From assembly GCF_006159205.1 (NCBI RefSeq), contig NZ_CP040812.1, forward strand, positions 868,001 through 932,000: a DNA stretch of 64,000 nucleotides. Reading direction: 5' to 3'. The translations under genes were made by a program, and so were the position numbers. The notes beneath the pieces were generated by a model. That model was not told the origin of the DNA. It searched no databases and saw only the letters and a list, made by a program, of their open reading frames with translations. Shown here piece after piece: positions 1-64,000 of this stretch (its first letter is position 1; the number at the start of each line of letters is the position of its first letter). This stretch comes from Antarcticibacterium flavum (GTDB lineage: Bacteria; Bacteroidota; Bacteroidia; Flavobacteriales; Flavobacteriaceae).

Positions 1-422
1 TGGGCAGCGTTAAGTTCATTCAGGATCTTACTTAACTGTTCCTGGAATTGCACCGGGCTAAGGTTGTCTCCCGCAGGTTCGATGTCAAGGACAATACTTT
101 CATTGGAAATATGAGCAATTACAAGGAAAGTTTGATCATTAAATGGCAGCTCCGGCATTAAGATCTTTTCTTCCTGCCCCGCATAAAGACGATCGAGTTC
201 ATTTGCAGGCAAAAGTATTGACAGGGGCTTCCCTAAAAGATCTCCGGTTTCAATACCAAGAATCCTTCCCGCATTTTTACTGCACTGGGTGATTTCCAAA
301 GTATCTTTATTACAAGCCAGGATAACTCCGTGGGCTTGTGCCTTTCCTATGATATGGATAGGCTCTTTATCACAATTGGTTAAGTTAACATTATCAGGAT
401 AAAATCCCGGGGTGGAACTCAT
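1..422 (-). CDS. Bacteriophytochrome photoreceptor, N-terminal PAS domain (partial)
   Basis: The first 140 codons of a gene that continues past the left edge. The ATG at 422 overlaps the stop of the upstream kinase gene (ATGA), so the two are translationally linked. Residues 17-32 read CDKEPIHIIGKAQAHG, which matches the conserved start of bacterial phytochromes (in the Deinococcus protein, C-E-R-E-P-I-H-I-P-G). Cys17 sits where bacterial phytochromes attach biliverdin. The rest, to about residue 130, fits the phytochrome PAS_2 domain. By family knowledge a GAF, a PHY and an output domain (often histidine kinase) should follow outside the window. Inference: a red/far-red light sensor co-expressed with the CheB/CheR-type kinase. 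The chromophore-binding GAF domain cannot be checked here. Confidence 0.85.
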   Translation of the reverse strand, partial: MSSTPGFYPDNVNLTNCDKEPIHIIGKAQAHGVILACNKDTLEITQCSKNAGRILGIETGDLLGKPLSILLPANELDRLYAGQEEKILMPELPFNDQTFLVIAHISNESIVLDIEPAGDNLSPVQFQEQLSKILNELNAA

Positions 423-2329
423 TCTTCTGTTTTAAGTTTGAAATAAAAGGTACTTCCTACACCGGGTTGCGAATCTACCCAAATACTTCCTTCATGGAGT
501 ATGACGATCTTTTCAGCATGCGCCAGTCCTACCCCTGTACCCTCATACTTATTTTTTGTACGGGCCCGGTTAAATATTGTGAAGATATTCTTTTGGTCTT
601 CTTCAGTAATACCTATTCCATTATCCATAATTGAGAAAACCCAATATTTATCTTCTGGGTACGCAGATATTCTTATCTCAGGGTCCCTTTCATCAGACTT
701 ATATTTTAATGCATTACTTATAAGGTTTTGGAACAGTAATCTTAGTTCTACCTCGTAAGCCATTATCTTGGGCAGGTTACCCACATGTATTTTGGCATTG
801 GTATCCTTTACCCTTTTCCCCAGGTCATATTTGACGACCTCTACCATCTCCTTTGTATTAACCAGGCTTCTTTCAGAATTTTGTCCAATTCTGGAATGGT
901 CCAGTAAAGCTTTGATCTGGTTTGAAAGCCTGTCTGAAGCCTTATCAATATATGTTATATACTCCCGTGCCTTTTCATCCAGCTTTTTACCGTAGATCTT
1001 CCCAAGGATATCACTACCAAACTTTATGGTTGAAAGAGGTTCCTGCAAGTCGTGAGAGCAAATGGAAACAAATTGTTCCAGGTCCTTATTAGCTCGTTCC
1101 AGGGCAACTTTCTTTTTCTTCAACCGTTCCTGTGCCTCCTTAAGTTCAGATATATCCACGCAGGTGTAGCGGTTATTTACAACCTGGTCCTCCTCATCCA
1201 GTTCCACAGTCGAGTTGAGGATAACCGGCACCTTTTTTCCGGTTTTTGTAAGCATTTCCTGCTCCACATTATTTAATTCCCCATTCTCAAGGAAGATCTT
1301 ATTAAGCCGAACTGCTTTTAACTGGGCTTCATCTTCATACAATTCAAAAATTGGTCTTCCTATAAGTTCATCCTTCGAAGAATATTCAAGCTTCTCTACA
1401 GCCTTTTCATTTACCTCTTTTATAATTGAAGTATTTGGATCTACCGTAAAATGCATTACGGGATCTTTTTCATAGAAGGTCTTGAACCTCTTTTCACTGG
1501 CTATAAGTTTTTCCTGTGCTTTATGCAGGGTTTCCACATCTACAAAAGTGATCACAATACCTTCGATATCCTGCTGGGAATTAATAAAAGGTGAAATTCG
1601 TTGCAGATAATGCCGGCCTTCTTTCGAGATAATATGCCTTTCCAGCTTTTTTCCTGTTTCTATGACTTTTTTACACCTGTCTACCAAACCTTTTCTTCCC
1701 CTGTTGGTTCCAAAGTTGGTTGTAAAATTGTCAATAGGCCTTCCAATATCTGAATTTATGAGGCTAAAATGCTTCTTAATTGCCGGTGTAAACTTCCTTA
1801 TCCTAAGGCTACTGTCAAGGAAGATGGTTCCAATATCAATACTTTCCAGCAGGTTATTCATATCTGCATTTAAGGCGGCAAGATCATCCATCTTCTGGAC
1901 ATTCTCTGCATTTACCGTATTGATCTCCTCGTTAACACTTTGTAGCTCCTCATTAGTGCTTTGCAGTTCTTCATTACTGGCCAGCAATTCTTCATTGGCT
2001 GCCTGCAACTCTTCATTACTGGTCTCAATTTCTTCCAGGGAGGTTTGTAACTCTTCCTTGGTTTTTTTCAATTCCTCCTCCAGTTCCTGTATGTAGATTT
2101 TTGTGCGGCTTGTTAAGGTAACTTTTTCAACCTCAACAGCATCCTGTATCTTTGGCTCCTTTTCAATAAAAGTGACTACAAAAGTGACTTCATTATCCAG
2201 GTTGTGCTGGCGAAATGGTTTTACCAGGATATCAAGACCTCTTTCTTCCCCGTTCATTTCAAAGACAGCGTCTTTATAAAATGACGGTTTATTATCCTTC
2301 TCGGCTGTTTTCACCACGGCTTGTATCAC
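419..2329 (-). CDS. PAS/histidine kinase half of a CheB-CheR-PAS-HK fusion (3' part after frameshift)
   Basis: A 636-residue frame. It opens with the end of a PAS-like segment, then a long heptad-type coiled coil (about residues 75-150, repeated NEELQ units). A PAS domain (about 155-265) and a PAS S-box (about 275-395) follow. The HisKA helix has the phospho-acceptor in SHDLQEP (about residue 430), and the HATPase_c domain has the N box (NLISNALKYK) and G boxes (DNGIGI, GTGVGLA). This is the normal C-terminal half of CheB/CheR fusion kinases. The apparent start at 2329 is an internal Val codon. One extra G in the G4 run at 2344-2347 joins it to the upstream frame. The product would be a cytoplasmic sensor kinase lacking membrane segments. 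The stop overlaps the start of the phytochrome gene. Confidence 0.88.
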   Translation of the reverse strand: MIQAVVKTAEKDNKPSFYKDAVFEMNGEERGLDILVKPFRQHNLDNEVTFVVTFIEKEPKIQDAVEVEKVTLTSRTKIYIQELEEELKKTKEELQTSLEEIETSNEELQAANEELLASNEELQSTNEELQSVNEEINTVNAENVQKMDDLAALNADMNNLLESIDIGTIFLDSSLRIRKFTPAIKKHFSLINSDIGRPIDNFTTNFGTNRGRKGLVDRCKKVIETGKKLERHIISKEGRHYLQRISPFINSQQDIEGIVITFVDVETLHKAQEKLIASEKRFKTFYEKDPVMHFTVDPNTSIIKEVNEKAVEKLEYSSKDELIGRPIFELYEDEAQLKAVRLNKIFLENGELNNVEQEMLTKTGKKVPVILNSTVELDEEDQVVNNRYTCVDISELKEAQERLKKKKVALERANKDLEQFVSICSHDLQEPLSTIKFGSDILGKIYGKKLDEKAREYITYIDKASDRLSNQIKALLDHSRIGQNSERSLVNTKEMVEVVKYDLGKRVKDTNAKIHVGNLPKIMAYEVELRLLFQNLISNALKYKSDERDPEIRISAYPEDKYWVFSIMDNGIGITEEDQKNIFTIFNRARTKNKYEGTGVGLAHAEKIVILHEGSIWVDSQPGVGSTFYFKLKTEE

Positions 2330-4068
2330 GTGCTTAATATCAACCCCAGCATATCAAGAAGGTTGGTTGAGAAACCATTTACGGGTAAACTCGCGTATTT
2401 CCTGAATTCTCCTACTGCCTGCAGGATATTATAATCTGAATCTATATAGATACTCGCTGCACCAAATTGCTCAAGAACGGTATCACTTAATTCTGAAATG
2501 AATTTTTGTTTTTTATTGACCTGTGGCGCCGGCAAATCCCTTCTTTTACGGGCCGGTACATTCTCAAGCAAACGGTTGGGAGAAGAGTGAAGAGTTTCTG
2601 TATTTAATCTTCTTCGGGGATTTACATTGCGATAGATCTTCCATTTCCTGCTTATGTCCTGGAAATATTCCCTGTGGGTTTGGACGCTTTCACTGGTCCC
2701 CAGTACCAGTACCCCATCTTCCTTAAGCCCATAATGCAATACATTCAAAGCTTTCTTTTGAATTGTTGGCTGGAAATAGATCAAAAGGTTACGACAAAAA
2801 ACCATATCCATATTACTAAAAGGAGGGTTCTTTATAATATTATGCTTAGAAAAGATCACCATTCTTCTAATCTTTTCCACTACCTGGTAGCCTTCCTGCT
2901 TGCTTATAAAGTATTTTTGTAACAGGTGTGGTGCAACATCTGCCACTATGCTTTCAGAATATACTCCCTGGCTGCCTATATCCAGGTGTTTTTGAGAAAT
3001 ATCTGTAGCAAAGATCTTTACTTCAATATGTTTTTCCTGTTTTTCAATTTCCTCATTAAGGAACATTGCAAGAGAATAAGCCTCTTCTCCCGTGCTGCAG
3101 CCAACGTCCCATATTTTCAGGACCTCTGTCTCATCTTTTTCTGTTACTAATTCCGGTATAACAGTATCCCTAAGGATTGTCCAAACTTCAGAGTCACGAA
3201 AGAATTTAGTTACCCCTATAAGGAATTCCCTGTAAAGTATATTAACTTCTTCCTCGTTGTCCTTAAGTGTATGGTAATATTCAGCCAGGGAATTGCATTT
3301 GCACACATTAACACGGCGTGCAACTCTTCTTGCAAGGGTAGAATGCTTATATTCCCTAAAATCAAGTCCTGTTTTTTCATTAATAAGGTGCAGGATCTTG
3401 GAGAGGGTATTTTCATCATATTCAATATTCCCTTCCTTAAAATGAAGAACAACGGGAGCACTTATGAAATTTATAAGCTCCTCGCCCATATCCTCAACAT
3501 CAAGAACATAATCCACCAGGCCGGTTTGGATGGCGCTTTTTGGCATTCCATCGAACTTTGCCTGGTCGGGATCCTGTACCATTACCATCCCGTCATTTTC
3601 CTTTATGGCCCGTATCCCACGAGTCCCATCACTCCCTGTGCCGCTAAGGATAACGGCAATAGCCTGTTCCTTTTTATATTCGGCCAGAGAGGTGAGAAAC
3701 ATGTCTATTGGTAAATTAAGCTTTTGGTCCTTGGGTTTATCCAGCAGGTGCAACATCCCATTCTGAATAACCAGGTTACTTACGGGAGGTATTAAATAAA
3801 TACGCCCGGGGAGTATTTCCATGTTATCCTTTATCTCTTCGATCTTGAGATTTGTAGATTTTGCCAGGAGCTCCCCCATCATACTCTTATAATCTGGAGA
3901 AAGATGCTGGATCACGACATAGGAATTATTGTCATCCTCTGCCAGGTTCCTGAAAAAGACCTTTAAAGCCTCAAGTCCTCCCGCGCTTGCCCCAACGGCA
4001 ATTAACCTGCTTGCAGCAATTTTATTTTCAGTATTTTCAGTAGTTATAGGAAAATGATTCTTTGTCAT
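2326..4068 (-). CDS. CheB methylesterase-CheR methyltransferase half of a CheB-CheR-PAS-HK fusion (5' part)
   Basis: 580 residues. Residues 20-200 form a CheB-type methylesterase with the catalytic triad visible: Ser28 (GASAGG), His55 (VIQHLSPD) and Asp147 (GTGSDGT). Residues about 215-480 form a CheR methyltransferase with the SAM-binding motif DVGCSTGEEAYS and the following ATDIS. The end is a PAS-like region that breaks off in LLDMLGLILST. In the shifted frame the text runs on as GVDIKHVIQAVVK, as in intact family members, so this and the next frame are one protein of about 1,220 residues. No chemoreceptor or CheA gene lies nearby. Such fusions are generally regarded as signalling proteins outside classical chemotaxis, so methylation of receptors should not be assumed. 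Confidence 0.9.
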   Translation of the reverse strand: MTKNHFPITTENTENKIAASRLIAVGASAGGLEALKVFFRNLAEDDNNSYVVIQHLSPDYKSMMGELLAKSTNLKIEEIKDNMEILPGRIYLIPPVSNLVIQNGMLHLLDKPKDQKLNLPIDMFLTSLAEYKKEQAIAVILSGTGSDGTRGIRAIKENDGMVMVQDPDQAKFDGMPKSAIQTGLVDYVLDVEDMGEELINFISAPVVLHFKEGNIEYDENTLSKILHLINEKTGLDFREYKHSTLARRVARRVNVCKCNSLAEYYHTLKDNEEEVNILYREFLIGVTKFFRDSEVWTILRDTVIPELVTEKDETEVLKIWDVGCSTGEEAYSLAMFLNEEIEKQEKHIEVKIFATDISQKHLDIGSQGVYSESIVADVAPHLLQKYFISKQEGYQVVEKIRRMVIFSKHNIIKNPPFSNMDMVFCRNLLIYFQPTIQKKALNVLHYGLKEDGVLVLGTSESVQTHREYFQDISRKWKIYRNVNPRRRLNTETLHSSPNRLLENVPARKRRDLPAPQVNKKQKFISELSDTVLEQFGAASIYIDSDYNILQAVGEFRKYASLPVNGFSTNLLDMLGLILST

Positions 4069-4288
4069 TATAAAAAAAGCGGTAAGAAGCTATAGAAGCC
4101 TTGATATATAAACTTTACTAAAATGTAAAAATAATAAATTTAGGCCAAGTTCCCGGATAGCCTTTAAGTGTAATTTAACAGATATGGCATTAGTTTTGCC
4201 ACGTTACCTGAATAAAAGTTATGAGGCAGTTGTTGTATCTTTAGGCCTTTCAGCAATGAAATATTAAAAAAGTATAAACATTAATTAT

Positions 4289-6490
4289 ATGAGAACCAAT
4301 TTGAAACTTATTAAAACCACATCGCTCGGTATCCTAACAGGGCTGGTGATATCCGCCTCCCCTTACCATGAACTCCGGGCCCAACAAACCCTGCAAACCA
4401 CCAAACAAATGAAAGACCAATCGCTGAATGATAATGTATTGTTACAGGAATATCAGGGACCATATGGCGGCGTTCCTGTTTTTGATGAAATGGATTTAAA
4501 AGATCTTAAGCCGGCCATGGAAAAAGGTATGGCTTTACATCTTGAGGAGATCGAGGCAATTGCAAATAATCCAGAACCTCCTACCTTCGAAAACACCATA
4601 GAAGCTTTGGAACGGGCAGGTAAACCACTTAATCGTGTTTTTACATATTATGGTATTTGGAGTAGTAATATTTCCTCGCCGGAGTTTCGGGAAATACAGG
4701 GAGAACTTGCCCCAAAGATCTCTGAATATTCCTCTAAGATCTCACAGAATACCAAGTTATTTGAGCGTATTAAAGCAGTGTACGATAAGTCACAAAAGGA
4801 ACCTTTTAGTGAAGATAAACAACGGGTCGTGCAGCTTACATATGAAAATTTTGCCCTTGATGGTGCCAATCTGGATGATAAAGCCAAAGAGCGGTATGCC
4901 GCCATCAATAAGGAACTCTCACAGCTATATACCAAATTTTCCAACAACGTCCTTGCAGATGAGGAGAACTATGTTGTTTATTTAACGAAAGACCAGCTGG
5001 GAGGCCTGCCTGAATCTTTTGTGAAGGCAAGTGCAAAAGCAGCTACAGATCGCGGCCAGGAGGGCAAATATGCAATTACCAATACCCGCTCATCTATGGA
5101 CCCGTTCCTTACATATTCAACCGAAAGGGATCTAAGAGAGAAGGTTTGGAATAATTATTATTCAAGAGGTGATAACCGTGACGAATTTGACAACAATGAG
5201 ATCATTAAGCAAATATTGAAATTAAGAGATGAACGTGTAGGCTTGATGGGCTATGATAATTATGCTGAATGGCGCCTGCAAAACAGGATGGCCAGGAATC
5301 CTGAAAATGCCATGGAATTAATGGAGGCCGTTTGGCCGGCAGCACTTGCACGGGTAGAGGAAGAAGTTGAAGATATGCAGGCCCTCGCCGATGCTGAAGG
5401 TGCAAACATTAAGATCAAGCCATGGGATTACCGCTTCTATGCTGAAAAAGTTAGAAAGGACAAATATGATCTCGATAGCGACGAGGTAAAACAATACCTG
5501 CAACTGGATAATTTAACTGAAGCTTTGTTCTTCACAGCCGGTGAGATCTTTAACTATGATTTTACCCCTGTGCCAGATGGAAGCGTACCTGTTTTTCATG
5601 AGGACGTAAAGGTATGGGAAGTTACAGACAGGTTGAATGGTGAACACGTTGGTCTTTGGTATCTTGACCCATATTCAAGGACTGGGAAACGTTCTGGTGC
5701 CTGGGCGACTACTTACAGAAGCCACACTACTTTTGACGGTAAAGAAACTGTACTGGCCTCAAACAACTCCAATTTTGTGAAACCGGCACCCGGAGAACCT
5801 GCTTTGATCTCCTGGGATGATGCCACTACCTTTTTCCATGAATTTGGACACGCCCTGCACTTCTTTGCTTCCAATGTAAAATATCCTACTTTGAATAGTG
5901 GAGTAAGGGACTATACTGAATTCCAGTCACAGCTGCTTGAAAGATGGTTGTCTACAGACAGAGTGATAAACAAATTCCTTCTTCACCATGAGACAGGGGA
6001 GCCAATTCCGGCCGATCTTGTTGCAAAGATCAAAAATGCATCCACATTTAACCAGGGCTTTGCCACCACCGAGTTTTTGGCATCTGCATTAATGGATATG
6101 AAATACCATACAACAGATCCTGAAAATATCGATCCGCGTACCTTTGAAAAGGAAACTTTAAAGGAATTGAATATGCCTGAGGAAATTGTGATGAGACATC
6201 GCTCACCTCACTTTGGCCATGTATTTTCGGGTGAAGGTTATGCTACCGGGTATTATGGATACCTGTGGGCAGATGTTCTCACCTCTGATGCTGCTGAAGC
6301 CTTTGCTGAATCTCCCGGAGGTTTTTACGATCAAAATGTTGCTGCAAAACTGGTGAAATATCTTTTTGCACCCCGTAATGCTATGGATCCCGCTGAAGCT
6401 TACCGGCAGTTTAGAGGCAGAGATGCAAAAATAGATGCCCTTATGCGCGACAGAGGATTCCCTGTACCACAGGATCAACCGCAACGATAA
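4289..6490 (+). CDS. dcp: M3 family zinc metallopeptidase, peptidyl-dipeptidase Dcp-like
   Basis: 733 residues with an N-terminal signal peptide (hydrophobic SLGILTGLVISASP, about residues 12-25), so probably periplasmic or exported. The zinc site HEFGH is at about residues 517-521 within FFHEFGHALHFF. The third-ligand region is YTEFQSQLLERW, about 25 residues on. Length and layout fit oligopeptidase A/Dcp, which removes dipeptides from peptide C-termini. The N-terminal coiled helical region (about 60-250) is also typical of M3. It is a single-gene unit with a strong terminator 21 bases after the stop. The best promoter candidate is TAGTTTTG at 4191-4198, about 90 bases upstream. The exact dipeptidase specificity is inferred from the family. 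Confidence 0.92.
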   Translation: MRTNLKLIKTTSLGILTGLVISASPYHELRAQQTLQTTKQMKDQSLNDNVLLQEYQGPYGGVPVFDEMDLKDLKPAMEKGMALHLEEIEAIANNPEPPTFENTIEALERAGKPLNRVFTYYGIWSSNISSPEFREIQGELAPKISEYSSKISQNTKLFERIKAVYDKSQKEPFSEDKQRVVQLTYENFALDGANLDDKAKERYAAINKELSQLYTKFSNNVLADEENYVVYLTKDQLGGLPESFVKASAKAATDRGQEGKYAITNTRSSMDPFLTYSTERDLREKVWNNYYSRGDNRDEFDNNEIIKQILKLRDERVGLMGYDNYAEWRLQNRMARNPENAMELMEAVWPAALARVEEEVEDMQALADAEGANIKIKPWDYRFYAEKVRKDKYDLDSDEVKQYLQLDNLTEALFFTAGEIFNYDFTPVPDGSVPVFHEDVKVWEVTDRLNGEHVGLWYLDPYSRTGKRSGAWATTYRSHTTFDGKETVLASNNSNFVKPAPGEPALISWDDATTFFHEFGHALHFFASNVKYPTLNSGVRDYTEFQSQLLERWLSTDRVINKFLLHHETGEPIPADLVAKIKNASTFNQGFATTEFLASALMDMKYHTTDPENIDPRTFEKETLKELNMPEEIVMRHRSPHFGHVFSGEGYATGYYGYLWADVLTSDAAEAFAESPGGFYDQNVAAKLVKYLFAPRNAMDPAEAYRQFRGRDAKIDALMRDRGFPVPQDQPQR

Positions 6491-6511
6491 AAAATAAAAT
6501 TAAACAACTAC

Positions 6512-6546
6512 AAAAAGGCTGTTAAAGAAATTTGGCAGCCTTTTTT
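6512..6546 (+). terminator. Rho-independent terminator after dcp
   Basis: AAAAAGGCTG at 6512-6521 pairs with CAGCCTTTTTT at 6536-6546 around a 14-base loop, ending in a T run. Confidence 0.85.
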
Positions 6547-6820
6547 CTATTTCCCCCATCAATAATTTTATATGATATATGAACTTAGTTTTTGCTCATC
6601 CAAAACCGCTGCTTCTACAAGTCTTTTTATTACCAAAGGAGCAGAATTTCAGTTATTTAATAAGTTAAGGAGTACCCCCGCCTACTATTCTAACAACCTA
6701 TCACATTCGCCCACAACATTCAATTTCTTTATTCCATTAAAGCCAGGATAATGAATTTAGAACAATTGTGGATAAAGCAGGTTTCGCTTTATTTTAACAC
6801 TGCAAACCCCTGTAAGTGGC
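6547..6820. other. Intergenic stretch before tamB, no gene seen
   Basis: No recognisable gene. A short open frame of about 60 codons starting near 6572 has no family features and no promoter or ribosome-binding site, so I do not call it. Confidence 0.5.
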
Positions 6821-6828
6821 TATATTTG
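6821..6828 (+). promoter_or_regulatory. Candidate Bacteroidota -7 promoter element for tamB
   Basis: TATATTTG matches the TAnnTTTG consensus exactly. Transcription would begin near 6835, leaving a very short leader before the TTG start at 6848. No clear -33 TTTG element is seen. Confidence 0.5.
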
Positions 6829-6847
6829 AGGATAAACACGGGGAACG

Positions 6848-9800
6848 TTGAAAAAATTTTTACGTAAATTTCTTAAAGTCTTATTATGGATCATAGGAAG
6901 CATTATTACAATAATTTTGCTTGTACTACTCCTTATTCAAATTCCTGCTGTCCAAAATTTCATTAAAGAAGAGGCCGTAACCTTCCTTGAGGAGAAAATC
7001 GAAACCCCAGTGCGCATAGACAGGCTGGAAATTGGTTTTCCTAAAAAGATCATCCTGGAGGGTTTCTATTTTGAGGACCAGGCCGGGGATACTCTTGCGG
7101 CAGGAGAACGTTTGGCGGTTAATATAAACTTCTATAAGCTTATAAGCAGCACGGTTGATATTGGCTCCATAGAGCTGGAAGGTGCAGTTGCCAATATTTC
7201 AAGAAATCGGGATTCTGTCTTTAATTTTGATTATATAGCCGAGGCTTTTGCTACAGACCAGCCGCAGGATACAACTGCGACAATGGATATCTCAATAGGC
7301 ACCATTGATCTCGACCGTATTCGCTTTACCTTTAATGATGCCATTTCAAAAAGTGAGATAGATGTAAATCTACATCACCTTGATACACGAATAGGGACTT
7401 TTGATCCTGACAATATGATCTATGAGATTCCCAGCATTAATGTAGATGGGCTTGTTTTGCGAATGGACCAGGGGGAAACAGATACTGCCCCCACGGCGGC
7501 AGGTATCGAGGAAACTACAAAAGAGTCCCCCCCTCTCCAACTGGGATTGGGTAGTATTTCCCTGGGAAATATAGATATCACTTTCAACAGTGAAGAAGCC
7601 AGGATCAATACCGCCTTTACCCTGCAGGAACTCCAGGCAGAAATTGAGGAATTACAAATGCAGGAAGAATTTGCCTCCCTTTCCAACCTTGAGGTCACAG
7701 GACTAAAAGGTAGCCTTCTTATGGCAGGTACTACAGAAGAATCTAGCGAAACCACAACTACACAAGATACTACCGCTACAGCTGCTTCAGGTGACTGGAA
7801 AGTAAAACTGGATAATATGCAGCTGCAGGAACTTGCATTTAAATTTAAGGATGAAAACGCCCCGGTGCAGGAGGAGGGAATAAATTTTATGGACCTCGAC
7901 CTAACGGGGGTTAATATGGATGCAGAGGATTTCTATTACCGCCAGGATTCAATTTCGGGAAGGATAAATTCCTTTCAGCTTCAGGATCATAGTGGTCTTT
8001 ATATCAAACAATTTGAAACAAATTTTGCCTATACGGGAACTTCAGCATATCTAAGGGATCTTTATCTCGAGACTCCTCACACGCTGCTCCGGGATAAAAT
8101 TGTTCTGGAATATCCCAGTCTTGAGAGCCTGGAAGAGGATCTTGGAAACGCGTTGGTAGATGCGCGGCTGGATAACAGCAGGATAGGCTTCCAGGATATT
8201 CTTCTTTTTGCGCCCGATCTTAAAGATACAAATCCCTTTCGCAGTAATCCTAACGCCATATTACGGTTGGATGGAGCGATTTCTGGCAGGGTTGGGGACC
8301 TTACTATAGATAATTTTGAAGCTTCAGGGATTGGCAATACACAAATAGCCATTACCGGCGACATCACCGGTTTACCAGATGCTGAAAATGCATCTTACAA
8401 CCTCAACATAAACACCTTCAGGACCACTGCGGCAGATATTAACCAATTTGTACCCCCGGGAACAATACCAGATAGTATTCAACTCCCCGAGACCTTCAGC
8501 ATTACCGGAAATTTTAGAGGTACTGCGCAAAATTTTAATACTAATCTTGATATTCAAAGCAGCTCCGGGAACGCCCAAATCGATGCAAACATAGACATGA
8601 GGCAGGAAAATGCTGAAAAATATGACGCAAATATTGCCTTAAATGAGTTTGATCTTGGCAGGCTTATAATGAATGATTCCATTGGGGAATTAACTTTGAA
8701 TATTCAGGCAGAAGGAACAGGTTTTGATCCTGCAACCGCCAGCGCAACTGCCTCTGGAAATATCGAAAGGGCAGAGTATAACAGTTACATCTACAGGGAC
8801 CTTAAGTTTGAAGGTTCGATGGCCAACGGTGATCTCAAGGCCGAGGCGCAAATGGAAGATCCAAATCTTGATTTTGGAATTGTGGCCAGCGGTAATTTCC
8901 AGGGAGAATATCCTTCCCTTCAGCTCGAGGGAAACATACACAATGTGGCCCTGGATTCACTAAACCTGTATGCCTATCCTTTAAGGTTTGAAGGTAATAT
9001 TGTTGCAGATCTTGAAACTGCAGATCCAGATCATCTTAATGGGGAAATATATTTAGCAGATCTTATCGTGGAAAATGGAAGCCAGCGGTTTCCACTGGAT
9101 ACCATCTCCTTAAGGTCTACCGCAAGCGCTACTATTGACAGCCTGGTACTTGAATCTCAATTTTTAAGGGCTAAAATGGAAGGAGATTATCAGCTCACAA
9201 AAATAGGCCCTGCAATCTCAAAGACCATTGCCTACTATTATGATCCAACTTATCCACCAGATACAACTGCTGCAGTTGCAGATACAGCACAGGCACAGCA
9301 ATTCTCTTTTAATTTAAGGGTGAATGATGATCCAATCCTTACCCAATTAATGCCCGACCTTGAACTCACCCAACCCTTAACCATTTCGGGTAGGTACAAC
9401 AGCACTGCCGACAGTCTCACTATTAATGGCGACATACCTCGAATGCGTTATATGGATTACAGGATCGTTAATGGAGATATCACTGTGGAAACCAGGGATA
9501 ATGCGCTGGCTTATGAAATTATCATAGATGATGTGGAAAGCCCGCAGTTACAGTTATTCCATACCGAGTTGAGCGGGGAAATACAGGATAATACCATCAC
9601 CTACACGCTGCGTATAGATGATTCAGCCGGGGACCCTCATTACAGGATAGCTGGAGACCTGGAGACCAGGGAAGGCAGCAGCCGGGTTTCCCTGGAAATT
9701 GAGGATTTACTGCTTAATTATGACAACTGGAAAATCCCGGAAGACAACAGCATTACCTTTGGTCCTAATGGAGTGATGGCCAATAATTTTGAGCTTAGTC

Positions 9801-10324
9801 ATAATAATCAAGCCATACGCATCAATTCCCGCACCCAGGACCCTGCCGCACCAATGGATATTGTTTTTGATAGTTTTCAAATAGAGACCATTAGTGCAAT
9901 GATCTCAAAGGATACCTTACTGGCCGGCGGAACCATAAATGGAGATGTAGTTTTTAATGATCTTGCAACTTCACCTCAATTCACATCTGAACTTACAGTA
10001 GAGAATTTTAGCTTTAAACGGGATACGGTGGGGAATCTTCAAATCGAGGTAGACAACCAGACCGCCAATACCTTGCAAGCCAGTGTTACTCTTACAGGGC
10101 AAAACAATAATATGAATATTAATGGCCTTTATGATACTACAGAAGGTGGCCTGGATTTTAATATCGACATAACACAGTTGCACATAGAAAGCGTCCAGGG
10201 CTTTTCCTTCGGAAATATTTCAGATGGAGAAGGATATGTATCGGGTAACCTGAGACTGGAAGGAACCGTGGACGAACCTACGGTACTCGGGACCTGGATT
10301 TTAATGATGTGGGCTTCACAGTGA
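6848..10324 (+). CDS. tamB: TamB, inner-membrane-anchored lipid/outer-membrane assembly protein (5' part)
   Basis: 1,158 residues. One N-terminal membrane anchor (about residues 10-28) is followed by a long series of beta-rich AsmA/TamB-type repeats, as expected for the periplasm-spanning groove of TamB. The start is TTG: an in-frame stop lies at 6833-6835, no ATG or GTG lies between, and GGGGAA sits just upstream. The frame breaks at the GGG run 10289-10291. One extra G gives GDLDFNDVGFTVTT and joins the next frame, for a total of about 1,660 residues. The neighbour tamL supplies the outer-membrane partner. Known role of the family: transport of phospholipids and/or assembly of outer-membrane proteins across the envelope. 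Confidence 0.88.
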   Translation: MKKFLRKFLKVLLWIIGSIITIILLVLLLIQIPAVQNFIKEEAVTFLEEKIETPVRIDRLEIGFPKKIILEGFYFEDQAGDTLAAGERLAVNINFYKLISSTVDIGSIELEGAVANISRNRDSVFNFDYIAEAFATDQPQDTTATMDISIGTIDLDRIRFTFNDAISKSEIDVNLHHLDTRIGTFDPDNMIYEIPSINVDGLVLRMDQGETDTAPTAAGIEETTKESPPLQLGLGSISLGNIDITFNSEEARINTAFTLQELQAEIEELQMQEEFASLSNLEVTGLKGSLLMAGTTEESSETTTTQDTTATAASGDWKVKLDNMQLQELAFKFKDENAPVQEEGINFMDLDLTGVNMDAEDFYYRQDSISGRINSFQLQDHSGLYIKQFETNFAYTGTSAYLRDLYLETPHTLLRDKIVLEYPSLESLEEDLGNALVDARLDNSRIGFQDILLFAPDLKDTNPFRSNPNAILRLDGAISGRVGDLTIDNFEASGIGNTQIAITGDITGLPDAENASYNLNINTFRTTAADINQFVPPGTIPDSIQLPETFSITGNFRGTAQNFNTNLDIQSSSGNAQIDANIDMRQENAEKYDANIALNEFDLGRLIMNDSIGELTLNIQAEGTGFDPATASATASGNIERAEYNSYIYRDLKFEGSMANGDLKAEAQMEDPNLDFGIVASGNFQGEYPSLQLEGNIHNVALDSLNLYAYPLRFEGNIVADLETADPDHLNGEIYLADLIVENGSQRFPLDTISLRSTASATIDSLVLESQFLRAKMEGDYQLTKIGPAISKTIAYYYDPTYPPDTTAAVADTAQAQQFSFNLRVNDDPILTQLMPDLELTQPLTISGRYNSTADSLTINGDIPRMRYMDYRIVNGDITVETRDNALAYEIIIDDVESPQLQLFHTELSGEIQDNTITYTLRIDDSAGDPHYRIAGDLETREGSSRVSLEIEDLLLNYDNWKIPEDNSITFGPNGVMANNFELSHNNQAIRINSRTQDPAAPMDIVFDSFQIETISAMISKDTLLAGGTINGDVVFNDLATSPQFTSELTVENFSFKRDTVGNLQIEVDNQTANTLQASVTLTGQNNNMNINGLYDTTEGGLDFNIDITQLHIESVQGFSFGNISDGEGYVSGNLRLEGTVDEPTVLGTWILMMWASQ

Positions 10325-11832
10325 CAACGCTGGATAGTTATTTTCAGAATATAAATGATCGAATTTCCTTTACTTCTGAAGGTATTAGTTTCAACCAGTT
10401 TACCATAGAGGATGAAGACAACAACGAACTGGTCCTTAATGGTTCCCTGCAAACTACAGATTATACTTCATATGGATTCGATCTCACAGTAAATGCCACA
10501 AACTTTCGGGCAATAAGCTCTACTAAAGAAGATAATGAATTCTACTATGGAGACCTGGTGCTTGATACCCGGCTTACTATTGGTGGGAATATTGACAACC
10601 CGGTTGTAAGAGGAGATATCAAAATAAAAGATGGAACAGCATTAAGTGTGGTGTTACCACAGGAGGACCCTTCTATAGCAGACAGGGAGGGAGTAGTTGA
10701 ATTTGTTGATGAAACCAGCCAACGCCTTGCAGAGATGAGGGAAATGGAAGAAACCCTGAATACCTCTCCCCTGGAAGGAATGGATGTTTCAGTCAATATT
10801 GATGTGGATGAGGAGGCAGAACTTACACTTGTAATCGATGAAGGCAATGGTGATTTCCTGAACCTGCAGGGAGAGGCGCAATTAACTGCCGGCATAGACC
10901 CTTCAGGAAGAACAAACCTTACAGGAAGATATGAGTTTACAGAGGGTGCTTATGAAATGTCATTCAATTTTATAAGAAGGCGATTTGAGATACAACCGGG
11001 GAGTTATATACAATGGACAGGCGAACCTACCAGTGCCAACATAAACATAACCGCAATTTATGAGACAGAGACTGCTCCAATTGACCTTTTAGGAAATCAA
11101 CTTGCAAATCTTTCCCAGGGGGCAAGAAACACTTATAAGCAGGATCTCCCTTTTCAAACCCATTTAATTATGACCGGGGAGCTCCTGGAACCTGAACTAA
11201 GCTTTGATATTGTCCTCCCGGACAGGAATTTTAATGTCTCCAGCGATATTATTAATAACTCCAGGGCTAAACTGGCTCAATTAAGACAGCAACCTTCAGA
11301 ATTGAACAAGCAGGTATTTGCATTACTGCTGCTCAACAGGTTTATTGGAGAGAATCCTTTTGCCAGTGAAGCCGGCGGCACCAGTGCAGAGAGTCTTGCC
11401 CGCCAGAGTGTGAGCAAGATACTCTCACAACAACTCAACGACCTGGCCGGGGACCTTATTGGAGGGGTAAAACTCGATTTTGACCTTGAATCTACTGAAG
11501 ATTATACCACGGGACAACGAGAACAAAGGACAGACCTTAATGTAGGGGTTTCCAAGTCACTGCTGGATGAAAGGTTAACAGTGACCATTGGAAGCAGTTT
11601 TGGGCTGGAAGGCCCGCAGCAGTCAAACCAGCAGGCCAATAATATTGCAGGAGACGTTGCTGTGGATTACCAGCTTTCCAAGGATGGCCGTTACAGGTTG
11701 CGGGCTTATAGAAAGAACCAGTACCAGGTAGCCCTGCAGGGACAAATAATTGAAACAGGCCTTGCCTTTATAATAACAATGGATTATAACCATTTCATGG
11801 AAATCTTTGGGAAAGATCCAGATGAGGAATAG
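10309..11832 (+). CDS. tamB: TamB C-terminal domain (3' part after frameshift)
   Basis: 507 residues that carry the conserved DUF490/TamB C-terminal region, the part that contacts the Omp85 partner. The segment ENPFASEAGG with SVSKILSQQLNDLAGDLIGG (about residues 345-385) and the final DYNHFMEIFGK are typical of this domain in the family. The apparent start at 10309 is an internal GTG (the Val of DVGF), with no promoter or ribosome-binding site of its own, so this is the 3' part of the preceding gene. The tamL start follows 12 bases after the stop, suggesting one operon. Confidence 0.88.
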   Translation: MGFTVTTLDSYFQNINDRISFTSEGISFNQFTIEDEDNNELVLNGSLQTTDYTSYGFDLTVNATNFRAISSTKEDNEFYYGDLVLDTRLTIGGNIDNPVVRGDIKIKDGTALSVVLPQEDPSIADREGVVEFVDETSQRLAEMREMEETLNTSPLEGMDVSVNIDVDEEAELTLVIDEGNGDFLNLQGEAQLTAGIDPSGRTNLTGRYEFTEGAYEMSFNFIRRRFEIQPGSYIQWTGEPTSANINITAIYETETAPIDLLGNQLANLSQGARNTYKQDLPFQTHLIMTGELLEPELSFDIVLPDRNFNVSSDIINNSRAKLAQLRQQPSELNKQVFALLLLNRFIGENPFASEAGGTSAESLARQSVSKILSQQLNDLAGDLIGGVKLDFDLESTEDYTTGQREQRTDLNVGVSKSLLDERLTVTIGSSFGLEGPQQSNQQANNIAGDVAVDYQLSKDGRYRLRAYRKNQYQVALQGQIIETGLAFIITMDYNHFMEIFGKDPDEE

Positions 11833-11844
11833 AAATTTTTAACT

Positions 11845-12999
11845 ATGAGAACAAGCAACGTTTTATATCTTTCAATGTTAATTTTGCTGTATGGATGTGG
11901 CAATGTCAAATACCTGGATGATAATGAGAGGTTGTATGTTGGCGGGGAGGTAGAAGTAGAAGGAGAGGAAATCTCACGGGGGGACCGCAAGACACTTGAA
12001 GCAAATATGGAAGGGTTATTAAGGCCGAATCCTAACACCAGTTTTTTAGGTTTAAGACCAGGACTATGGTTCTATAATATTGGAGGCGGGGAAGACGCGA
12101 CTGGAATTGGCCGCTGGATTAGGGATAACCTTGGGCAACGGCCCGTTCTATTTAGTGAAGTAGATCTTGATTACAACGCCGATCTTATCCAGGGATATGC
12201 TGAGAACCGTGGCTATTTTAATGCGCGTTCCATTCCAGACTCTACAGAAAATAATAAAAAGGTCACCGCTGAATATACCGTTAGGCTGGGAAGCCAATAC
12301 CTCATAAAAGAATTATCCTTTCCTACAGACTCTATTCCCATAACAAAGGATATAAAAGAAACCCGGGAGAATTCCCTGCTTAAGGTTGGAGAACCATATG
12401 ACCTTGATGTGATAAGAAATGAACGTGTAAGAATAGATGCTACCCTTAAAGAGAATGGCTATTACTTCTTTAACCCGGATTATTTACTTGCCAGAGTTGA
12501 CAGCACAGCCGGCGATAAAGAAGTTTCTCTGGACCTGGTTTTAAAAGATATAACCCCGGCACAGGCAAAGGAACAATACACCATCAATAAGATCTTTATT
12601 TATCCCGATCATTCTCTTACTGGAGATACTATTCCTGTGACCTCCCGTACAGGAGAAAATTTTGAGGACCTCACCATCTTTGATCCTGATAATAAGTTCA
12701 AACCAAAATTATTTCACCGTTCACTTAGATTTGAGGAGGGTGAGTTATACAACCGGGTTGATCATAACAAAACTATAAACAGGCTGGTAAATTTGGGCAT
12801 CTTTAGGTTTGTAGATAACCAGTTCAAGGTATCAGATTCTGTTGAGAATGCGTTGGATGTATATTATTACCTCACTCCAATGCAAAAGAAATCGATAAGG
12901 CTGGAGCTGCTGGGGAAAACAAATTCTGCCAATTACGCCGGGTCTGAGGTAAATTTAAGCTGGAGCAACAGGAATACATTCCGGGGGCAGAGCTTTTGA
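11845..12999 (+). CDS. tamL: TamL, lipoprotein Omp85-family partner of TamB: POTRA region (5' part)
   Basis: 384 residues. The N-terminus MRTSNVLYLSMLILLYGC is an SpII signal with the lipobox ending at Cys18, so the protein should be a lipoprotein. This lipidated version of TamA, called TamL, is the form known from Bacteroidota. Residues about 30-340 are POTRA-like repeats. The last part (EVNLSWSNRNTFRG) is the first strand of the beta barrel. The frame then breaks at the G5 run 12983-12987. One extra G gives FRGAELLTISAFAGY and joins the next frame, making a protein of about 760 residues. It is coupled to tamB (12-base gap). Confidence 0.87.
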   Translation: MRTSNVLYLSMLILLYGCGNVKYLDDNERLYVGGEVEVEGEEISRGDRKTLEANMEGLLRPNPNTSFLGLRPGLWFYNIGGGEDATGIGRWIRDNLGQRPVLFSEVDLDYNADLIQGYAENRGYFNARSIPDSTENNKKVTAEYTVRLGSQYLIKELSFPTDSIPITKDIKETRENSLLKVGEPYDLDVIRNERVRIDATLKENGYYFFNPDYLLARVDSTAGDKEVSLDLVLKDITPAQAKEQYTINKIFIYPDHSLTGDTIPVTSRTGENFEDLTIFDPDNKFKPKLFHRSLRFEEGELYNRVDHNKTINRLVNLGIFRFVDNQFKVSDSVENALDVYYYLTPMQKKSIRLELLGKTNSANYAGSEVNLSWSNRNTFRGQSF

Positions 13000-14129
13000 C
13001 AATATCAGCCTTTGCAGGGTATGAAGCCCAGATATCCGGGCAGAACCAGGGCTTTAATATCTTCAGGATTGGTGGGGAAGCAAATCTCACCTGGCCCAAA
13101 CTTGTTACACCTTTTAATATAATATCCAACAGTGCCTTTGTGCCCCGCACCCGTGCCACCCTGGGATATGAGTACCAGGCAAGGACACAACTATATGGCC
13201 TTAACTCTTTTAAAGCATCTTTTGGATACCTCTGGAAGGAAAATGTAAGGAAGGAACACAGGCTTAATGTTATGGATATAAATTATGTAAGCCCTTTTAA
13301 TATATCTGATCTTTACAGGGAACAAATGGAGATAAATCCAAACCTGGCAAGGATCATCGAAAGACAGCTCATTTTTGGGCCTACCTATACTTTTACATAC
13401 ACCAATACAATGCAAACTGCACGGAAGCATACTTTCTACTACCAGGGGCATGCAGACCTGGCAGGAAATATCACCGGCCTGGTAACAGGGGCAGACATTG
13501 ATAGCGGGGATCCTGTAACTATTTTTGATGTGCCGTTTAGCCAGTATGCAAAAATTGAGAACGACTTCAGGCATTACTGGAGATTAAACAGGAGTCTTGA
13601 TCTTGCCAGCAGGATAGATATAGGTTTGGGATTTCCTTATGGGAATTCCAGGGAACTTCCATTTATCAAACAATTCTTTATGGGAGGTGTAAACAGTATA
13701 AGGGCGTTTAGAGCACGATCCATTGGACCCGGTACTTACGATCCACAGGCAGAGGCTTCGAGTTTTTTACCAGATCAATCTGGTGACATAAAACTGGAGC
13801 TTAATACTGAATTACGGCAGCACCTCTTTAGTGTCGTAGAAGGTGCCCTGTTTGTAGATGCGGGAAATATATGGCTAATGAATGAAGATCCCAATAAGCC
13901 GGGAGCTGAGTTCACCGGGGATTTTTTAAAACAACTGGCAGTAGGAACAGGTTTTGGATTAAGGTTTGATTTTAATTTCCTCATCCTGCGTACAGACCTC
14001 GCATTTCCTTTAAGGATCCCTCACCGACCTGAAGGTGATCGTTGGGTATTCGACAATATTGATTTTGGCAGCAGTAACTGGAGAAAGGAGAACCTGGTGT
14101 TTAATTTAGCGATTGGGTATCCGTTCTAG
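12996..14129 (+). CDS. tamL: TamL beta-barrel domain (3' part after frameshift)
   Basis: 377 residues of an Omp85-type 16-strand barrel. The diagnostic loop-6 region is visible as GGVNSIRAFRARSIGPG (about residues 227-243), with the conserved R-[AG]-F-type motif. The barrel closes with the terminal aromatic residue in LVFNLAIGYPF, the usual outer-membrane insertion signal. The apparent start (TTG at 12996) is internal and has no independent initiation site, so this is the barrel of the same protein as the preceding frame. The stop at 14127-14129 is followed by repeat-rich non-coding DNA. Confidence 0.87.
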   Translation: MTISAFAGYEAQISGQNQGFNIFRIGGEANLTWPKLVTPFNIISNSAFVPRTRATLGYEYQARTQLYGLNSFKASFGYLWKENVRKEHRLNVMDINYVSPFNISDLYREQMEINPNLARIIERQLIFGPTYTFTYTNTMQTARKHTFYYQGHADLAGNITGLVTGADIDSGDPVTIFDVPFSQYAKIENDFRHYWRLNRSLDLASRIDIGLGFPYGNSRELPFIKQFFMGGVNSIRAFRARSIGPGTYDPQAEASSFLPDQSGDIKLELNTELRQHLFSVVEGALFVDAGNIWLMNEDPNKPGAEFTGDFLKQLAVGTGFGLRFDFNFLILRTDLAFPLRIPHRPEGDRWVFDNIDFGSSNWRKENLVFNLAIGYPF

Positions 14130-14160
14130 ATGGTAGTCGTTAGACGTTAGAGGGTTTTCT

Positions 14161-14181
14161 GTTTACCGTTTACCGTTTACC
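14161..14181. repeat. Short tandem repeat, three copies of GTTTACC
   Basis: Three perfect 7-base units followed by a decayed fourth (GTTTTCT), directly after the tamL stop. Confidence 0.8.
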
Positions 14182-14570
14182 GTTTTCTATTTGGAATTGG
14201 GAATTTGGTGACATTGGTGTCCGATTATAATAATGTGAATTTACGTTAAGTCCTGCTACATATAGTCCGGGGTCTTATCAACTTCCACCGGGGGTGGCTT
14301 TAAATCTAAAATAATTTAAAAAGATCCAGGCGTTTTAAAATTAGGTAAATACCTGATTTACAAAGACATAAATTTTAGTCCAGGTTCTATATTCTAGCAG
14401 CGGAAGCGGTCTAGACTCTATTACCGGGCAACAATGATTTGGTGCCTGGAATTTGAAAATAGCTTAATCCTTCTTTTTTCGAGGATAACCATATTTAACC
14501 ACTGAGTTTTTAAAGGAGTTTGAAATAGAGTTTCACGGAGTTTTACCCAATAAATTGACCAGCAGTTTCT

Positions 14571-14596
14571 ACTCCCCCTTTGGGGGCCGGGGGGAT
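14571..14596. repeat. C/G-rich interspersed palindrome
   Basis: CTCCCCCTTTGGGGGCCGG followed by GGGG. CCCCC and GGGGG pair around TTT. A similar sequence is found inside the aminotransferase gene near 63857-63893. Confidence 0.6.
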
Positions 14597-14620
14597 AAAA
14601 AAAGGGGCCGAAGCCCCTTA
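14597..14620 (-). terminator. Rho-independent terminator of the small lipoprotein gene
   Basis: On the minus strand GGGGC-TTCG-GCCCC is followed by seven T. The UUCG tetraloop makes this a very stable hairpin. It lies 39 bases past the stop. Confidence 0.9.
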
Positions 14621-14658
14621 AAACGATTTGATCTCCCCTGGGAGAACCATCTATATTT

Positions 14659-14859
14659 TTATTCTACTATTGTAGCCTCTTCAGCAGAAGTAGTATCTAC
14701 TTCTTCCACAGGAGCTTCTTCAATTACTTCCTCTTCCATTACAGGAGATTCCATAACTTCAGTTTGAGTATCCTCAGTAGTTTCTACTGTAGTTTCTTTA
14801 CAAGAAGTAAAGCCAAAAACTAATGCGATAGCTGCAAAAGTCAAAATTGATTTTTTCAT
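14659..14859 (-). CDS. Small acidic lipoprotein, function unknown
   Basis: 66 residues. The start at 14859 is chosen because MKKSILTFAAIALVFGFTSC is a clean SpII signal with Cys20 as the lipidated residue. An upstream in-frame ATG (14916) would add 19 residues before the signal and lies upstream of the promoter. The mature part is about 46 residues of almost only Glu, Thr, Val and a few Asp/Ser/Pro, for example VMEEEVIEEAPVEEV. It is low-complexity and strongly acidic, with no known domain. It has its own promoter and a strong terminator, so it is an independent and possibly well-expressed transcript. It is probably anchored in the outer or inner membrane facing the periplasm. I do not recognise a function. 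Confidence 0.75.
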   Translation of the reverse strand: MKKSILTFAAIALVFGFTSCKETTVETTEDTQTEVMESPVMEEEVIEEAPVEEVDTTSAEEATIVE

Positions 14860-14890
14860 TTGAAAAATAATTATTGTTTGATTTGTATGC

Positions 14891-14898
14891 CAAATGTA
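14891..14898 (-). promoter_or_regulatory. Bacteroidota -7 promoter element for the small lipoprotein gene
   Basis: TACATTTG on the minus strand, an exact TAnnTTTG match, 32 bases before the ATG. A partial -33 element (ATTG) lies 17 bases upstream. Confidence 0.55.
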
Positions 14899-15001
14899 TG
14901 TGATTTTCACACACAATTAACATCCACATAAAAATATTTTTTTCCTTATTTCAAACGTTTGCAGCCAACATTTATATATTTTTTTCTATTCCAAATTTTC
15001 G

Positions 15002-15041
15002 TAAAAAAGGAAAGGAAGCCATAAAATGACTTCCTTTTTAT
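15002..15041 (-). terminator. Terminator of the VWA-like lipoprotein gene
   Basis: On the minus strand AAAAAGGAAGTC and GGCTTCCTTTCC pair imperfectly around ATTTTAT and are followed by TTTTTTAC. It lies about 27 bases past the stop. Confidence 0.65.
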
Positions 15042-15067
15042 ATAAATTTCTCTATTTAAATATTAAT

Positions 15068-16648
15068 TTATAACTGGTATCCAAGATCCTGTAATGCCTC
15101 AATGATCAAATCCAGATAATATTGTGGGGTGTTGCCATCATCAACATTATACTTGAAACCTACTTCACTGCGATCTGAAAGTCCGAATGCGCCGGCGTAA
15201 TTACCGGTTCCATTTTGTACATACTCAATAAGGTTCTTGTAATTAAGTCCTGCCTGGATCGAATTCTCCACCTGGAAGATCACCCCGCTGTAGCTATTCC
15301 CGGGGAAATTGGCAAGCCTGCTTCTAAATTCAGTTATATCGGCATCAAAACCACTTGTCCTGGTGGAATTCTCATCCCAGCCGGCACCCAGACCATGATA
15401 AACAGCATGCGCCTCATCCTGGAAAACCAGGGAGATCACATTGCCTGTAGGCGCTGCACCTTCGATATTGAGGAATTGGAAGGTCCTTTCTGATGCCCGG
15501 GAAACTACCTGAACTCTATCATCATATAAATCGTCGTCATTGTCATACAAAGCGATCAAAGCCTCTTTTAAAATAGTATTACGCATAGTTTGTAATGGGC
15601 TTAAAGTAGAATTCATAGATCCTGAAGAGTCAAAATAAATATAAATCTGAGTATCCCTGTCAATTACTGGAGGAGTGCCGGTGGTTGGTTCTCCAAACAA
15701 ATCTGGTGAGTCCATGGATCCACAGCCATATCTTAGGTGATAATAATTTGAATCATCTTCACCAATATGCAGGTCTCTCACGTCCTGGTCTGTGATCACG
15801 CCTTCCCTTATAACCGTTTCTGTTACATCTCCATAAGCATCAGAATTTAAAAGAGTAATCTGGAAATAGTATTCATCATCTCCAGAAGTATCGGGTAAGT
15901 AAAAACATACCGGGCTTGAGGCATATTCCCCAAGATCGTTTAGCTCTACCGTATTGGTAACTCCACTGTAGAGAACAAAACCCATTTGCCCATCGCTGTA
16001 ATTCCAAACGTTGACACTATACTCGGCAGGATAATGTCTTCCGGTTTCATCACAATAATTTCCGAAGATACAGAATTGTATAGCCTGTGTAGCATCAAGC
16101 TGGAAGAATAGATATCCATAGGCATTTACCAGCCTGTCTTCATAACAAAGTACACTTACATCAACATATTTCTTTACCCCGGCTCCCAGGGAAATATCCA
16201 GCGGCAACGGGTAATCTACCCATGGAGACATTTCACTACCTGCAATTGGAGCTACCCAAATCACGGTGCCGTCCATTGAGTGAACAGAAAAATACTCCAG
16301 GGTATAATCGCCCGGCTCAAGTTCCAGCTCTGCCACCTCTTCAGTGAATAACTGTCCTGCAACCAGATCGATCCTGAAAGGGTCCCCTTCTGTTCCTACC
16401 ACGTCCACTCCCCCACTGGAAAGAATGATCTCCACATAAACCACGTCGTCATCTGAACAGGCAGGAATATCTCCCACAACCTGTTTTAATTCACTACGAT
16501 TAACATTTAGATCTTTTAAAAGTGCCCCGAACGAAAGGGTTGCTTTTTCATTCTCTGGAGCAATCAACCCCTGCTCCTCTGTACTACAAGATGTAAAGAA
16601 CAAGGCAAAGACGACCAGAAAACATGTGTAAAGTTTTAAGTTTTTCAT
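15068..16648 (-). CDS. Lipoprotein with a von Willebrand factor A-like domain
   Basis: 526 residues. The SpII signal ends in FALFFTSC (Cys21). Residues about 60-330 are beta-rich and carry several Cys residues; I do not recognise a family there. Residues about 340-520 look like a VWA domain: the metal-binding motif DSSGSM (DxSxS) follows strands of the IYIYF type, and an alternating helix/strand pattern follows. A surface-exposed or periplasmic binding protein is the plausible reading. The C-terminus (LDLIIEALQDLGYQL) shows no sorting domain. Monocistronic: terminator downstream and about 260 non-coding bases upstream. Function unknown. Confidence 0.78.
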   Translation of the reverse strand: MKNLKLYTCFLVVFALFFTSCSTEEQGLIAPENEKATLSFGALLKDLNVNRSELKQVVGDIPACSDDDVVYVEIILSSGGVDVVGTEGDPFRIDLVAGQLFTEEVAELELEPGDYTLEYFSVHSMDGTVIWVAPIAGSEMSPWVDYPLPLDISLGAGVKKYVDVSVLCYEDRLVNAYGYLFFQLDATQAIQFCIFGNYCDETGRHYPAEYSVNVWNYSDGQMGFVLYSGVTNTVELNDLGEYASSPVCFYLPDTSGDDEYYFQITLLNSDAYGDVTETVIREGVITDQDVRDLHIGEDDSNYYHLRYGCGSMDSPDLFGEPTTGTPPVIDRDTQIYIYFDSSGSMNSTLSPLQTMRNTILKEALIALYDNDDDLYDDRVQVVSRASERTFQFLNIEGAAPTGNVISLVFQDEAHAVYHGLGAGWDENSTRTSGFDADITEFRSRLANFPGNSYSGVIFQVENSIQAGLNYKNLIEYVQNGTGNYAGAFGLSDRSEVGFKYNVDDGNTPQYYLDLIIEALQDLGYQL

Positions 16649-16908
16649 AATTAAAAATATATTTAGATGGTTAATTTTCTTAAAATTAAAGTTTTAATAA
16701 TCAAAGAGTTATAGGTGAAAACCCTAGTTTTTGCTAAAATTTTAAGAATTTGTCCGTAGACTAATTAATATTTTCTTTTGAAAAGCCTGATCGTTTGCGA
16801 AAATGAAGGGTTTTTCTGGTGGCAGAGGTAGGATGATATAATTGCTTCCTCAATTACAGGGAATAAAATCTTGTTGTATATTAGTATACATCCTTAAAAA
16901 ATATTGAT

Positions 16909-17334
16909 ATGGCATCAACACTACACCATCGCCGCTCTGCAAATGAGAAGAACATTGAGGAACTCCAGGATGATACATCCAGATGGGAAGACCTATTCCA
17001 GATCAATACTGAAGAAATACGTTTCCTTCAAAAATTTTTATCCTCAGATATCTTTGAAGGTAATCTTCCCAACCTCTATGAGAAGCTTCAGGATTTCTTT
17101 ACGGAAGTGGAGGAGCTAAAGACTGAAAAGATGGAGTTGCACGAGCAGTTACGCAATCATAAGAACGATCTTAATGGTATGATGGAGTGTGAGGATATAA
17201 GTTGCGAAACCTTTTACTACACCCAACATCAAAATCTCACTGATAAAATTGAAAGACACCTGGAAAAAGTACAGGATCTAAAGATGAAGATCATTAGATT
17301 CAGCACCCCGCTCTTAAAGAAAAATAATAATTAA
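16909..17334 (+). CDS. Small coiled-coil protein, function unknown
   Basis: 141 residues with no signal peptide or membrane segment, so cytoplasmic. It is strongly charged with heptad-like patterns (about residues 12-45, 55-90 and 108-135). Two Cys lie in the middle (CEDISC, about 100-105). I do not recognise a family. The start ATG at 16909 is preceded by an A-rich stretch (CTTAAAAAATATTGAT), usual for strong Bacteroidota translation starts. It lies alone between the divergent lipoprotein gene and proC. Codon use looks like its neighbours, so I take it as real but uncharacterised. Confidence 0.65.
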   Translation: MASTLHHRRSANEKNIEELQDDTSRWEDLFQINTEEIRFLQKFLSSDIFEGNLPNLYEKLQDFFTEVEELKTEKMELHEQLRNHKNDLNGMMECEDISCETFYYTQHQNLTDKIERHLEKVQDLKMKIIRFSTPLLKKNNN

Positions 17335-17657
17335 GTGACATAATTGCAGGAAGTGCGACATACAGGCGCATTGAGAAAATGTATATTTTATTTTTCTTTT
17401 ATTTATTTTTCTACTCTCAACAGGCTTAATTTTTGCTTCTCACAAAGACTTAGAGTTCGCAAGTGCCTATTTCTAAAGGGATTTTCCTTCCCACACTTCG
17501 AATAAATTTTCTCCTATATTTCTTTCTCTCTCATAAAAGGGCTTCTTTCTTAAAATTTTAAAGATTACCCCCTGGATTGCATGGTCTTTGCGCCTATAGG
17601 GTGAAAATAAATTGATCTATAATTAGATCTGGAAATTTAATAATCAAAAAATAAGGA
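17335..17657. other. Intergenic stretch before proC, no gene seen
   Basis: About 320 AT-rich bases. A pyrimidine-rich segment (about 17390-17550) on the plus strand and a phrase near 17445-17470 resembling degenerate intergenic repeats of this group are seen. No convincing promoter or terminator. Confidence 0.45.
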
Positions 17658-18461
17658 ATGAGATTACTAGTTATTGGAGCCGGAAATATGGGATTAACCT
17701 ATTCAGAAGGGATGGCAAAATCTTCATTATTGAACCGCCACAAGTTGATGATCTATGACAAATCTCCCGAGCTTGTTGTATCGCTTAGCAAAATTGAACA
17801 TTTTGACGTTTATGACAATATAGAGGAGTGTTTGCCAGAGGCAGATGTGGTTTTTCTGGCTGTAAAACCTTACCATGTTGATGAATTATTTGAAGAGATC
17901 AAACCTCTGGTGAATAACGACCAGATTTTTGTCTCTATTATGGCAGGTGTAACAATAGAAAAAATCCAGGCAGGCCTGGGCGTCAAAAAAGTTGTAAGAG
18001 CAATGCCAAACCTTCCTGCGCAGGTAGGAAAAGGGGTTACTTCTTATACTGAAGCCAAAGAGGTTTCCCGGGTGGAATTATTGATGATAAGGAACCTGCT
18101 TGATACCACAGGAGAATCCATTAAGGTAGAGAATGAGAATTATATAGATGCCTCAACAGGAATCTCGGGGAGCGGGCCCGCCTATGTATTTTACTTTATG
18201 CAATCGATGCTGGAAGCCGCCTTAAAAATGGGCTTTTCAAAAAACGATTCCAAGGTTCTTGTATCACAAACATTTGAGGGAGCTGTGGAGTTATTTAACC
18301 AGAGTGATCTTTCACCTGAAACATGGATGGAGAGAGTTGCTTCAAAAGGGGGTACAACAAGGGCTGCACTGGATTCCATGGAGGATAATAATGTAAAGGA
18401 ATTGATCAAGGATGCTGCTTATGCAGCCTTTGACAGGGCAGTAGAATTAGGTAAACAATAA
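17658..18461 (+). CDS. proC: Pyrroline-5-carboxylate reductase (last step of proline synthesis)
   Basis: 267 residues, the normal length. The NAD(P)-binding fold begins with VIGAGNMG (residues 5-12). The C-terminal dimer domain shows the ProC signature region STGISGSGPAYVFYFMQSM and SKGGTTRAALDSME. It reduces 1-pyrroline-5-carboxylate to L-proline in the cytoplasm. It is first in a proC-proB-proA unit: proB starts 28 bases after the stop, so all three proline genes are probably one transcript. Confidence 0.96.
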   Translation: MRLLVIGAGNMGLTYSEGMAKSSLLNRHKLMIYDKSPELVVSLSKIEHFDVYDNIEECLPEADVVFLAVKPYHVDELFEEIKPLVNNDQIFVSIMAGVTIEKIQAGLGVKKVVRAMPNLPAQVGKGVTSYTEAKEVSRVELLMIRNLLDTTGESIKVENENYIDASTGISGSGPAYVFYFMQSMLEAALKMGFSKNDSKVLVSQTFEGAVELFNQSDLSPETWMERVASKGGTTRAALDSMEDNNVKELIKDAAYAAFDRAVELGKQ

Positions 18462-18488
18462 GCTTGATAAAAAAAGAAGTATTCGAAA

Positions 18489-19268
18489 ATGAATAATATG
18501 GAAGTGAAAAGAATCGTAGTAAAAGTTGGTACGAATGTAATGACCAATAAAGACAACAGAATTCTGGGGCCGGTACTTAAACACCTGGTTGAGCAAATCG
18601 CGACATTATATGAGCAGGACATAATGGTAGTCCTGGTTTCATCTGGTTCTGCCATTGCAGGGAAAGAGATCCTGGGGGAAATAGGGATCACAGATCCCTC
18701 TAAAAGAAGGCAGGTATACTCATCTGTTGGACAACCAAGAATGATGAGACATTATTACAGTATTTTCCATGATTATGGGATGCGCTGTGCACAGGTGCTT
18801 GCAACCAAAAGGGATTTTAGCCCGGGGCTGCACCGTGAGAATATGATAAATTGTTATGAGTCCTTACTGGCAGAAGGAATTATACCTATAGCAAATGAGG
18901 ATGATGCAGTTTCTGTAACCATGTCCATGTTTAGTGATAATGATGAACTGGCCAGCCTTGTAGCTGAGTTAATCAATGCAGATGCCCTTATCATATTAAG
19001 CGATACCGAGGGCTTGTATACTGGTCATCCAGATGATGAGGACTCAGAAAAACTCTCTAAGGTCCAAATTGATGAGAATGTCGAAAAGTACGTCCAGGAA
19101 AGCGGCAAGGGCGAAGGTGAAGGACGCGGAGGAATGGAATCCAAAATAAAGATCGCCAAAGGTACAGCTGCCAAGAATATAACCACATATATCGCAAATG
19201 GTAAGAGGCCAAATGTGATCCTGGATATAGTGGCAGGAAAACCTGTAGGAACGAAATTTACGGCTTAG
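18489..19268 (+). CDS. proB: Glutamate 5-kinase (first step of proline synthesis)
   Basis: 259 residues: an amino-acid kinase domain without the C-terminal PUA domain found in the longer E. coli enzyme, a common short form. Visible motifs are KVGTNV (ATP site), VSSGSAIAGKE, the glutamate-binding region NEDDAVSV with FSDNDELASLVA, and GGMESKIKIAK near the end. It phosphorylates glutamate to glutamyl-5-phosphate, passed to ProA. An alternative start is the Met at codon 4. It sits between proC and proA with short gaps (28 and 46 bases). Lack of PUA might alter feedback control, but the sequence does not show how. Confidence 0.95.
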   Translation: MNNMEVKRIVVKVGTNVMTNKDNRILGPVLKHLVEQIATLYEQDIMVVLVSSGSAIAGKEILGEIGITDPSKRRQVYSSVGQPRMMRHYYSIFHDYGMRCAQVLATKRDFSPGLHRENMINCYESLLAEGIIPIANEDDAVSVTMSMFSDNDELASLVAELINADALIILSDTEGLYTGHPDDEDSEKLSKVQIDENVEKYVQESGKGEGEGRGGMESKIKIAKGTAAKNITTYIANGKRPNVILDIVAGKPVGTKFTA

Positions 19269-19314
19269 GTCTAGTCGTTAGTGAAAATAAAATAAGAACT
19301 TAGAAATTGAAATT

Positions 19315-20514
19315 ATGAAGCTGATAGATACAAATACAAAGAATAATGTCCTTAGATCCATGATTCAAATCCTGGATAGAAGAAGAGAGGAAATAATAAA
19401 AGCCAATGAAGATGACCTTGAGGCATTTGGGGAAACAGGGGGTGCGATGTATGATCGCCTAATCGTAAATGATAAAAAAGTGGATGGAATGATCCAAAGT
19501 GTGAAGGAAGTAATGGAGCAGGAAGATCCTGTTGGACAGGAGATCTCTCACCGGGTGCTGGAAAGCGGACTGGACATTACCAATAAAACTGCACCTTTTG
19601 GAACTATTATGATCATTTACGAATCCAGGCCAGATGTTACGATTGAAGCAGCCGTACTGGCTTTTAAGGCCAATAATAAGATCTACCTGAAAGGAGGTAA
19701 GGAAGCCAACCATAGCAATAAAGTCCTGGTAGAATGCTGGCATGAGGCACTTAAAGAAAATGGCCTGGAATCCAACTGGATAGAGCTTCTCCAGCTTAAC
19801 AGGGAGGAAACCCAGGAATTCCTGAAGAATCCACCAGAAAAACTGGACCTTATTGTTCCCCGTGGAGGTGAAAGGCTCATCGCCTTTGTAAAACAACATG
19901 CTACGGGAGCAGTTCTTGTGAGCGGCCGTGGAAACAATTTCCTGTATGTTTCCAAAAATGCCGATTTTGATACAGCCAAAAAAGTGATCCTGAATGCTAA
20001 AACAGATAAGATCTCGGGATGTAATGCACTGGATAAAGTTTTAATTGATAGATCACTTCCCAATTATGAGGAGAGGCTAAAGGAATTACAGGAGCTTATG
20101 AAGAAGAATCAGGTCCAAATCCTGGTGGATGAAGAGGTAAGCAAGGTTCTTACAAAAGAAGAAAAAATCCCTGAAGAAAACACCTGGTACGAAGAATTCC
20201 TCGCAATGAAAATTGTTCTTGGAAGTGTAGGGAATATGGAAGAAGCCATTGAAAAGATCAACAAATATTCCGGAGGGCATTCTGCCTCTATTATCTCTAC
20301 CAATAAAGAGGAGGCTATGAACTTTATGGAACAGGTTGATAGTGCCGCCGTATATCACAACGCTTCAACGAGATTCACAGATGGCGGACAAATGGGTGTG
20401 GGTGCAGAACTTGCAATAAGCACAGATAAACTACATCACCGCGGGCCACTTGGATTAAAACAATTGGTGACCAATAAATACTATGTTCTTGGTGAAGGAC
20501 ACGTTCGGGTTTAA
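19315..20514 (+). CDS. proA: Gamma-glutamyl phosphate reductase (second step of proline synthesis)
   Basis: 399 residues of the aldehyde-dehydrogenase fold. The catalytic cysteine lies in KTDKISGCNALDKVLI (about residue 234), and the C-terminus HHRGPLGLKQL is the usual ProA ending. Substrate region IIYESRPDVTIEA is conserved. It reduces glutamyl-5-phosphate to glutamate semialdehyde, which cyclises to the ProC substrate. It is the last gene of the proC-proB-proA unit and is followed by a strong bidirectional terminator. Confidence 0.96.
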   Translation: MKLIDTNTKNNVLRSMIQILDRRREEIIKANEDDLEAFGETGGAMYDRLIVNDKKVDGMIQSVKEVMEQEDPVGQEISHRVLESGLDITNKTAPFGTIMIIYESRPDVTIEAAVLAFKANNKIYLKGGKEANHSNKVLVECWHEALKENGLESNWIELLQLNREETQEFLKNPPEKLDLIVPRGGERLIAFVKQHATGAVLVSGRGNNFLYVSKNADFDTAKKVILNAKTDKISGCNALDKVLIDRSLPNYEERLKELQELMKKNQVQILVDEEVSKVLTKEEKIPEENTWYEEFLAMKIVLGSVGNMEEAIEKINKYSGGHSASIISTNKEEAMNFMEQVDSAAVYHNASTRFTDGGQMGVGAELAISTDKLHHRGPLGLKQLVTNKYYVLGEGHVRV

Positions 20515-20534
20515 TATTCCTAAGGTATAGAAAT

Positions 20535-20565
20535 AAAAATGGCTGCCGGGTGGCAGCCATTTTTT
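20535..20565. terminator. Bidirectional terminator between proA and the convergent nuclease gene
   Basis: AAAAATGGCTGCC pairs with GGCAGCCATTTTT around GGGT. T runs form on both strands, so it can serve both convergent genes. Confidence 0.9.
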
Positions 20566-20586
20566 ATTTATGACCTTTTAGGTCAA

Positions 20587-23500
20587 TTAATTCTTAATAA
20601 CCTTAGCGGTCTTTCCTTCAAAGTCGCGACCTTCAATTTTAATAATGTAGAGCCCCGGAATAACCTTTCCCAAATTTACGTTAAATCCTGAAATTCCCTT
20701 TTCAATGAGTACTTCCTGCTCCTGTAAAGTTCGTCCGCTCAAATTAATTACCTTCAGGATGGCATTTGTTTTCTTTGAGCTTTTAATTCTTACAACTGTT
20801 TCACCTCTTGTAGGATTTGGAGAGACCAGGGTTTCTTCAATAACAAGATTGTTTTCATTTTCACAACTTCCCAGGGAAGCTCCATTCTTCAGTAAAGCAG
20901 GTACTGCATTGGGAGCTACACATAGGGGTTTACCATTGAAACAAACGGTAACTTTTGAGGCCCGGGAATTATTTCCGCAGGAGATATCTTCAACCTCCAC
21001 CGTAACTTCAGCAGTAATACTACATCCATTTGCATCTGTAACCTCAAGGCTATAAGAAGTAGTTTCTGAAGGACATACTGAAATGCTTTCTGAAATTTCC
21101 CCTGTACTCCATAAATATGTGAAAGGTGCCGTCCCTCCTACTGTTTCTTTGGGCTGAAGAGTGGTACAAGAAGTTTCATATCCCAGATAAACCTTTTGAT
21201 CTTCCATCAAGAGTGAAAGGGCTTCAGCCTCATTTACAGTGACCTCAGCAGTAATTTCATCTCCAAGATAATCCTTAACAATCACATTGTAATTTCCTGC
21301 TGGCAGCGAGGTTGCGGTTTGTGTTTCCTGCCCGTTGCTCCAGCTGTAAGTATAGGGTGCAATACCACCGGTTACAAACACCGTAGCTGTACCTGTCTCA
21401 CTTCCATTACAGGTCGCATCATTTACCTCCACAGCAGTTAAGGTCAAGCCCTTATGTTTTAATCGCACAGAAACAGGAAAATGGTCTGAGGCTGTATAAA
21501 CAAAATCACTTGTATAAAATTCATAATGCACCCGGGCGGAACCTTCAATATAATTATCAAAAAGTTCATCGGTTACCATAATATGGTCGATCATATCATC
21601 ATAATCTCCAATGGCATATGACCTATACCCTTCTTCACTCAAAATTGAGGTTAAAACCGAATAATTTGCTGTATCATCCAAATAACTGTCATAGGTGGAA
21701 ACCGTGGTACTTACATTGGCTACAGTGAAATCCACATCATCATTATAATCTCCAAGGATCATCACCCTGTCATTTGAAAAATACCTGTCCAGAGAATCTT
21801 TTAAAACCTCTACATCATATTTTCTCATATCATATCTACCCTGGGCTCCTGTGCTCCCATTTGCTCTTGCGTGTAAGGCTATGAATTTCATTTCTTCCTT
21901 ATGACCATCAATAGTTACCTCTGCCTCCATTAAAAAGGGTAATCTCCCGCTGGCAAAAAATCTATCGGCACTTTCCGGATAATCCTGGAATAAAGAACCA
22001 TCACCCTCATAAAAGGGATGAACAGAAGTCATCATAGGACGGGAAGCTTGTACAGAAACAGTTTCTGATTTATAAATAAACCCAACTTTTTGACCACCCG
22101 GGCTATCGGGATAAGAAGTGGCGTCTGAAAGAATAAAGTCGTAACCTTCCATTTCACCTACCATTTGCTCAAAAAGAACCTCATCTGAAATTTCCTGAAC
22201 AGCGATCACATCGGCATCGAGTTCTAATAAAATTGCTTTTACCGCTTCCTTCTGGATCTCATCTGAATTTTCATTCCTGGCAGCCGGGGAATTTGCTTCA
22301 TCACCAAACCATTCTATATTCCAGGTCACCGCATCAAAAGTGAATTCTTTAGAGATCTCTGAACCCGGAAAAGTGGGGTCATAAGGTTCTGCACAAGGAA
22401 GATCCTCTTCATTTCTTGGTTGTAATTGGTTAGTGGTTCTAAAGCGACCCACTACTCCAACAACCTCTGCGCAGGTTACTGGCTGTAATTTTCCAACAAG
22501 GCCATCAACAGTTGATGTAATCCTTAGTTCACCTTCTCCGCTAGCATCGGAAACAAGATAATTTGAATTTCCGAAGAAAAGCTGACCAGGGCCGGGAAAT
22601 ACCATATCGGTAATTTTCACCAATTGTCCTCTGTGTGCTTCCAATTGAGAAAGGCTAATGCTTTTTGGCTCAATTGGTTCATTAGCCTCTCCAAGGTATT
22701 CCACGCTTTCAAGGTCTGAGATCTGTACAAGGTCATTGAAAACCGCCCTGCTTCCAGTAATCCTTAAGCTATCTCCTATTTTATATAAACCGGCTTCAGT
22801 AACAAGGTTTCCAAAAATTGCAATCCCACCGGTTTCATCTTGTATAAAGGCAGTATTTCCAAATTCAGAAGCAACGGTTAAAGTACCGGTGATCGTTAAT
22901 TTTGTACCCAGCTCTGCAGCACGTGCATAAGCAATAGTGCCGGGTTCCCCTGGAACTTCCGGCTCCGGTTCTACCACTGCACCCCCAAAGGACTGGTTTG
23001 TATTTACATTCCCAAATGTATTGGAAAGAGACTCCTGCCAGGTAAAATCTTCATATTTGAATCCGTTTCCGCCAAGCTGAAGGGAAGTTCCGACAGGAGC
23101 AGAATTTTCTGAAACTCCTACATCTGTACTTTCCAATCCGTTTGCAGGACCATTGGTGGCTGTAAAAACCCCTTCATAACTTAAGAACTGAATAACTTCT
23201 TCTCCTTTTACAAGGGCAAAACCATCTGGAGCTCCATTTTGAATACCTGCATGGGTAAATTGTTTAGTACCATATCCCGATTGCTGATTTTCCAGAATCC
23301 CTTCAAGAGGAATGGTTGCATAAGAAGCACCATTACTTCCATTATAAAGAATAATACTATAATCTGAAAGATCCAGGCCTGCAGTACCGGCCACTTCTAT
23401 GGCTTCACCAGAATCTGTACCTGCAGTGTCATAATGAAATTCATTGATGAATAAAACCGGCTCAGGTGAAAGGAAGGTTTGCCCGGTATTAACTGCGCTA

Positions 23501-24588
23501 TAAGTTTTCTGAGCTTCAGGTGCCCAGGTAAAATCAGCATATGAACTACCCTCTCCCGTAAGCTGAAGAGAATATCCAATAGGAGTAGAAGAAGTTTGCT
23601 TCACCCCTATATCTGTACTTTCAATTCCTGCTGCAGGACCATCTACCGGAACAAATGTCCCACCGTAGCTTAAAAATTGCAACAAATTACCATCTGGATC
23701 AACAAGAGCTATCCCATCTGGATCCCCATTTTGAATTCCTGTAATTGGAAAGAAAACTGTTCCAAACCCATTTTGCTGCGCGGGAATAACTCCTTCCAAA
23801 GTGGTAGATGGATTATATAACTTAAGTTGTGTAGCTGAACCGTTATATAAAAGTATTTGATAACCACTTAGATCGGTTCCTGCAGTTCCGGCGATTTCAA
23901 CGCCTTCTTGCTGGTCTGCACCGGCATTATCATAATGTATTTCATTGATGAAAATTATATCCACTGCAGGCGCCGGTGGTAATTCTGGTTCGGGCTCTGG
24001 TTCAGGTTCAGGTTGGGGTTCAACAGGATCGCCACCAAAACTCTGATTGTTATTAAGGCTCCCAAAAGTATTTTGTGCCTCCGGCTGCCATGTAAATTGA
24101 GTATAATCCTGGCCTTCACCGGCTAATTGAAGAGAATAACCAACGGGTGTGTTCCCGTCTTCAGCTACTCCAACATCTACACTTGTCATTCCGGTTGCAG
24201 GCCCATATTCTGCAGTCATTACACCTTCATAGCTTAAAAATTGAATAACTTCCTCTCCCTTGACAAGTGCAAAACCATCTGGAGCGCCGTTTTGGAGTCC
24301 GTTTGTAGGGAAAGTTAAAACATACGTACCAAATCCATTTTGTTGATCTGGTATCAATCCGCTTAAAGGAAAAGTACCGTAGGCGCTGTTGTTTCCTCCA
24401 TTGTACAATACTATGCTGTACAAAGAAAGATCTGTACCGGCGGGGCCTGCAATTTCTATTGCCTCACCTTCATCTGTACTCTCATTATCATAATGAAATT
24501 CATTAATGAAAACTGCTTGAGACAGCACAAGATTTGTAAAAAACAGAAAAAGAGGGAAAAAGATTTTAAAGAGTAGTTTTCGTTTCAT
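20587..24588 (-). CDS. Secreted multidomain nuclease: lamin-tail-like repeats, EEP nuclease, T9SS type A sorting tail
   Basis: 1,333 residues with a signal peptide (about 1-25). Three similar segments of about 165-190 residues (about 26-190, 210-370 and 375-545) begin FINEFHYD/FINEIHYD and look like lamin-tail domains. A Pro/Glu-rich linker (PEPEPEPEPE) separates the first two. An OB-fold-like segment (about 555-745) follows, then an endonuclease/exonuclease/phosphatase domain (about 750-1040) with TWNIEWFG, VIAVQEI, ILGDYNDD and the final SDHFP. Two SprB/PKD-like repeats (about 1050-1200) and a C-terminal domain (VSPNPTRGE... to the end) typical of type IX secretion cargo complete it. By family it is an extracellular DNase, possibly for nutrient or phosphate scavenging (inference). 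Convergent with proA. Confidence 0.9.
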   Translation of the reverse strand: MKRKLLFKIFFPLFLFFTNLVLSQAVFINEFHYDNESTDEGEAIEIAGPAGTDLSLYSIVLYNGGNNSAYGTFPLSGLIPDQQNGFGTYVLTFPTNGLQNGAPDGFALVKGEEVIQFLSYEGVMTAEYGPATGMTSVDVGVAEDGNTPVGYSLQLAGEGQDYTQFTWQPEAQNTFGSLNNNQSFGGDPVEPQPEPEPEPEPELPPAPAVDIIFINEIHYDNAGADQQEGVEIAGTAGTDLSGYQILLYNGSATQLKLYNPSTTLEGVIPAQQNGFGTVFFPITGIQNGDPDGIALVDPDGNLLQFLSYGGTFVPVDGPAAGIESTDIGVKQTSSTPIGYSLQLTGEGSSYADFTWAPEAQKTYSAVNTGQTFLSPEPVLFINEFHYDTAGTDSGEAIEVAGTAGLDLSDYSIILYNGSNGASYATIPLEGILENQQSGYGTKQFTHAGIQNGAPDGFALVKGEEVIQFLSYEGVFTATNGPANGLESTDVGVSENSAPVGTSLQLGGNGFKYEDFTWQESLSNTFGNVNTNQSFGGAVVEPEPEVPGEPGTIAYARAAELGTKLTITGTLTVASEFGNTAFIQDETGGIAIFGNLVTEAGLYKIGDSLRITGSRAVFNDLVQISDLESVEYLGEANEPIEPKSISLSQLEAHRGQLVKITDMVFPGPGQLFFGNSNYLVSDASGEGELRITSTVDGLVGKLQPVTCAEVVGVVGRFRTTNQLQPRNEEDLPCAEPYDPTFPGSEISKEFTFDAVTWNIEWFGDEANSPAARNENSDEIQKEAVKAILLELDADVIAVQEISDEVLFEQMVGEMEGYDFILSDATSYPDSPGGQKVGFIYKSETVSVQASRPMMTSVHPFYEGDGSLFQDYPESADRFFASGRLPFLMEAEVTIDGHKEEMKFIALHARANGSTGAQGRYDMRKYDVEVLKDSLDRYFSNDRVMILGDYNDDVDFTVANVSTTVSTYDSYLDDTANYSVLTSILSEEGYRSYAIGDYDDMIDHIMVTDELFDNYIEGSARVHYEFYTSDFVYTASDHFPVSVRLKHKGLTLTAVEVNDATCNGSETGTATVFVTGGIAPYTYSWSNGQETQTATSLPAGNYNVIVKDYLGDEITAEVTVNEAEALSLLMEDQKVYLGYETSCTTLQPKETVGGTAPFTYLWSTGEISESISVCPSETTSYSLEVTDANGCSITAEVTVEVEDISCGNNSRASKVTVCFNGKPLCVAPNAVPALLKNGASLGSCENENNLVIEETLVSPNPTRGETVVRIKSSKKTNAILKVINLSGRTLQEQEVLIEKGISGFNVNLGKVIPGLYIIKIEGRDFEGKTAKVIKN

Positions 24589-24740
24589 TCGAAAGGGTTT
24601 TTAGGTGGCGCTAAGAAACTGCTTTTTTATAAAAATTATATTACTTATTTATTAACGAAGTGTTAACAGAAGAGCGACATTTTAAATTCCCCGGGAAAAC
24701 TGTAACTTTCCAGCCTGTATTGAATCTATAGAGAAACCAA

Positions 24741-26627
24741 ATGATGAACATGAAAAAATTGATGTATTTCCTGGCGGTAATAACAGTTACCTACAGTTGT
24801 AAAACCACACAGGAACTGGAACCAAGCACCCCCCAACAGGTGGAAGTAAAAATTGACCTGGTAAATGTAAAGGATGACAGGGTTATGGTTACCGTCGACC
24901 CGGGTAAGTTCACAACCAACCAAACTACATTTTATATTCCCACCACGGTGCCGGGGACCTATTCAATTGATAATTATGGGACATTGATTGAAGATTTGAA
25001 AGCATACGATTATTTAGGAAAGGAACTGCTTTTGGCGAAAACAGATGATAACTCCTGGCTTATTGATAATGCCAGGGATCTTGATAAAATTACTTATTGG
25101 GTTAATGATTCATATGATATTGAAGGAGAACAGGGGATCTTCTCCCCTTCCGGGACCAATATTATGAAGAACCAAAATTTCATGCTAAACCTGCATGGAT
25201 TTGTGGGATACTTTGATGAACTAAAAGAGCAACCATATAAATTGATCATTGAGCGCCCACAGGGTCTTTTCCCCGGCACTGCCATGCAGCTTTCCCGCAC
25301 AATGCAAGAACCAACCCCTTCAGGAAGTTTCACAGATACATTTAATGCCAGGCGCTACTTTGAAATAATAGATAATCCTATTATGTATGCCGCGGCAGAT
25401 ACTACCCACATAAGAACAGAGGGTATAAATGTACTACTGCACGTATACTCTCCCGGCAAGGTTTACACTGCTCAAAGCATCAAACCGGGGATAGAGCAAA
25501 TGATAACGGCTCAAAAAAGGTTTTTAGGAGATATTGATAATACCTCCAACTACGCAATCCTGCTATATTTAGCAGATTCTGACAATATCGACGCCAGGGG
25601 TTATGGAGCTCTTGAACATCATACCTCTACAGTGGTGGTCCTGCCGGAAACCATGCCCCTGCAGGCCTTGAATAAAACAATGACAGATGTGGTCTCCCAT
25701 GAGTTCTTCCACATTCTTACTCCCTTAAATGTTCATAGCAACGAGATTCATTATTTCGACTATAATGATCCAAAAATGTCACAGCATCTCTGGATGTACG
25801 AAGGAGTAACCGAATATTTTGCACACCTCTTCCAGGTCAACCAGGGACTTATAGACAATACCGAATTCTATTCCAGAATGGCCGATAAGATCGAAACGTC
25901 CCAGAATTTTGATGACACCGTTCCTTTTACAACAATGAGCAGGAACATCCTTGAAGAACCTTATAAAAATGACTATTACAATGTTTATCTTAAGGGAGCC
26001 CTCATAGGAATGGCCCTGGATATTAGGTTGAGAGAGCTTAGCAATGGCGAGGAAGGCATCCTTGACCTTATGAAGGATCTAAGTGAGCGCTATGGAAAAG
26101 ACAGGCCTTTTGAGGATGATGAACTTATCCCTGCCATTGTAGAGATGACATATCCTGAAATTCAGGAATTTTTTGACACCTATATTTCAGGATCCACCCC
26201 GATACCATATGAACAGTTTCTTGAAAAAGTAGGAATAGAAAAGGCTGAAAGCAGCATCAACACCTCTTATTTCATCAAAGGACAGGTTCCTTATATCGAT
26301 GGTGACCCGGACACCGGGGATCTTTTCTTCAGAAAAAATATTGCCTTAAACTCTTTCCTTAAGGAACTTGGGGTTCAAAATGGAGATATTATTCGCTCGG
26401 TAAATGGCACAGAATATAGCATACAAAATGTCTATGACCTGGTTATGCAATCACAGGCATGGCAGGAAAGTGAGGACATAAGCATGGTGGTAGAGCGAGA
26501 TGGCGAAGAAACTACCTTAACCGGTAAGGTAATCCAGCCAACAGATTCGGTAACTGAATTGAAGGAAATGGAACTGCCACAGGATGATCCAAGAGTTCAA
26601 TTGAGAAAAGCCTGGTTACTGGATTAA
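24741..26627 (+). CDS. M61 family metallopeptidase with C-terminal PDZ domain (lipoprotein)
   Basis: 628 residues. The N-terminus has an SpII signal ending MYFLAVITVTYSC, so probably a periplasm-facing lipoprotein. The N-terminal beta domain (to about 230) precedes the catalytic domain, with the zinc motif HEFFH at residues 320-324 and the downstream Glu in WMYEGVTEYFAHLF. A PDZ-like domain occupies about 540-620 (LNSFLKELGVQNGDIIRSV). This architecture is that of the glycyl-aminopeptidase-related M61 peptidases. Three ATG codons are close together (codons 1, 2 and 4), so the exact start is uncertain by three residues. Monocistronic, with a strong terminator. Confidence 0.92.
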   Translation: MMNMKKLMYFLAVITVTYSCKTTQELEPSTPQQVEVKIDLVNVKDDRVMVTVDPGKFTTNQTTFYIPTTVPGTYSIDNYGTLIEDLKAYDYLGKELLLAKTDDNSWLIDNARDLDKITYWVNDSYDIEGEQGIFSPSGTNIMKNQNFMLNLHGFVGYFDELKEQPYKLIIERPQGLFPGTAMQLSRTMQEPTPSGSFTDTFNARRYFEIIDNPIMYAAADTTHIRTEGINVLLHVYSPGKVYTAQSIKPGIEQMITAQKRFLGDIDNTSNYAILLYLADSDNIDARGYGALEHHTSTVVVLPETMPLQALNKTMTDVVSHEFFHILTPLNVHSNEIHYFDYNDPKMSQHLWMYEGVTEYFAHLFQVNQGLIDNTEFYSRMADKIETSQNFDDTVPFTTMSRNILEEPYKNDYYNVYLKGALIGMALDIRLRELSNGEEGILDLMKDLSERYGKDRPFEDDELIPAIVEMTYPEIQEFFDTYISGSTPIPYEQFLEKVGIEKAESSINTSYFIKGQVPYIDGDPDTGDLFFRKNIALNSFLKELGVQNGDIIRSVNGTEYSIQNVYDLVMQSQAWQESEDISMVVERDGEETTLTGKVIQPTDSVTELKEMELPQDDPRVQLRKAWLLD

Positions 26628-26646
26628 CATTAGAAAAATTGAAAAG

Positions 26647-26676
26647 AAAATGGCAGCTACGGGAGCTGCCATTTTT
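26647..26676 (+). terminator. Terminator after the M61 peptidase gene
   Basis: AAAATGGCAGCT pairs with AGCTGCCATTTT around ACGGG, followed by further T. Confidence 0.9.
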
Positions 26677-26770
26677 ATTGTAAATTGTTTTCAGGCTAAA
26701 TTTTAATTATGTTGGAACTTCCACGTTTCAAATTGTAACTTGGTTTTTTTAATCTAAATAGATAATATAA

Positions 26771-28771
26771 ATGGAGATACCTATTCTTAAGGATATAGTG
26801 GTAGTCCTGGGGCTTTCCATCATAATAATCCTCCTTTTCCAAAAGATAAAAGTACCGTCTTTATTGGGATTTCTTATAGCGGGGATAATTGCCGGTCCTT
26901 ACGTTTTTAACCTTATAAGTTCACAACATGAAGTTGAGCTTCTTAGTGAAATAGGAATTATTTTTTTACTGTTTATAATTGGAATTGAACTCTCCCTCAA
27001 AGGCCTTGCTTCCATTAAAAAAACCATTCTATTAGGAGGGGGCATGCAGGTAGGCGGCACCATTCTTTTAACGGCCTTACTCTCTACCTTTATGGGAATA
27101 CCATTAAATACCGCTGTATTCCTGGGCTTCCTTTTTTCATTAAGCAGTACGGCAATCGTTCTAAAACTTTTCCAGGAAAAGGGAGAAGTTTCTTCACCCC
27201 ATGGAAGAGTTTCAGTAGCTATTCTTATTTTTCAGGATATCGTGGTGGTACCTATGATGTTACTTACACCATTGCTTGCAGGAAAGTCTGATAACATCCT
27301 TGAAACCCTGGGGATATTGCTCGTTAAGATAATAGGAGTTGGTTTTGTAATATATATATTGGCATTATATGTAGTGCCGTATATTTTTAAAATGGTCATC
27401 AAAACCAAGAACAGGGAATTGTTCATTTTGACAACAATTGTTTTCTGTTTCGGGGTTGCCTGGTTAACCTCCTCTGTTGGACTTTCCCTGGCCCTGGGAG
27501 CTTTTTTTGCCGGCCTTATCATATCTGAATCAGATTACAGCCACCAGGCCACGGCAAACGTCCTTCCTTTCAGGGAGATCTTTATTAGTTTCTTTTTCAT
27601 TTCTGTAGGTTCTCTTTTAAATATTAATTTCTTTTTTAGCAACATTCTTATCATCCTGCTCCTTGTTATTGGGGTGATATTACTTAAGATGTTGGTATTG
27701 GCAATCACCGTTCTTTCTCTAAGGTACCCGGCCAGAACAATGTTCCTTACGGTCTTTTCATTATTCCAGGTGGGAGAATTTTCACTGCTTCTCTCTACTG
27801 TAGGGGTGCAAAACGATTTATTACCTGAAAATATCTACCAATACTTCCTGGCAATATCAATTCTTACCATGGGGCTTACACCATTTGTAATGAATTATGC
27901 TGAAAGATTTACCTACTACCTCATAAAACTCCCCATTCCGGCCAGGGTAAGGAGGCGTCTTGATAATGTAAAAAGATACAGTAAGACTGAAGAAGCTGCC
28001 ATCGAAGATAAGAAGGACCATCTTGTTATCATTGGATATGGTATTAACGGAAAAAATATCTCTAAAGCAGCAAAATTTGCACAGATCCCCTATGTTATAA
28101 CAGATCTGGATCCCGATGCCTTCCAGCAGGCCAAACAAAACGGGGAACCTATTGTGTATGGAGATGCTACAAATCCTGTGATCTTAAAACATTTGCATGT
28201 GCAGGAAGCAAGGGTAATTGTTATCGCCATTTCTGATCCCGATGCTACAAAGAAGATCATCAATGTGGTGAGAAGCCTTACACAAACCGCAACTTTGATC
28301 GTAAGGACAAGGTATGTACGCGAAATTGAAGATAACATACGGTTGGGAGCAGATGAGGTGATCCCTGAAGAATTTGAAACTTCCATTGAGATCTTTAGCC
28401 GGGTGTTAAGGAAATACCTAATTCCACACGATGAGATCCAGAGTTTTATTAATCAAATACGATCATCAGATTACGAGATGCTAACCAAGATCAAGGATGG
28501 CCCTCATACCCCGGCATACCAGCATCTTCATATTCCAAATAAAGAAATAGTTACTCTAAGCGTTCAACAAGGCAATAACAGTATAGTTGGAAAATCTATA
28601 GAGGAAGCCGGCCTGGGAAAAAATTACGGGGTTACACTTCTAACTATAAAACGGGGAGCCAATTATATTACTCATATCGATAATAATACTATTATCGAAC
28701 AGGGAGACCTGCTATACCTTTTTGGTAATCCTACCAATATTAATCAACTTAACAAGTTACTTTCTATGTAA
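26771..28771 (+). CDS. CPA2-type monovalent cation:proton antiporter with regulatory RCK domains (KefB-like)
   Basis: 666 residues. About 12 membrane helices (residues 5-390) form a Na+/H+-exchanger fold. A TrkA-N (RCK) Rossmann domain (about 415-530) begins IIGYGINGKNISKAA, and a TrkA-C domain (about 575-665) ends the protein. KefB/KefC proteins export K+ in exchange for H+; other family members exchange Na+. The sequence does not settle the ion. No KefF/KefG-like ancillary gene is adjacent. The convergent SulP-family gene starts only 23 bases from its stop, with no obvious terminator between them. Confidence 0.9.
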   Translation: MEIPILKDIVVVLGLSIIIILLFQKIKVPSLLGFLIAGIIAGPYVFNLISSQHEVELLSEIGIIFLLFIIGIELSLKGLASIKKTILLGGGMQVGGTILLTALLSTFMGIPLNTAVFLGFLFSLSSTAIVLKLFQEKGEVSSPHGRVSVAILIFQDIVVVPMMLLTPLLAGKSDNILETLGILLVKIIGVGFVIYILALYVVPYIFKMVIKTKNRELFILTTIVFCFGVAWLTSSVGLSLALGAFFAGLIISESDYSHQATANVLPFREIFISFFFISVGSLLNINFFFSNILIILLLVIGVILLKMLVLAITVLSLRYPARTMFLTVFSLFQVGEFSLLLSTVGVQNDLLPENIYQYFLAISILTMGLTPFVMNYAERFTYYLIKLPIPARVRRRLDNVKRYSKTEEAAIEDKKDHLVIIGYGINGKNISKAAKFAQIPYVITDLDPDAFQQAKQNGEPIVYGDATNPVILKHLHVQEARVIVIAISDPDATKKIINVVRSLTQTATLIVRTRYVREIEDNIRLGADEVIPEEFETSIEIFSRVLRKYLIPHDEIQSFINQIRSSDYEMLTKIKDGPHTPAYQHLHIPNKEIVTLSVQQGNNSIVGKSIEEAGLGKNYGVTLLTIKRGANYITHIDNNTIIEQGDLLYLFGNPTNINQLNKLLSM

Positions 28772-28794
28772 GACGGTAAGGATTCCTTTATAAA

Positions 28795-31056
28795 TCAGCC
28801 ATTGGAATTTATAACTTCTGAAGTTTGATGCATTTCAGAAAAATCTATTTTACCATTTTGGCGGTTAAAAAATCCCGACGCCATACCTATACTGCCCTCT
28901 TCTATTGACTCCCGAAGAAATTGGCTTTGCTCAATGACAAGTTCCCTTGACCTTACCAGGCTCCAGCGTGTAATCACATCTGCATGCTCATACAGGTTGC
29001 TTTCATTTATAAGATCCCTGGTAATATGGTTAGCTTCTACAGCTTCAGCAATCAATGGACAAAGATATGAGTCATGTCCTTCTTTAAAATCTCTTAGTGC
29101 CTGTGCGTAGATCTTGTTGGCAGAATTACCCATAAAGAGTATAAATTTGGCTCCCTGCTTTTGGCAGGCTACCTCCAGGCTTTTTATGCCATGGTCATTT
29201 GCCAGGTTACCTGCGGTCCTTATAGGTATAAGGTCTCCAATTCCTGTATTCATCAACACATTAAGTGGTTCCCTCATGTCTATACAGTTAACCACCGCGG
29301 CAAGTGGAGGAGCATTTATGAAATCCATTAACTCCTTATTCCGAAGTCTGCGGGACACTAATTTTCCATCAACATATCTTTGGTTTCCATCTTTTAGATA
29401 GTCGAAAATATCCTGGGGAGTAGATCTCTTTTTGGAATCCTTTAATTCTTCCTGCACGAATTCAAGGTCTTTACCCAGGTCATATTTCTCTTTTAATCCT
29501 ATGATGCTTAGGTTAATATCGTGCTCTCTCGCATAGGTATCTCTAAAATCCTCAAAGATCTCGAGAACATCCTGGTCTATATAGCTTGCGAAGGTGGCAT
29601 CAATAATTACGGTAGATTTATCTGGTACATTCCATAGAGTGTTTTTTATAGATGCTTTATTGAAGAATGAGACCTCATTAGATAGTTCAAGCCGTATAGT
29701 TTCTCCTTTAAATATCTTGGTATTCTCAACAAAAAAGGCATTATGATAATTACTGCGCAAAAGGAAAAATATACTCACCAGGGTACCAATAAATATTCCT
29801 ATTAGAAGATCTGTCAAAATAATAGCTACGATCGTCACTACAAATGGAATAAATTGGTTCCAGCCCTTTCGGAACATAGTGGATACCACATCCCATGATG
29901 CGAGTTTATATCCAATTACAAGTAGAATGGCCGCGAGGCTGGAAAGTGGTATGAGGTTTAAAATGCTGCTTAGGAACAAAACACTTAAAAGTAAAAATAT
30001 ACCGTGCAGTATGGCTGAAAGTTTCGTCTCTGCCCCGGCAGCTATATTCACCGAGCTTCTTACGATAACAGATGTAATTGGTATTCCACCAATCAAACCT
30101 GTGATGGTATTTCCTATACCCTGGGCAACCAGCTCCCGGTTTGGCGGGGTATTTCTCTTATGAGGGTCCAACTCATCTGCAGCTTCTATTGCGAGTAAAC
30201 TGGCAATGGAGGCGATAAGGGTAATAGTGATCGCAACTCCCCAAACTTCAGGATTGGTAATCGCAGAAAAATCGGGAAAAGTAACAAGCTCGCTTACGCT
30301 ATCAATATTAGGTATATTCACAAGATGAGCCTCCTCTAAATATAAAGAGGGAACAGCATATTGAAAGATTACATTAAGGGCAACACCTAATAAAACCACA
30401 ACAAGTGCAGGTGGCAAAAGCTTAAAGTTTTTAAGCGGGGTTTTATCCCAAAATATCATTATGGCCAGGGAGATCCCGGTGATCAACAAAGCACCCCCTG
30501 TTAGAGATGCATAAAAACTGGCAATAGCCTCATCTACCTGGGAGAAAAAATTCTTGTTGGGATCAAAATAATCGGCCGTATCTGCGGCGATTCCCATTGC
30601 GTAGGGAATCTGGGCAATGATTAGTATAATACCAATAGCAGCAAGTAGTCCTTTTATAATATTAGAAGGCATATAATCTGCAATAAGGCCGGCTTTTAAA
30701 ATTCCAAGGGTAAATTGAAAGATCCCTCCCAGGACAACTGCCAGAAGAAATACATCAAAACTTCCCAGCGAGGCGATAGAAGCCAGTACCACTGCAGTTA
30801 AACTGGCCGCAGGACCACTCACACTTACAGAGGAATGGCTTATACTACCTATTACAATACCACCAACAATCCCTGAGATCAAACCCGAAAGCAGAGGCGC
30901 CCCACTGGCAAGTGCGATTCCCAGGCATAAGGGTAAGGCAACAAGAAAAACAACTATACTGGCAGGAATATCTTTATTTAAGCGGGAGAAAAGCGGCTTT
31001 TGTTGATTGATATCCACCTTATTGACGATATTATTAAAATCTGGAATTTTCTTCAA
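28795..31056 (-). CDS. SulP-family anion transporter fused to STAS and a degenerate beta-carbonic-anhydrase domain
   Basis: 753 residues. Residues about 25-440 are a SulP membrane domain with about 12-14 helices. A STAS domain follows (about 450-560). The C-terminal part (about 565-735) aligns by eye with beta-carbonic anhydrases, including FDYLKDGNQRYVDGK and the first zinc motif C-I-D-M-R. The second zinc motif, normally GHxxCG, reads MGNSANKIYA, so the His and Cys zinc ligands are both replaced by Asn. Such SulP-CA fusions are thought to couple bicarbonate uptake with CO2 hydration; here the CA part is probably inactive as an enzyme (inference). It stands alone on the minus strand. Confidence 0.88.
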   Translation of the reverse strand: MKKIPDFNNIVNKVDINQQKPLFSRLNKDIPASIVVFLVALPLCLGIALASGAPLLSGLISGIVGGIVIGSISHSSVSVSGPAASLTAVVLASIASLGSFDVFLLAVVLGGIFQFTLGILKAGLIADYMPSNIIKGLLAAIGIILIIAQIPYAMGIAADTADYFDPNKNFFSQVDEAIASFYASLTGGALLITGISLAIMIFWDKTPLKNFKLLPPALVVVLLGVALNVIFQYAVPSLYLEEAHLVNIPNIDSVSELVTFPDFSAITNPEVWGVAITITLIASIASLLAIEAADELDPHKRNTPPNRELVAQGIGNTITGLIGGIPITSVIVRSSVNIAAGAETKLSAILHGIFLLLSVLFLSSILNLIPLSSLAAILLVIGYKLASWDVVSTMFRKGWNQFIPFVVTIVAIILTDLLIGIFIGTLVSIFFLLRSNYHNAFFVENTKIFKGETIRLELSNEVSFFNKASIKNTLWNVPDKSTVIIDATFASYIDQDVLEIFEDFRDTYAREHDINLSIIGLKEKYDLGKDLEFVQEELKDSKKRSTPQDIFDYLKDGNQRYVDGKLVSRRLRNKELMDFINAPPLAAVVNCIDMREPLNVLMNTGIGDLIPIRTAGNLANDHGIKSLEVACQKQGAKFILFMGNSANKIYAQALRDFKEGHDSYLCPLIAEAVEANHITRDLINESNLYEHADVITRWSLVRSRELVIEQSQFLRESIEEGSIGMASGFFNRQNGKIDFSEMHQTSEVINSNG

Positions 31057-31213
31057 TAGATCAAATTTTGTTAAGAAAGAAGTTGCACTTACAACCCATG
31101 GCCATAAAAATAATGAAATAACCCGAAGTAACTACCTGCATCCGCTCTTAACTCCATAGATTATTAAATTTTTGCCAAATATGTAAAAAGAGGAAGCTGC
31201 TTTTCCTAATCTG

Positions 31214-31244
31214 TTTGTGTAATAAGTTTTATTAGATATCTTTA
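31214..31244 (+). promoter_or_regulatory. Candidate Bacteroidota promoter for the AarF-family gene
   Basis: TTTG at 31214-31217, a 19-base spacer, then TATCTTTA at 31237-31244 (one mismatch to TAnnTTTG). It lies 28 bases before the start codon. Confidence 0.55.
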
Positions 31245-31272
31245 AATATGATAAACCATCAAAACTTGGACT

Positions 31273-32925
31273 ATGGCTGTATTACCAGATAATTTAGAAC
31301 GCTATCGAAAATTCATGGGTTTTATGCTCAAGTACTGGAATAGTGATCTTTTTCATCAAACAGCAGCAACTGCCCTTGATGAAGGGGAAGATAAAGACCA
31401 TAGCCAGGATGATTTTGACCAAACTCCAGAGGAGCTGGTAGAGGACCTAAAAAAGATGGGTCCAACTTATATCAAAATGGGCCAGCTCCTCTCTACCCGG
31501 CCAGATCTTTTACCCGATGCTTATCTAAAAGCACTTGCAACCCTCCAGGATGATGTACCTCCCATCCCTTATCAGGAAGTTCATGCAATTGTAGAAGAAG
31601 AATTGGGAACCAGGATCTCAAAGGCTTTTTCCCACTTTGAAGAAGAACCTCTGGCCAGTGCATCTATAGGCCAGGTTCATAAAGCAAGTTTACGTTCCGG
31701 TAAACCTGTAGCGGTAAAAGTGCAGCGACCCGGAATAAGAAAGCAGTTCCTTGAAGATTTGGATACCCTTAAGGAACTTGCTGAATTTGCTGTAAAACAT
31801 ACCAAAGTCGCCAGGAAATATGCTTTTGATGATGTGCTGGAAGAGTTAAGACATATACTTTTACAGGAGCTGGACTACAATCGTGAGGCGCAAAATTTGA
31901 AAACCCTGAGCCGTAACCTAAGTGGCTATAAAAGGATCACAGTGCCACAGCCAATTATGGATTACTGCACCGGTAAAGTCCTCACAATGGAGTTTATTAC
32001 CGGTACCAAGATAACTTCCATTTCCCCTTTAAAGAAAATTGAGAACGATCTAAGCCCTCTTGTAGATGAACTGGTAGATGCCTACCTCAAGCAGTTGATT
32101 ACAGATGGTTTTGTTCATGCCGATCCCCACCCGGGCAATGTGCAACTCACAGATGACAACAAAATAGCACTTATCGACCTTGGGATGGTCGCACGCTTTA
32201 CTCCAAATATGCAGGAAAAGCTTTTACGCCTTCTTATCGCCTTAAGTCAAAATGATGGGGAGGCCTGTGCAGATGTTCTTTTAAGCATGAGTGAGGTAAC
32301 AGAGGAGGCAGATGTAAAAAACTTCAGGACCACAATAAATCACCTGGTAATGGACAGCCAGCATACCCGGGCAAAGGAAATGCAAACGGGCAGGTTATTG
32401 ATCCAGATGAATCGGGTGGCTGCAAATAATGGGATCCATATTTCTGTAGAGGTAAATATCCTGGGCAAAATATTACTGAATATGGACCAGATCGTGGCGG
32501 TCCTGGAACCTGAATTTGACCTTCGCAAAGCTATACGCCAGCATGTTAATAAGGTCATGCGTTCAAAGATGTACGATGAATTAAAACCGGAGAACCTCTT
32601 CGGAATTATGCTCCAAACAAAGAACCTCGCAGAAAACCTGCCGGACAGGCTGAACAAGATCACAGATAACCTGGCAGAAAATAAATTCCGCGTAAAGATC
32701 GATGCCATTGATGAAAAGCGATGGACAGATGGTTTTCAAAAAGTCGCCAACAGGATAACCCTTGGTATCATCATAGCCGCAACGATTATAGGAGCATCTA
32801 TGCTTATGAGCGTGCCTTCACCATTTATGATCCTGGGGTACCCCGGTCTTGCAATTATCTTTTTTCTCATTGCAGCTATAGGAGGAATTCTATTGAGCTA
32901 TCACATTTTATTTAAGGACGAGTAG
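31273..32925 (+). CDS. ABC1/AarF/UbiB-family atypical protein kinase-like protein
   Basis: 550 residues. The family-specific KxGQ motif is present in YIKMGQLLSTRPDLLP (about 75), followed by the Ala-rich loop ASASIGQVHKA, the lysine strand VAVKVQRPG, the catalytic loop FVHADPHPGN and the metal-binding LIDLGM. Two membrane helices at the C-terminus (about 495-545) anchor it. UbiB-like proteins assist isoprenoid quinone biosynthesis or lipid homeostasis. Flavobacteria use menaquinone, so a strict ubiquinone role is unlikely (inference). A weak hairpin (about 32935-32958) separates it from the next gene. Confidence 0.92.
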   Translation: MAVLPDNLERYRKFMGFMLKYWNSDLFHQTAATALDEGEDKDHSQDDFDQTPEELVEDLKKMGPTYIKMGQLLSTRPDLLPDAYLKALATLQDDVPPIPYQEVHAIVEEELGTRISKAFSHFEEEPLASASIGQVHKASLRSGKPVAVKVQRPGIRKQFLEDLDTLKELAEFAVKHTKVARKYAFDDVLEELRHILLQELDYNREAQNLKTLSRNLSGYKRITVPQPIMDYCTGKVLTMEFITGTKITSISPLKKIENDLSPLVDELVDAYLKQLITDGFVHADPHPGNVQLTDDNKIALIDLGMVARFTPNMQEKLLRLLIALSQNDGEACADVLLSMSEVTEEADVKNFRTTINHLVMDSQHTRAKEMQTGRLLIQMNRVAANNGIHISVEVNILGKILLNMDQIVAVLEPEFDLRKAIRQHVNKVMRSKMYDELKPENLFGIMLQTKNLAENLPDRLNKITDNLAENKFRVKIDAIDEKRWTDGFQKVANRITLGIIIAATIIGASMLMSVPSPFMILGYPGLAIIFFLIAAIGGILLSYHILFKDE

Positions 32926-32979
32926 GGAAAATGAAAAAAAAGCCTCAATTTTAGGCTTTAAAAATAACATTCTACCCCT

Positions 32980-34473
32980 ATGAAATATTTATTAGTGGCC
33001 TTTATTGGCCTTTTCTCCCTTACCTCAATCTCTCAAAATGTAAAGTTGCCGGTTGATACTACCGTGGTTACCAGCCACTCGGTTTCTATAAAAGGAAAGA
33101 ATATCAACTACACCGCCACAACAGGAACTCAGCCTGTCTATAATGAGAATGGGGAAGCCGTTGCCAGTTTATTCTATACTTACTATAAAAGGAGCGGTAT
33201 ACAAAATACTGAAAACCGGCCTTTGGTGATCTCTTTCAATGGCGGACCAGGCTCTGCATCTGTTTGGATGCATTTGGCTTACACCGGCCCCCGGGTATTG
33301 AAGATAGATGATGAAGGATTTCCTGTACAGCCTTATGGTGTAAAAGCAAATCCTCATTCCATTCTTGACATTGCAGATATAGTTTACGTAAATCCTGTAA
33401 ACACAGGATATTCAAGATTAATTGAAGAAGGAGATAAGAAGCAGGACAGGAAGGATTTCTTTGGCGTCCAGGCAGATATAAAGTATCTGGCCGGCTGGAT
33501 AAATACCTTTGTTACCAGAAACAACAGATGGCTATCTCCAAAGTATCTTATTGGAGAAAGCTATGGTACTACAAGGGTTTCAGGTCTTGCCCTGGAATTA
33601 CAAAACAGCCACTGGATGTACCTCAACGGTGTGATCCTTGTATCTCCTACAGAGATTGGAATTGAAAGAGGCGGCCCGGTAGAGGTAGCCAACAGGCTGC
33701 CATATTTTGCCGCCGCCGCCTGGTATCACAATAAGCTCCCTGCAACCCACCAAAATAAGGACCTTGACGAATTGCTTCCAGAAGTAGAAGAATACGCCAT
33801 TAATACAGTCTTACCGGCCCTTGTAAAAGGCGGATTCACAGACGCCGCGACAAAACAGGAAGTCGCTTCTCAAATGGCTCAATACTCAGGAATTTCTGAA
33901 AAAGTTTTACTGCAAAATAATCTCGCTGTACCCTTCAGGTATTTCTGGAAAGAGCTTTTAAGAGAGGACGGAGGATATACCGTAGGCCGCCTGGACTCCA
34001 GATATCTTGGAATCGATGCGAAGGAAGCAGGGGATTCACCAGATTATAATTCAGAATTAACCTCCTGGTTACATTCCTTTACTCCTGCTATAAACTATTA
34101 CCTGCAGGAGGAGCTTAATTTTAAAACAGATTTACGTTACTATATGTTTGGGCCCGTTCATCCCTGGGACAGGAGCGGCGATAATACCGGAGAGAATTTA
34201 AGACAGGCGATGGCCCAAAATCCAAATCTGGATGTACTTATACAGGCAGGATATTTTGATGGTGCTACCACCTATTTCAACGCCAAATACACTATGTGGC
34301 AACTGGATCAAAGCGGAAAAATGCAAGACCGTATAAGCTTTAAAGGTTACAGGAGCGGGCATATGATGTACCTAAGAGCAGAGGATCTGAAGAATGCCAA
34401 TGATGATATAAGGGAATTCATAGAAAATAATTTACCTAAAGAAGGCCAATCGGCTAAATACCAGTTGAACTAA
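32980..34473 (+). CDS. Serine carboxypeptidase-like protein (peptidase S10 family)
   Basis: 497 residues with a signal peptide (YLLVAFIGLFSLTSISQ). The alpha/beta-hydrolase features of S10 peptidases are visible: the oxyanion-hole segment FNGGPGSASVWMHL, the nucleophile Ser in IGESYGTTR (about residue 189), Asp in VLIQAGYFDGAT and His in YRSGHMMYL. It should remove C-terminal residues from peptides in the periplasm or outside the cell. It may form a unit with the preceding AarF-like gene (54-base gap) but their functions are not obviously related. Confidence 0.9.
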   Translation: MKYLLVAFIGLFSLTSISQNVKLPVDTTVVTSHSVSIKGKNINYTATTGTQPVYNENGEAVASLFYTYYKRSGIQNTENRPLVISFNGGPGSASVWMHLAYTGPRVLKIDDEGFPVQPYGVKANPHSILDIADIVYVNPVNTGYSRLIEEGDKKQDRKDFFGVQADIKYLAGWINTFVTRNNRWLSPKYLIGESYGTTRVSGLALELQNSHWMYLNGVILVSPTEIGIERGGPVEVANRLPYFAAAAWYHNKLPATHQNKDLDELLPEVEEYAINTVLPALVKGGFTDAATKQEVASQMAQYSGISEKVLLQNNLAVPFRYFWKELLREDGGYTVGRLDSRYLGIDAKEAGDSPDYNSELTSWLHSFTPAINYYLQEELNFKTDLRYYMFGPVHPWDRSGDNTGENLRQAMAQNPNLDVLIQAGYFDGATTYFNAKYTMWQLDQSGKMQDRISFKGYRSGHMMYLRAEDLKNANDDIREFIENNLPKEGQSAKYQLN

Positions 34474-34498
34474 GAATTCAATTATTTAACACATTCTA

Positions 34499-34529
34499 AA
34501 ACAAGTCCTGTACAAAACAGGACTTGTTT
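34499..34529. terminator. Bidirectional terminator between the S10 peptidase gene and thrC
   Basis: AAACAAGTCCTG pairs with CAGGACTTGTTT around TACAAAA. A and T runs on either side allow function for both convergent genes. Confidence 0.85.
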
Positions 34530-34535
34530 ATTTTA

Positions 34536-35831
34536 TCACCTCAGCAAGAAGGATTTTAGATCTTCATAAGTGCTTATTTTTTCTGCCTTCTTTTCGCTGT
34601 TCATAATATCTGCAATTGCCGAAGGGATCTCAATTTCCCGGCCTGTAGCTTCCTTAACGGTGTCGGCAAATTTTACGGGATGAGCCGTTTCCAGGAAAAC
34701 GCCGTAAAAATCCTTGTTCTTTTTCAAAAAAGATCTTAGACCCAAATATCCTACCGCACCATGTGGATCCATAATATAATTGGAATTGTGATAAACCGCC
34801 TTCATTGCATCTTTTGTAAGGTCATCATCAAAACTGAAGGCTGATAGTTTTTTTTTGAGGGATTCCATGTTATTTTCGAACATCTCCAGGATCCTGACAA
34901 AGTTACTGGGATTCCCAACATCCATCGCATTGGAGATAGTAGCAACACTAGGCTGGTCTGAAAACTTACCCGATGAAAGGAATGCCGGCACCACATCATT
35001 GGCATTGGTGGATGCGACAAAATGGTCTATGGGGAGGCCCATTTCAGCAGCCATTAAACCGGCACAAATATTACCGAAATTCCCACTGGGTATTGAGAAT
35101 ACCAATTTTTTATTCTTTTCCTTCAGGTCTTTCCAGGCCAGAAAATAGTAGAACATTTGAGGTAACCAGCGGGCTATATTGATAGAGTTGGCAGAAGTTA
35201 ACTGTACCTTTTCTGTAACCTCCCTGTCCAGAAAAGCGGTTTTAACCATATCCTGGCATTCATCAAAAGCCCCGTCTACCTCCAGGGCAGTGATATTCCT
35301 GCCCAGCGTAGTAAGCTGCCGCTCCTGCAGCTCACTCACTTTGCCAGATGGATAAAGGATCACCACCTTAATGCCTTCCACTCCCAAAAATCCATTCGCA
35401 ACAGCACCTCCAGTGTCTCCAGATGTGGCCACCAGAACTGTAACCTCTCCCCCGGTCCCTTTTTTAATGAAATATTCCAGGCAACCGGCCATGAATTTTG
35501 CACCTACATCCTTAAATGCAAGTGTGGGCCCATGAAATAATTCAAGCACACTTACATTAGGTTCCAGCTCATTTACCGGAAAATCAAAGTCCAGTGTCTT
35601 TTCAATAATATCGATTAGAGCTTCTTCAGGAATTTCCTCTCCTATGAAAGGTGAAATTACCTCTTTAGCTATTTCTGTAGAGGAAAAAATAGATATCTCC
35701 TCAAAAAAAGATGCAGGTAATCGCGGAATTTTCTTCGGAAAGAACAAACCTCTGTCACGTGCTATGCCCTGTACCACCGCCTCTTCAAAACTTGCAGTTA
35801 TTGAATGATCATTCAGACTAAAATATCTCAT
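34536..35831 (-). CDS. thrC: Threonine synthase
   Basis: 431 residues, usual for the bacterial class. The PLP lysine is in GPTLAFKDVGAKFM (about residue 109), and the phosphate-binding Gly-rich loop and SGDTGGAV are present. It converts O-phospho-homoserine to threonine. It is the last gene of the thr operon, starting 25 bases after thrB. Confidence 0.96.
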   Translation of the reverse strand: MRYFSLNDHSITASFEEAVVQGIARDRGLFFPKKIPRLPASFFEEISIFSSTEIAKEVISPFIGEEIPEEALIDIIEKTLDFDFPVNELEPNVSVLELFHGPTLAFKDVGAKFMAGCLEYFIKKGTGGEVTVLVATSGDTGGAVANGFLGVEGIKVVILYPSGKVSELQERQLTTLGRNITALEVDGAFDECQDMVKTAFLDREVTEKVQLTSANSINIARWLPQMFYYFLAWKDLKEKNKKLVFSIPSGNFGNICAGLMAAEMGLPIDHFVASTNANDVVPAFLSSGKFSDQPSVATISNAMDVGNPSNFVRILEMFENNMESLKKKLSAFSFDDDLTKDAMKAVYHNSNYIMDPHGAVGYLGLRSFLKKNKDFYGVFLETAHPVKFADTVKEATGREIEIPSAIADIMNSEKKAEKISTYEDLKSFLLR

Positions 35832-35856
35832 TTACACATTGCTTTTTTGTTAAAAA

Positions 35857-36777
35857 TCATAGCACTTTTACACCTTCTGTATTAATAGCCGAAAGGTGAA
35901 GGTCAAATTCTATTCCTGTAGAATGATAAAACTCTCCAATAGCATTTTTCACCCTCGAGGCATTTTCATCTCCCCGGCATAAAGCAAAGACAGAAGGCCC
36001 GGAGCCGGAAATGCCATAACCCAGTGCGCCGTTTTCCACAGCTACCTTTTTTATCTCGTCAAAATAAGGAATAAGAATGGATCTTATGGGCTCAATAACC
36101 CCATCAACAAGGCTTCTACCCAGGAGATCATAATCATTCGTGTAAAGGGCACTTACCAGGGCCCCGAGATTTCCCCACTGGCTCACTGCACTTTTAAGAC
36201 TTATTGACTGCCGCAGGATAGCACGGGAGTCCTGTGTTTTTATTTCAATGAGAGGATGTAAAATTACCATTCTGAGTTCCCCGGGTGAGGGTAAACTTAT
36301 AACTTCCAACGGATCGTAACTTTTTACCAGGCTAAAGCCCCCCAGCAGTGCCGGTGCAACATTATCTGCATGCGCATTCCCGCTTGCCAGTTGCTCCCCT
36401 GCCATTGCAAACTTTATAAGCTGCTTCGCGGTATAAGGTTCACCCAGTAATTTATTTATGGCGAATACAGCTCCTGCAGCACTTGCGGCGCTACTGCCAA
36501 TTCCACTGCCTACTCTTATCTTTTTATCTATTTCAATATCGAACCCCTGTTTCTCTCCCAAATGATCCAGCATAACTTTTGCCGCTACCCCGGCTACGTT
36601 CTTATTGGTTTCCATAGGCAGATCCTGCCAGGTTATTTTGGTAATTCTTAATTCGCAGAGTTCATTTTTCTTAATGGTCATTTCATCTCCCACCGTATCC
36701 AGGCAACAGCCAAGAACATCAAAGCCACAGGAGAGGTTCGCAACAGTTGCCGGGGAAAAGATCTTTATTTCTTTCAT
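35857..36777 (-). CDS. thrB: Homoserine kinase
   Basis: 306 residues, GHMP kinase family. N-terminal PATVANLSCGFDVLG and the ATP-binding motif GSGIGSSAASAAGAV are visible, with the C-terminal GHMP motif GYGISGSGPSVFAL. It phosphorylates homoserine for ThrC. It is separated from thrA by about 490 bases holding a large imperfect inverted repeat, an unusual gap inside an otherwise tight operon. Confidence 0.96.
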   Translation of the reverse strand: MKEIKIFSPATVANLSCGFDVLGCCLDTVGDEMTIKKNELCELRITKITWQDLPMETNKNVAGVAAKVMLDHLGEKQGFDIEIDKKIRVGSGIGSSAASAAGAVFAINKLLGEPYTAKQLIKFAMAGEQLASGNAHADNVAPALLGGFSLVKSYDPLEVISLPSPGELRMVILHPLIEIKTQDSRAILRQSISLKSAVSQWGNLGALVSALYTNDYDLLGRSLVDGVIEPIRSILIPYFDEIKKVAVENGALGYGISGSGPSVFALCRGDENASRVKNAIGEFYHSTGIEFDLHLSAINTEGVKVL

Positions 36778-36928
36778 AATTTCATTTATTCGATAAAAAA
36801 TTCAGGTTTCACTACTTATGCAAGGCTTCATTATTTGTAATCTACCATTGACGTATTCTTTTAGAGCGCATTTTTTTTCTCGCTATTTGGAAAAAAGTGA
36901 CTAGTATATTTCCATTTCATAGGACCGC

Positions 36929-37135
36929 TTGTTCTTTTTTTGCATCGCCCAAAAAAAGAACCAAAAAAAGTCTAGGCTTACGAAAGCTTCTCTAAATTTT
37001 TCGTTCGGTGGCTAAATTTTAGGAACTCGCGGGAATATAAAGTCTGACGAGATGATTACGTATCGCTCAAACAGCCTAAAATTCTTAACGCCCCTCTCAT
37101 TTCAAATTTTACGAGAAGTTTTCGTAGGCCGGAAA
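36929..37135. repeat. Hairpin plus large imperfect inverted repeat between thrA and thrB
   Basis: The 486 bases between thrB and thrA (36778-37264) hold no gene. A perfect hairpin GTTCTTTTTTTG (36931-36942) / CAAAAAAAGAAC (36950-36961) is followed by two outer arms, about 36974-36999 (AGGCTTACGAAAGCTTCTCT) and 37104-37130 (ACGAGAAGTTTTCGTAGGCC), that are inverted copies with a few differences. Inside lie further partly complementary copies of the phrase CTAAAATTT. The look is that of an interspersed, non-coding palindromic element. As it lies within the thr transcript it may form a processing or termination site (inference). Confidence 0.65.
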
Positions 37136-37264
37136 AAACCTTGAAACAAAAATATTGACTCGCATTGATGATTCTCAAACGTCATCACCTCACGCTAATA
37201 AAAAAAATTCTATCAAGGTCTCGTCTTGACCAGATTCCAGCAGAGGTCCTGATTCTTTTTTTCT

Positions 37265-39712
37265 TTATTTTTTACCTATTCGTATTATATCTGCAAAGAT
37301 CCCCGAGGCAGTGACCTCTGCCCCGGCGCCCGCTCCTTTTACTATTAATGGCTGTTCAGGATACCTGCCGGTAAAGAAAAGCACAATGTTGTCGCTCCCG
37401 CTAAGGTCATAAAATGGATGAGCCGGCCCAACTTCCTGTAATCCTACTTTTGCCTTTCCGTCTTCAAGCTGCGCGACATACTTTAATCTCTTTCCTTTTT
37501 CTGAAGCATTTCTGTATATTTCTTTAAACCGATCTTCTTCAGCCTTAAGGATCTCGAAGAATTCTTCATTGGAGGAGGCTCGTAGACTTTCTTCTGAAAG
37601 AAAATTCTCTTTTTCAATATCCTCCAGCTCCATCCTGTATCCACTCTCCCTGGCCAGGATAAGGATCTTCCTGGCAACGTCCACCCCACTTAGATCTATT
37701 CGTGGATCGGGTTCTGTATAACCTTCCTTCATCGCCATTTCCACCACCTTATAAAATGGTTCTGTCGCATTGTAAGTATTGAAAACAAAGTTGAGGCTGC
37801 CGGAGAGGACTGCCTGGATCTTGATGATATTGTCACCAGATGCCACCAGGTTCTTCAGCGTATCAATTATGGGAAGCCCTGCTCCCACATTGGTCTCATA
37901 TAAAAAGGAGGCACCGTATTCCCTGGCCAGGTCCTGCAGCTCCAGGTAATTCCTGAAATCATCAGAACAGGCGATCTTATTACAGGTAACCACAGAAACC
38001 GAATTCCTAAGGTATTCCTTATACCAGGAAGAGATCTCGGTACTGGCAGTGTTATCTACAAATATGCTATTGCGCAAATTAAAGCCATTCACTTTTTCAA
38101 GAAACTTTTCCTTATCTGCCTTCTCCCCATTTTCCAATTCGGCCTGCCACTTCTTTAGATCTATTCCCTCCTCATTAAAAACCATTTGCCTGGAATTTGA
38201 AAGGCCCATTACTCTCACCTTCAGCCTTAGTTTCTCTAAAAGGTACTCCCTCTGTTTTTCCAGTTGGCCTAAAAGTTTACTTCCCACATTTCCTACCCCG
38301 GTGATATACAAATTGAGTTCTTTAGATGGAACTTCAAAGAATTGCTCGTGAAGGGTATTAAGCGCTTTGGGAACATCCTTTTTTGATATCACGGCCGATA
38401 TATTTCTTTCGGAGGATCCCTGTGCAATAGCCCTTATGTTAATATTATTATTACCCAAAGCACTAAACATCTTACCGCTAAGCCCGTGGTGGCTTTTCAT
38501 CGCGTCTCCCACCAAAGCTACTATAGCCACATTCTCTTCTATCTCTACAGGCTTTATTTTTTTAAAGGAGATCTCTACTTCAAAGGCTTCATCCAGAGCC
38601 TCCTTTGCCAGCTGTGCCTCATCATCCTTAACCGCAACGCATATACTGTGCTCTGATGATGCCTGGGTGATGAGTACTACATTTATATTCTCCTGGAACA
38701 GGACCTCAAAAAAGCGCTTTGAAAATCCGGGGATACCTACCATCCCGCTACCCTCTATATTAAGTAGTTTCACAGCATCTATATGGGTGATCCCCGTTAC
38801 CCACCTGAAGTTCTCCCTGCTGGATTTTGAAATTGTTGTGCCTTCCCCGGCGGGATTAAAAGTGTTTTTAATATATATCTTAATATTTTTTTCCACCAGG
38901 GGCTGTAGAGTTGGGGGATAAAGAACCTTTGCCCCAAAATGAGAAAGTTCCATAGCCTCTTCATAAGAGATACTTTTAATAGGATATGCTTGTGGAACTA
39001 TGGAGGGATTTGCGGTATACATACCATCAACATCTGTATAAATATACACTTCCTCCACGTCTAAAGCTGCAGCAAAGATGGCGGCAGTGAAATCTGATCC
39101 TCCCCTTCCCAGGGTGCTGGGAACTCCCTGCTCATTCTTTGCAATGAACCCGGGTGCTATAAAAAGTGCCCCACCGGTGCTTTGAAAATGCTCTTTTATT
39201 TTATCATAGGTAAGTTTATAATTAACCTGCACTTTTTCGTTGTTATTCCTACAGGTAATAAAATCCCGGGAATCCAGGTATTGAGGATTCGCTTTCAGGC
39301 TATTAAAATACCCGTGTATGATAAGAGAGGAGAGGATTTCCCCAAAACCCGCCACCACATGTTTGGTTTTGTTGGAGAGCTCATTGAGGAGAAAAACACC
39401 TTCATATAAGGTTTCCAGGTGATTTAGCTCGGTTTTCACTTTGCTTAAAATCCCGCTTTGGGACTGTACAGGAAGTAGTTCCCTCACTGCGTCTAAATGT
39501 CTTTTTTCATTGGTAGCAAGAAGTTCTTTATAAGATCCATCTTCAGCGGCTGCCAACTCTGCCATTTTAAGCAAGTCATTTGTAACCCCTCCAAATGCTG
39601 AAAAAACTGCTATGACAGGATCACTTTGATGATGTTCAAGTACTATATTGGCGACATCCTTAATGCGCCGGGGAGAGGCCAGGGAAGAACCTCCAAATTT
39701 TAATATTTTCAT
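37265..39712 (-). CDS. thrA: Bifunctional aspartokinase I / homoserine dehydrogenase I
   Basis: 815 residues, the same length class as the E. coli ThrA. The aspartokinase domain (about 1-295) begins MKILKFGGSSLASPRRIK and has TDVDGMYTANP. Two ACT regulatory domains follow (about 315-455), then homoserine dehydrogenase (about 465-815) with the NAD(P) motif ITGVGNVGSKLL and the catalytic-region GLQEVGPAHPFYDLSGSDN. It catalyses the first and third steps from aspartate to threonine. It is preceded by a short Thr/Ile-rich reading frame and possible attenuator; feedback through the ACT domains is expected from the family. Confidence 0.96.
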   Translation of the reverse strand: MKILKFGGSSLASPRRIKDVANIVLEHHQSDPVIAVFSAFGGVTNDLLKMAELAAAEDGSYKELLATNEKRHLDAVRELLPVQSQSGILSKVKTELNHLETLYEGVFLLNELSNKTKHVVAGFGEILSSLIIHGYFNSLKANPQYLDSRDFITCRNNNEKVQVNYKLTYDKIKEHFQSTGGALFIAPGFIAKNEQGVPSTLGRGGSDFTAAIFAAALDVEEVYIYTDVDGMYTANPSIVPQAYPIKSISYEEAMELSHFGAKVLYPPTLQPLVEKNIKIYIKNTFNPAGEGTTISKSSRENFRWVTGITHIDAVKLLNIEGSGMVGIPGFSKRFFEVLFQENINVVLITQASSEHSICVAVKDDEAQLAKEALDEAFEVEISFKKIKPVEIEENVAIVALVGDAMKSHHGLSGKMFSALGNNNINIRAIAQGSSERNISAVISKKDVPKALNTLHEQFFEVPSKELNLYITGVGNVGSKLLGQLEKQREYLLEKLRLKVRVMGLSNSRQMVFNEEGIDLKKWQAELENGEKADKEKFLEKVNGFNLRNSIFVDNTASTEISSWYKEYLRNSVSVVTCNKIACSDDFRNYLELQDLAREYGASFLYETNVGAGLPIIDTLKNLVASGDNIIKIQAVLSGSLNFVFNTYNATEPFYKVVEMAMKEGYTEPDPRIDLSGVDVARKILILARESGYRMELEDIEKENFLSEESLRASSNEEFFEILKAEEDRFKEIYRNASEKGKRLKYVAQLEDGKAKVGLQEVGPAHPFYDLSGSDNIVLFFTGRYPEQPLIVKGAGAGAEVTASGIFADIIRIGKK

Positions 39713-39737
39713 GAGGAATATGTATTAAACAGTAAAT

Positions 39738-39801
39738 AAAAAATACAGGAATGTGTGGACCGGAAGTTATATCTATATTACCCCAAAGGGGTAATACCTG
39801 T
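39738..39801 (-). promoter_or_regulatory. Putative transcription attenuator of the thr operon
   Basis: On the transcript, ACAGG (within the Thr-Thr-Gly codons of the leader, 39797-39801) can pair with CCUGU (39745-39749), which runs directly into A-U6 (39738-39744). An inner hairpin AUUACCCC-UUU-GGGGUAAU (39777-39795) spans the leader stop codon. The outer stem is only five base pairs, so the terminator assignment is tentative. Confidence 0.45.
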
Positions 39802-39882
39802 TGTTACAATCATGATAATGGCAACCGTTACAAACGTAACAGTAGAAGTGAGTGCCTTATATTTTAATTGTAATTCTTGCAT
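39778..39882 (-). CDS. Putative thr operon leader peptide
   Basis: 34 codons from ATG 39882 to TAA 39778, ending 65 bases before thrA. It reads MQELQLKYKALTSTVTFVTV then AIIMIVTTGITPLG. Seven Thr, four Ile and four Val residues fall in residues 12-31. In E. coli the thr leader peptide is similarly dominated by Thr and Ile codons, and ribosome stalling there controls termination. The frame lies within the predicted thr transcript (promoter at 39904-39934), and a hairpin overlaps its stop. An alternative is a small membrane peptide, as the same residues are hydrophobic. Confidence 0.6.
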   Translation of the reverse strand: MQELQLKYKALTSTVTFVTVAIIMIVTTGITPLG

Positions 39883-39903
39883 TATTTGTTTTAATACAGG
39901 TGA

Positions 39904-39934
39904 TAAATGTAGCCATAAAAGGCTGTAAAACAAA
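39904..39934 (-). promoter_or_regulatory. Bacteroidota-type promoter of the thr operon
   Basis: On the minus strand TTTG (39931-39934), a 19-base spacer, then TACATTTA (39904-39911), one mismatch to TAnnTTTG. Transcription would start near 39897, about 15 bases before the leader ATG. Confidence 0.6.
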
Positions 39935-40640
39935 TGTTTTTAAAAGTATTTCAGGAAATTTACAGAATACTTATTTCCTGAAGATTATTTTCTGAATATG
40001 ATAAAAAACTCCAGGGATAATTTCGGAAAAGAAAAAACGTAGAAGATAGAAAACTCAATTAAACACTATTGTCCGGTAAAAGATTCCAGATCGCTTTCGC
40101 TGCTGGAACCTAGAATCCAGACCAAAACCTAAGGGTATGGAAAATAGTCGTTTGCCATTTTTTAAAAAATTTGAATTTCCCGGAACTATTTCAGATCCAA
40201 AACCACCCCCAGGTTGAGGTGGATATGTATTCAGACTATATAGATTAGGCCTAAGGAAAATTTTAAATACTTTAATCGGACACCAATGAATAAAAAAGAA
40301 AATCCCTCCATGGACCTTCAGGGTTTCTCGTCAACAGAAGCCGGAATGATTAAGATAATTCATGCTCGTTTGATTATTCAACCTGGCAGGACTCCTCGCG
40401 ATGACCAAACGGGCTCGCTTTTCCTTGTTTAGACCTACCAGGTTTTTTCTTTCAGGAGTGGGATTAAACAACAATTTTTGTCTTTCTAAGGAACTAAACC
40501 TGGCAGGTCTCTCTCGCTCGGAAACCCTCTATTAAAAGGATCTTTCTACCCGATTAATTCTGACTTTACAAAATGAATCACGATGCTGATTCTCCTGCTT
40601 AAATTGATCTAATCACCTGGTTAACAAAAAATCACAATCA

Positions 40641-40671
40641 AACCTCACAGGTTTTGAAAACCTGTGAGGTT
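40641..40671. repeat. Perfect palindrome with 15-base arms
   Basis: AACCTCACAGGTTTT, one G, then AAAACCTGTGAGGTT. It is followed by TTC only, so not an obvious terminator; its degenerate relatives nearby suggest an interspersed palindrome family. Confidence 0.75.
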
Positions 40672-40817
40672 TCTTCCTAAGACGATTTACTTATGAGTGC
40701 CCACCCGTCAAGGCTCTAGACTCTAGACTCTAGAATCCAGCCTCCGCTTGTAGGTAAAATTTTCTGGTATAAGACAAATAAACTCCAGCCTCTAGCAGCT
40801 TTTTCTCTTCTCTCTTC

Positions 40818-40894
40818 TCTTGATTCTTGACTCTTGTTTCTTGTTTCTTGTTTCTTGTTTCTTGTCTCTTGTTTCTTGTCTCTTGTTTCTTGTT
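40818..40894. repeat. Tandem heptamer array TCTTGTT, 11 units
   Basis: Eleven consecutive 7-base units TCTTGNN, seven of them exactly TCTTGTT and two TCTTGTC, ending 22 bases before the stop codon of the AAA ATPase gene. Candidate variable-number repeat. Confidence 0.85.
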
Positions 40895-40916
40895 TCTTTT
40901 TTCCCGGTTCTTCCTT

Positions 40917-42386
40917 TTATAATCCGCTGATGTAGCTTCCGTAAAGATCTTTGAACTGGATACCGGTGGTGTAGCGGTACTTATTCAATTTCTTATATTC
41001 CACAAGTCCCCACAAGAGAAATTCTTTCAGAAAATATTGATCTTCTTTGGGAATGTCCTTTTGATACTTTTCAATAAGCTTATTCAACGGTGGGACAGAA
41101 TCCAGCTTCTGCTTATACTCCTTATCCTTAACATCATCTGGTAATTCAAATCCGCTTTCAGCAAAGAACCATTCCACGAGGTCATTGTACGGACTTTCCA
41201 CCGATGGTTTTTCGAGTTTTTCTATCTTTGGGAAATATTTCGGGAACAGTGTCTTTACAGCATCGGCTATTAGCTGCTGGGCTACCGCTGCGCTTCCCTC
41301 CTGCTCTCCTTCATAAACCAGTTCCACCTTCCCGGTGATCGCAGGGATGACCCCCATAAAATCGCTAAACCTTAGCAAGGTCTTCTCCTCACCTGTCTTA
41401 ATAGCCCTGCGCTCTGCAGTACTTAGCAGGTTTTCATAGGCGGTAATACTTAAACGGGCACTGACCCCACTACGGGCATCGATGAATTCGTTATCCCTGG
41501 CCTCAAAGCTTATTTGTTCCAAAAGGTCCCTGGCAAGGTCCGGCACATGGATCATCTCACGCTGATTTTCATCCAGCCTGGATTCCTGCTCTGTTATTGT
41601 GCGCGCAGTCTCTATATTTTGCGGATAATGGGTGATAATTTGAGAACCAATCCTATCCTTTAAAGGAGTTACTATACTGCCCCTGTTGGTATAATCTTCA
41701 GGGTTGGCGGTGAAAACGAACTGCATATCTAGCGGCAGCCTGAGTTTGAATCCACGAATTTGTATATCCCCTTCCTGTAAAATGTTGAAAAGGGCTACCT
41801 GGATACGCGCCTGCAGATCTGGCAACTCATTGATCACAAAAATGGACCTGTTGGCGCGAGGTATCATCCCGAAATGAATCACCCGGTCATCGGCATAGCT
41901 AAGTTTTAAATTGGCAGCCTTAATTGGGTCAACATCTCCAATAAGATCGGCCACCGTAACATCTGGGGTGGCCAGTTTTTCAAAGAATCTTTCCTCCCTG
42001 TGCACCCACTCTATTGGTGTTTCATCACGCTTCTCTTTTAGCTCCTCCCTGGCATAGCGGGAAATCGGGTTAAAGGGATCGTCGTTGATCTCAGACCCTG
42101 CCACTATTGGAATATACTCATCCAGTAGATTTACCATTAACCGTGCAAGTCTTGTTTTTGCCTGCCCCCTTAAACCCAGGAGATTGATGTTATGCCGGGA
42201 GAGGATCGCTCTTTCAAGCTCCGGGATCACGGTATTTTCATATCCATGAATTCCCTCAAAGGCAGGTTTTCCACCCTTTATTTTCTGGATAAGATTTAAT
42301 CTTAATTCCTCTTTTATGCCTTTGCTTTGGTATCCCGCATTTTTTAGGGCGCCAAAAGTTGTAATATCTTTAATTTTCATTTGCAA
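40917..42386 (-). CDS. MoxR/magnesium-chelatase-I-like AAA+ ATPase
   Basis: 489 residues. The AAA+ core (about 50-370) has a modified P-loop LLGLRGQAKTRLAR, followed by the Mg-chelatase-type inserts, IFVINELPDL (Walker B region) and a sensor stretch FVFTANPEDYTN. It resembles the BchI/ChlI subunit but no tetrapyrrole genes are near. The partner is the VWA-domain gene just upstream (60-base gap), the usual pairing of MoxR-type ATPases with VWA proteins that act as chaperones for assembling or metallating other proteins. The client is unknown. Confidence 0.85.
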   Translation of the reverse strand: MQMKIKDITTFGALKNAGYQSKGIKEELRLNLIQKIKGGKPAFEGIHGYENTVIPELERAILSRHNINLLGLRGQAKTRLARLMVNLLDEYIPIVAGSEINDDPFNPISRYAREELKEKRDETPIEWVHREERFFEKLATPDVTVADLIGDVDPIKAANLKLSYADDRVIHFGMIPRANRSIFVINELPDLQARIQVALFNILQEGDIQIRGFKLRLPLDMQFVFTANPEDYTNRGSIVTPLKDRIGSQIITHYPQNIETARTITEQESRLDENQREMIHVPDLARDLLEQISFEARDNEFIDARSGVSARLSITAYENLLSTAERRAIKTGEEKTLLRFSDFMGVIPAITGKVELVYEGEQEGSAAVAQQLIADAVKTLFPKYFPKIEKLEKPSVESPYNDLVEWFFAESGFELPDDVKDKEYKQKLDSVPPLNKLIEKYQKDIPKEDQYFLKEFLLWGLVEYKKLNKYRYTTGIQFKDLYGSYISGL

Positions 42387-42446
42387 TCAATTTTCATTAG
42401 GAGTTTTCCCCGTTTTCTTAAACATTTGAATCAGAAATTTTCTGCT

Positions 42447-43574
42447 TCAGCCTCGTATTCTTTTTTTTCTATTGGCTTCATAATCCTCAAAGATCATTTC
42501 TCCCAGGCCTTTTAATCCCGTAAAAAATGCCTTCCCATGATTAGCCTGCGTGAATTCCCTAACAAACCTTTCAAGGTAAGGATCCTGCGCGATCATAAAG
42601 GTAGTTATAGGTATATGTAGTTTCCGGGCTTGTTGAGCCATATTATAGCACTTATCAATAATATATGGATCAAGCCCCACGCTGTTCTTGTAATAGGTGC
42701 CATCTCGTTCTCTTATACAGCTGGGTTTCCCATCTGTGATCATAAAGATTTGTTTATTTGTATTTCGCTTACGCCGCAGGAGGTCCATTGCAAGCTGTAG
42801 GCCCGCAACCGTATTGGTATGGTAAGGGCCCACCTGCAGGTAAGGGAGGTCCCCTATCGAGATCTTCCAGGCATCGTTTCCAAACACCAGGATATCCAGG
42901 GTGTCTTTAGGATATCTGGTAGTAATTAATTCGGCAAGAGCCATTGCCACTTTTTTAGCCGGCGTGATCCTGTCTTCTCCATACAGGATCATACTATGGC
43001 TTATGTCAATCATCAACACCGTACTCATTTGAGACTTGTGATGGGTTTCCTCCACCACCAGGTCATCCTCTGTCATTTTAAAATCCCCGGTGCCATGGTT
43101 GATCTGGGCATTCCTAAGGCTCTCTGTCATTGAGATCTTTTCTAATGGATCGCCATAGTTAAAGGATTTAAATTCTCCTGTATGCTCATCTCCTGCACCC
43201 TGGTATTTCGTAGTGTGATTTCCTCCCGCACCTTTTTTTAGTTTACCAAAGATCTGGTTTAGTGCCTGCTGTCTTATAGCTCTTTCGGTTTTGGCAGTGA
43301 TCACCATTCCCGGGCCACCTGGTTTTGTTTCTTCCCTTATATATCCTTTTTTCTTAAGGTCTTCAATGAAATCATCAATCGTATAATCTTCATCTGTGAG
43401 TTTATATTCCACATCCAATTGCCTTAGCCAGTCTATGGCTTCATCAAAATCCCCGGAAGTGTGGGTGATCAATTCCTTAAAGATCTCAAATAACTTTTCA
43501 AAAGGGGATGTATTGGGATCCTCGTATTTTTTAAAGACAAATCCAGACCTGCCTCTCTTTTCTTTTTCTTTCAT
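42447..43574 (-). CDS. VWA-domain protein, partner of the adjacent MoxR-like ATPase
   Basis: 375 residues with no signal peptide or membrane helix. The C-terminal half (about 185-365) is a VWA domain: MIDAS motif DISHSM within VLMIDISHSMILYGEDR, the Thr in TNTVAGL and the Asp in MITDGKPSC. The N-terminal region (about 1-130) is charged and helical. It precedes the ATPase gene in the same direction, and both probably form a cytoplasmic ATPase/adaptor complex like BchI-BchD or MoxR-VWA. The specific function is not known. Confidence 0.85.
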   Translation of the reverse strand: MKEKEKRGRSGFVFKKYEDPNTSPFEKLFEIFKELITHTSGDFDEAIDWLRQLDVEYKLTDEDYTIDDFIEDLKKKGYIREETKPGGPGMVITAKTERAIRQQALNQIFGKLKKGAGGNHTTKYQGAGDEHTGEFKSFNYGDPLEKISMTESLRNAQINHGTGDFKMTEDDLVVEETHHKSQMSTVLMIDISHSMILYGEDRITPAKKVAMALAELITTRYPKDTLDILVFGNDAWKISIGDLPYLQVGPYHTNTVAGLQLAMDLLRRKRNTNKQIFMITDGKPSCIRERDGTYYKNSVGLDPYIIDKCYNMAQQARKLHIPITTFMIAQDPYLERFVREFTQANHGKAFFTGLKGLGEMIFEDYEANRKKRIRG

Positions 43575-43845
43575 AAGTCATTCTGCTTTTAGCTTAAATG
43601 TGGCTTCACCTCACTTAAGCCGGCTGTCTATTCTTAAACATAAAGTTACGGCATTTTTACTGTACTCAAAAAAATGGAGGCCGTCAACACCAACTAATCT
43701 TTTGTTAATTCCCAGAATCCCCCGGTGGATATTAAATCTGCCTGTCTTGATAGCTTTATAAGCAGGGTTTGCTGTTATACTTTTCTTAAACAGCTAAGGA
43801 TTTTGAACATAAGTTTAGAGATTTGAAAATAAAAATTTATCCTCT

Positions 43846-44673
43846 ATGAAGCTGAAGTCCTTACTCCTATTATTCTTAATCCTACTTATAAATTTAAACG
43901 CCTACAGTCAAAAAAAAGAATCTCCATATGAAACAGATCTTCTGAAGGATGGAATATGGATCACAACCGGAGTTGGATTAAATGTTATAGGATTTCTCCT
44001 CATTCAGAATAAAGACGCCTTAACTGAAGCTGAGCTTAATAACCTTTCAAAAGATGATATCTGGAAAATAGATCGCTGGGCAGCCGGAAATTCTTCAGAA
44101 AAAGCAAACCAGGATAGCTATATCCCAATGTTCGGCTCCATTGGCCTTCCCCTGCTCCTTATGCTAAGTGAAAATGAAAGATCACACGCAGGACAACTCT
44201 CTGTGCTGTTTGTGGAATCCATGGCTACTACAGGCGCCCTGTTCACGATCACTGCCGGGCTGGTCCAGAAAAGCAGGCCTTTGGTGTATGATACCAATTT
44301 ACCAATTGAGGACAGGATTGGAAATGATGAGCAACGATCTTTTTTTGCCGGGCATACCGCAGCAACAGCATCGGCAACATTCTTTGCCGCCAAAGTCTTT
44401 CACGACTTTAATCCAAATTCTCCTTTAAGACCTTACGTTTGGGGGGTAGCTGCTGCCATTCCTGCCACCGTGGGTTATCTTAGAATAAGATCTGGTAAAC
44501 ACTTCCTTACAGATAATATCATTGGATTTGCAGTTGGAGCCGCCAGCGGAATATTAATCCCCGAAATTCATAAAAAAAAGAATAAAAATTTGCAACTTTA
44601 TCCTGCAATGGGATTTAACCACGGCGGGATGAATATTACATCGCAGGGCGTGGGATTATCCTATAAATTTTAA
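43846..44673 (+). CDS. PAP2-superfamily membrane phosphatase
   Basis: 275 residues with a signal peptide (LLLLFLILLINLNAYS). The three PAP2 motifs are present: K-S-R-P (about residue 143), FFAGHTA (about 167, with Ala in place of the usual Ser before Gly-His), and RIRSGKHFLTDNI (about 208-220) with the catalytic His and Asp. It probably dephosphorylates a lipid phosphate or pyrophosphate at the periplasmic side. The C-terminus (MNITSQGVGLSYKF) ends in a barrel-like strand. The next gene starts 19 bases later, so likely co-transcribed. Confidence 0.86.
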   Translation: MKLKSLLLLFLILLINLNAYSQKKESPYETDLLKDGIWITTGVGLNVIGFLLIQNKDALTEAELNNLSKDDIWKIDRWAAGNSSEKANQDSYIPMFGSIGLPLLLMLSENERSHAGQLSVLFVESMATTGALFTITAGLVQKSRPLVYDTNLPIEDRIGNDEQRSFFAGHTAATASATFFAAKVFHDFNPNSPLRPYVWGVAAAIPATVGYLRIRSGKHFLTDNIIGFAVGAASGILIPEIHKKKNKNLQLYPAMGFNHGGMNITSQGVGLSYKF

Positions 44674-44692
44674 GCTTAACTTAAAGATCTAA

Positions 44693-45772
44693 ATGAGCAT
44701 AGCTGAAATATTACTTACTCTTTTTGGTATTATCATGCTTGTGCCCACTATTGCTTCCTTAACAAGATTTGACCAATGGTGGGTAAGGGGATTTGACTTC
44801 CCGCGAATACAAATAAGTTTTTTGATCATGTTAATGATCACTCTCTCCATTTTTTTCTATTCGTTTGAAGAGACATATCATTACATTATAACAGGCTTAC
44901 TTCTGTTAAGTTTCCTGTATCAGGCAGCCAAGATCTATCCCTATACATATTTAGCCAAAAAGCAGGTGATCTCTTTTAAAGGGAGTGACCCTTCATCCAT
45001 AGTCTCTGTGCTGGTAAGCAATGTCCTAATGACCAACAGGGACCACGAACGTCTTATTGCACTTGTTAAAGAAAAAGAACCAGATCTTTTATTGACGCTC
45101 GAGACAGATAAAAAATGGGAGGAGGAGCTCGAGGTCATCGAACAGCAATACCCATACGGGGTAAAAGTCCCTTTGGATAATCTATATGGGATGCACTTAT
45201 ATTCCCGGCTTAAGCTGGAGGACATTGAAGTGAAATACCTCATTTCTGACGAGATACCCTCTATTCACGGTTATGTGCGTTTAAATAACCGGTCCAGGAT
45301 AAAAATACATTGTTTACACCCAATGCCTCCCAGCCCCACCGAGGATCCAACATCCACCAACCGCGATGCTGAATTACTACTTGTAGGTAAAGATGTAAAA
45401 AAGGATAAGGAATCGGTTTTGGTTTTTGGGGATCTCAATGATGTCGCCTGGTCCAGGACTACAAAACTTTTTCAAAAATTAAGCGGATTGCTGGATCCCA
45501 GGATAGGCCGGGGATTTTTCAACACCTTTCACGCAGGGAACCGCTTCCTGCGATGGCCGTTGGACCATGTATTTCATACCAGTGACTTTACCCTCATTGA
45601 ACTTGCCAGGCTTAAAAGTATAGGATCAGACCATTTTCCTATTTTTATTAAGCTCAACTATGAGCCGCGAGCAGAGGTACTGCAGGAGGAACCTGAGGAA
45701 GCAGATGGAGAGGAAAAAGAATGGGCAGATGAAAAAATAGAGGAAGGCAATCCAAAAGAAAGAGATGTTTAA
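44693..45772 (+). CDS. Endonuclease/exonuclease/phosphatase-family protein with N-terminal membrane helices
   Basis: 359 residues. Three hydrophobic helices (about 1-85) anchor the protein; the EEP fold follows (about 95-325) with LLTLETD, HCLHPMPPSP, VFGDLNDVAWS and the closing SDHFPI. The tail is highly acidic. Substrate (nucleic acid or phospholipid headgroup) cannot be told from the sequence. It follows the PAP2 gene closely and its stop shares the TTAA palindrome with the stop of the convergent receiver gene. Confidence 0.87.
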   Translation: MSIAEILLTLFGIIMLVPTIASLTRFDQWWVRGFDFPRIQISFLIMLMITLSIFFYSFEETYHYIITGLLLLSFLYQAAKIYPYTYLAKKQVISFKGSDPSSIVSVLVSNVLMTNRDHERLIALVKEKEPDLLLTLETDKKWEEELEVIEQQYPYGVKVPLDNLYGMHLYSRLKLEDIEVKYLISDEIPSIHGYVRLNNRSRIKIHCLHPMPPSPTEDPTSTNRDAELLLVGKDVKKDKESVLVFGDLNDVAWSRTTKLFQKLSGLLDPRIGRGFFNTFHAGNRFLRWPLDHVFHTSDFTLIELARLKSIGSDHFPIFIKLNYEPRAEVLQEEPEEADGEEKEWADEKIEEGNPKERDV

Positions 45773-46161
45773 AAGAATCGTTTCAGCGAGGGATATTTCT
45801 TCAAGTTCTCACAATTTTCTGCCGTGATGGGTTTCTCAATAAATCCAATCACCTTATCATATTTCACTACAGCTTCACGGTCATAACTATCTACAGAAGA
45901 TGTTACCATTACCACTTTTATATCATGCGGGATTTCCAGCTCGGCAAGCCTGTAAAGAAATTGCCAGCCGTTCATAACGGGCATATTGATATCCAGCAGG
46001 ATGAGAAAGTTTTGATTTGCAATCTCTCCCAATAAAAAATCCAGGGCTTCCCTGCCTTTTTTAAAAGAGAGGATCTCATTGTTAATCCCACATCTTTGAA
46101 GGAGTTTGCGCTGGATCATAAGGACTATATCGTCATCATCAATAAGTATGATCTTTAACAT
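45769..46161 (-). CDS. Single-domain response regulator
   Basis: 130 residues, one receiver domain with no output domain. The acidic pocket is IDDDD (residues 7-11), the phospho-acceptor Asp lies in LLDINMPVMNG and the Lys in IEKPI. Its start overlaps the end of the upstream receiver-PAS-kinase gene by seven bases. Likely a phosphate carrier or protein-interaction output in the cluster's relay. Confidence 0.93.
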   Translation of the reverse strand: MLKIILIDDDDIVLMIQRKLLQRCGINNEILSFKKGREALDFLLGEIANQNFLILLDINMPVMNGWQFLYRLAELEIPHDIKVVMVTSSVDSYDREAVVKYDKVIGFIEKPITAENCENLKKYPSLKRFF

Positions 46162-47699
46162 TCCATCCCTTTTAGACTGGCATTTTCGGTCTTACTGTTA
46201 ATTTTCCTTATGATGCCGTCCAGTTCCCGGGCAGAGGACATTATACTATTTAGTAAAAGCCCAATATCCTCAATATCCTCATGGTTTTGCAGGAGATCGA
46301 TAAGTCCCATAATCCTGGCAAGGGGCGCCCTAACTACATGGGATTGTGTCCAGGCTATTTCTTTAAGGCGTTTGTTATTGTTTTCAATCGTCTCGATATA
46401 TCTTTTCAATTCTGTGATATCCTGCATAGAACCAATCATTCTTGATGGATTACCTTCAGTATCCCTTACCATATAGCTACGGTCCAGAATATACTTATAG
46501 CTGCCATCTGCACATCGAAATCGATATTCAATCTGTAATTGAGAAGTCCTGTTTGCATAAACATCTGCAACCTTAATATTTACTCTTTTTCTATCCTCTG
46601 GATGCACCTTTTCCTCCCACCAGGAACCACGGGGATCTACCTCATCCCGCTTATAGCCAAACATATTTTCTATCCCCTCATTATAATGCATCAGGTCATT
46701 CTTAACATCATAATCTGTAATAGTATCGCTGGTTGCCTTTGCCACTATATCATAACGGGTAAGACTTTCCCTTAACTGTTTTTCCTGCAGTACAAAATCT
46801 GTTATATCCCTGGAGTTTGCTACTATCCCATTTACTGCGGGATCCTGCGACAGGTTTGTAATAACGGTCTCGATCCAACGATATTTATTTCCCCCGGACT
46901 TTATCCTGTAAGAGGGTATTTGTATCCTTTTTGTATGCTCCAGCCGCTGCACGCAATCCTTCACCATATTTGCATCTTCCTGATGAATGAGGTAGAAAAA
47001 GTTATTTTTCAAAAGTTTTTCTGCAGAAACCCCGGTAACTGCTTTGGCAGATGGGCTTATGTATTTAAAATTACCCTTGAAATCCAGGATCATCACCAGG
47101 TCTGACCCGTCCTGAACCAGGGCCTTAAACCTTTGTTCACTATGCATCAGGGCTTTCTCTGCAGTGAGTTGAGCGGTGATATTATTCAAAAGGCTTACCC
47201 GCGCCTCAATCCCATCAAATATAATAGGATTACTTTGAACATCAACGATGATCTGTTCTCCGGTTTTAATGGTGTGAGATACCTTTAAGTTAAAGTGATC
47301 ATCCTTCTTCCTGCTTAAAAGATCTTCAATCCCCGGCTCTTCTTTATTGGTCCAGAGGTCCCTTATCTTCATATTTAAAAACTCCTCCCGGGAAAATCCA
47401 TACATCTTAACCGCCGCCGCGTTTACACTAAGGAATCTGAGGTCCTTGCGTTCTACAACCCACTTAGGAAGCGGACTTAATTCAAAAAGAGATTTGTATT
47501 TTTTTTCAGATTCACTTAACTGAAATTCTATTTTTTTTCTCTCAATACTATAGTAAATGCTTTTGGATAATTGGACTGCGTTGAGTTCATCCTTCAGCAA
47601 ATAATCTGATATTCCCAGTGATAAGGTCTTGACCCCAAAACCCTTATTGGCATAACCTGTTAAAACAATTACCGGGGTCTTCCATGCGAGGCTCACCAC
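46155..47699 (-). CDS. PAS-repeat/HisKA protein without ATPase domain (3' part after frameshift)
   Basis: 514 residues. It begins with the last third of a receiver domain (TPVIVLTGYAN, then DYLLKDEL with the conserved Lys), then three PAS domains (about 65-190, 190-310 and 310-425). It ends in a short HisKA-like helix with the His of QSHVVRAPLARIMGLI. There is no HATPase_c domain after it. Such proteins are seen in flavobacteria and may receive phosphate from another kinase. One extra C in the run 47773-47778 joins it to the preceding frame; the joined protein is about 590 residues. Confidence 0.82.
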   Translation of the reverse strand: MVSLAWKTPVIVLTGYANKGFGVKTLSLGISDYLLKDELNAVQLSKSIYYSIERKKIEFQLSESEKKYKSLFELSPLPKWVVERKDLRFLSVNAAAVKMYGFSREEFLNMKIRDLWTNKEEPGIEDLLSRKKDDHFNLKVSHTIKTGEQIIVDVQSNPIIFDGIEARVSLLNNITAQLTAEKALMHSEQRFKALVQDGSDLVMILDFKGNFKYISPSAKAVTGVSAEKLLKNNFFYLIHQEDANMVKDCVQRLEHTKRIQIPSYRIKSGGNKYRWIETVITNLSQDPAVNGIVANSRDITDFVLQEKQLRESLTRYDIVAKATSDTITDYDVKNDLMHYNEGIENMFGYKRDEVDPRGSWWEEKVHPEDRKRVNIKVADVYANRTSQLQIEYRFRCADGSYKYILDRSYMVRDTEGNPSRMIGSMQDITELKRYIETIENNNKRLKEIAWTQSHVVRAPLARIMGLIDLLQNHEDIEDIGLLLNSIMSSARELDGIIRKINSKTENASLKGMEC

Positions 47700-47704
47700 A
47701 TCTT

Positions 47705-47926
47705 TTACAAGCGATTCCGCACTGGTAGAATCGGGTAGGGAAAGATCCAGTAAAATAGCATCAAATTTTGAAGGGGGGATAATTTCTCCCTGGCTTCATA
47801 GAAAGATGCGGCTCTTGTCAATTCAAGATTGGGATGCTCTTCAGTTAAGTAATCCTCAATGAGGATATAATCTCCAAGATGGTCTTCTACCACAAGAATG
47901 TTGAGGGGCTCCTTGTATAAAGTCAT
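47705..47926 (-). CDS. Receiver domain start of the receiver-PAS-HisKA protein (5' part)
   Basis: 73 residues, of which the first 51 are a receiver domain (NILVVEDHLGDYILIEDYL) and the rest is out-of-frame. Restoring one base in the C6 run gives PSKFDAILLDLSLPDSTSAE, which contains the missing phospho-acceptor Asp (LLDLSLP), and continues into the next frame. The RR start lies 12 bases after the stop of the upstream receiver gene. This is therefore the N-terminus of the following protein, not an independent gene. Confidence 0.82.
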   Translation of the reverse strand: MTLYKEPLNILVVEDHLGDYILIEDYLTEEHPNLELTRAASFYEAREKLSPLQNLMLFYWIFPYPILPVRNRL

Positions 47927-47937
47927 TGATGTAGGGG

Positions 47938-48390
47938 TTAAACTGTTTTTGGGAGTTGCACAACAGAGTTAAAGAAATTTTGGACACTGGATATGACTTC
48001 TGAAAAAGAATCGGCACTTAAAGGTTTTGTGATAAAGCAGGTAGCGTAATTGCTATAGCATTTATGTATATCTTCTTCTGAAGATGATGTGCTAAGGATC
48101 ACAACAGGAATGTGTTTAAGATCTTCACTTGATTTTATTTCCCGCAACACCTCAAACCCATTAACCTTTGGCAAATTAATGTCTAGAAGTACCAGTTGGG
48201 GAGACCTGGCATTGGAATATTTATCTTTCTTCTGGAGGTAATTTAAAGCTTCAAGACCGTCTTTTACTACAGAAATATTGGTAGCAATTTCGCTATCATT
48301 TAAAGCCTCTGTGGTTAATAATATGTCTCCTTCGTTATCTTCAACAAGCAGGATCTCAATAAAATTCATAATCTCTTGGGGTTGGGGCAT
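47938..48390 (-). CDS. Rcp1-like response regulator
   Basis: 150 residues, single receiver domain. VEDNEGDILLT with LLDINLPKVNG (phospho-acceptor) and ITKPL match the Rcp1 type that partners with phytochrome-like kinases. The first ATG lies 10 bases after the kinase stop; an alternative start is codon 8 (MNFIEILLVED, 48369), which gives the more usual receiver length. It is placed directly behind the multi-PAS kinase, whose HisKA is also of the phytochrome type, so it is the probable cognate regulator. Confidence 0.92.
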   Translation of the reverse strand: MPQPQEIMNFIEILLVEDNEGDILLTTEALNDSEIATNISVVKDGLEALNYLQKKDKYSNARSPQLVLLDINLPKVNGFEVLREIKSSEDLKHIPVVILSTSSSEEDIHKCYSNYATCFITKPLSADSFSEVISSVQNFFNSVVQLPKTV

Positions 48391-48399
48391 GTAAATATA

Positions 48400-51300
48400 C
48401 TAAAATTGTTTGTTGATGGTGAAATGAAATGTACTTCCTTTTCCTTCTTTAGATTCCAGCCATATTTCACCACCATGATTTTCTACGATTTTTTTACATA
48501 TAGCAAGGCCTATCCCAGTACCCGAATAGTCCTCACGGGAATGTAAACGTTGAAAAAGAATGAATACCTTTTCAAAATATCTTTCATCTATTCCTATTCC
48601 ATTATCACTAATGGAGAATTGCCAGCAGGTCGATTCTTCCTTTACAGTCACTTTAATGATAGGTGGAATATCCCGGTGTGAATATTTTATACCGTTGCTT
48701 ATTAAGTTGGAAAGCACTCTTTGAAGAGGGGTAACAGCAGCACAAATTACGGGTAGTTTACCATAAAGAATGGTGGCACCTGTTTCCTTTATACTACTTG
48801 CATAAAGATTTTCAATATTGGTAAGCATATCATTGAGATCTACTTCTTCCCGGCTATATTCCAACCTGCCCGCCCTGGAATAATCCAGGAGATCCAAAAG
48901 GATCTGTCTCATTCTCACAGCCCCATCTGTAGCAAAATGAATATACTGCCTTGCACGATCATCCAGTTGGTCATCATATTTCTTTTGTAGCTGGGAGAGA
49001 AAACTTGTCACCATCCTTAAAGGCTCCTGGAGATCGTGCGAGGCGATGTAAGCAAATTGCTCCAGCTCTGCATTGGAATCGGCAAGATCTTTTGCATTTC
49101 TTTGTAGTTGGTGATTGAGCTCCTCGAGAGCCCTTTCATTTTGTTTGAGTTCTGTAATATCCTGCAGGGAACCAATCATTCTAATAGCTTTACCGCTTTC
49201 ATCACGAATAATATAACCACGCTCCAGTACATACGCAATTTTCCTATTGGATTTTACCAGGCGGTATTCACTTTCCCACTTGGTATCACCAGACTCCAAA
49301 GCAAGGTCCAGGGTTGCTTCAATGCTCTGCCGGTCCTCAATATGAATGTTTTCCAGCCATTGAGATAAATTATCTTTTCTCAATAATCTTTTGTAACCGT
49401 ATACCTCATAATAGGCCCCATTCCATTCCAGTTCATTTTTAATAACATCCCAGTCATAAACAGATTCGCGGGTAGCTTTTGCAACGAGGTCATAGCGTTC
49501 TTTGGCGATCTTTATTTTATTTTCTATTAATTTTCTGGGTGTAATATCCTTGAAGTAAACCGAAGCTCCTTCTACCCCGGGATATATGTTTACTTCGTAC
49601 CACTTCTTTGAAGGTGCATGAAATTCTTCATAAGAGGTTTTCTCCATTGTTTTCAAAGCCTCCTGGTGTTTATCGAAAAATAAAAGCTCCCTCGCCTCGG
49701 GTACCACTTGCCAAAGATTCTGATTTTCTATTTGATGGCGGGCAATGCCTGAAAATTTTTCGGCAGCCTTGTTCCAATGTGTTACAAAGCCTGAAGAGTC
49801 CAGAGAAAAGAAACCATCGGTTATACTCTCCAGGATCCTGTTTATTCTTTCCCCGTAATTCTTAAGAGTTGCCTCATATTTCTTTCTTTCAGAAATATCG
49901 GTATGTATTCCAAAGAGTGCTATGACTTCGTTATTTGAATTAAAGACCGGACCACCGCTGAAGTAATAATCCAGATTTTCACCTTCGCTATTCTTAATTT
50001 GCAAATCTCCTTCCCAATACCTCCCGGCAAGTAAGGTGGGAAAGATCTCCCGGGAAATTATATCGCCATGATACATATTCTCAATGGCCTCCTGCCCTTT
50101 GAGATTTCCTGTTTCATATCCCAGGATCTCCTGAAAAGAGCTATTAAGATAAACCTCCCCGGTTTCCAGTGTAAAAAGGCCAATCGCATCTTTTGAGCTT
50201 TCAATTACATTCCTGTATTTATGAAGTTCAAGGTTAGAAGATTTTAAAGAAGTAATATCTATCCCAAATACATGTACGATCCCCTCTTCTTCCAGAAGTT
50301 CGGCCGGAGTCCAGGAGATCCATTTCCAATCTCCATTCTTTGCTTTGCACCTGTTTTGAAAATTCCTGGGGCTTCTGCCTTCTGCTACTTCATTAAGCCT
50401 TTGAAAAGTTGAGGCCTGGTCCTGGGGATGAAGAAATTGGCTGATAGGGGTGTTTAACAATTCCTCTTCTGTATACCCAAACATTTTCACGAAAGCAGGA
50501 TTAACTTTTTTTAGATAACCATCCATCCCCACAACGACAATTAAATTGGGAGAGTATTTGTACATATTGTTCAGGCGGTTCTCGGTCAACTTACGTCGTA
50601 CATCTGTTGAAATTTGAATTGCCACTCGCGTAAGTAAATCCACCAGCCTGTTGCGGTTATCTGGTTGTTTCTTTGCTAAAAATGTAAGTACAGCCAGGAC
50701 TTCCCCCTTATAAATTATAGGAAGTCCAATGCCATAATCCATTTGATGAACAACCACAGGCTCTTTTCTTATAAAGCGCTCATCCCCGGTCAATTTTTCC
50801 CAAACCTGTATCTTTCCTTTTTCCCAGGTCATCCCAGGGAGTCCGGCTCCTTTTTTAAAGTTAGAAACCGCATTGCCACTCCAAATATTTACATCCCTAT
50901 TATATTCTGCAATACGAATTAAATTATTCTGGTCATACCCCACTTTCCAGGCTTCGGCTGCTTCAAAACCAAAAAACTCAGAGAGCAATTTAATTGTTTT
51001 TTCCAAAGCCAATTTAAAAGTAGAAGCCTTTCCAAGGGTGTCAATAAGCCGGTAAATAAAGTCCTGCTCCTGTTCCAGGTTATGCGCCGCTGTTATATTC
51101 CTTGCTATTCCCACTAATCCCGATACCTCCTCCTTCTCAATGATAAGCGGCACCTTGGTTAATAAAATAACATTCTTGTTCCCCTGGTGATCATAAACAG
51201 TTTCCTTTCTATTAATGATAGAAACCCCAGAATTCATCACGCGGGTATTATCCTCCATGACCTCCATGCCCTCTTCCTGTGAAAAATAATCTACAGGTTG

Positions 51301-51507
51301 TAAGCCCAGTGTTTCGGCTTCATTTTCTTTTCCTAAATAATCTGAATAGAAGTTTTTGTTGGTGAGAATAGCCCGGTGGTCACGGTCTACCACGAAGATA
51401 GGATCGGGGATGTTATCGATGATCGCCTTGAGCATAGAGCGCTCCTTCAGGATCTTTAATTCAGCATCTTTAAGGGCAGATGCGTCCCGGGCCACGCAAT
51501 ACATCAA
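48400..51507 (-). CDS. Multi-PAS/GAF histidine kinase, main part (3' part after frameshift)
   Basis: 1,035 residues. After the end of one PAS come: PAS (about 25-145), GAF (about 150-305, with GLPGMTWEKG and YGIGLPIIYKGE), then five PAS/PAC units to about 790, a coiled linker, HisKA with the phospho-acceptor in YIASHDLQEPLRM (about 810), and HATPase_c with NLISNGIKYS, DNGIGI and GTGIGLAICKKI. No membrane segment, so a cytoplasmic sensor. One extra G in the G5 run 51553-51557 joins it to the upstream frame and yields KKDGGIVPLIWSAKW, as in intact PAS domains. The full kinase is about 1,515 residues. Confidence 0.9.
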   Translation of the reverse strand: MMYCVARDASALKDAELKILKERSMLKAIIDNIPDPIFVVDRDHRAILTNKNFYSDYLGKENEAETLGLQPVDYFSQEEGMEVMEDNTRVMNSGVSIINRKETVYDHQGNKNVILLTKVPLIIEKEEVSGLVGIARNITAAHNLEQEQDFIYRLIDTLGKASTFKLALEKTIKLLSEFFGFEAAEAWKVGYDQNNLIRIAEYNRDVNIWSGNAVSNFKKGAGLPGMTWEKGKIQVWEKLTGDERFIRKEPVVVHQMDYGIGLPIIYKGEVLAVLTFLAKKQPDNRNRLVDLLTRVAIQISTDVRRKLTENRLNNMYKYSPNLIVVVGMDGYLKKVNPAFVKMFGYTEEELLNTPISQFLHPQDQASTFQRLNEVAEGRSPRNFQNRCKAKNGDWKWISWTPAELLEEEGIVHVFGIDITSLKSSNLELHKYRNVIESSKDAIGLFTLETGEVYLNSSFQEILGYETGNLKGQEAIENMYHGDIISREIFPTLLAGRYWEGDLQIKNSEGENLDYYFSGGPVFNSNNEVIALFGIHTDISERKKYEATLKNYGERINRILESITDGFFSLDSSGFVTHWNKAAEKFSGIARHQIENQNLWQVVPEARELLFFDKHQEALKTMEKTSYEEFHAPSKKWYEVNIYPGVEGASVYFKDITPRKLIENKIKIAKERYDLVAKATRESVYDWDVIKNELEWNGAYYEVYGYKRLLRKDNLSQWLENIHIEDRQSIEATLDLALESGDTKWESEYRLVKSNRKIAYVLERGYIIRDESGKAIRMIGSLQDITELKQNERALEELNHQLQRNAKDLADSNAELEQFAYIASHDLQEPLRMVTSFLSQLQKKYDDQLDDRARQYIHFATDGAVRMRQILLDLLDYSRAGRLEYSREEVDLNDMLTNIENLYASSIKETGATILYGKLPVICAAVTPLQRVLSNLISNGIKYSHRDIPPIIKVTVKEESTCWQFSISDNGIGIDERYFEKVFILFQRLHSREDYSGTGIGLAICKKIVENHGGEIWLESKEGKGSTFHFTINKQF

Positions 51508-51548
51508 TTCTTCCTTATCATCCCATTTTGCACTCCAAATAAGCGGTA

Positions 51549-52955
51549 CTATCCCCCATCCTTCTTTATATACCGGTTAGAAAAGCTTGTGATCTCAGTA
51601 CCGTTTGCTATCGCCTCCCCTGTATCTTCAGTAATTTTTTTATCTTCAGGAAGAACATAATGTAGGAAGGGAGTACCTGTTAATTCACCGGGTTCATAAC
51701 CCAGGATTCGCCTGCTGGCAGTACTTACCTCTACAAATTTTCCATCACCATCTATGGTACAAATCATATCAAGAGAGCGATCCATTATATTTTTAAGCCT
51801 TTTCCGGCTTTGATAAACTTCCTGCTTTTGGGCTTCGGATTCGGTAATATCCCGTGCTATTCCATATACACCGGTGATCCTGTCATTGGTTATAATAGGA
51901 AAATTTGAAACATTGAGAAGCCGCTTTTTTCCTTTCCGGCTAATAAAAGCGGTATTATAATTCACTTCCCGGCCCCGGGATGCCTGTTGAAAGTTTTCTG
52001 AAAGTTGAATACGGTTTTCTTTTGGAATAAGCGGGATAAAACTTCGTCCCTTCATCTCCTCCACAGTAGCTTCAATTAAACGGGAAGCGCTTTTATTAAG
52101 GTGCATAAAATTTCCTTCCAGGTCCAGGGAATAAACAGCATCGGGGTGATTCTCGTATAGGGATCGCAGGGTTTGAAGGGTCCTGTCAAGTGCCTGTTCC
52201 TGTTCTTTTTCTTCGCTTATATCCTGAAGAATAGTACGTTTTATAACTTCCCCCTTTTGATTGATTTCTTCTGAAGTATGGATCTTAACCGGAAAATAGC
52301 TCCCGTCCTTTTTGATTGCCGAAAGTTCCCCCGATATCCCGCCCAACTTATTTTTATTTTTAAGCAGGGAATCCAGTTTACCGCAGGTAGTTACAAATAA
52401 TTCTTTATAATCAACAGCAGCAAATTCTTTGGTTTCAAGACCAAACATTTCACAGGCAGCCTCATTGTGTTCAAGCACTTTTCCATCCTTTGAAGTCACT
52501 ACAATTCCAATTGAGGCACTGTCCAGGACCTTTCCTGCCTGGGCAACTTCCGGGATTCTGTCTTTATCGGCTTCTTCAAGAAAAATTTGAACGATGCTAT
52601 TAGATCCATTTTCACTTAAAAAGGGTGAAATTCTTATGATCAGTGACTTCCCCGTGTTGGTTTCCGCAGTCATTTCTCCTATTTGAAAGGACAGAAACGC
52701 TCTCTTTAAATTTTTGTTGAAGAGTTCCAGCATATGGGTGGGAATAATTTCAAAGATGTTCTTTGCTTCTGAAAGTAGCCCATTCCAGGACTCTTTAATT
52801 AATTCGTCAGCTGAAGGTGTAAAGGAGAGGATATTGGCCCGCCGGTCCAGGAGCAGAACAGGTACAGGATTGGTTTGATGTTCTTCCTTAAGAGTTATAT
52901 CCAGGAATTCCTGAAGTATCTTTTCCCGTTCAATAGTCTTTTCGGGCTGCGCCAT
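51549..52955 (-). CDS. Multi-PAS histidine kinase, N-terminal PAS region (5' part)
   Basis: 468 residues with four PAS/PAC units (roughly 10-130, 135-255, 260-375 and 380-468). The last is cut in its middle by the frame break at 51553-51557 and completes in the following frame. Typical PAS text is visible: SIGIVVTSKDGKVLEHNEAA and VYSLDLEGNFMHLNKSA. The start at 52955 lies next to the REP-like array. Ligands of the PAS domains are not evident, although several could bind small cofactors. Confidence 0.9.
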   Translation of the reverse strand: MAQPEKTIEREKILQEFLDITLKEEHQTNPVPVLLLDRRANILSFTPSADELIKESWNGLLSEAKNIFEIIPTHMLELFNKNLKRAFLSFQIGEMTAETNTGKSLIIRISPFLSENGSNSIVQIFLEEADKDRIPEVAQAGKVLDSASIGIVVTSKDGKVLEHNEAACEMFGLETKEFAAVDYKELFVTTCGKLDSLLKNKNKLGGISGELSAIKKDGSYFPVKIHTSEEINQKGEVIKRTILQDISEEKEQEQALDRTLQTLRSLYENHPDAVYSLDLEGNFMHLNKSASRLIEATVEEMKGRSFIPLIPKENRIQLSENFQQASRGREVNYNTAFISRKGKKRLLNVSNFPIITNDRITGVYGIARDITESEAQKQEVYQSRKRLKNIMDRSLDMICTIDGDGKFVEVSTASRRILGYEPGELTGTPFLHYVLPEDKKITEDTGEAIANGTEITSFSNRYIKKDGG

Positions 52956-53400
52956 AAGTGGGTTGTTTGGGGTAATGCATAATGATGGTCAAAATACACA
53001 AATTTCTTTTAAAGCGTAGGTTTTATATACGGTCACTAGCCCTTGCGTGCATATTACGCCCCTTCAGGGCTCGGACTTCGATTTTCCTCTTTGACGATGG
53101 GCTACACCCATCGCTGATAGATGGCCGCCCCTTCAGGGCTCGAACTAATTGGCTTCTCTCCTTTCTGATGGGCTGCACCCATCGCTGATAGATTGCCGCC
53201 CCTTCAGGGCTAAAATCATAAAATCCGTTCTTTCCCTATGGGCTTCGCCCATCACTGAGCGATGGCCGCCCCTTCAGGGCTCGGACTGCGATTTTCCACT
53301 TTGACGATGGGCTACACCCATCGCTGATAGATTAACGCCCCTTCAGGGCTAAAATATAGTTGTTTCTAAAATCGAAGCCCTGAAGGGGCGGAATTTTTAG

Positions 53401-53451
53401 AGTTCCTTTTTGAATTTTTGATCCCAAACATATCTGACATTATCTATCTCC
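53401..53451. repeat. Transposase-3'-end relic, copy 1
   Basis: Contains ATCCCAAACATATCT, identical to bases 54721-54735 at the 3' end of the RAYT gene (codons for R-Y-V-W-D on the minus strand), preceded by TTTTTGAATT as the gene is. Confidence 0.75.
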
Positions 53452-53692
53452 AAAAAGTATAGAGGGTTGCATCCACCAATGCTAGATTACCGCCCCTTCA
53501 GGGCTCGGACTGCGATTTCCCTCTTTGACGATGGGCTACACCCATCGCTGCTAGATTAACGCCCCTTCAGGGCTAAAATATAGTTGTTTCCAAAATCGAA
53601 GCCCTGAAAGGGCAATATCTGTCAGCATCCCATAAAGCGGGATGATAAAGTTTAAAGCAATCCTATCCAGTCCTGTAGGGACGCAAATTTTT

Positions 53693-53745
53693 AGAATTCC
53701 TTTTTGAATTTTTGATTTCAAACATATCTGACATTATCTATCACC
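53693..53745. repeat. Transposase-3'-end relic, copy 2
   Basis: Same segment with ATTTCAAACATATCT in place of ATCCCAAACATATCT. Confidence 0.72.
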
Positions 53746-53978
53746 AGAGAATTTAAGGGGTTGCATCCTCCACTGCTAGATTACCGCCCTTTCAGAGGTA
53801 CTTATATATATTTTCCTGGCTGAACTCTACTCGTATTTTGCGCCTTTTCAGGACTATAATATATATTCATTTCCACAATCGAAGCCCTGAAAGGGCGAAA
53901 TCTGTCAGCATTCCGTGAAGCGGGATGAAGAATAATAAAACATCAATATCAAAGCCCTGAAGGGGCGTGATTTTTAAA

Positions 53979-54028
53979 GTTCCTTTTTGAATTTTTGATT
54001 TCAAACATATCTGACATTATCTATCTCC
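53979..54028. repeat. Transposase-3'-end relic, copy 3
   Basis: Same segment with ATTTCAAACATATCT, directly after an inverted REP copy. Confidence 0.72.
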
Positions 54029-54270
54029 AAAGAATTTAAAGGGTTGCATCCACCGCTGCTAGATTACCGCCCTTTCAGGGCTCAGACTTCGATTCCCCTC
54101 TTTGACGATGGGCTACACCCATCGCTGATAGATTAACGCCCCTTCAGGGCTAAAATATAGTTGCTTCTAAAATCGAAGCCCTGAAAGGGCAATATCTGTC
54201 AGAATCCCGTACAGCGGGATGAAAAAATTACAAAGCGATCATATCCAGCGCTGTAGGGGCGAAATTTTTA

Positions 54271-54323
54271 GAATTCCTTTTTGAATTTTTGATCCCAAAC
54301 ATATCTGACATTATCTATCACCA
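54271..54323. repeat. Transposase-3'-end relic, copy 4
   Basis: Same segment with ATCCCAAACATATCT, after a degenerate inverted REP copy (GCGCTGTAGGGGCG). Confidence 0.74.
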
Positions 54324-54717
54324 AAGAATTTAAAGGGTTGCATCCACCGCTGCTAGATTACCGCCCCTTCAGGGCTCGGACTTCGATTTTCCTCTTTGAC
54401 GATGGGCTACACCCATCGCTGCTAGATTAACGCCCCTTCAGGGCTCGAACTGGTTGGATTCTCTCCTTTTCTGCACCCATCGCTGATAGATTGCCACCCC
54501 TTCAGGGCTCGACCTAAATGCCTTCTCTCCTTTTCGATGGGCTGCACCCATCGCTGATCGATTACCGCCCCTTCAGGGCTAAAATATAGTTGTTTCTAAA
54601 ATCGAAGCCCTGAAAGGGCGAAATCTGTCAGAATTCCGTGCAGCGGGATGAAGAATAATAAAACATCAATATCCAAGCCCTGAAGGGGCGGAATATTCCG
54701 TGTTCTATTTTGAATTA

Positions 54718-55170
54718 CTAATCCCAAACATATCTCTCATCATAATCAACATTATATCTTTTCAAAAAATCACGATATTCCTCCTGAAATGTTTTCTTCC
54801 GGTGATGTTCGTGCTGGTTAGTGATGTATGTTATAATTTTATCTATCTCCGAAGGGCTTACAGAGAAAGCTCCGTATCCACTTTGCCAATAAAAGTTTTG
54901 ATATCCTACTCCTTTGGTTTTGATCCATTTGGACGAATGCGATTTGAGTTCCTCAATTAATTTCATCAAAGTTATTTTCTTTGATAGCATACAAAGTATA
55001 TGTACGTGGTCCAAATAGCCTCCAACCTGAACTGCCTGGCATTCGAGTTGATTACATATTCCACCCAGGTAATTATAAAGTTCTCCTTCCACCGGCGGGT
55101 GTATCAAGGGGTTTCTATTTTTAGTACTAAAAATAAGGTGGACATAATTTTTTACAAGTGACTGTCCCAT
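54718..55170 (-). CDS. REP-associated tyrosine transposase (RAYT, IS200/Y1-like)
   Basis: 150 residues of the Y1 HUH transposase fold. The HUH motif is HVH in GYLDHVHILCML (about residues 53-55). The catalytic Tyr is the one in IITYITNQHEHH (about 118), the usual Y-I-x-N-Q context. It begins N-YVHLIFSTKNR as in IS200-like proteins. It is flanked on both sides by REP palindromes in the pattern known for RAYTs, which are thought to mobilise or maintain REP elements. The ATG at 55170 is 13 bases inside the right block. The reading frame is complete and not obviously decayed, so it may be active. Confidence 0.9.
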   Translation of the reverse strand: MGQSLVKNYVHLIFSTKNRNPLIHPPVEGELYNYLGGICNQLECQAVQVGGYLDHVHILCMLSKKITLMKLIEELKSHSSKWIKTKGVGYQNFYWQSGYGAFSVSPSEIDKIITYITNQHEHHRKKTFQEEYRDFLKRYNVDYDERYVWD

Positions 55171-55182
55171 AATATTCGATAT

Positions 55183-55381
55183 TACGCCCCTTCAGGGCTT
55201 ATTATTTACTGGCTGGTTTTAAATACGATGGGCTACACCCATCGCTGATAGATGGCCGCCCCTTCAGGGCTAAAATATAGTTGTTTCTAAAATCGAAGCC
55301 CTGAAGGGGCGAAATCTGTCAGCATCCCGTGAAGCGGGATGATAAAGTTTGAAGCAATCCTATCCAAGCCCTGAAGGGGCG
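55183..55381. repeat. REP-like palindrome array next to the RAYT gene (right block)
   Basis: Four copies of the GCCCCTTCAGGGC palindrome (about 55184, 55258, 55297 and 55367), two in each orientation, with one GATGGGCTACACCCATC hairpin and one CATCCCGTGAAGCGGGATG hairpin between them. Confidence 0.9.
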
Positions 55382-55447
55382 GAATTTCTCGGATTCCCAA
55401 TCAGGATACATTGGAATATGCCCTTAGCGTTATAATACCCGTTTTTA

Positions 55448-56776
55448 TTAAAATAAAACTCTACTCACCTGCACCCCTGCAGCAAAATTAGGAGAAGCTA
55501 TGGTGCTAAAGTCGGCACCCAATAGAAGATATACATTGAGTATACTTTGATATACATTAAGATCCAAATACGTGGAAAGTATATCGCTACGTAATTGTCC
55601 GCCACCTTTGGCTCCGTAATTCTTACGATAACTGGTGAGCAGCCTGTAAGGCATATTGAACCCTTTCCCGGAAATTCCTACGTGATGAGCGGCGACAATA
55701 TTATTGATGACCCTAAACCTTTCTTCATCGAGGAATATGAAAGGAACACCTAAAATTCGGTTTTCATAAGTCCAGCCGGAACGGTAAAGATTATTATTAA
55801 AATAGTTGTCGGCCCCATCTGTTCCGGAGCTTGTGCGGCTTTGATGTTTGGTGTAGAAGAATTCATACATAAATGCATCAACCCACTTGCCCGGTTCCTT
55901 ATCTGTAATAAAGATGCCGTATCGGCCATCTGGAGTATTACCAAGCCTTCTGCCACTTCCATCTTCAAATATGTGGTTATAGATAAACTCTACGTTATAA
56001 TTTTGAATTGAGGTCTTAACTCCGGCCACATAGCTGCCCAGATGGTTACCCAGGGCATTAACTTCCTGCCCCTCCACATCATCACTTCCTTCCTTGCCGC
56101 TAAAAACTCTCAAATAATCATCAAAACTGCCCGGAAGTTTTCCAAAAGTAGGAGAGGTACCTGCCCATTGCGCGAAATGTTCAAGACCTACAGAAACCTG
56201 GAATTTTGGTTTATCCAATACCAGGTGGAAACTTTTATGATGAACTCTCGTGTCCTGCACATGCCTATCATCATCTGTAATAAATTCCTCCAGGCTTGCC
56301 TGGAAACCCAGCCCTGCTTCTGGCCAGAACATAACAGGCCTTGTGGTCCTTAAGCTAATTCCAGGCATAGGCCTCGCATTTAGGGACCAGATGATGTTCT
56401 CATTCGTGGCACTTAAGCCGCGGTAGAGGTCGGCACGCTGTTTTCTTCCCACGTGAACTGCAAGCCAGGTGTTCTGAAATCCCAGATAGGCTTCGTCAAG
56501 TTGTAAATCATCGATATATCCATCCTGGTACAAAACCCCGGCACCCAGGCTAAACCGGGCATTCTCTGTAATATTGTAAGATGCTATCCCTCCCAGCAAG
56601 GAAGAAACATTGGATAGTTCATTCATCCTGCCCCTTTGATTGCTATGCATCCAGAAGGGTGATTCTTCTCCTGAAAAAGCAATACCTTTACCTGTGAAGT
56701 TACCTTCAAAACGAACCTGGGCAAATGTGGAAATGGCAATAAAAAAGAAGATTAGAGGGAGTAGGTTTACTTTCAT
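55448..56776 (-). CDS. Wzi-like capsule assembly outer-membrane protein
   Basis: 442 residues with a signal peptide (LLPLIFFFIAISTFA) and alternating beta-strand sequence ending in the outer-membrane aromatic residue (GVQVSRVLF). It resembles the capsule assembly Wzi family of Bacteroidota, including LDEAYLGFQNTWLAVHVGRKQ and NARPMPGISLRTTRPV. Wzi anchors capsule to the cell surface in E. coli; in this group the role is inferred. It lies at the edge of the capsule locus, transcribed away from the cpsB-like gene. Confidence 0.78.
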   Translation of the reverse strand: MKVNLLPLIFFFIAISTFAQVRFEGNFTGKGIAFSGEESPFWMHSNQRGRMNELSNVSSLLGGIASYNITENARFSLGAGVLYQDGYIDDLQLDEAYLGFQNTWLAVHVGRKQRADLYRGLSATNENIIWSLNARPMPGISLRTTRPVMFWPEAGLGFQASLEEFITDDDRHVQDTRVHHKSFHLVLDKPKFQVSVGLEHFAQWAGTSPTFGKLPGSFDDYLRVFSGKEGSDDVEGQEVNALGNHLGSYVAGVKTSIQNYNVEFIYNHIFEDGSGRRLGNTPDGRYGIFITDKEPGKWVDAFMYEFFYTKHQSRTSSGTDGADNYFNNNLYRSGWTYENRILGVPFIFLDEERFRVINNIVAAHHVGISGKGFNMPYRLLTSYRKNYGAKGGGQLRSDILSTYLDLNVYQSILNVYLLLGADFSTIASPNFAAGVQVSRVLF

Positions 56777-56891
56777 ATGATACTGTTCACCAATGCCTTG
56801 TTTTTAATTTTCCGGTTTTTTATAATTGGAAAAAAGAGGAGCACTGTTTTGACGATTTAAAATTATGTAAATTTATTATACAAAAAAGCTT

Positions 56892-57641
56892 ATGCTAAGC
56901 ATATTTCAGAAAAAGCTATTCTTAAAGGACCTGCTTGAAGGACTAACAGACATTCATAATCATTTATTACCGGGAATTGACGACGGCGCCGGTTCTCTTG
57001 CTGATTCTCTGGAGCTACTAAGGAAGATGAAAATGCTGGGGTACACCAGGTTTATTTGCACCCCTCACATAATGAACGATTACTATCCCAATACTCCTTC
57101 AACGATCAATTCTGCACTGGAAAAACTCAAAAATGCAGTAGCAAAAGAACCGGAATTGGATAAGGTTGAAATCAAGGCTGCGGCAGAGTATATGATGGAC
57201 CAAAGTTTTATGGAGCTTATAGAGAAGGAGGAACTGCTGGTTTTAAAAGATAAATACCTTCTTGTTGAGATGTCCTACTTTCAGGCCCCCATTAATTTAA
57301 AAGAGATCCTTTTCAAGATACAAACCCACGGATACCGACCCGTGCTTGCCCATCCTGAACGATATGCTTTTTATCACGCCAGGGATCTTAAAAAATATGA
57401 GGAGCTAAAAAACAGGGGTTGCCTTTTTCAATTAAATGCCCTTTCATTATCTACACATTATGGCAGCAACATGCAGCACACCGCATTTAAGCTGCTGGAA
57501 GCTGGAATGATAGATTTTATAGGAAGTGATACCCACAGGCTGCAGCACCTCGAAAAACTTGAAGCAATTAAAATCACTAAAAAGCAGGCCACACAGTTAC
57601 GGCCGGTCTTTGAGAAAACTAAAGAGAAATTCTCCTTCTAG
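56892..57641 (+). CDS. PHP-type tyrosine-protein phosphatase (CpsB/YwqE family)
   Basis: 249 residues of a PHP metal-dependent fold: metal ligands in DIHNHLLPGIDDG (about 18-30), CTPHI, the Glu in AAEYMMD, LAHPERY and the final GSDTHR. In Gram-positive and Bacteroidota capsule loci this enzyme removes phosphate from the Tyr-rich tail of the cognate BY-kinase; here the convergent wzc gene encodes exactly such a tail. The stop codons of the two genes share the CTAG palindrome at 57638-57641. Confidence 0.9.
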   Translation: MLSIFQKKLFLKDLLEGLTDIHNHLLPGIDDGAGSLADSLELLRKMKMLGYTRFICTPHIMNDYYPNTPSTINSALEKLKNAVAKEPELDKVEIKAAAEYMMDQSFMELIEKEELLVLKDKYLLVEMSYFQAPINLKEILFKIQTHGYRPVLAHPERYAFYHARDLKKYEELKNRGCLFQLNALSLSTHYGSNMQHTAFKLLEAGMIDFIGSDTHRLQHLEKLEAIKITKKQATQLRPVFEKTKEKFSF

Positions 57642-59782
57642 CTTCCTTTTTTAAATAGCCTCTTCCACTTGGATTCTTTATCCACACCATATCCATAACC
57701 ATAACCGTAAGAATAACCATATTTGGCCCCGTAAGAGAATTTGGAATAATCCACATCGTTAAGGATAATTGCAAGTCCCTTAAGTTTCCCTTGCTGTTTA
57801 AGATCTTTCGGAAAATCCAGAAGCTTCTTATCTGTAAACCCGGCACGGGTAACATACAAGGTAGTATCTGCCAGCGGACTAATAAGCAGCGTATCAGTAA
57901 CGATCATAGTAGGTGCGGTATCCACAATTACATAGTCGTAAGACTGTGATAATTCCTTTAAAAGAGCCTCCATCCTGTCATTCATTAATAATTCAGCCGG
58001 GTTGGGCGGGATAGTTCCTGAAAGTATCAAATCTACTTCTATATTCCTGTCTTCAGAGGGGGTGACAATATCTAACGGATTTAAATCATAGTCGTATAGA
58101 TAATCTGAGAGGCCTTTTGTTTCCATAGGTAAGTCGAGATATCTGTGAAGCTTTGGATTTCTAATATCTGCCCCAATAATGATGACCTTCTTCTTTGTGG
58201 TTGCAAGAGTACGTGCAAGATTATAAGAGATAAAGGTTTTTCCTTCACCTTTTATCGTGGAAGTCACAAATATTACCTCTCCGCGATTTTCCTTTTTGGC
58301 CTTCATAAGATATGCCAGGTTAGTCCGCAAAATCCTAAAGGATTCTGCAAGAGGGGAACGATCATTTACCTGGATCACCTCCTCATTTTCACCAGCTACC
58401 CTGGGAACTTCACCTAAAAAAGGAATAGTTTTTATGAGCGGCGCAAGATCCCCTTTATGGTGAACCTTGGAATCGAGCATAAATTTCACAAAAAGGATCA
58501 CAATAGGTAAAATTAGACCTATTATAAAACCACCCACAAGTATTAGCCAGGGCTTGGGGTCCACCGGTGAAGGGTGGGTATATGCAGGATCTACAATACG
58601 AGCCACAGAAGCCGTGGCTGCAAAGCTAATAGCAGCCTCTTCCCGCCTTTGTAAAAGGAATAAATATAACTGCTCTTTAATTTGCTGCTGCCTTTCAATG
58701 CTGCGCATTCCTTTTTCAAGTCCCGGAAAATTGCTGAACTGTCCCTGGGCCCTATTTTCACGCTGGTTTAACTCTCCTAACTGTACATTTAGAGATCTGC
58801 GGGTGCTTTGGATGCTTTCAAATAAATTGGCCTTTAGCGAATCTAATTGATCACTGATCGCCTGTACCACCGGATTTTCTTCAGTTGAGCTACGAAGGTA
58901 AAGGTTACGTTCCAGAACCAGTGAGTTATAGGAAGTTGTTAGACCTGAGATGCCACCCTCAGTAACTCCGGCTTCTGGTAATAATTGGTAATTTTCCTGG
59001 GTACGTAAAAGTTCTTCTATTGAACCAATAAGCGCCAACTGGGTCTCCAGGTTAAAAATTTCCTGTTCTGCAGTAGTATATTGCGACTGGTACATTCCGG
59101 CTGTGCTACTAACATCCATCATACGGTTCTCCCGCTTGAAATCAGCAATACCACCTTCAACAGAATCAAGTTCCGTAGTGATCATTTCCAGTCTTTCCTG
59201 GATAAATCTGGTAGTATTTTCAGCAACCTCTCTTTTATTATTAACCTCCTCCTCATTGAAGCGTTCCATCAACTTATTGAGAAAATCTTCGGTTCTTTCT
59301 ATTGTTGGATGCACCATAGAAATTGCAAGCATATCCTGTGCCTGACCTTTCTTCTGGATAACAAGCCTGTTTAAATAATCATTTGCCACATCTCGTACCG
59401 GCATTAAGCGAATGTTTACGGTATTGGTGGTTTTAAAACTACCTTCCTGCCCACCTGCTTTTGGTAAAATTGTGAATTGGGAGCCTTCGAAATTAATCAC
59501 CTCCCCTATCTTGTGAGTACGGCTGTAAGCTTTAGACTCTTCTTCAAGTCGGAATTCGGTATCTGAAAGCGGAGTTATTTTCAGGTTGGCTGAAGCTTTA
59601 TTAACCAGGGAATCTGAGGTAATAAATTGAATTCTGACAGGGCTACTTTCATAAGCTTCAACAGTGATCACATTTCCCTCTATGAAATAAGAAATATTGT
59701 GGTCAAGTTCATCAACTACGCTCTCGAGAAGACTTTTTGATCGCAATTTTTCTATATGATTTTCCAATCCGTCATTTTGCAA
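57638..59782 (-). CDS. wzc: Wzc-like polysaccharide copolymerase/tyrosine autokinase, main part (3' part after frameshift)
   Basis: 714 residues. Wzz-type periplasmic part with coiled coils (about 130-375), second membrane helix (about 410-435), then a BY-kinase domain (about 495-690) with Walker A STIKGEGKTFISYN, Walker A' IIGADIRNP and Walker B DYVIVDTAP. The C-terminal tail YGAKYGYSYGYGYGYG carries eight Tyr residues, the usual autophosphorylation cluster. It controls capsule chain length and export. One extra G in the run 59797-59800 joins it to the preceding frame and yields GAGASFLSLQNDGLEN. Confidence 0.92.
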   Translation of the reverse strand: MQNDGLENHIEKLRSKSLLESVVDELDHNISYFIEGNVITVEAYESSPVRIQFITSDSLVNKASANLKITPLSDTEFRLEEESKAYSRTHKIGEVINFEGSQFTILPKAGGQEGSFKTTNTVNIRLMPVRDVANDYLNRLVIQKKGQAQDMLAISMVHPTIERTEDFLNKLMERFNEEEVNNKREVAENTTRFIQERLEMITTELDSVEGGIADFKRENRMMDVSSTAGMYQSQYTTAEQEIFNLETQLALIGSIEELLRTQENYQLLPEAGVTEGGISGLTTSYNSLVLERNLYLRSSTEENPVVQAISDQLDSLKANLFESIQSTRRSLNVQLGELNQRENRAQGQFSNFPGLEKGMRSIERQQQIKEQLYLFLLQRREEAAISFAATASVARIVDPAYTHPSPVDPKPWLILVGGFIIGLILPIVILFVKFMLDSKVHHKGDLAPLIKTIPFLGEVPRVAGENEEVIQVNDRSPLAESFRILRTNLAYLMKAKKENRGEVIFVTSTIKGEGKTFISYNLARTLATTKKKVIIIGADIRNPKLHRYLDLPMETKGLSDYLYDYDLNPLDIVTPSEDRNIEVDLILSGTIPPNPAELLMNDRMEALLKELSQSYDYVIVDTAPTMIVTDTLLISPLADTTLYVTRAGFTDKKLLDFPKDLKQQGKLKGLAIILNDVDYSKFSYGAKYGYSYGYGYGYGVDKESKWKRLFKKGS

Positions 59783-60030
59783 AGAGAGAAAGGAAGCCCC
59801 GCCCCTGAGGGTAATGCACTCATTACATTATTCTCCCCGTCTTTCATGATTTGTATGGTAGACTGAGTGTAATATTTTGGGATTGTATACCTGTTATATA
59901 GATAAGCCAGCAGTCCTCCCACTAAGAAACCAAGCAGGATCCAATGCCAGTAAGCGAGGTACTTGAAGATCTCTGCCTTCAGGTCAAAATTTGATTCCTT
60001 CTCCTCATTAAAATCGTTTAATTCTTCCAT
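59752..60030 (-). CDS. wzc: Wzc-like polysaccharide copolymerase, N-terminal membrane part (5' part)
   Basis: The start at 60030 (MEELNDFNEEKESNFDLKAE) is chosen because it lies five bases after the wza stop; an upstream ATG at 60111 lies within wza. The cytoplasmic N-terminus is followed by the first membrane helix (YWHWILLGFLVGGLLAYLY, about residues 25-43) and the start of the Wzz domain (STIQIMKDGENN). After about residue 73 the frame is lost and the last residues are out-of-frame text. It belongs to the same protein as the following frame. Confidence 0.88.
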   Translation of the reverse strand: MEELNDFNEEKESNFDLKAEIFKYLAYWHWILLGFLVGGLLAYLYNRYTIPKYYTQSTIQIMKDGENNVMSALPSGAGLPFSLCKMTDWKII

Positions 60031-60035
60031 CAGGC

Positions 60036-60809
60036 TTATCTGGTAAATAATATTATTAAACTTAATGCGGTAGTTGCAATAGATACCAATCCCTGCCAAT
60101 TCGTAATCCAACCGGCAGATTTCACCTGTCTAAGGGTTGGTTCAACGTAAACAATATCGTTTTGTTTTAAATAATAATAAGGGTTATTAAAAACATCAGC
60201 ACTTGTCATATCCACATATCCCACAGATCTAACTCCGTCGACTTCTCTTATAATCATGATCTTATCCCTTATTCCGTTATAAGTAATATCTCCTACAGAT
60301 GCAATTAACTCCGGTATACTAATCCTTTCATTCTCTACAGGAACGACGGTAGTAGCCCCCGATTCCCCGAGTACTATTACTCTAAAATTTAATAACCTCA
60401 CTGCTACTACGGCATCTGTTACATATCTCCTAATCTCTTTAGTTAGATATGCTTCCAGTTCGCTCCTGCTTTTTCCTGCAACTTCTATTTCTCCCAATAC
60501 CGGGAATTGTATGTTTCCATTTACATCTACCATATATCCCATTAAAGAAGGATTACGTTGCATTCCACCGCCACCACCTCCCCCGGCCTGGCCGCCGGTT
60601 TGCATTTGGAACGGAGCTGCAACGACCTCATTCATAGATGTCACTCTTACATAAATAATATCATTTACTTCAAAGACAGGTTCAAATTCCATAAGATTTT
60701 GCGTGCCATCCAATTGCTCTGCACCCTGGAAGTACACAATTTCCTTCCTGGTAGAACAACTCGTTAGTAAAAATATGCTGAAAACTATAATGAAATATTT
60801 AAATGTCAT
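60036..60809 (-). CDS. wza: Wza-like polysaccharide export outer-membrane lipoprotein
   Basis: 257 residues from the ATG at 60809. That start is chosen because MTFKYFIIVFSIFLLTSC is a clear SpII signal with Cys18; a longer frame from 60896 would put 29 extra residues before it. The Poly_export domain begins at about residue 45 (NDIIYVRVTSMNE) and the SLBB-type part follows (VNGNIQFPVLGEIEVAGKSR and VVPVENERISIPELI). A Gly-rich loop (GGQAGGGGGGG) lies in the middle. A C-terminal membrane helix ends it (LVSIATTALSLIILF). It forms the outer-membrane channel for the polysaccharide exported through Wzc. wzc starts five bases after its stop. Confidence 0.92.
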   Translation of the reverse strand: MTFKYFIIVFSIFLLTSCSTRKEIVYFQGAEQLDGTQNLMEFEPVFEVNDIIYVRVTSMNEVVAAPFQMQTGGQAGGGGGGGMQRNPSLMGYMVDVNGNIQFPVLGEIEVAGKSRSELEAYLTKEIRRYVTDAVVAVRLLNFRVIVLGESGATTVVPVENERISIPELIASVGDITYNGIRDKIMIIREVDGVRSVGYVDMTSADVFNNPYYYLKQNDIVYVEPTLRQVKSAGWITNWQGLVSIATTALSLIILFTR

Positions 60810-60879
60810 TCGGTAGGGGGATTTGATTAAGGCTTTAAAAGAATCCTTTTTGGCTATTCCTGTAATTTCTAAGAAAGTG

Positions 60880-62853
60880 TTACTCTGCATTCTCACTTAT
60901 TTTGTCCAGCTTTTCATAGGTCGAATTATTACTTATAAATTCAGGGATGAGATTTTTTAGTTCGGCCACTACTATGTCATTTTTCAATTTATTGGCCGAT
61001 TTTATGATAGTGGTGATCTTTTGATTCACCTCCTCATAATCCCTCATCTTATCTACTCCAATCATAATTTTTTTATGATGGGTGGGTAGGGTTTTGCTTT
61101 CCTTGGTTAGCAGTTCTTCATATAATTTTTCACCGGGTCTTAAACCGGTGATCTTAATTTTAATGTGCTTGTTGGGAATATAACCTGCCAACTTGATCAT
61201 CTTAATTGCAAGGTCCATGATCTTTACCGGCTCTCCCATATCAAAAACAAAAATCTCCCCTCCTTTTCCCATAGTACCTGCTTCCAGTACAAGCTGACAA
61301 GCCTCCGGGATGGTCATAAAATAACGAATAATATCTGGGTGGGTAATGGTAATAGGTCCACCCTTTTCAATCTGTTTTCTGAATAAGGGGACTACAGAGC
61401 CATTGGAACCTAAAACATTTCCAAAGCGGGTCGTTATGAATTTAGTAGGATTATCTTTGATCAAACTTTGCTGATGGAACAGGGACTGCACATAAAGCTC
61501 TGCAGCTCTTTTCGAGGCTCCCATTACATTACTTGGGTTCACAGCTTTATCTGTAGAAACCATAACGAAATGGCCCACATTGTATTTTACAGCAAGGTCT
61601 GCAAGATTCTTTGTACCATTTATATTTACAAATACCGCCTCGTGTGGATTTCCTTCCATTAAAGGAACATGCTTATATGCTGCTGCATGGTACACCACGT
61701 CCACATTCTGGTTCTGGAACATGAGTTCCAATCGTCGCTGGTTTCCCACATCACAAATAATAGCTTTATAATTCAACCCCGGAAATTTTGACTCCACCTC
61801 GAGTTGTAAATTGTGTAACGGGGTTTCTGCCTGGTCCAGGAGAAGTAATTTCTTGGGATTATAATAGGCAACCTGTCTCACGATCTCACTACCAATGGAT
61901 CCGGCAGCCCCGGTTACTAAAATAGTTTTACCAGTTAATTGTGCCGCCTTATTCTCTTTGTCCAGCTTAATGGGTTCTCTTTCCAGAAGGTCTTCAATTT
62001 GAAGTGTCTTTACCTGCTGCGCAATAGGCTTTTCTTCATCCTCATAATAAGAAACTATGGGAGCGTTATACACCTTTATATCATTTTCCAGACAGTTTTC
62101 TACAATTGCAAATTTCTCTTCAGAAGTGAAATCATTTTCAGAAAGAATAATGGCTGAAGCATTAAGTGCCTTTACCTGCTTATGCAGGGTATCCTTATAA
62201 TTGATCACAGGTTTATCAAGGATCCTAATGCTTTTATGGTGCTTTTTCTTGGTTAGAAATCCTACTATTTTAAAACGCTTTGGATGCTCAATGTCCAAAG
62301 CTCCGGCAATGGAGATCGCGTTGGCATCTGCCCCCAGAATTACAGCCCGTACCAATACCTCATTCTTATGGGCTAGCTTGAAGAATTCATATACCTGCTT
62401 TACACCCAGCCTGAACATGAATAACAAAGAAAATGCGATCCACAGATTAATTAATAATCCCCCAATAAGGTAAATCTTTTCTCCAATGATGAAGAAGGTG
62501 ACATAATTAATAAGAATAAGAGTAAGAAAAGCACAGGTGGTGGCCAATAGAAGTTTTAAAGCATCTATATTGGAGGAATACCTAATGATTCCAGCATATG
62601 TTTTAAAGATAAAAAAGTAAAAAACGTGTACCAATACCCCTATAAGGATCTTGGCGGGAAAATCCAGTATTGTGTAATAATTTGGGGTAAGATCTACGAT
62701 AATCAAAACAGTGAGAATAGAAGAAATGAGCACCAGGGAAATATCAATAAGAAGTACCGCCCATCGTGGGAGGTATTTGATATTCCTGAGGTCCAAAGAA
62801 CTATCTTCCCTGTTTAAACTGAATTTTAAGGCATTCTTAAATCTGTTCGCCAT
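60880..62853 (-). CDS. Membrane nucleotide-sugar 4,6-dehydratase (CapD/FlaA1/PglF family)
   Basis: 657 residues. Four membrane helices (about 25-150), a first Rossmann-like region (about 165-290), then the SDR catalytic domain (about 300-600) with NAD-binding TGAAGSIGSE, YHAAAYKHVPLME, and the catalytic-site phrase VSTDKAVNP with MGASKRAAE (Met in place of the usual Tyr of SDR enzymes, as in this family). It probably converts UDP-GlcNAc to the 4-keto-6-deoxy sugar in the first step toward an amino-deoxysugar; the adjacent aminotransferase would act next. It starts 10 bases after the aminotransferase stop and is followed by wza. Confidence 0.92.
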   Translation of the reverse strand: MANRFKNALKFSLNREDSSLDLRNIKYLPRWAVLLIDISLVLISSILTVLIIVDLTPNYYTILDFPAKILIGVLVHVFYFFIFKTYAGIIRYSSNIDALKLLLATTCAFLTLILINYVTFFIIGEKIYLIGGLLINLWIAFSLLFMFRLGVKQVYEFFKLAHKNEVLVRAVILGADANAISIAGALDIEHPKRFKIVGFLTKKKHHKSIRILDKPVINYKDTLHKQVKALNASAIILSENDFTSEEKFAIVENCLENDIKVYNAPIVSYYEDEEKPIAQQVKTLQIEDLLEREPIKLDKENKAAQLTGKTILVTGAAGSIGSEIVRQVAYYNPKKLLLLDQAETPLHNLQLEVESKFPGLNYKAIICDVGNQRRLELMFQNQNVDVVYHAAAYKHVPLMEGNPHEAVFVNINGTKNLADLAVKYNVGHFVMVSTDKAVNPSNVMGASKRAAELYVQSLFHQQSLIKDNPTKFITTRFGNVLGSNGSVVPLFRKQIEKGGPITITHPDIIRYFMTIPEACQLVLEAGTMGKGGEIFVFDMGEPVKIMDLAIKMIKLAGYIPNKHIKIKITGLRPGEKLYEELLTKESKTLPTHHKKIMIGVDKMRDYEEVNQKITTIIKSANKLKNDIVVAELKNLIPEFISNNSTYEKLDKISENAE

Positions 62854-62863
62854 AAAAATTTTA

Positions 62864-64000
62864 TTACGTCAGCTGCTTTTTAAAACATTTATTAATAACT
62901 GCGGCTATTCTTTCCCTGTCCTCATCGGTCAAATTGGATCCGGAGGGGAGACAAAGTCCTTCAGCAAATGCTTTTTCACAAACACCATTCCCGAAATACG
63001 GAGCATTGGCAAAAACCGGCTGCATATGCATAGGTTTCCAAAGCGGCCTGCTCTCAATATTTTCTTCTTCAAAAGCAAGTCTCAAATCCTCCCGCCTTAT
63101 CCCGCCAGTCTTCTCCTTATCAATAAGCAGCACACTTAACCAGTGATTGCTAAAATAATCATTATTAGGTTCCTGCATTACTTTTACACCGGGAACATCA
63201 GCAAATAGGTCCCTGTAAAACGCATTCATATCCCTGCGGAAAGATACGTGTTTATCCAGAACTTCCATTTGCCCCCGGCCAATACCTGCGGAAATATTAC
63301 TCAACCTGTAGTTGTAACCAATCTCGCTGTGCTGATAATGCGGGGCTTCATCCCTTGCCTGAGTAGCAAGAAAAATTGCCTTCTGTTTCTTTTCTTCATT
63401 CCTTGTGACAAGCGCACCTCCGCCAGAAGTGGTAATGATCTTATTCCCATTAAAGGACAGGATCCCGTATTCTCCAAAAGTTCCACATTTCCGGCCCTTG
63501 TAGGAACTTCCCAAAGCTTCGGCACTATCCTCTATTACCGGGATGTTATATTTGGCTGCCACCCTGTGTATCTCCTCCACCTTATATGGCATTCCGTATA
63601 AATGTACAGCAATGATGGCTTTCACATTTTTTCCTTTTGCCTGTCTTTCCTTAATTGCCTTTTCAAGTTGGAGCGGACATAGATTCAGGGTTTCTTCCTC
63701 GCTGTCTATAAATACAGGAGTAGCCCCTAAATACACAATAGGATTTGCAGATGCTGCAAAGGTCATGCTCTGGCATATCACCTCATCACCGGCTTTTACA
63801 CCCGCCAGTATTAGAGCAAGGTGAAGCGCGGCAGTCCCTGAACTTAGTGCGGCAACCCCCTCCCGGCCTCCTCCTTCAGGGGAGGAGCTTGGAAAAAGGT
63901 AATTTTTTATATCCTCTTCAAATCCGGCCACATTTGGTCCCAGGGGGGCGATCCAGTTTTTGTCAAAAGCATCCTGGATATATTTCATTTCAGTCCCTCC
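62864..64000 (-). CDS. DegT/DnrJ/EryC1/StrS-family PLP aminotransferase (partial at right edge)
   Basis: The frame is open to the right edge: codons before the ATG at 63988 read G-G-T-E, matching the usual N-terminus (...GGNE-MKYIQ...), so the true start lies outside the window. 378 codons are visible. The PLP lysine is in SFNGNKIITTSGGG; conserved LSSGTAALHLALI and the C-terminal LCLPSGSNL are present. It probably aminates the 4-keto sugar from the adjacent dehydratase, as PglE/WecE-type enzymes do. The stretch FPSSSPEGGGREG after EDIKNYL is absent from typical members and coincides with a C/G-rich palindrome (63857-63893). Confidence 0.9.
   Translation of the reverse strand, partial: GGTEMKYIQDAFDKNWIAPLGPNVAGFEEDIKNYLFPSSSPEGGGREGVAALSSGTAALHLALILAGVKAGDEVICQSMTFAASANPIVYLGATPVFIDSEEETLNLCPLQLEKAIKERQAKGKNVKAIIAVHLYGMPYKVEEIHRVAAKYNIPVIEDSAEALGSSYKGRKCGTFGEYGILSFNGNKIITTSGGGALVTRNEEKKQKAIFLATQARDEAPHYQHSEIGYNYRLSNISAGIGRGQMEVLDKHVSFRRDMNAFYRDLFADVPGVKVMQEPNNDYFSNHWLSVLLIDKEKTGGIRREDLRLAFEEENIESRPLWKPMHMQPVFANAPYFGNGVCEKAFAEGLCLPSGSNLTDEDRERIAAVINKCFKKQLT
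63857..63893. repeat. C/G-rich palindrome lying within the aminotransferase reading frame
   Basis: CTCCTCC and GGAGGAG pair around TTCAGG, with CCCCCTCCCGGCC beside. It resembles the intergenic element at 14571-14596 (C run, TTT/TTC, G run, GGCCGGG) and encodes the extra residues of the aminotransferase in frame. Confidence 0.55.

Follow-up and report, generated by a model that had tools for sequence, protein, structure and literature searches.

In Escherichia coli, thrL encodes a leader peptide rich in Thr and Ile upstream of thrA, and stalling on this peptide senses charged tRNA. Rho-dependent leader-ORF systems include tnaC, mgtL and corL. Candidate attenuators in Bacteroidetes/Chlorobi were reportedly mentioned by Vitreschak et al. 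in 2004 (FEMS Microbiol Lett). According to passages of PMC7815308, premature termination by Rho in the E. coli systems mdtU-mdtJI and speFL is controlled through a short translated frame; that of mdtU comprises 34 codons and stops 106 nt ahead of the gene. Passages of PMC9723704 give clues for leader-peptide attenuation of amino-acid biosynthesis operons in Flavobacterium psychrophilum. The method of PMC2965389 misses Rho-dependent cases by its own account, and a passage of that paper knows of a single such attenuator described up to that time. Attenuator screens often begin with an intrinsic terminator, and a widespread terminator-less thrA leader would escape them. No earlier report of such a leader was found in our search of the open-access literature.

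The window is the whole stretch of DNA that was analysed (64,000 nt). All leader elements are located on its minus strand together with thrA, thrB and thrC, and the thrA ATG is at 39712 (Table 1). Comparative sequence analysis indicates that the region is very probably a ribosome-mediated attenuator of thrABC, in which threonine is sensed via a translated leader peptide; this grade refers to the control as a whole and not to a Rho step. The reading is based on the promoter, the Thr-dominated last codons, the stop-codon hairpin, the motif behind it and the stretch with more C than G. Positions 39500–40200 gave no Rfam match up to an E-value of 5, including the gamma-proteobacterial Thr_leader, and the leader region matched no described Rfam family of T-boxes or riboswitches.

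Table 1. Features of the thr leader and the thrABC operon (positions in the window)
Feature	Position	Strand	Basis
Promoter-like TTTG (39931–39934), N19, TACATTTA (39904–39911)	39904..39934	minus	Sequence; Bacteroidota -33/-7 type
Leader peptide frame, 34 codons + TAA, Thr-rich toward the C-terminal end (TTGITPLG); ATG 39882–39880, stop TAA 39780–39778	39778..39882	minus	Sequence; Thr enrichment in relatives
ACAGG (39797–39801)/CCTGT (39745–39749) stem, then A and T6 (39743–39738); candidate terminator of the earlier note	39738..39801	minus	Predicted fold; not conserved
Perfect 9-bp hairpin TATTACCCC-TTT-GGGGTAATA that takes in the stop codon of the leader (39778–39780)	39776..39796	minus	Predicted fold; relatives; alignment A1
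This genome's form (GATATAACTTCC) of the post-hairpin motif	39762..39773	minus	ATAT-N1-4-YYC pattern
Leader stop to thrA ATG, 65 nt, 14 C and 5 G; putative Rho loading region	39713..39777	minus	C>G in relatives
thrA, bifunctional aspartate kinase/homoserine dehydrogenase I	37265..39712	minus	NF006959, 1057.6 bits (cut-off 726)
thrB, homoserine kinase	35857..36777	minus	TIGR00191 and NF002288 over cut-off
thrC, threonine synthase	34536..35831	minus	TIGR00260 over cut-off

The sequences compared came from 80 named thrA loci and from loci of the genus and the family, the latter two groups making up 119 upstream regions. The named loci are the nearest ones by thrA and an uneven sample, from which L027 was dropped (its match was not at the protein start). 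A CCC/GGG hairpin of at least 5 bp was missing in 27 of 137 flavobacterial sequences. The remaining 110 rows take in 18 named loci, minus the hairpin-less ones, and some rows are labelled only Bacteroidetes. Seven of the 110 rows were removed for the tests on 103 rows, six of them named by hand and the rest by a filter that asked for an AT-rich stretch after the hairpin. Alignment A1 has 94 rows, as nine of the 103 were left out as near-duplicates by eye. L026 and L123 look identical.

The leader peptide is MQELQLKYKALTSTVTFVTVAIIMIVTTGITPLG, with seven Thr, four Val and four Ile, and it had no match in Pfam or NCBIfam. The earlier note had described this 34-codon frame before thrA, and the frame held up: a short upstream frame with at least four Thr in 12 codons was found in 85 of the 119 regions, compared with three on the reverse strand and 4.0 in shuffled sequences. 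At a stricter threshold (at least five Thr in 12 codons), the count was 55 of 119 vs zero in both controls. Among the named loci, 60 of 79 had a Thr-rich short frame (reverse strand: 0; shuffles: 4.0). Such a frame with at least four Thr was absent from 34 of the 119 regions, and Thr runs were weaker in close relatives, e.g. L006 and L087–L093. In a survey of the class, 37 of 158 genomes gave a match, and about eight of 19 loci (L232–L250 of L232–L257) had a Thr-type leader by eye.

The residue most clearly above both controls was Thr, and no other was so clear. Frames rich in Leu numbered 67 in the 119 regions (32 on the reverse strand, 37.7 shuffled) and frames rich in Ile 43 (41 and 26.0), and Val stood out just on the reverse strand (44 of 119). 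The crowding of Thr, Ile and Val codons that had been noted before was thus borne out for Thr, less so for Ile and not for Val, as the 16 codons before the hairpin comprised 31.6% Thr, 14.2% Ile and 3.3% Val in frames that were chosen by the highest Thr content, which favours Thr. All four Thr codons were in use (ACA: 204; ACC: 181; ACT: 171; ACG: 58). Alignment of the short frame had been suggested as a check by the earlier note; outside its C-terminal end the peptide proved not to be conserved, and its N-terminal part could not be aligned even between members of the genus. Judging from these comparisons, the frame is real and most likely a Thr-sensing leader peptide. Isoleucine is perhaps a weaker input.

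The promoter that had been proposed was present, and its box is widespread. Of 103 relatives, 101 had TAnnTTT[GA] at a distance of 40–170 nt upstream from the hairpin (34.9 shuffled), and 63 had TTG-N17-23-TAnnTTT (10.2 shuffled). The -7 consensus is given as TAnnTTTG in a passage of PMC9723704. Further upstream of the thr leader, at 40802–40903, the window contains tandem TCTCTTG/TCTTGTT units with periods of 7 and 21 bases and up to 13.9 copies.

The hairpin over the stop codon was likewise corroborated. In 73 of the 85 Thr-rich frames, no more than 18 nt separated the stop from a hairpin with at least five pairs, three of them G-C, compared with 4.85 in shuffled sequences. The 181-nt leader RNA had a better predicted fold than any of 200 dinucleotide shuffles (z -3.07). 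Stem covariation, with A-U in place of C-G at position 4, is not taken as proof, since the rows were preselected for a stem of at least 5 bp. The variant ACGGGG-UAA-YCCCGU was seen by eye in L048, L063, L064, L076 and L081, in several cases followed by CAUAU-N-GCCCC.

A long-range pairing between the leader start and the downstream motif (ACGGAC/GUCCGU) was considered as a family-wide element and rejected, with a mean z of -0.21 when species were swapped and a z below -2 in three of 103 relatives. By count, it was present in 15 of 103 vs 3.6 shuffled (largest shuffle: 9), and it may hold in one subclade. Letters resembling ACGGAC close to the start of the leader, which complement GUCCGU in the motif, were seen in L102, L121, L125, L132, L133, L141, L007 and L010; L133 has the pairing changed on both sides (UGGACA/UGUCCA).

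Between the hairpin and thrA, the pattern ATAT-N1-4-YYC followed within 30 nt in 72 of 103 relatives vs 7.2 shuffled, a count that the earlier filter for an AT-rich stretch at this place somewhat favours. The stretch up to thrA had 18.0% C and 7.4% G in the relatives. C exceeded G in 102 of 103, compared with 53 of 100 control stretches upstream and with 10 of 22 and 12 of 23 in two sets of other 5' regions (the former from the window, the latter from the same loci). After his leaders the count was 3 of 28, where the stretches run into the terminator region. In segments of 45 nt, C exceeded G in 98 of 103 thr leaders, compared with 3 of the 28 his leaders. More C than G is known from Rho loading sites. 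The rho gene was found at one place in the genome (PF07497 over cut-off).

A second hairpin was counted in part of the family. At least seven Watson-Crick pairs between the first hairpin and thrA were found in 29 of 103 relatives (6.4 shuffled) and at least eight pairs in 19 of 103 (1.7 shuffled). Some of the relatives thus do not have a fully open strand. The second hairpin is AT-rich (19% G+C in the 5' arm), and its arms vary among rows: TTGTAATT, TGTGTTT, GTTTGAAT and TCTTGTTT, each with its complement. Examples (TTGTAATT..AATTACAA and variants) are L143, L154, L159, L174, L184, L098 and L150. As to how a stalled ribosome might oppose Rho, predicted partners of the G-run that it would free fell on the YYC motif in 134 of 329 cases vs 17% in shuffled sequences; the strength of this duplex was not above shuffled (z +0.38), and the stalled-state fold was nothing special (z +0.23).

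The earlier note had pointed to ACAGG/CCUGU as a possible stem running into A-U6; as an intrinsic terminator, it would make the locus a textbook attenuator with the terminator stem enclosing the stop-codon hairpin. The letters are there, the stem is part of the minimum-energy fold and both the his and the trp leader in this genome are followed by intrinsic terminators, yet the stem has just 5 bp, encloses 47 nt and did not prove to be conserved. Stems of this sort occurred in four of 103 relatives vs 1.27 shuffled (largest shuffle: 5), and ACAGG itself was confined to this genome among the 103 rows; as a conserved terminator, the stem was rejected. A canonical terminator of any sequence was found in two of the 110 flavobacterial thr leaders, vs 1.4 shuffled, and in none at stricter thresholds. 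The same detector found one in 24 of 28 family his leaders and in 24 of 26 thr leaders of the Mucilaginibacter type, a set picked by eye after the sequences had been seen. A mutually exclusive pair of antiterminator and intrinsic terminator was not found in the flavobacterial thr leaders, where the alternative duplex did not exceed shuffled strength. Altogether, we regard the textbook form as quite improbable here.

Transcription might also end without Rho in a non-canonical way, if the stop-codon hairpin, or the second hairpin where it is present, served as a signal for pausing or release despite lacking a proper U-tract. YA[TG]A lay 4–10 nt from the first hairpin in 82 of the 98 motif-bearing rows (110 rows in all), and the over-represented second hairpin ends ~40 nt before thrA in most of its 29 rows. 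Moreover, T6 runs after the first hairpin were mildly enriched (39 of 103 vs 18.1 shuffled), so that a weak U-tract terminator is conceivable. However, alignment A1 has no U-tract directly past the first hairpin, at least five T in the 7 nt past the second hairpin were found in only 4 of 29 rows and this genome's own locus has no second hairpin, so that this explanation is unlikely. Slightly less likely still would be translational control or mRNA decay, by which leader stalling would alter how accessible the thrA start or how stable the mRNA is, with no premature termination; we hold it to be distinctly unlikely. It would fit the lack of a conserved intrinsic terminator, the short distance from the hairpin end to thrA (<140 nt in nearly all rows, range 52–176) and the hairpin ~40 nt before thrA in some relatives, but no stem above 4 bp lies between the hairpin and thrA in this genome. 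A random open frame without function in an AT-rich upstream region would explain why the peptide is not conserved outside its C-terminal end. As Thr enrichment, hairpin position and promoter box were far above the reverse-strand and shuffle controls, chance is largely refuted and is, in our estimate, extremely improbable.

We therefore return to the ribosome-mediated attenuator. When charged tRNA-Thr is scarce, the ribosome would stall on the Thr codons and mask the hairpin's 5' arm, and expression of thrABC would follow. When Thr is ample, the ribosome would reach the stop codon and leave, the hairpin would form and transcription would end before or early in thrA. Since no conserved intrinsic terminator was found, Rho, acting on the strand with more C than G, would be the candidate for making the transcript end in Flavobacteriaceae. 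Rho is also suggested because the stop-codon hairpin, the ATAT-YYC motif and the excess of C over G up to thrA are common to the family. Within the attenuator reading, a Rho-made premature end in Flavobacteriaceae thr leaders is possible, and we would sooner doubt it than assume it; our estimate was already below even and was lowered a little because the second hairpin was counted in relatives. The fuller claim, that the Flavobacteriaceae threonine operon has a Rho-dependent amino-acid attenuator whose stop-codon hairpin, once formed, leaves the strand for Rho, is put forward tentatively and is rather unlikely to hold in all its parts.

Leader peptides were also found at other operons of the same genome. 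MRTIQLHHHHFYYCAQAR stands before hisG and MKIQNVHTWWWNNLRQHVVK before trpE, and behind each of them come a hairpin containing GC and a T-run. The His (HHHH) leader lies at L224 C1:378905-379369 and the Trp (WWW) leader at L227 C1:3228219-3228656, with intrinsic terminators before hisG and trpE. A His-run leader was present in 28 of 30 family hisG loci inspected, the best-scoring 30 of 55 matches. Hence, leader-peptide control of amino-acid operons is not unusual here. The region upstream of ilvD in this genome had no comparable leader. The ilvD gene itself (L225/L226, C1:1052462-1053414) was matched in two pieces in different frames (open frames of 376 and 217 codons); it looks frame-split, either by a sequencing error or as a broken gene. 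At 40098–40117 on the minus strand, the window has its sole match to GATTCTAGGTTCCAGCAGCG; a similar stretch occurs before ilvD in L226, and GATTCTAGGTTCCAGCAGCG may therefore be a dispersed repeat.

A model of the hairpin and motif (R1) was searched in 60 family genomes. At E<0.01, there were 27 matches, all just upstream of thrA; 25 were placed by known loci and two by tblastn, and many of the searched genomes had also given rows to the model. Sharing of the hairpin-plus-motif by other operons is unsupported in this search. Up to E 0.5, there were 37 matches in 36 of the 60 genomes; beyond the 27, six were at thrA by position and four were not placed at thrA. The other 24 genomes had no match at this threshold, in a search that scored 97 candidates per genome and could miss further sites. 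When this genome itself was searched by pattern, its two strands yielded 62 and 40 matches vs 33 and 13 in the control, mostly other GC hairpins.

Compared with the enterobacterial thr leader (thrL; Rfam Thr_leader), the flavobacterial leader has the same kind of Thr/Ile-rich peptide directly upstream of the aspartate kinase/homoserine dehydrogenase I gene thrA, and it would likewise sense charged tRNA through a stalled ribosome. It differs in having no Rfam match, no conserved intrinsic terminator and a hairpin on the leader stop codon. Of the likeness drawn by the earlier note, the Thr-codon peptide with its own promoter before thrABC remains, and the intrinsic terminator and the role of Val do not. 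The report on F. psychrophilum concerns the same family, amino-acid operons and leader peptides; the passages of PMC9723704 differ in that they name no gene and hold no terminator analysis. The mdtU-mdtJI and speFL leaders respond to spermidine or ornithine, not to charged tRNA-Thr (passages of PMC7815308), and Rho is proposed here from base composition alone.

The closest contrast is with Mucilaginibacter, Pedobacter and similar organisms (26 named loci between L034 and L084), which have a Thr-rich leader before the same thrA. Their leaders differ by having the textbook form, in which pairing is possible between GGAGGAAG, at the end of the leader, and a terminator's 5' arm (CCTTCCTC..GAGGAAGG and a T run). 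In L037, L040, L044, L054 and L062, for instance, GGAGGAAG at the frame end could pair with the terminator 5' arm CTTCCTCC, a textbook antiterminator/terminator pair. The sensor part of the flavobacterial leader is of a known kind, and its terminator-less output is the new part. The thr and his leaders of one family have the sensor in common but not the output part, which makes for a clean comparison. If Rho does make the end, the output part of an attenuator would have been swapped under an unchanged sensor, while the his leaders and the Mucilaginibacter-type thr leaders keep their intrinsic terminators.
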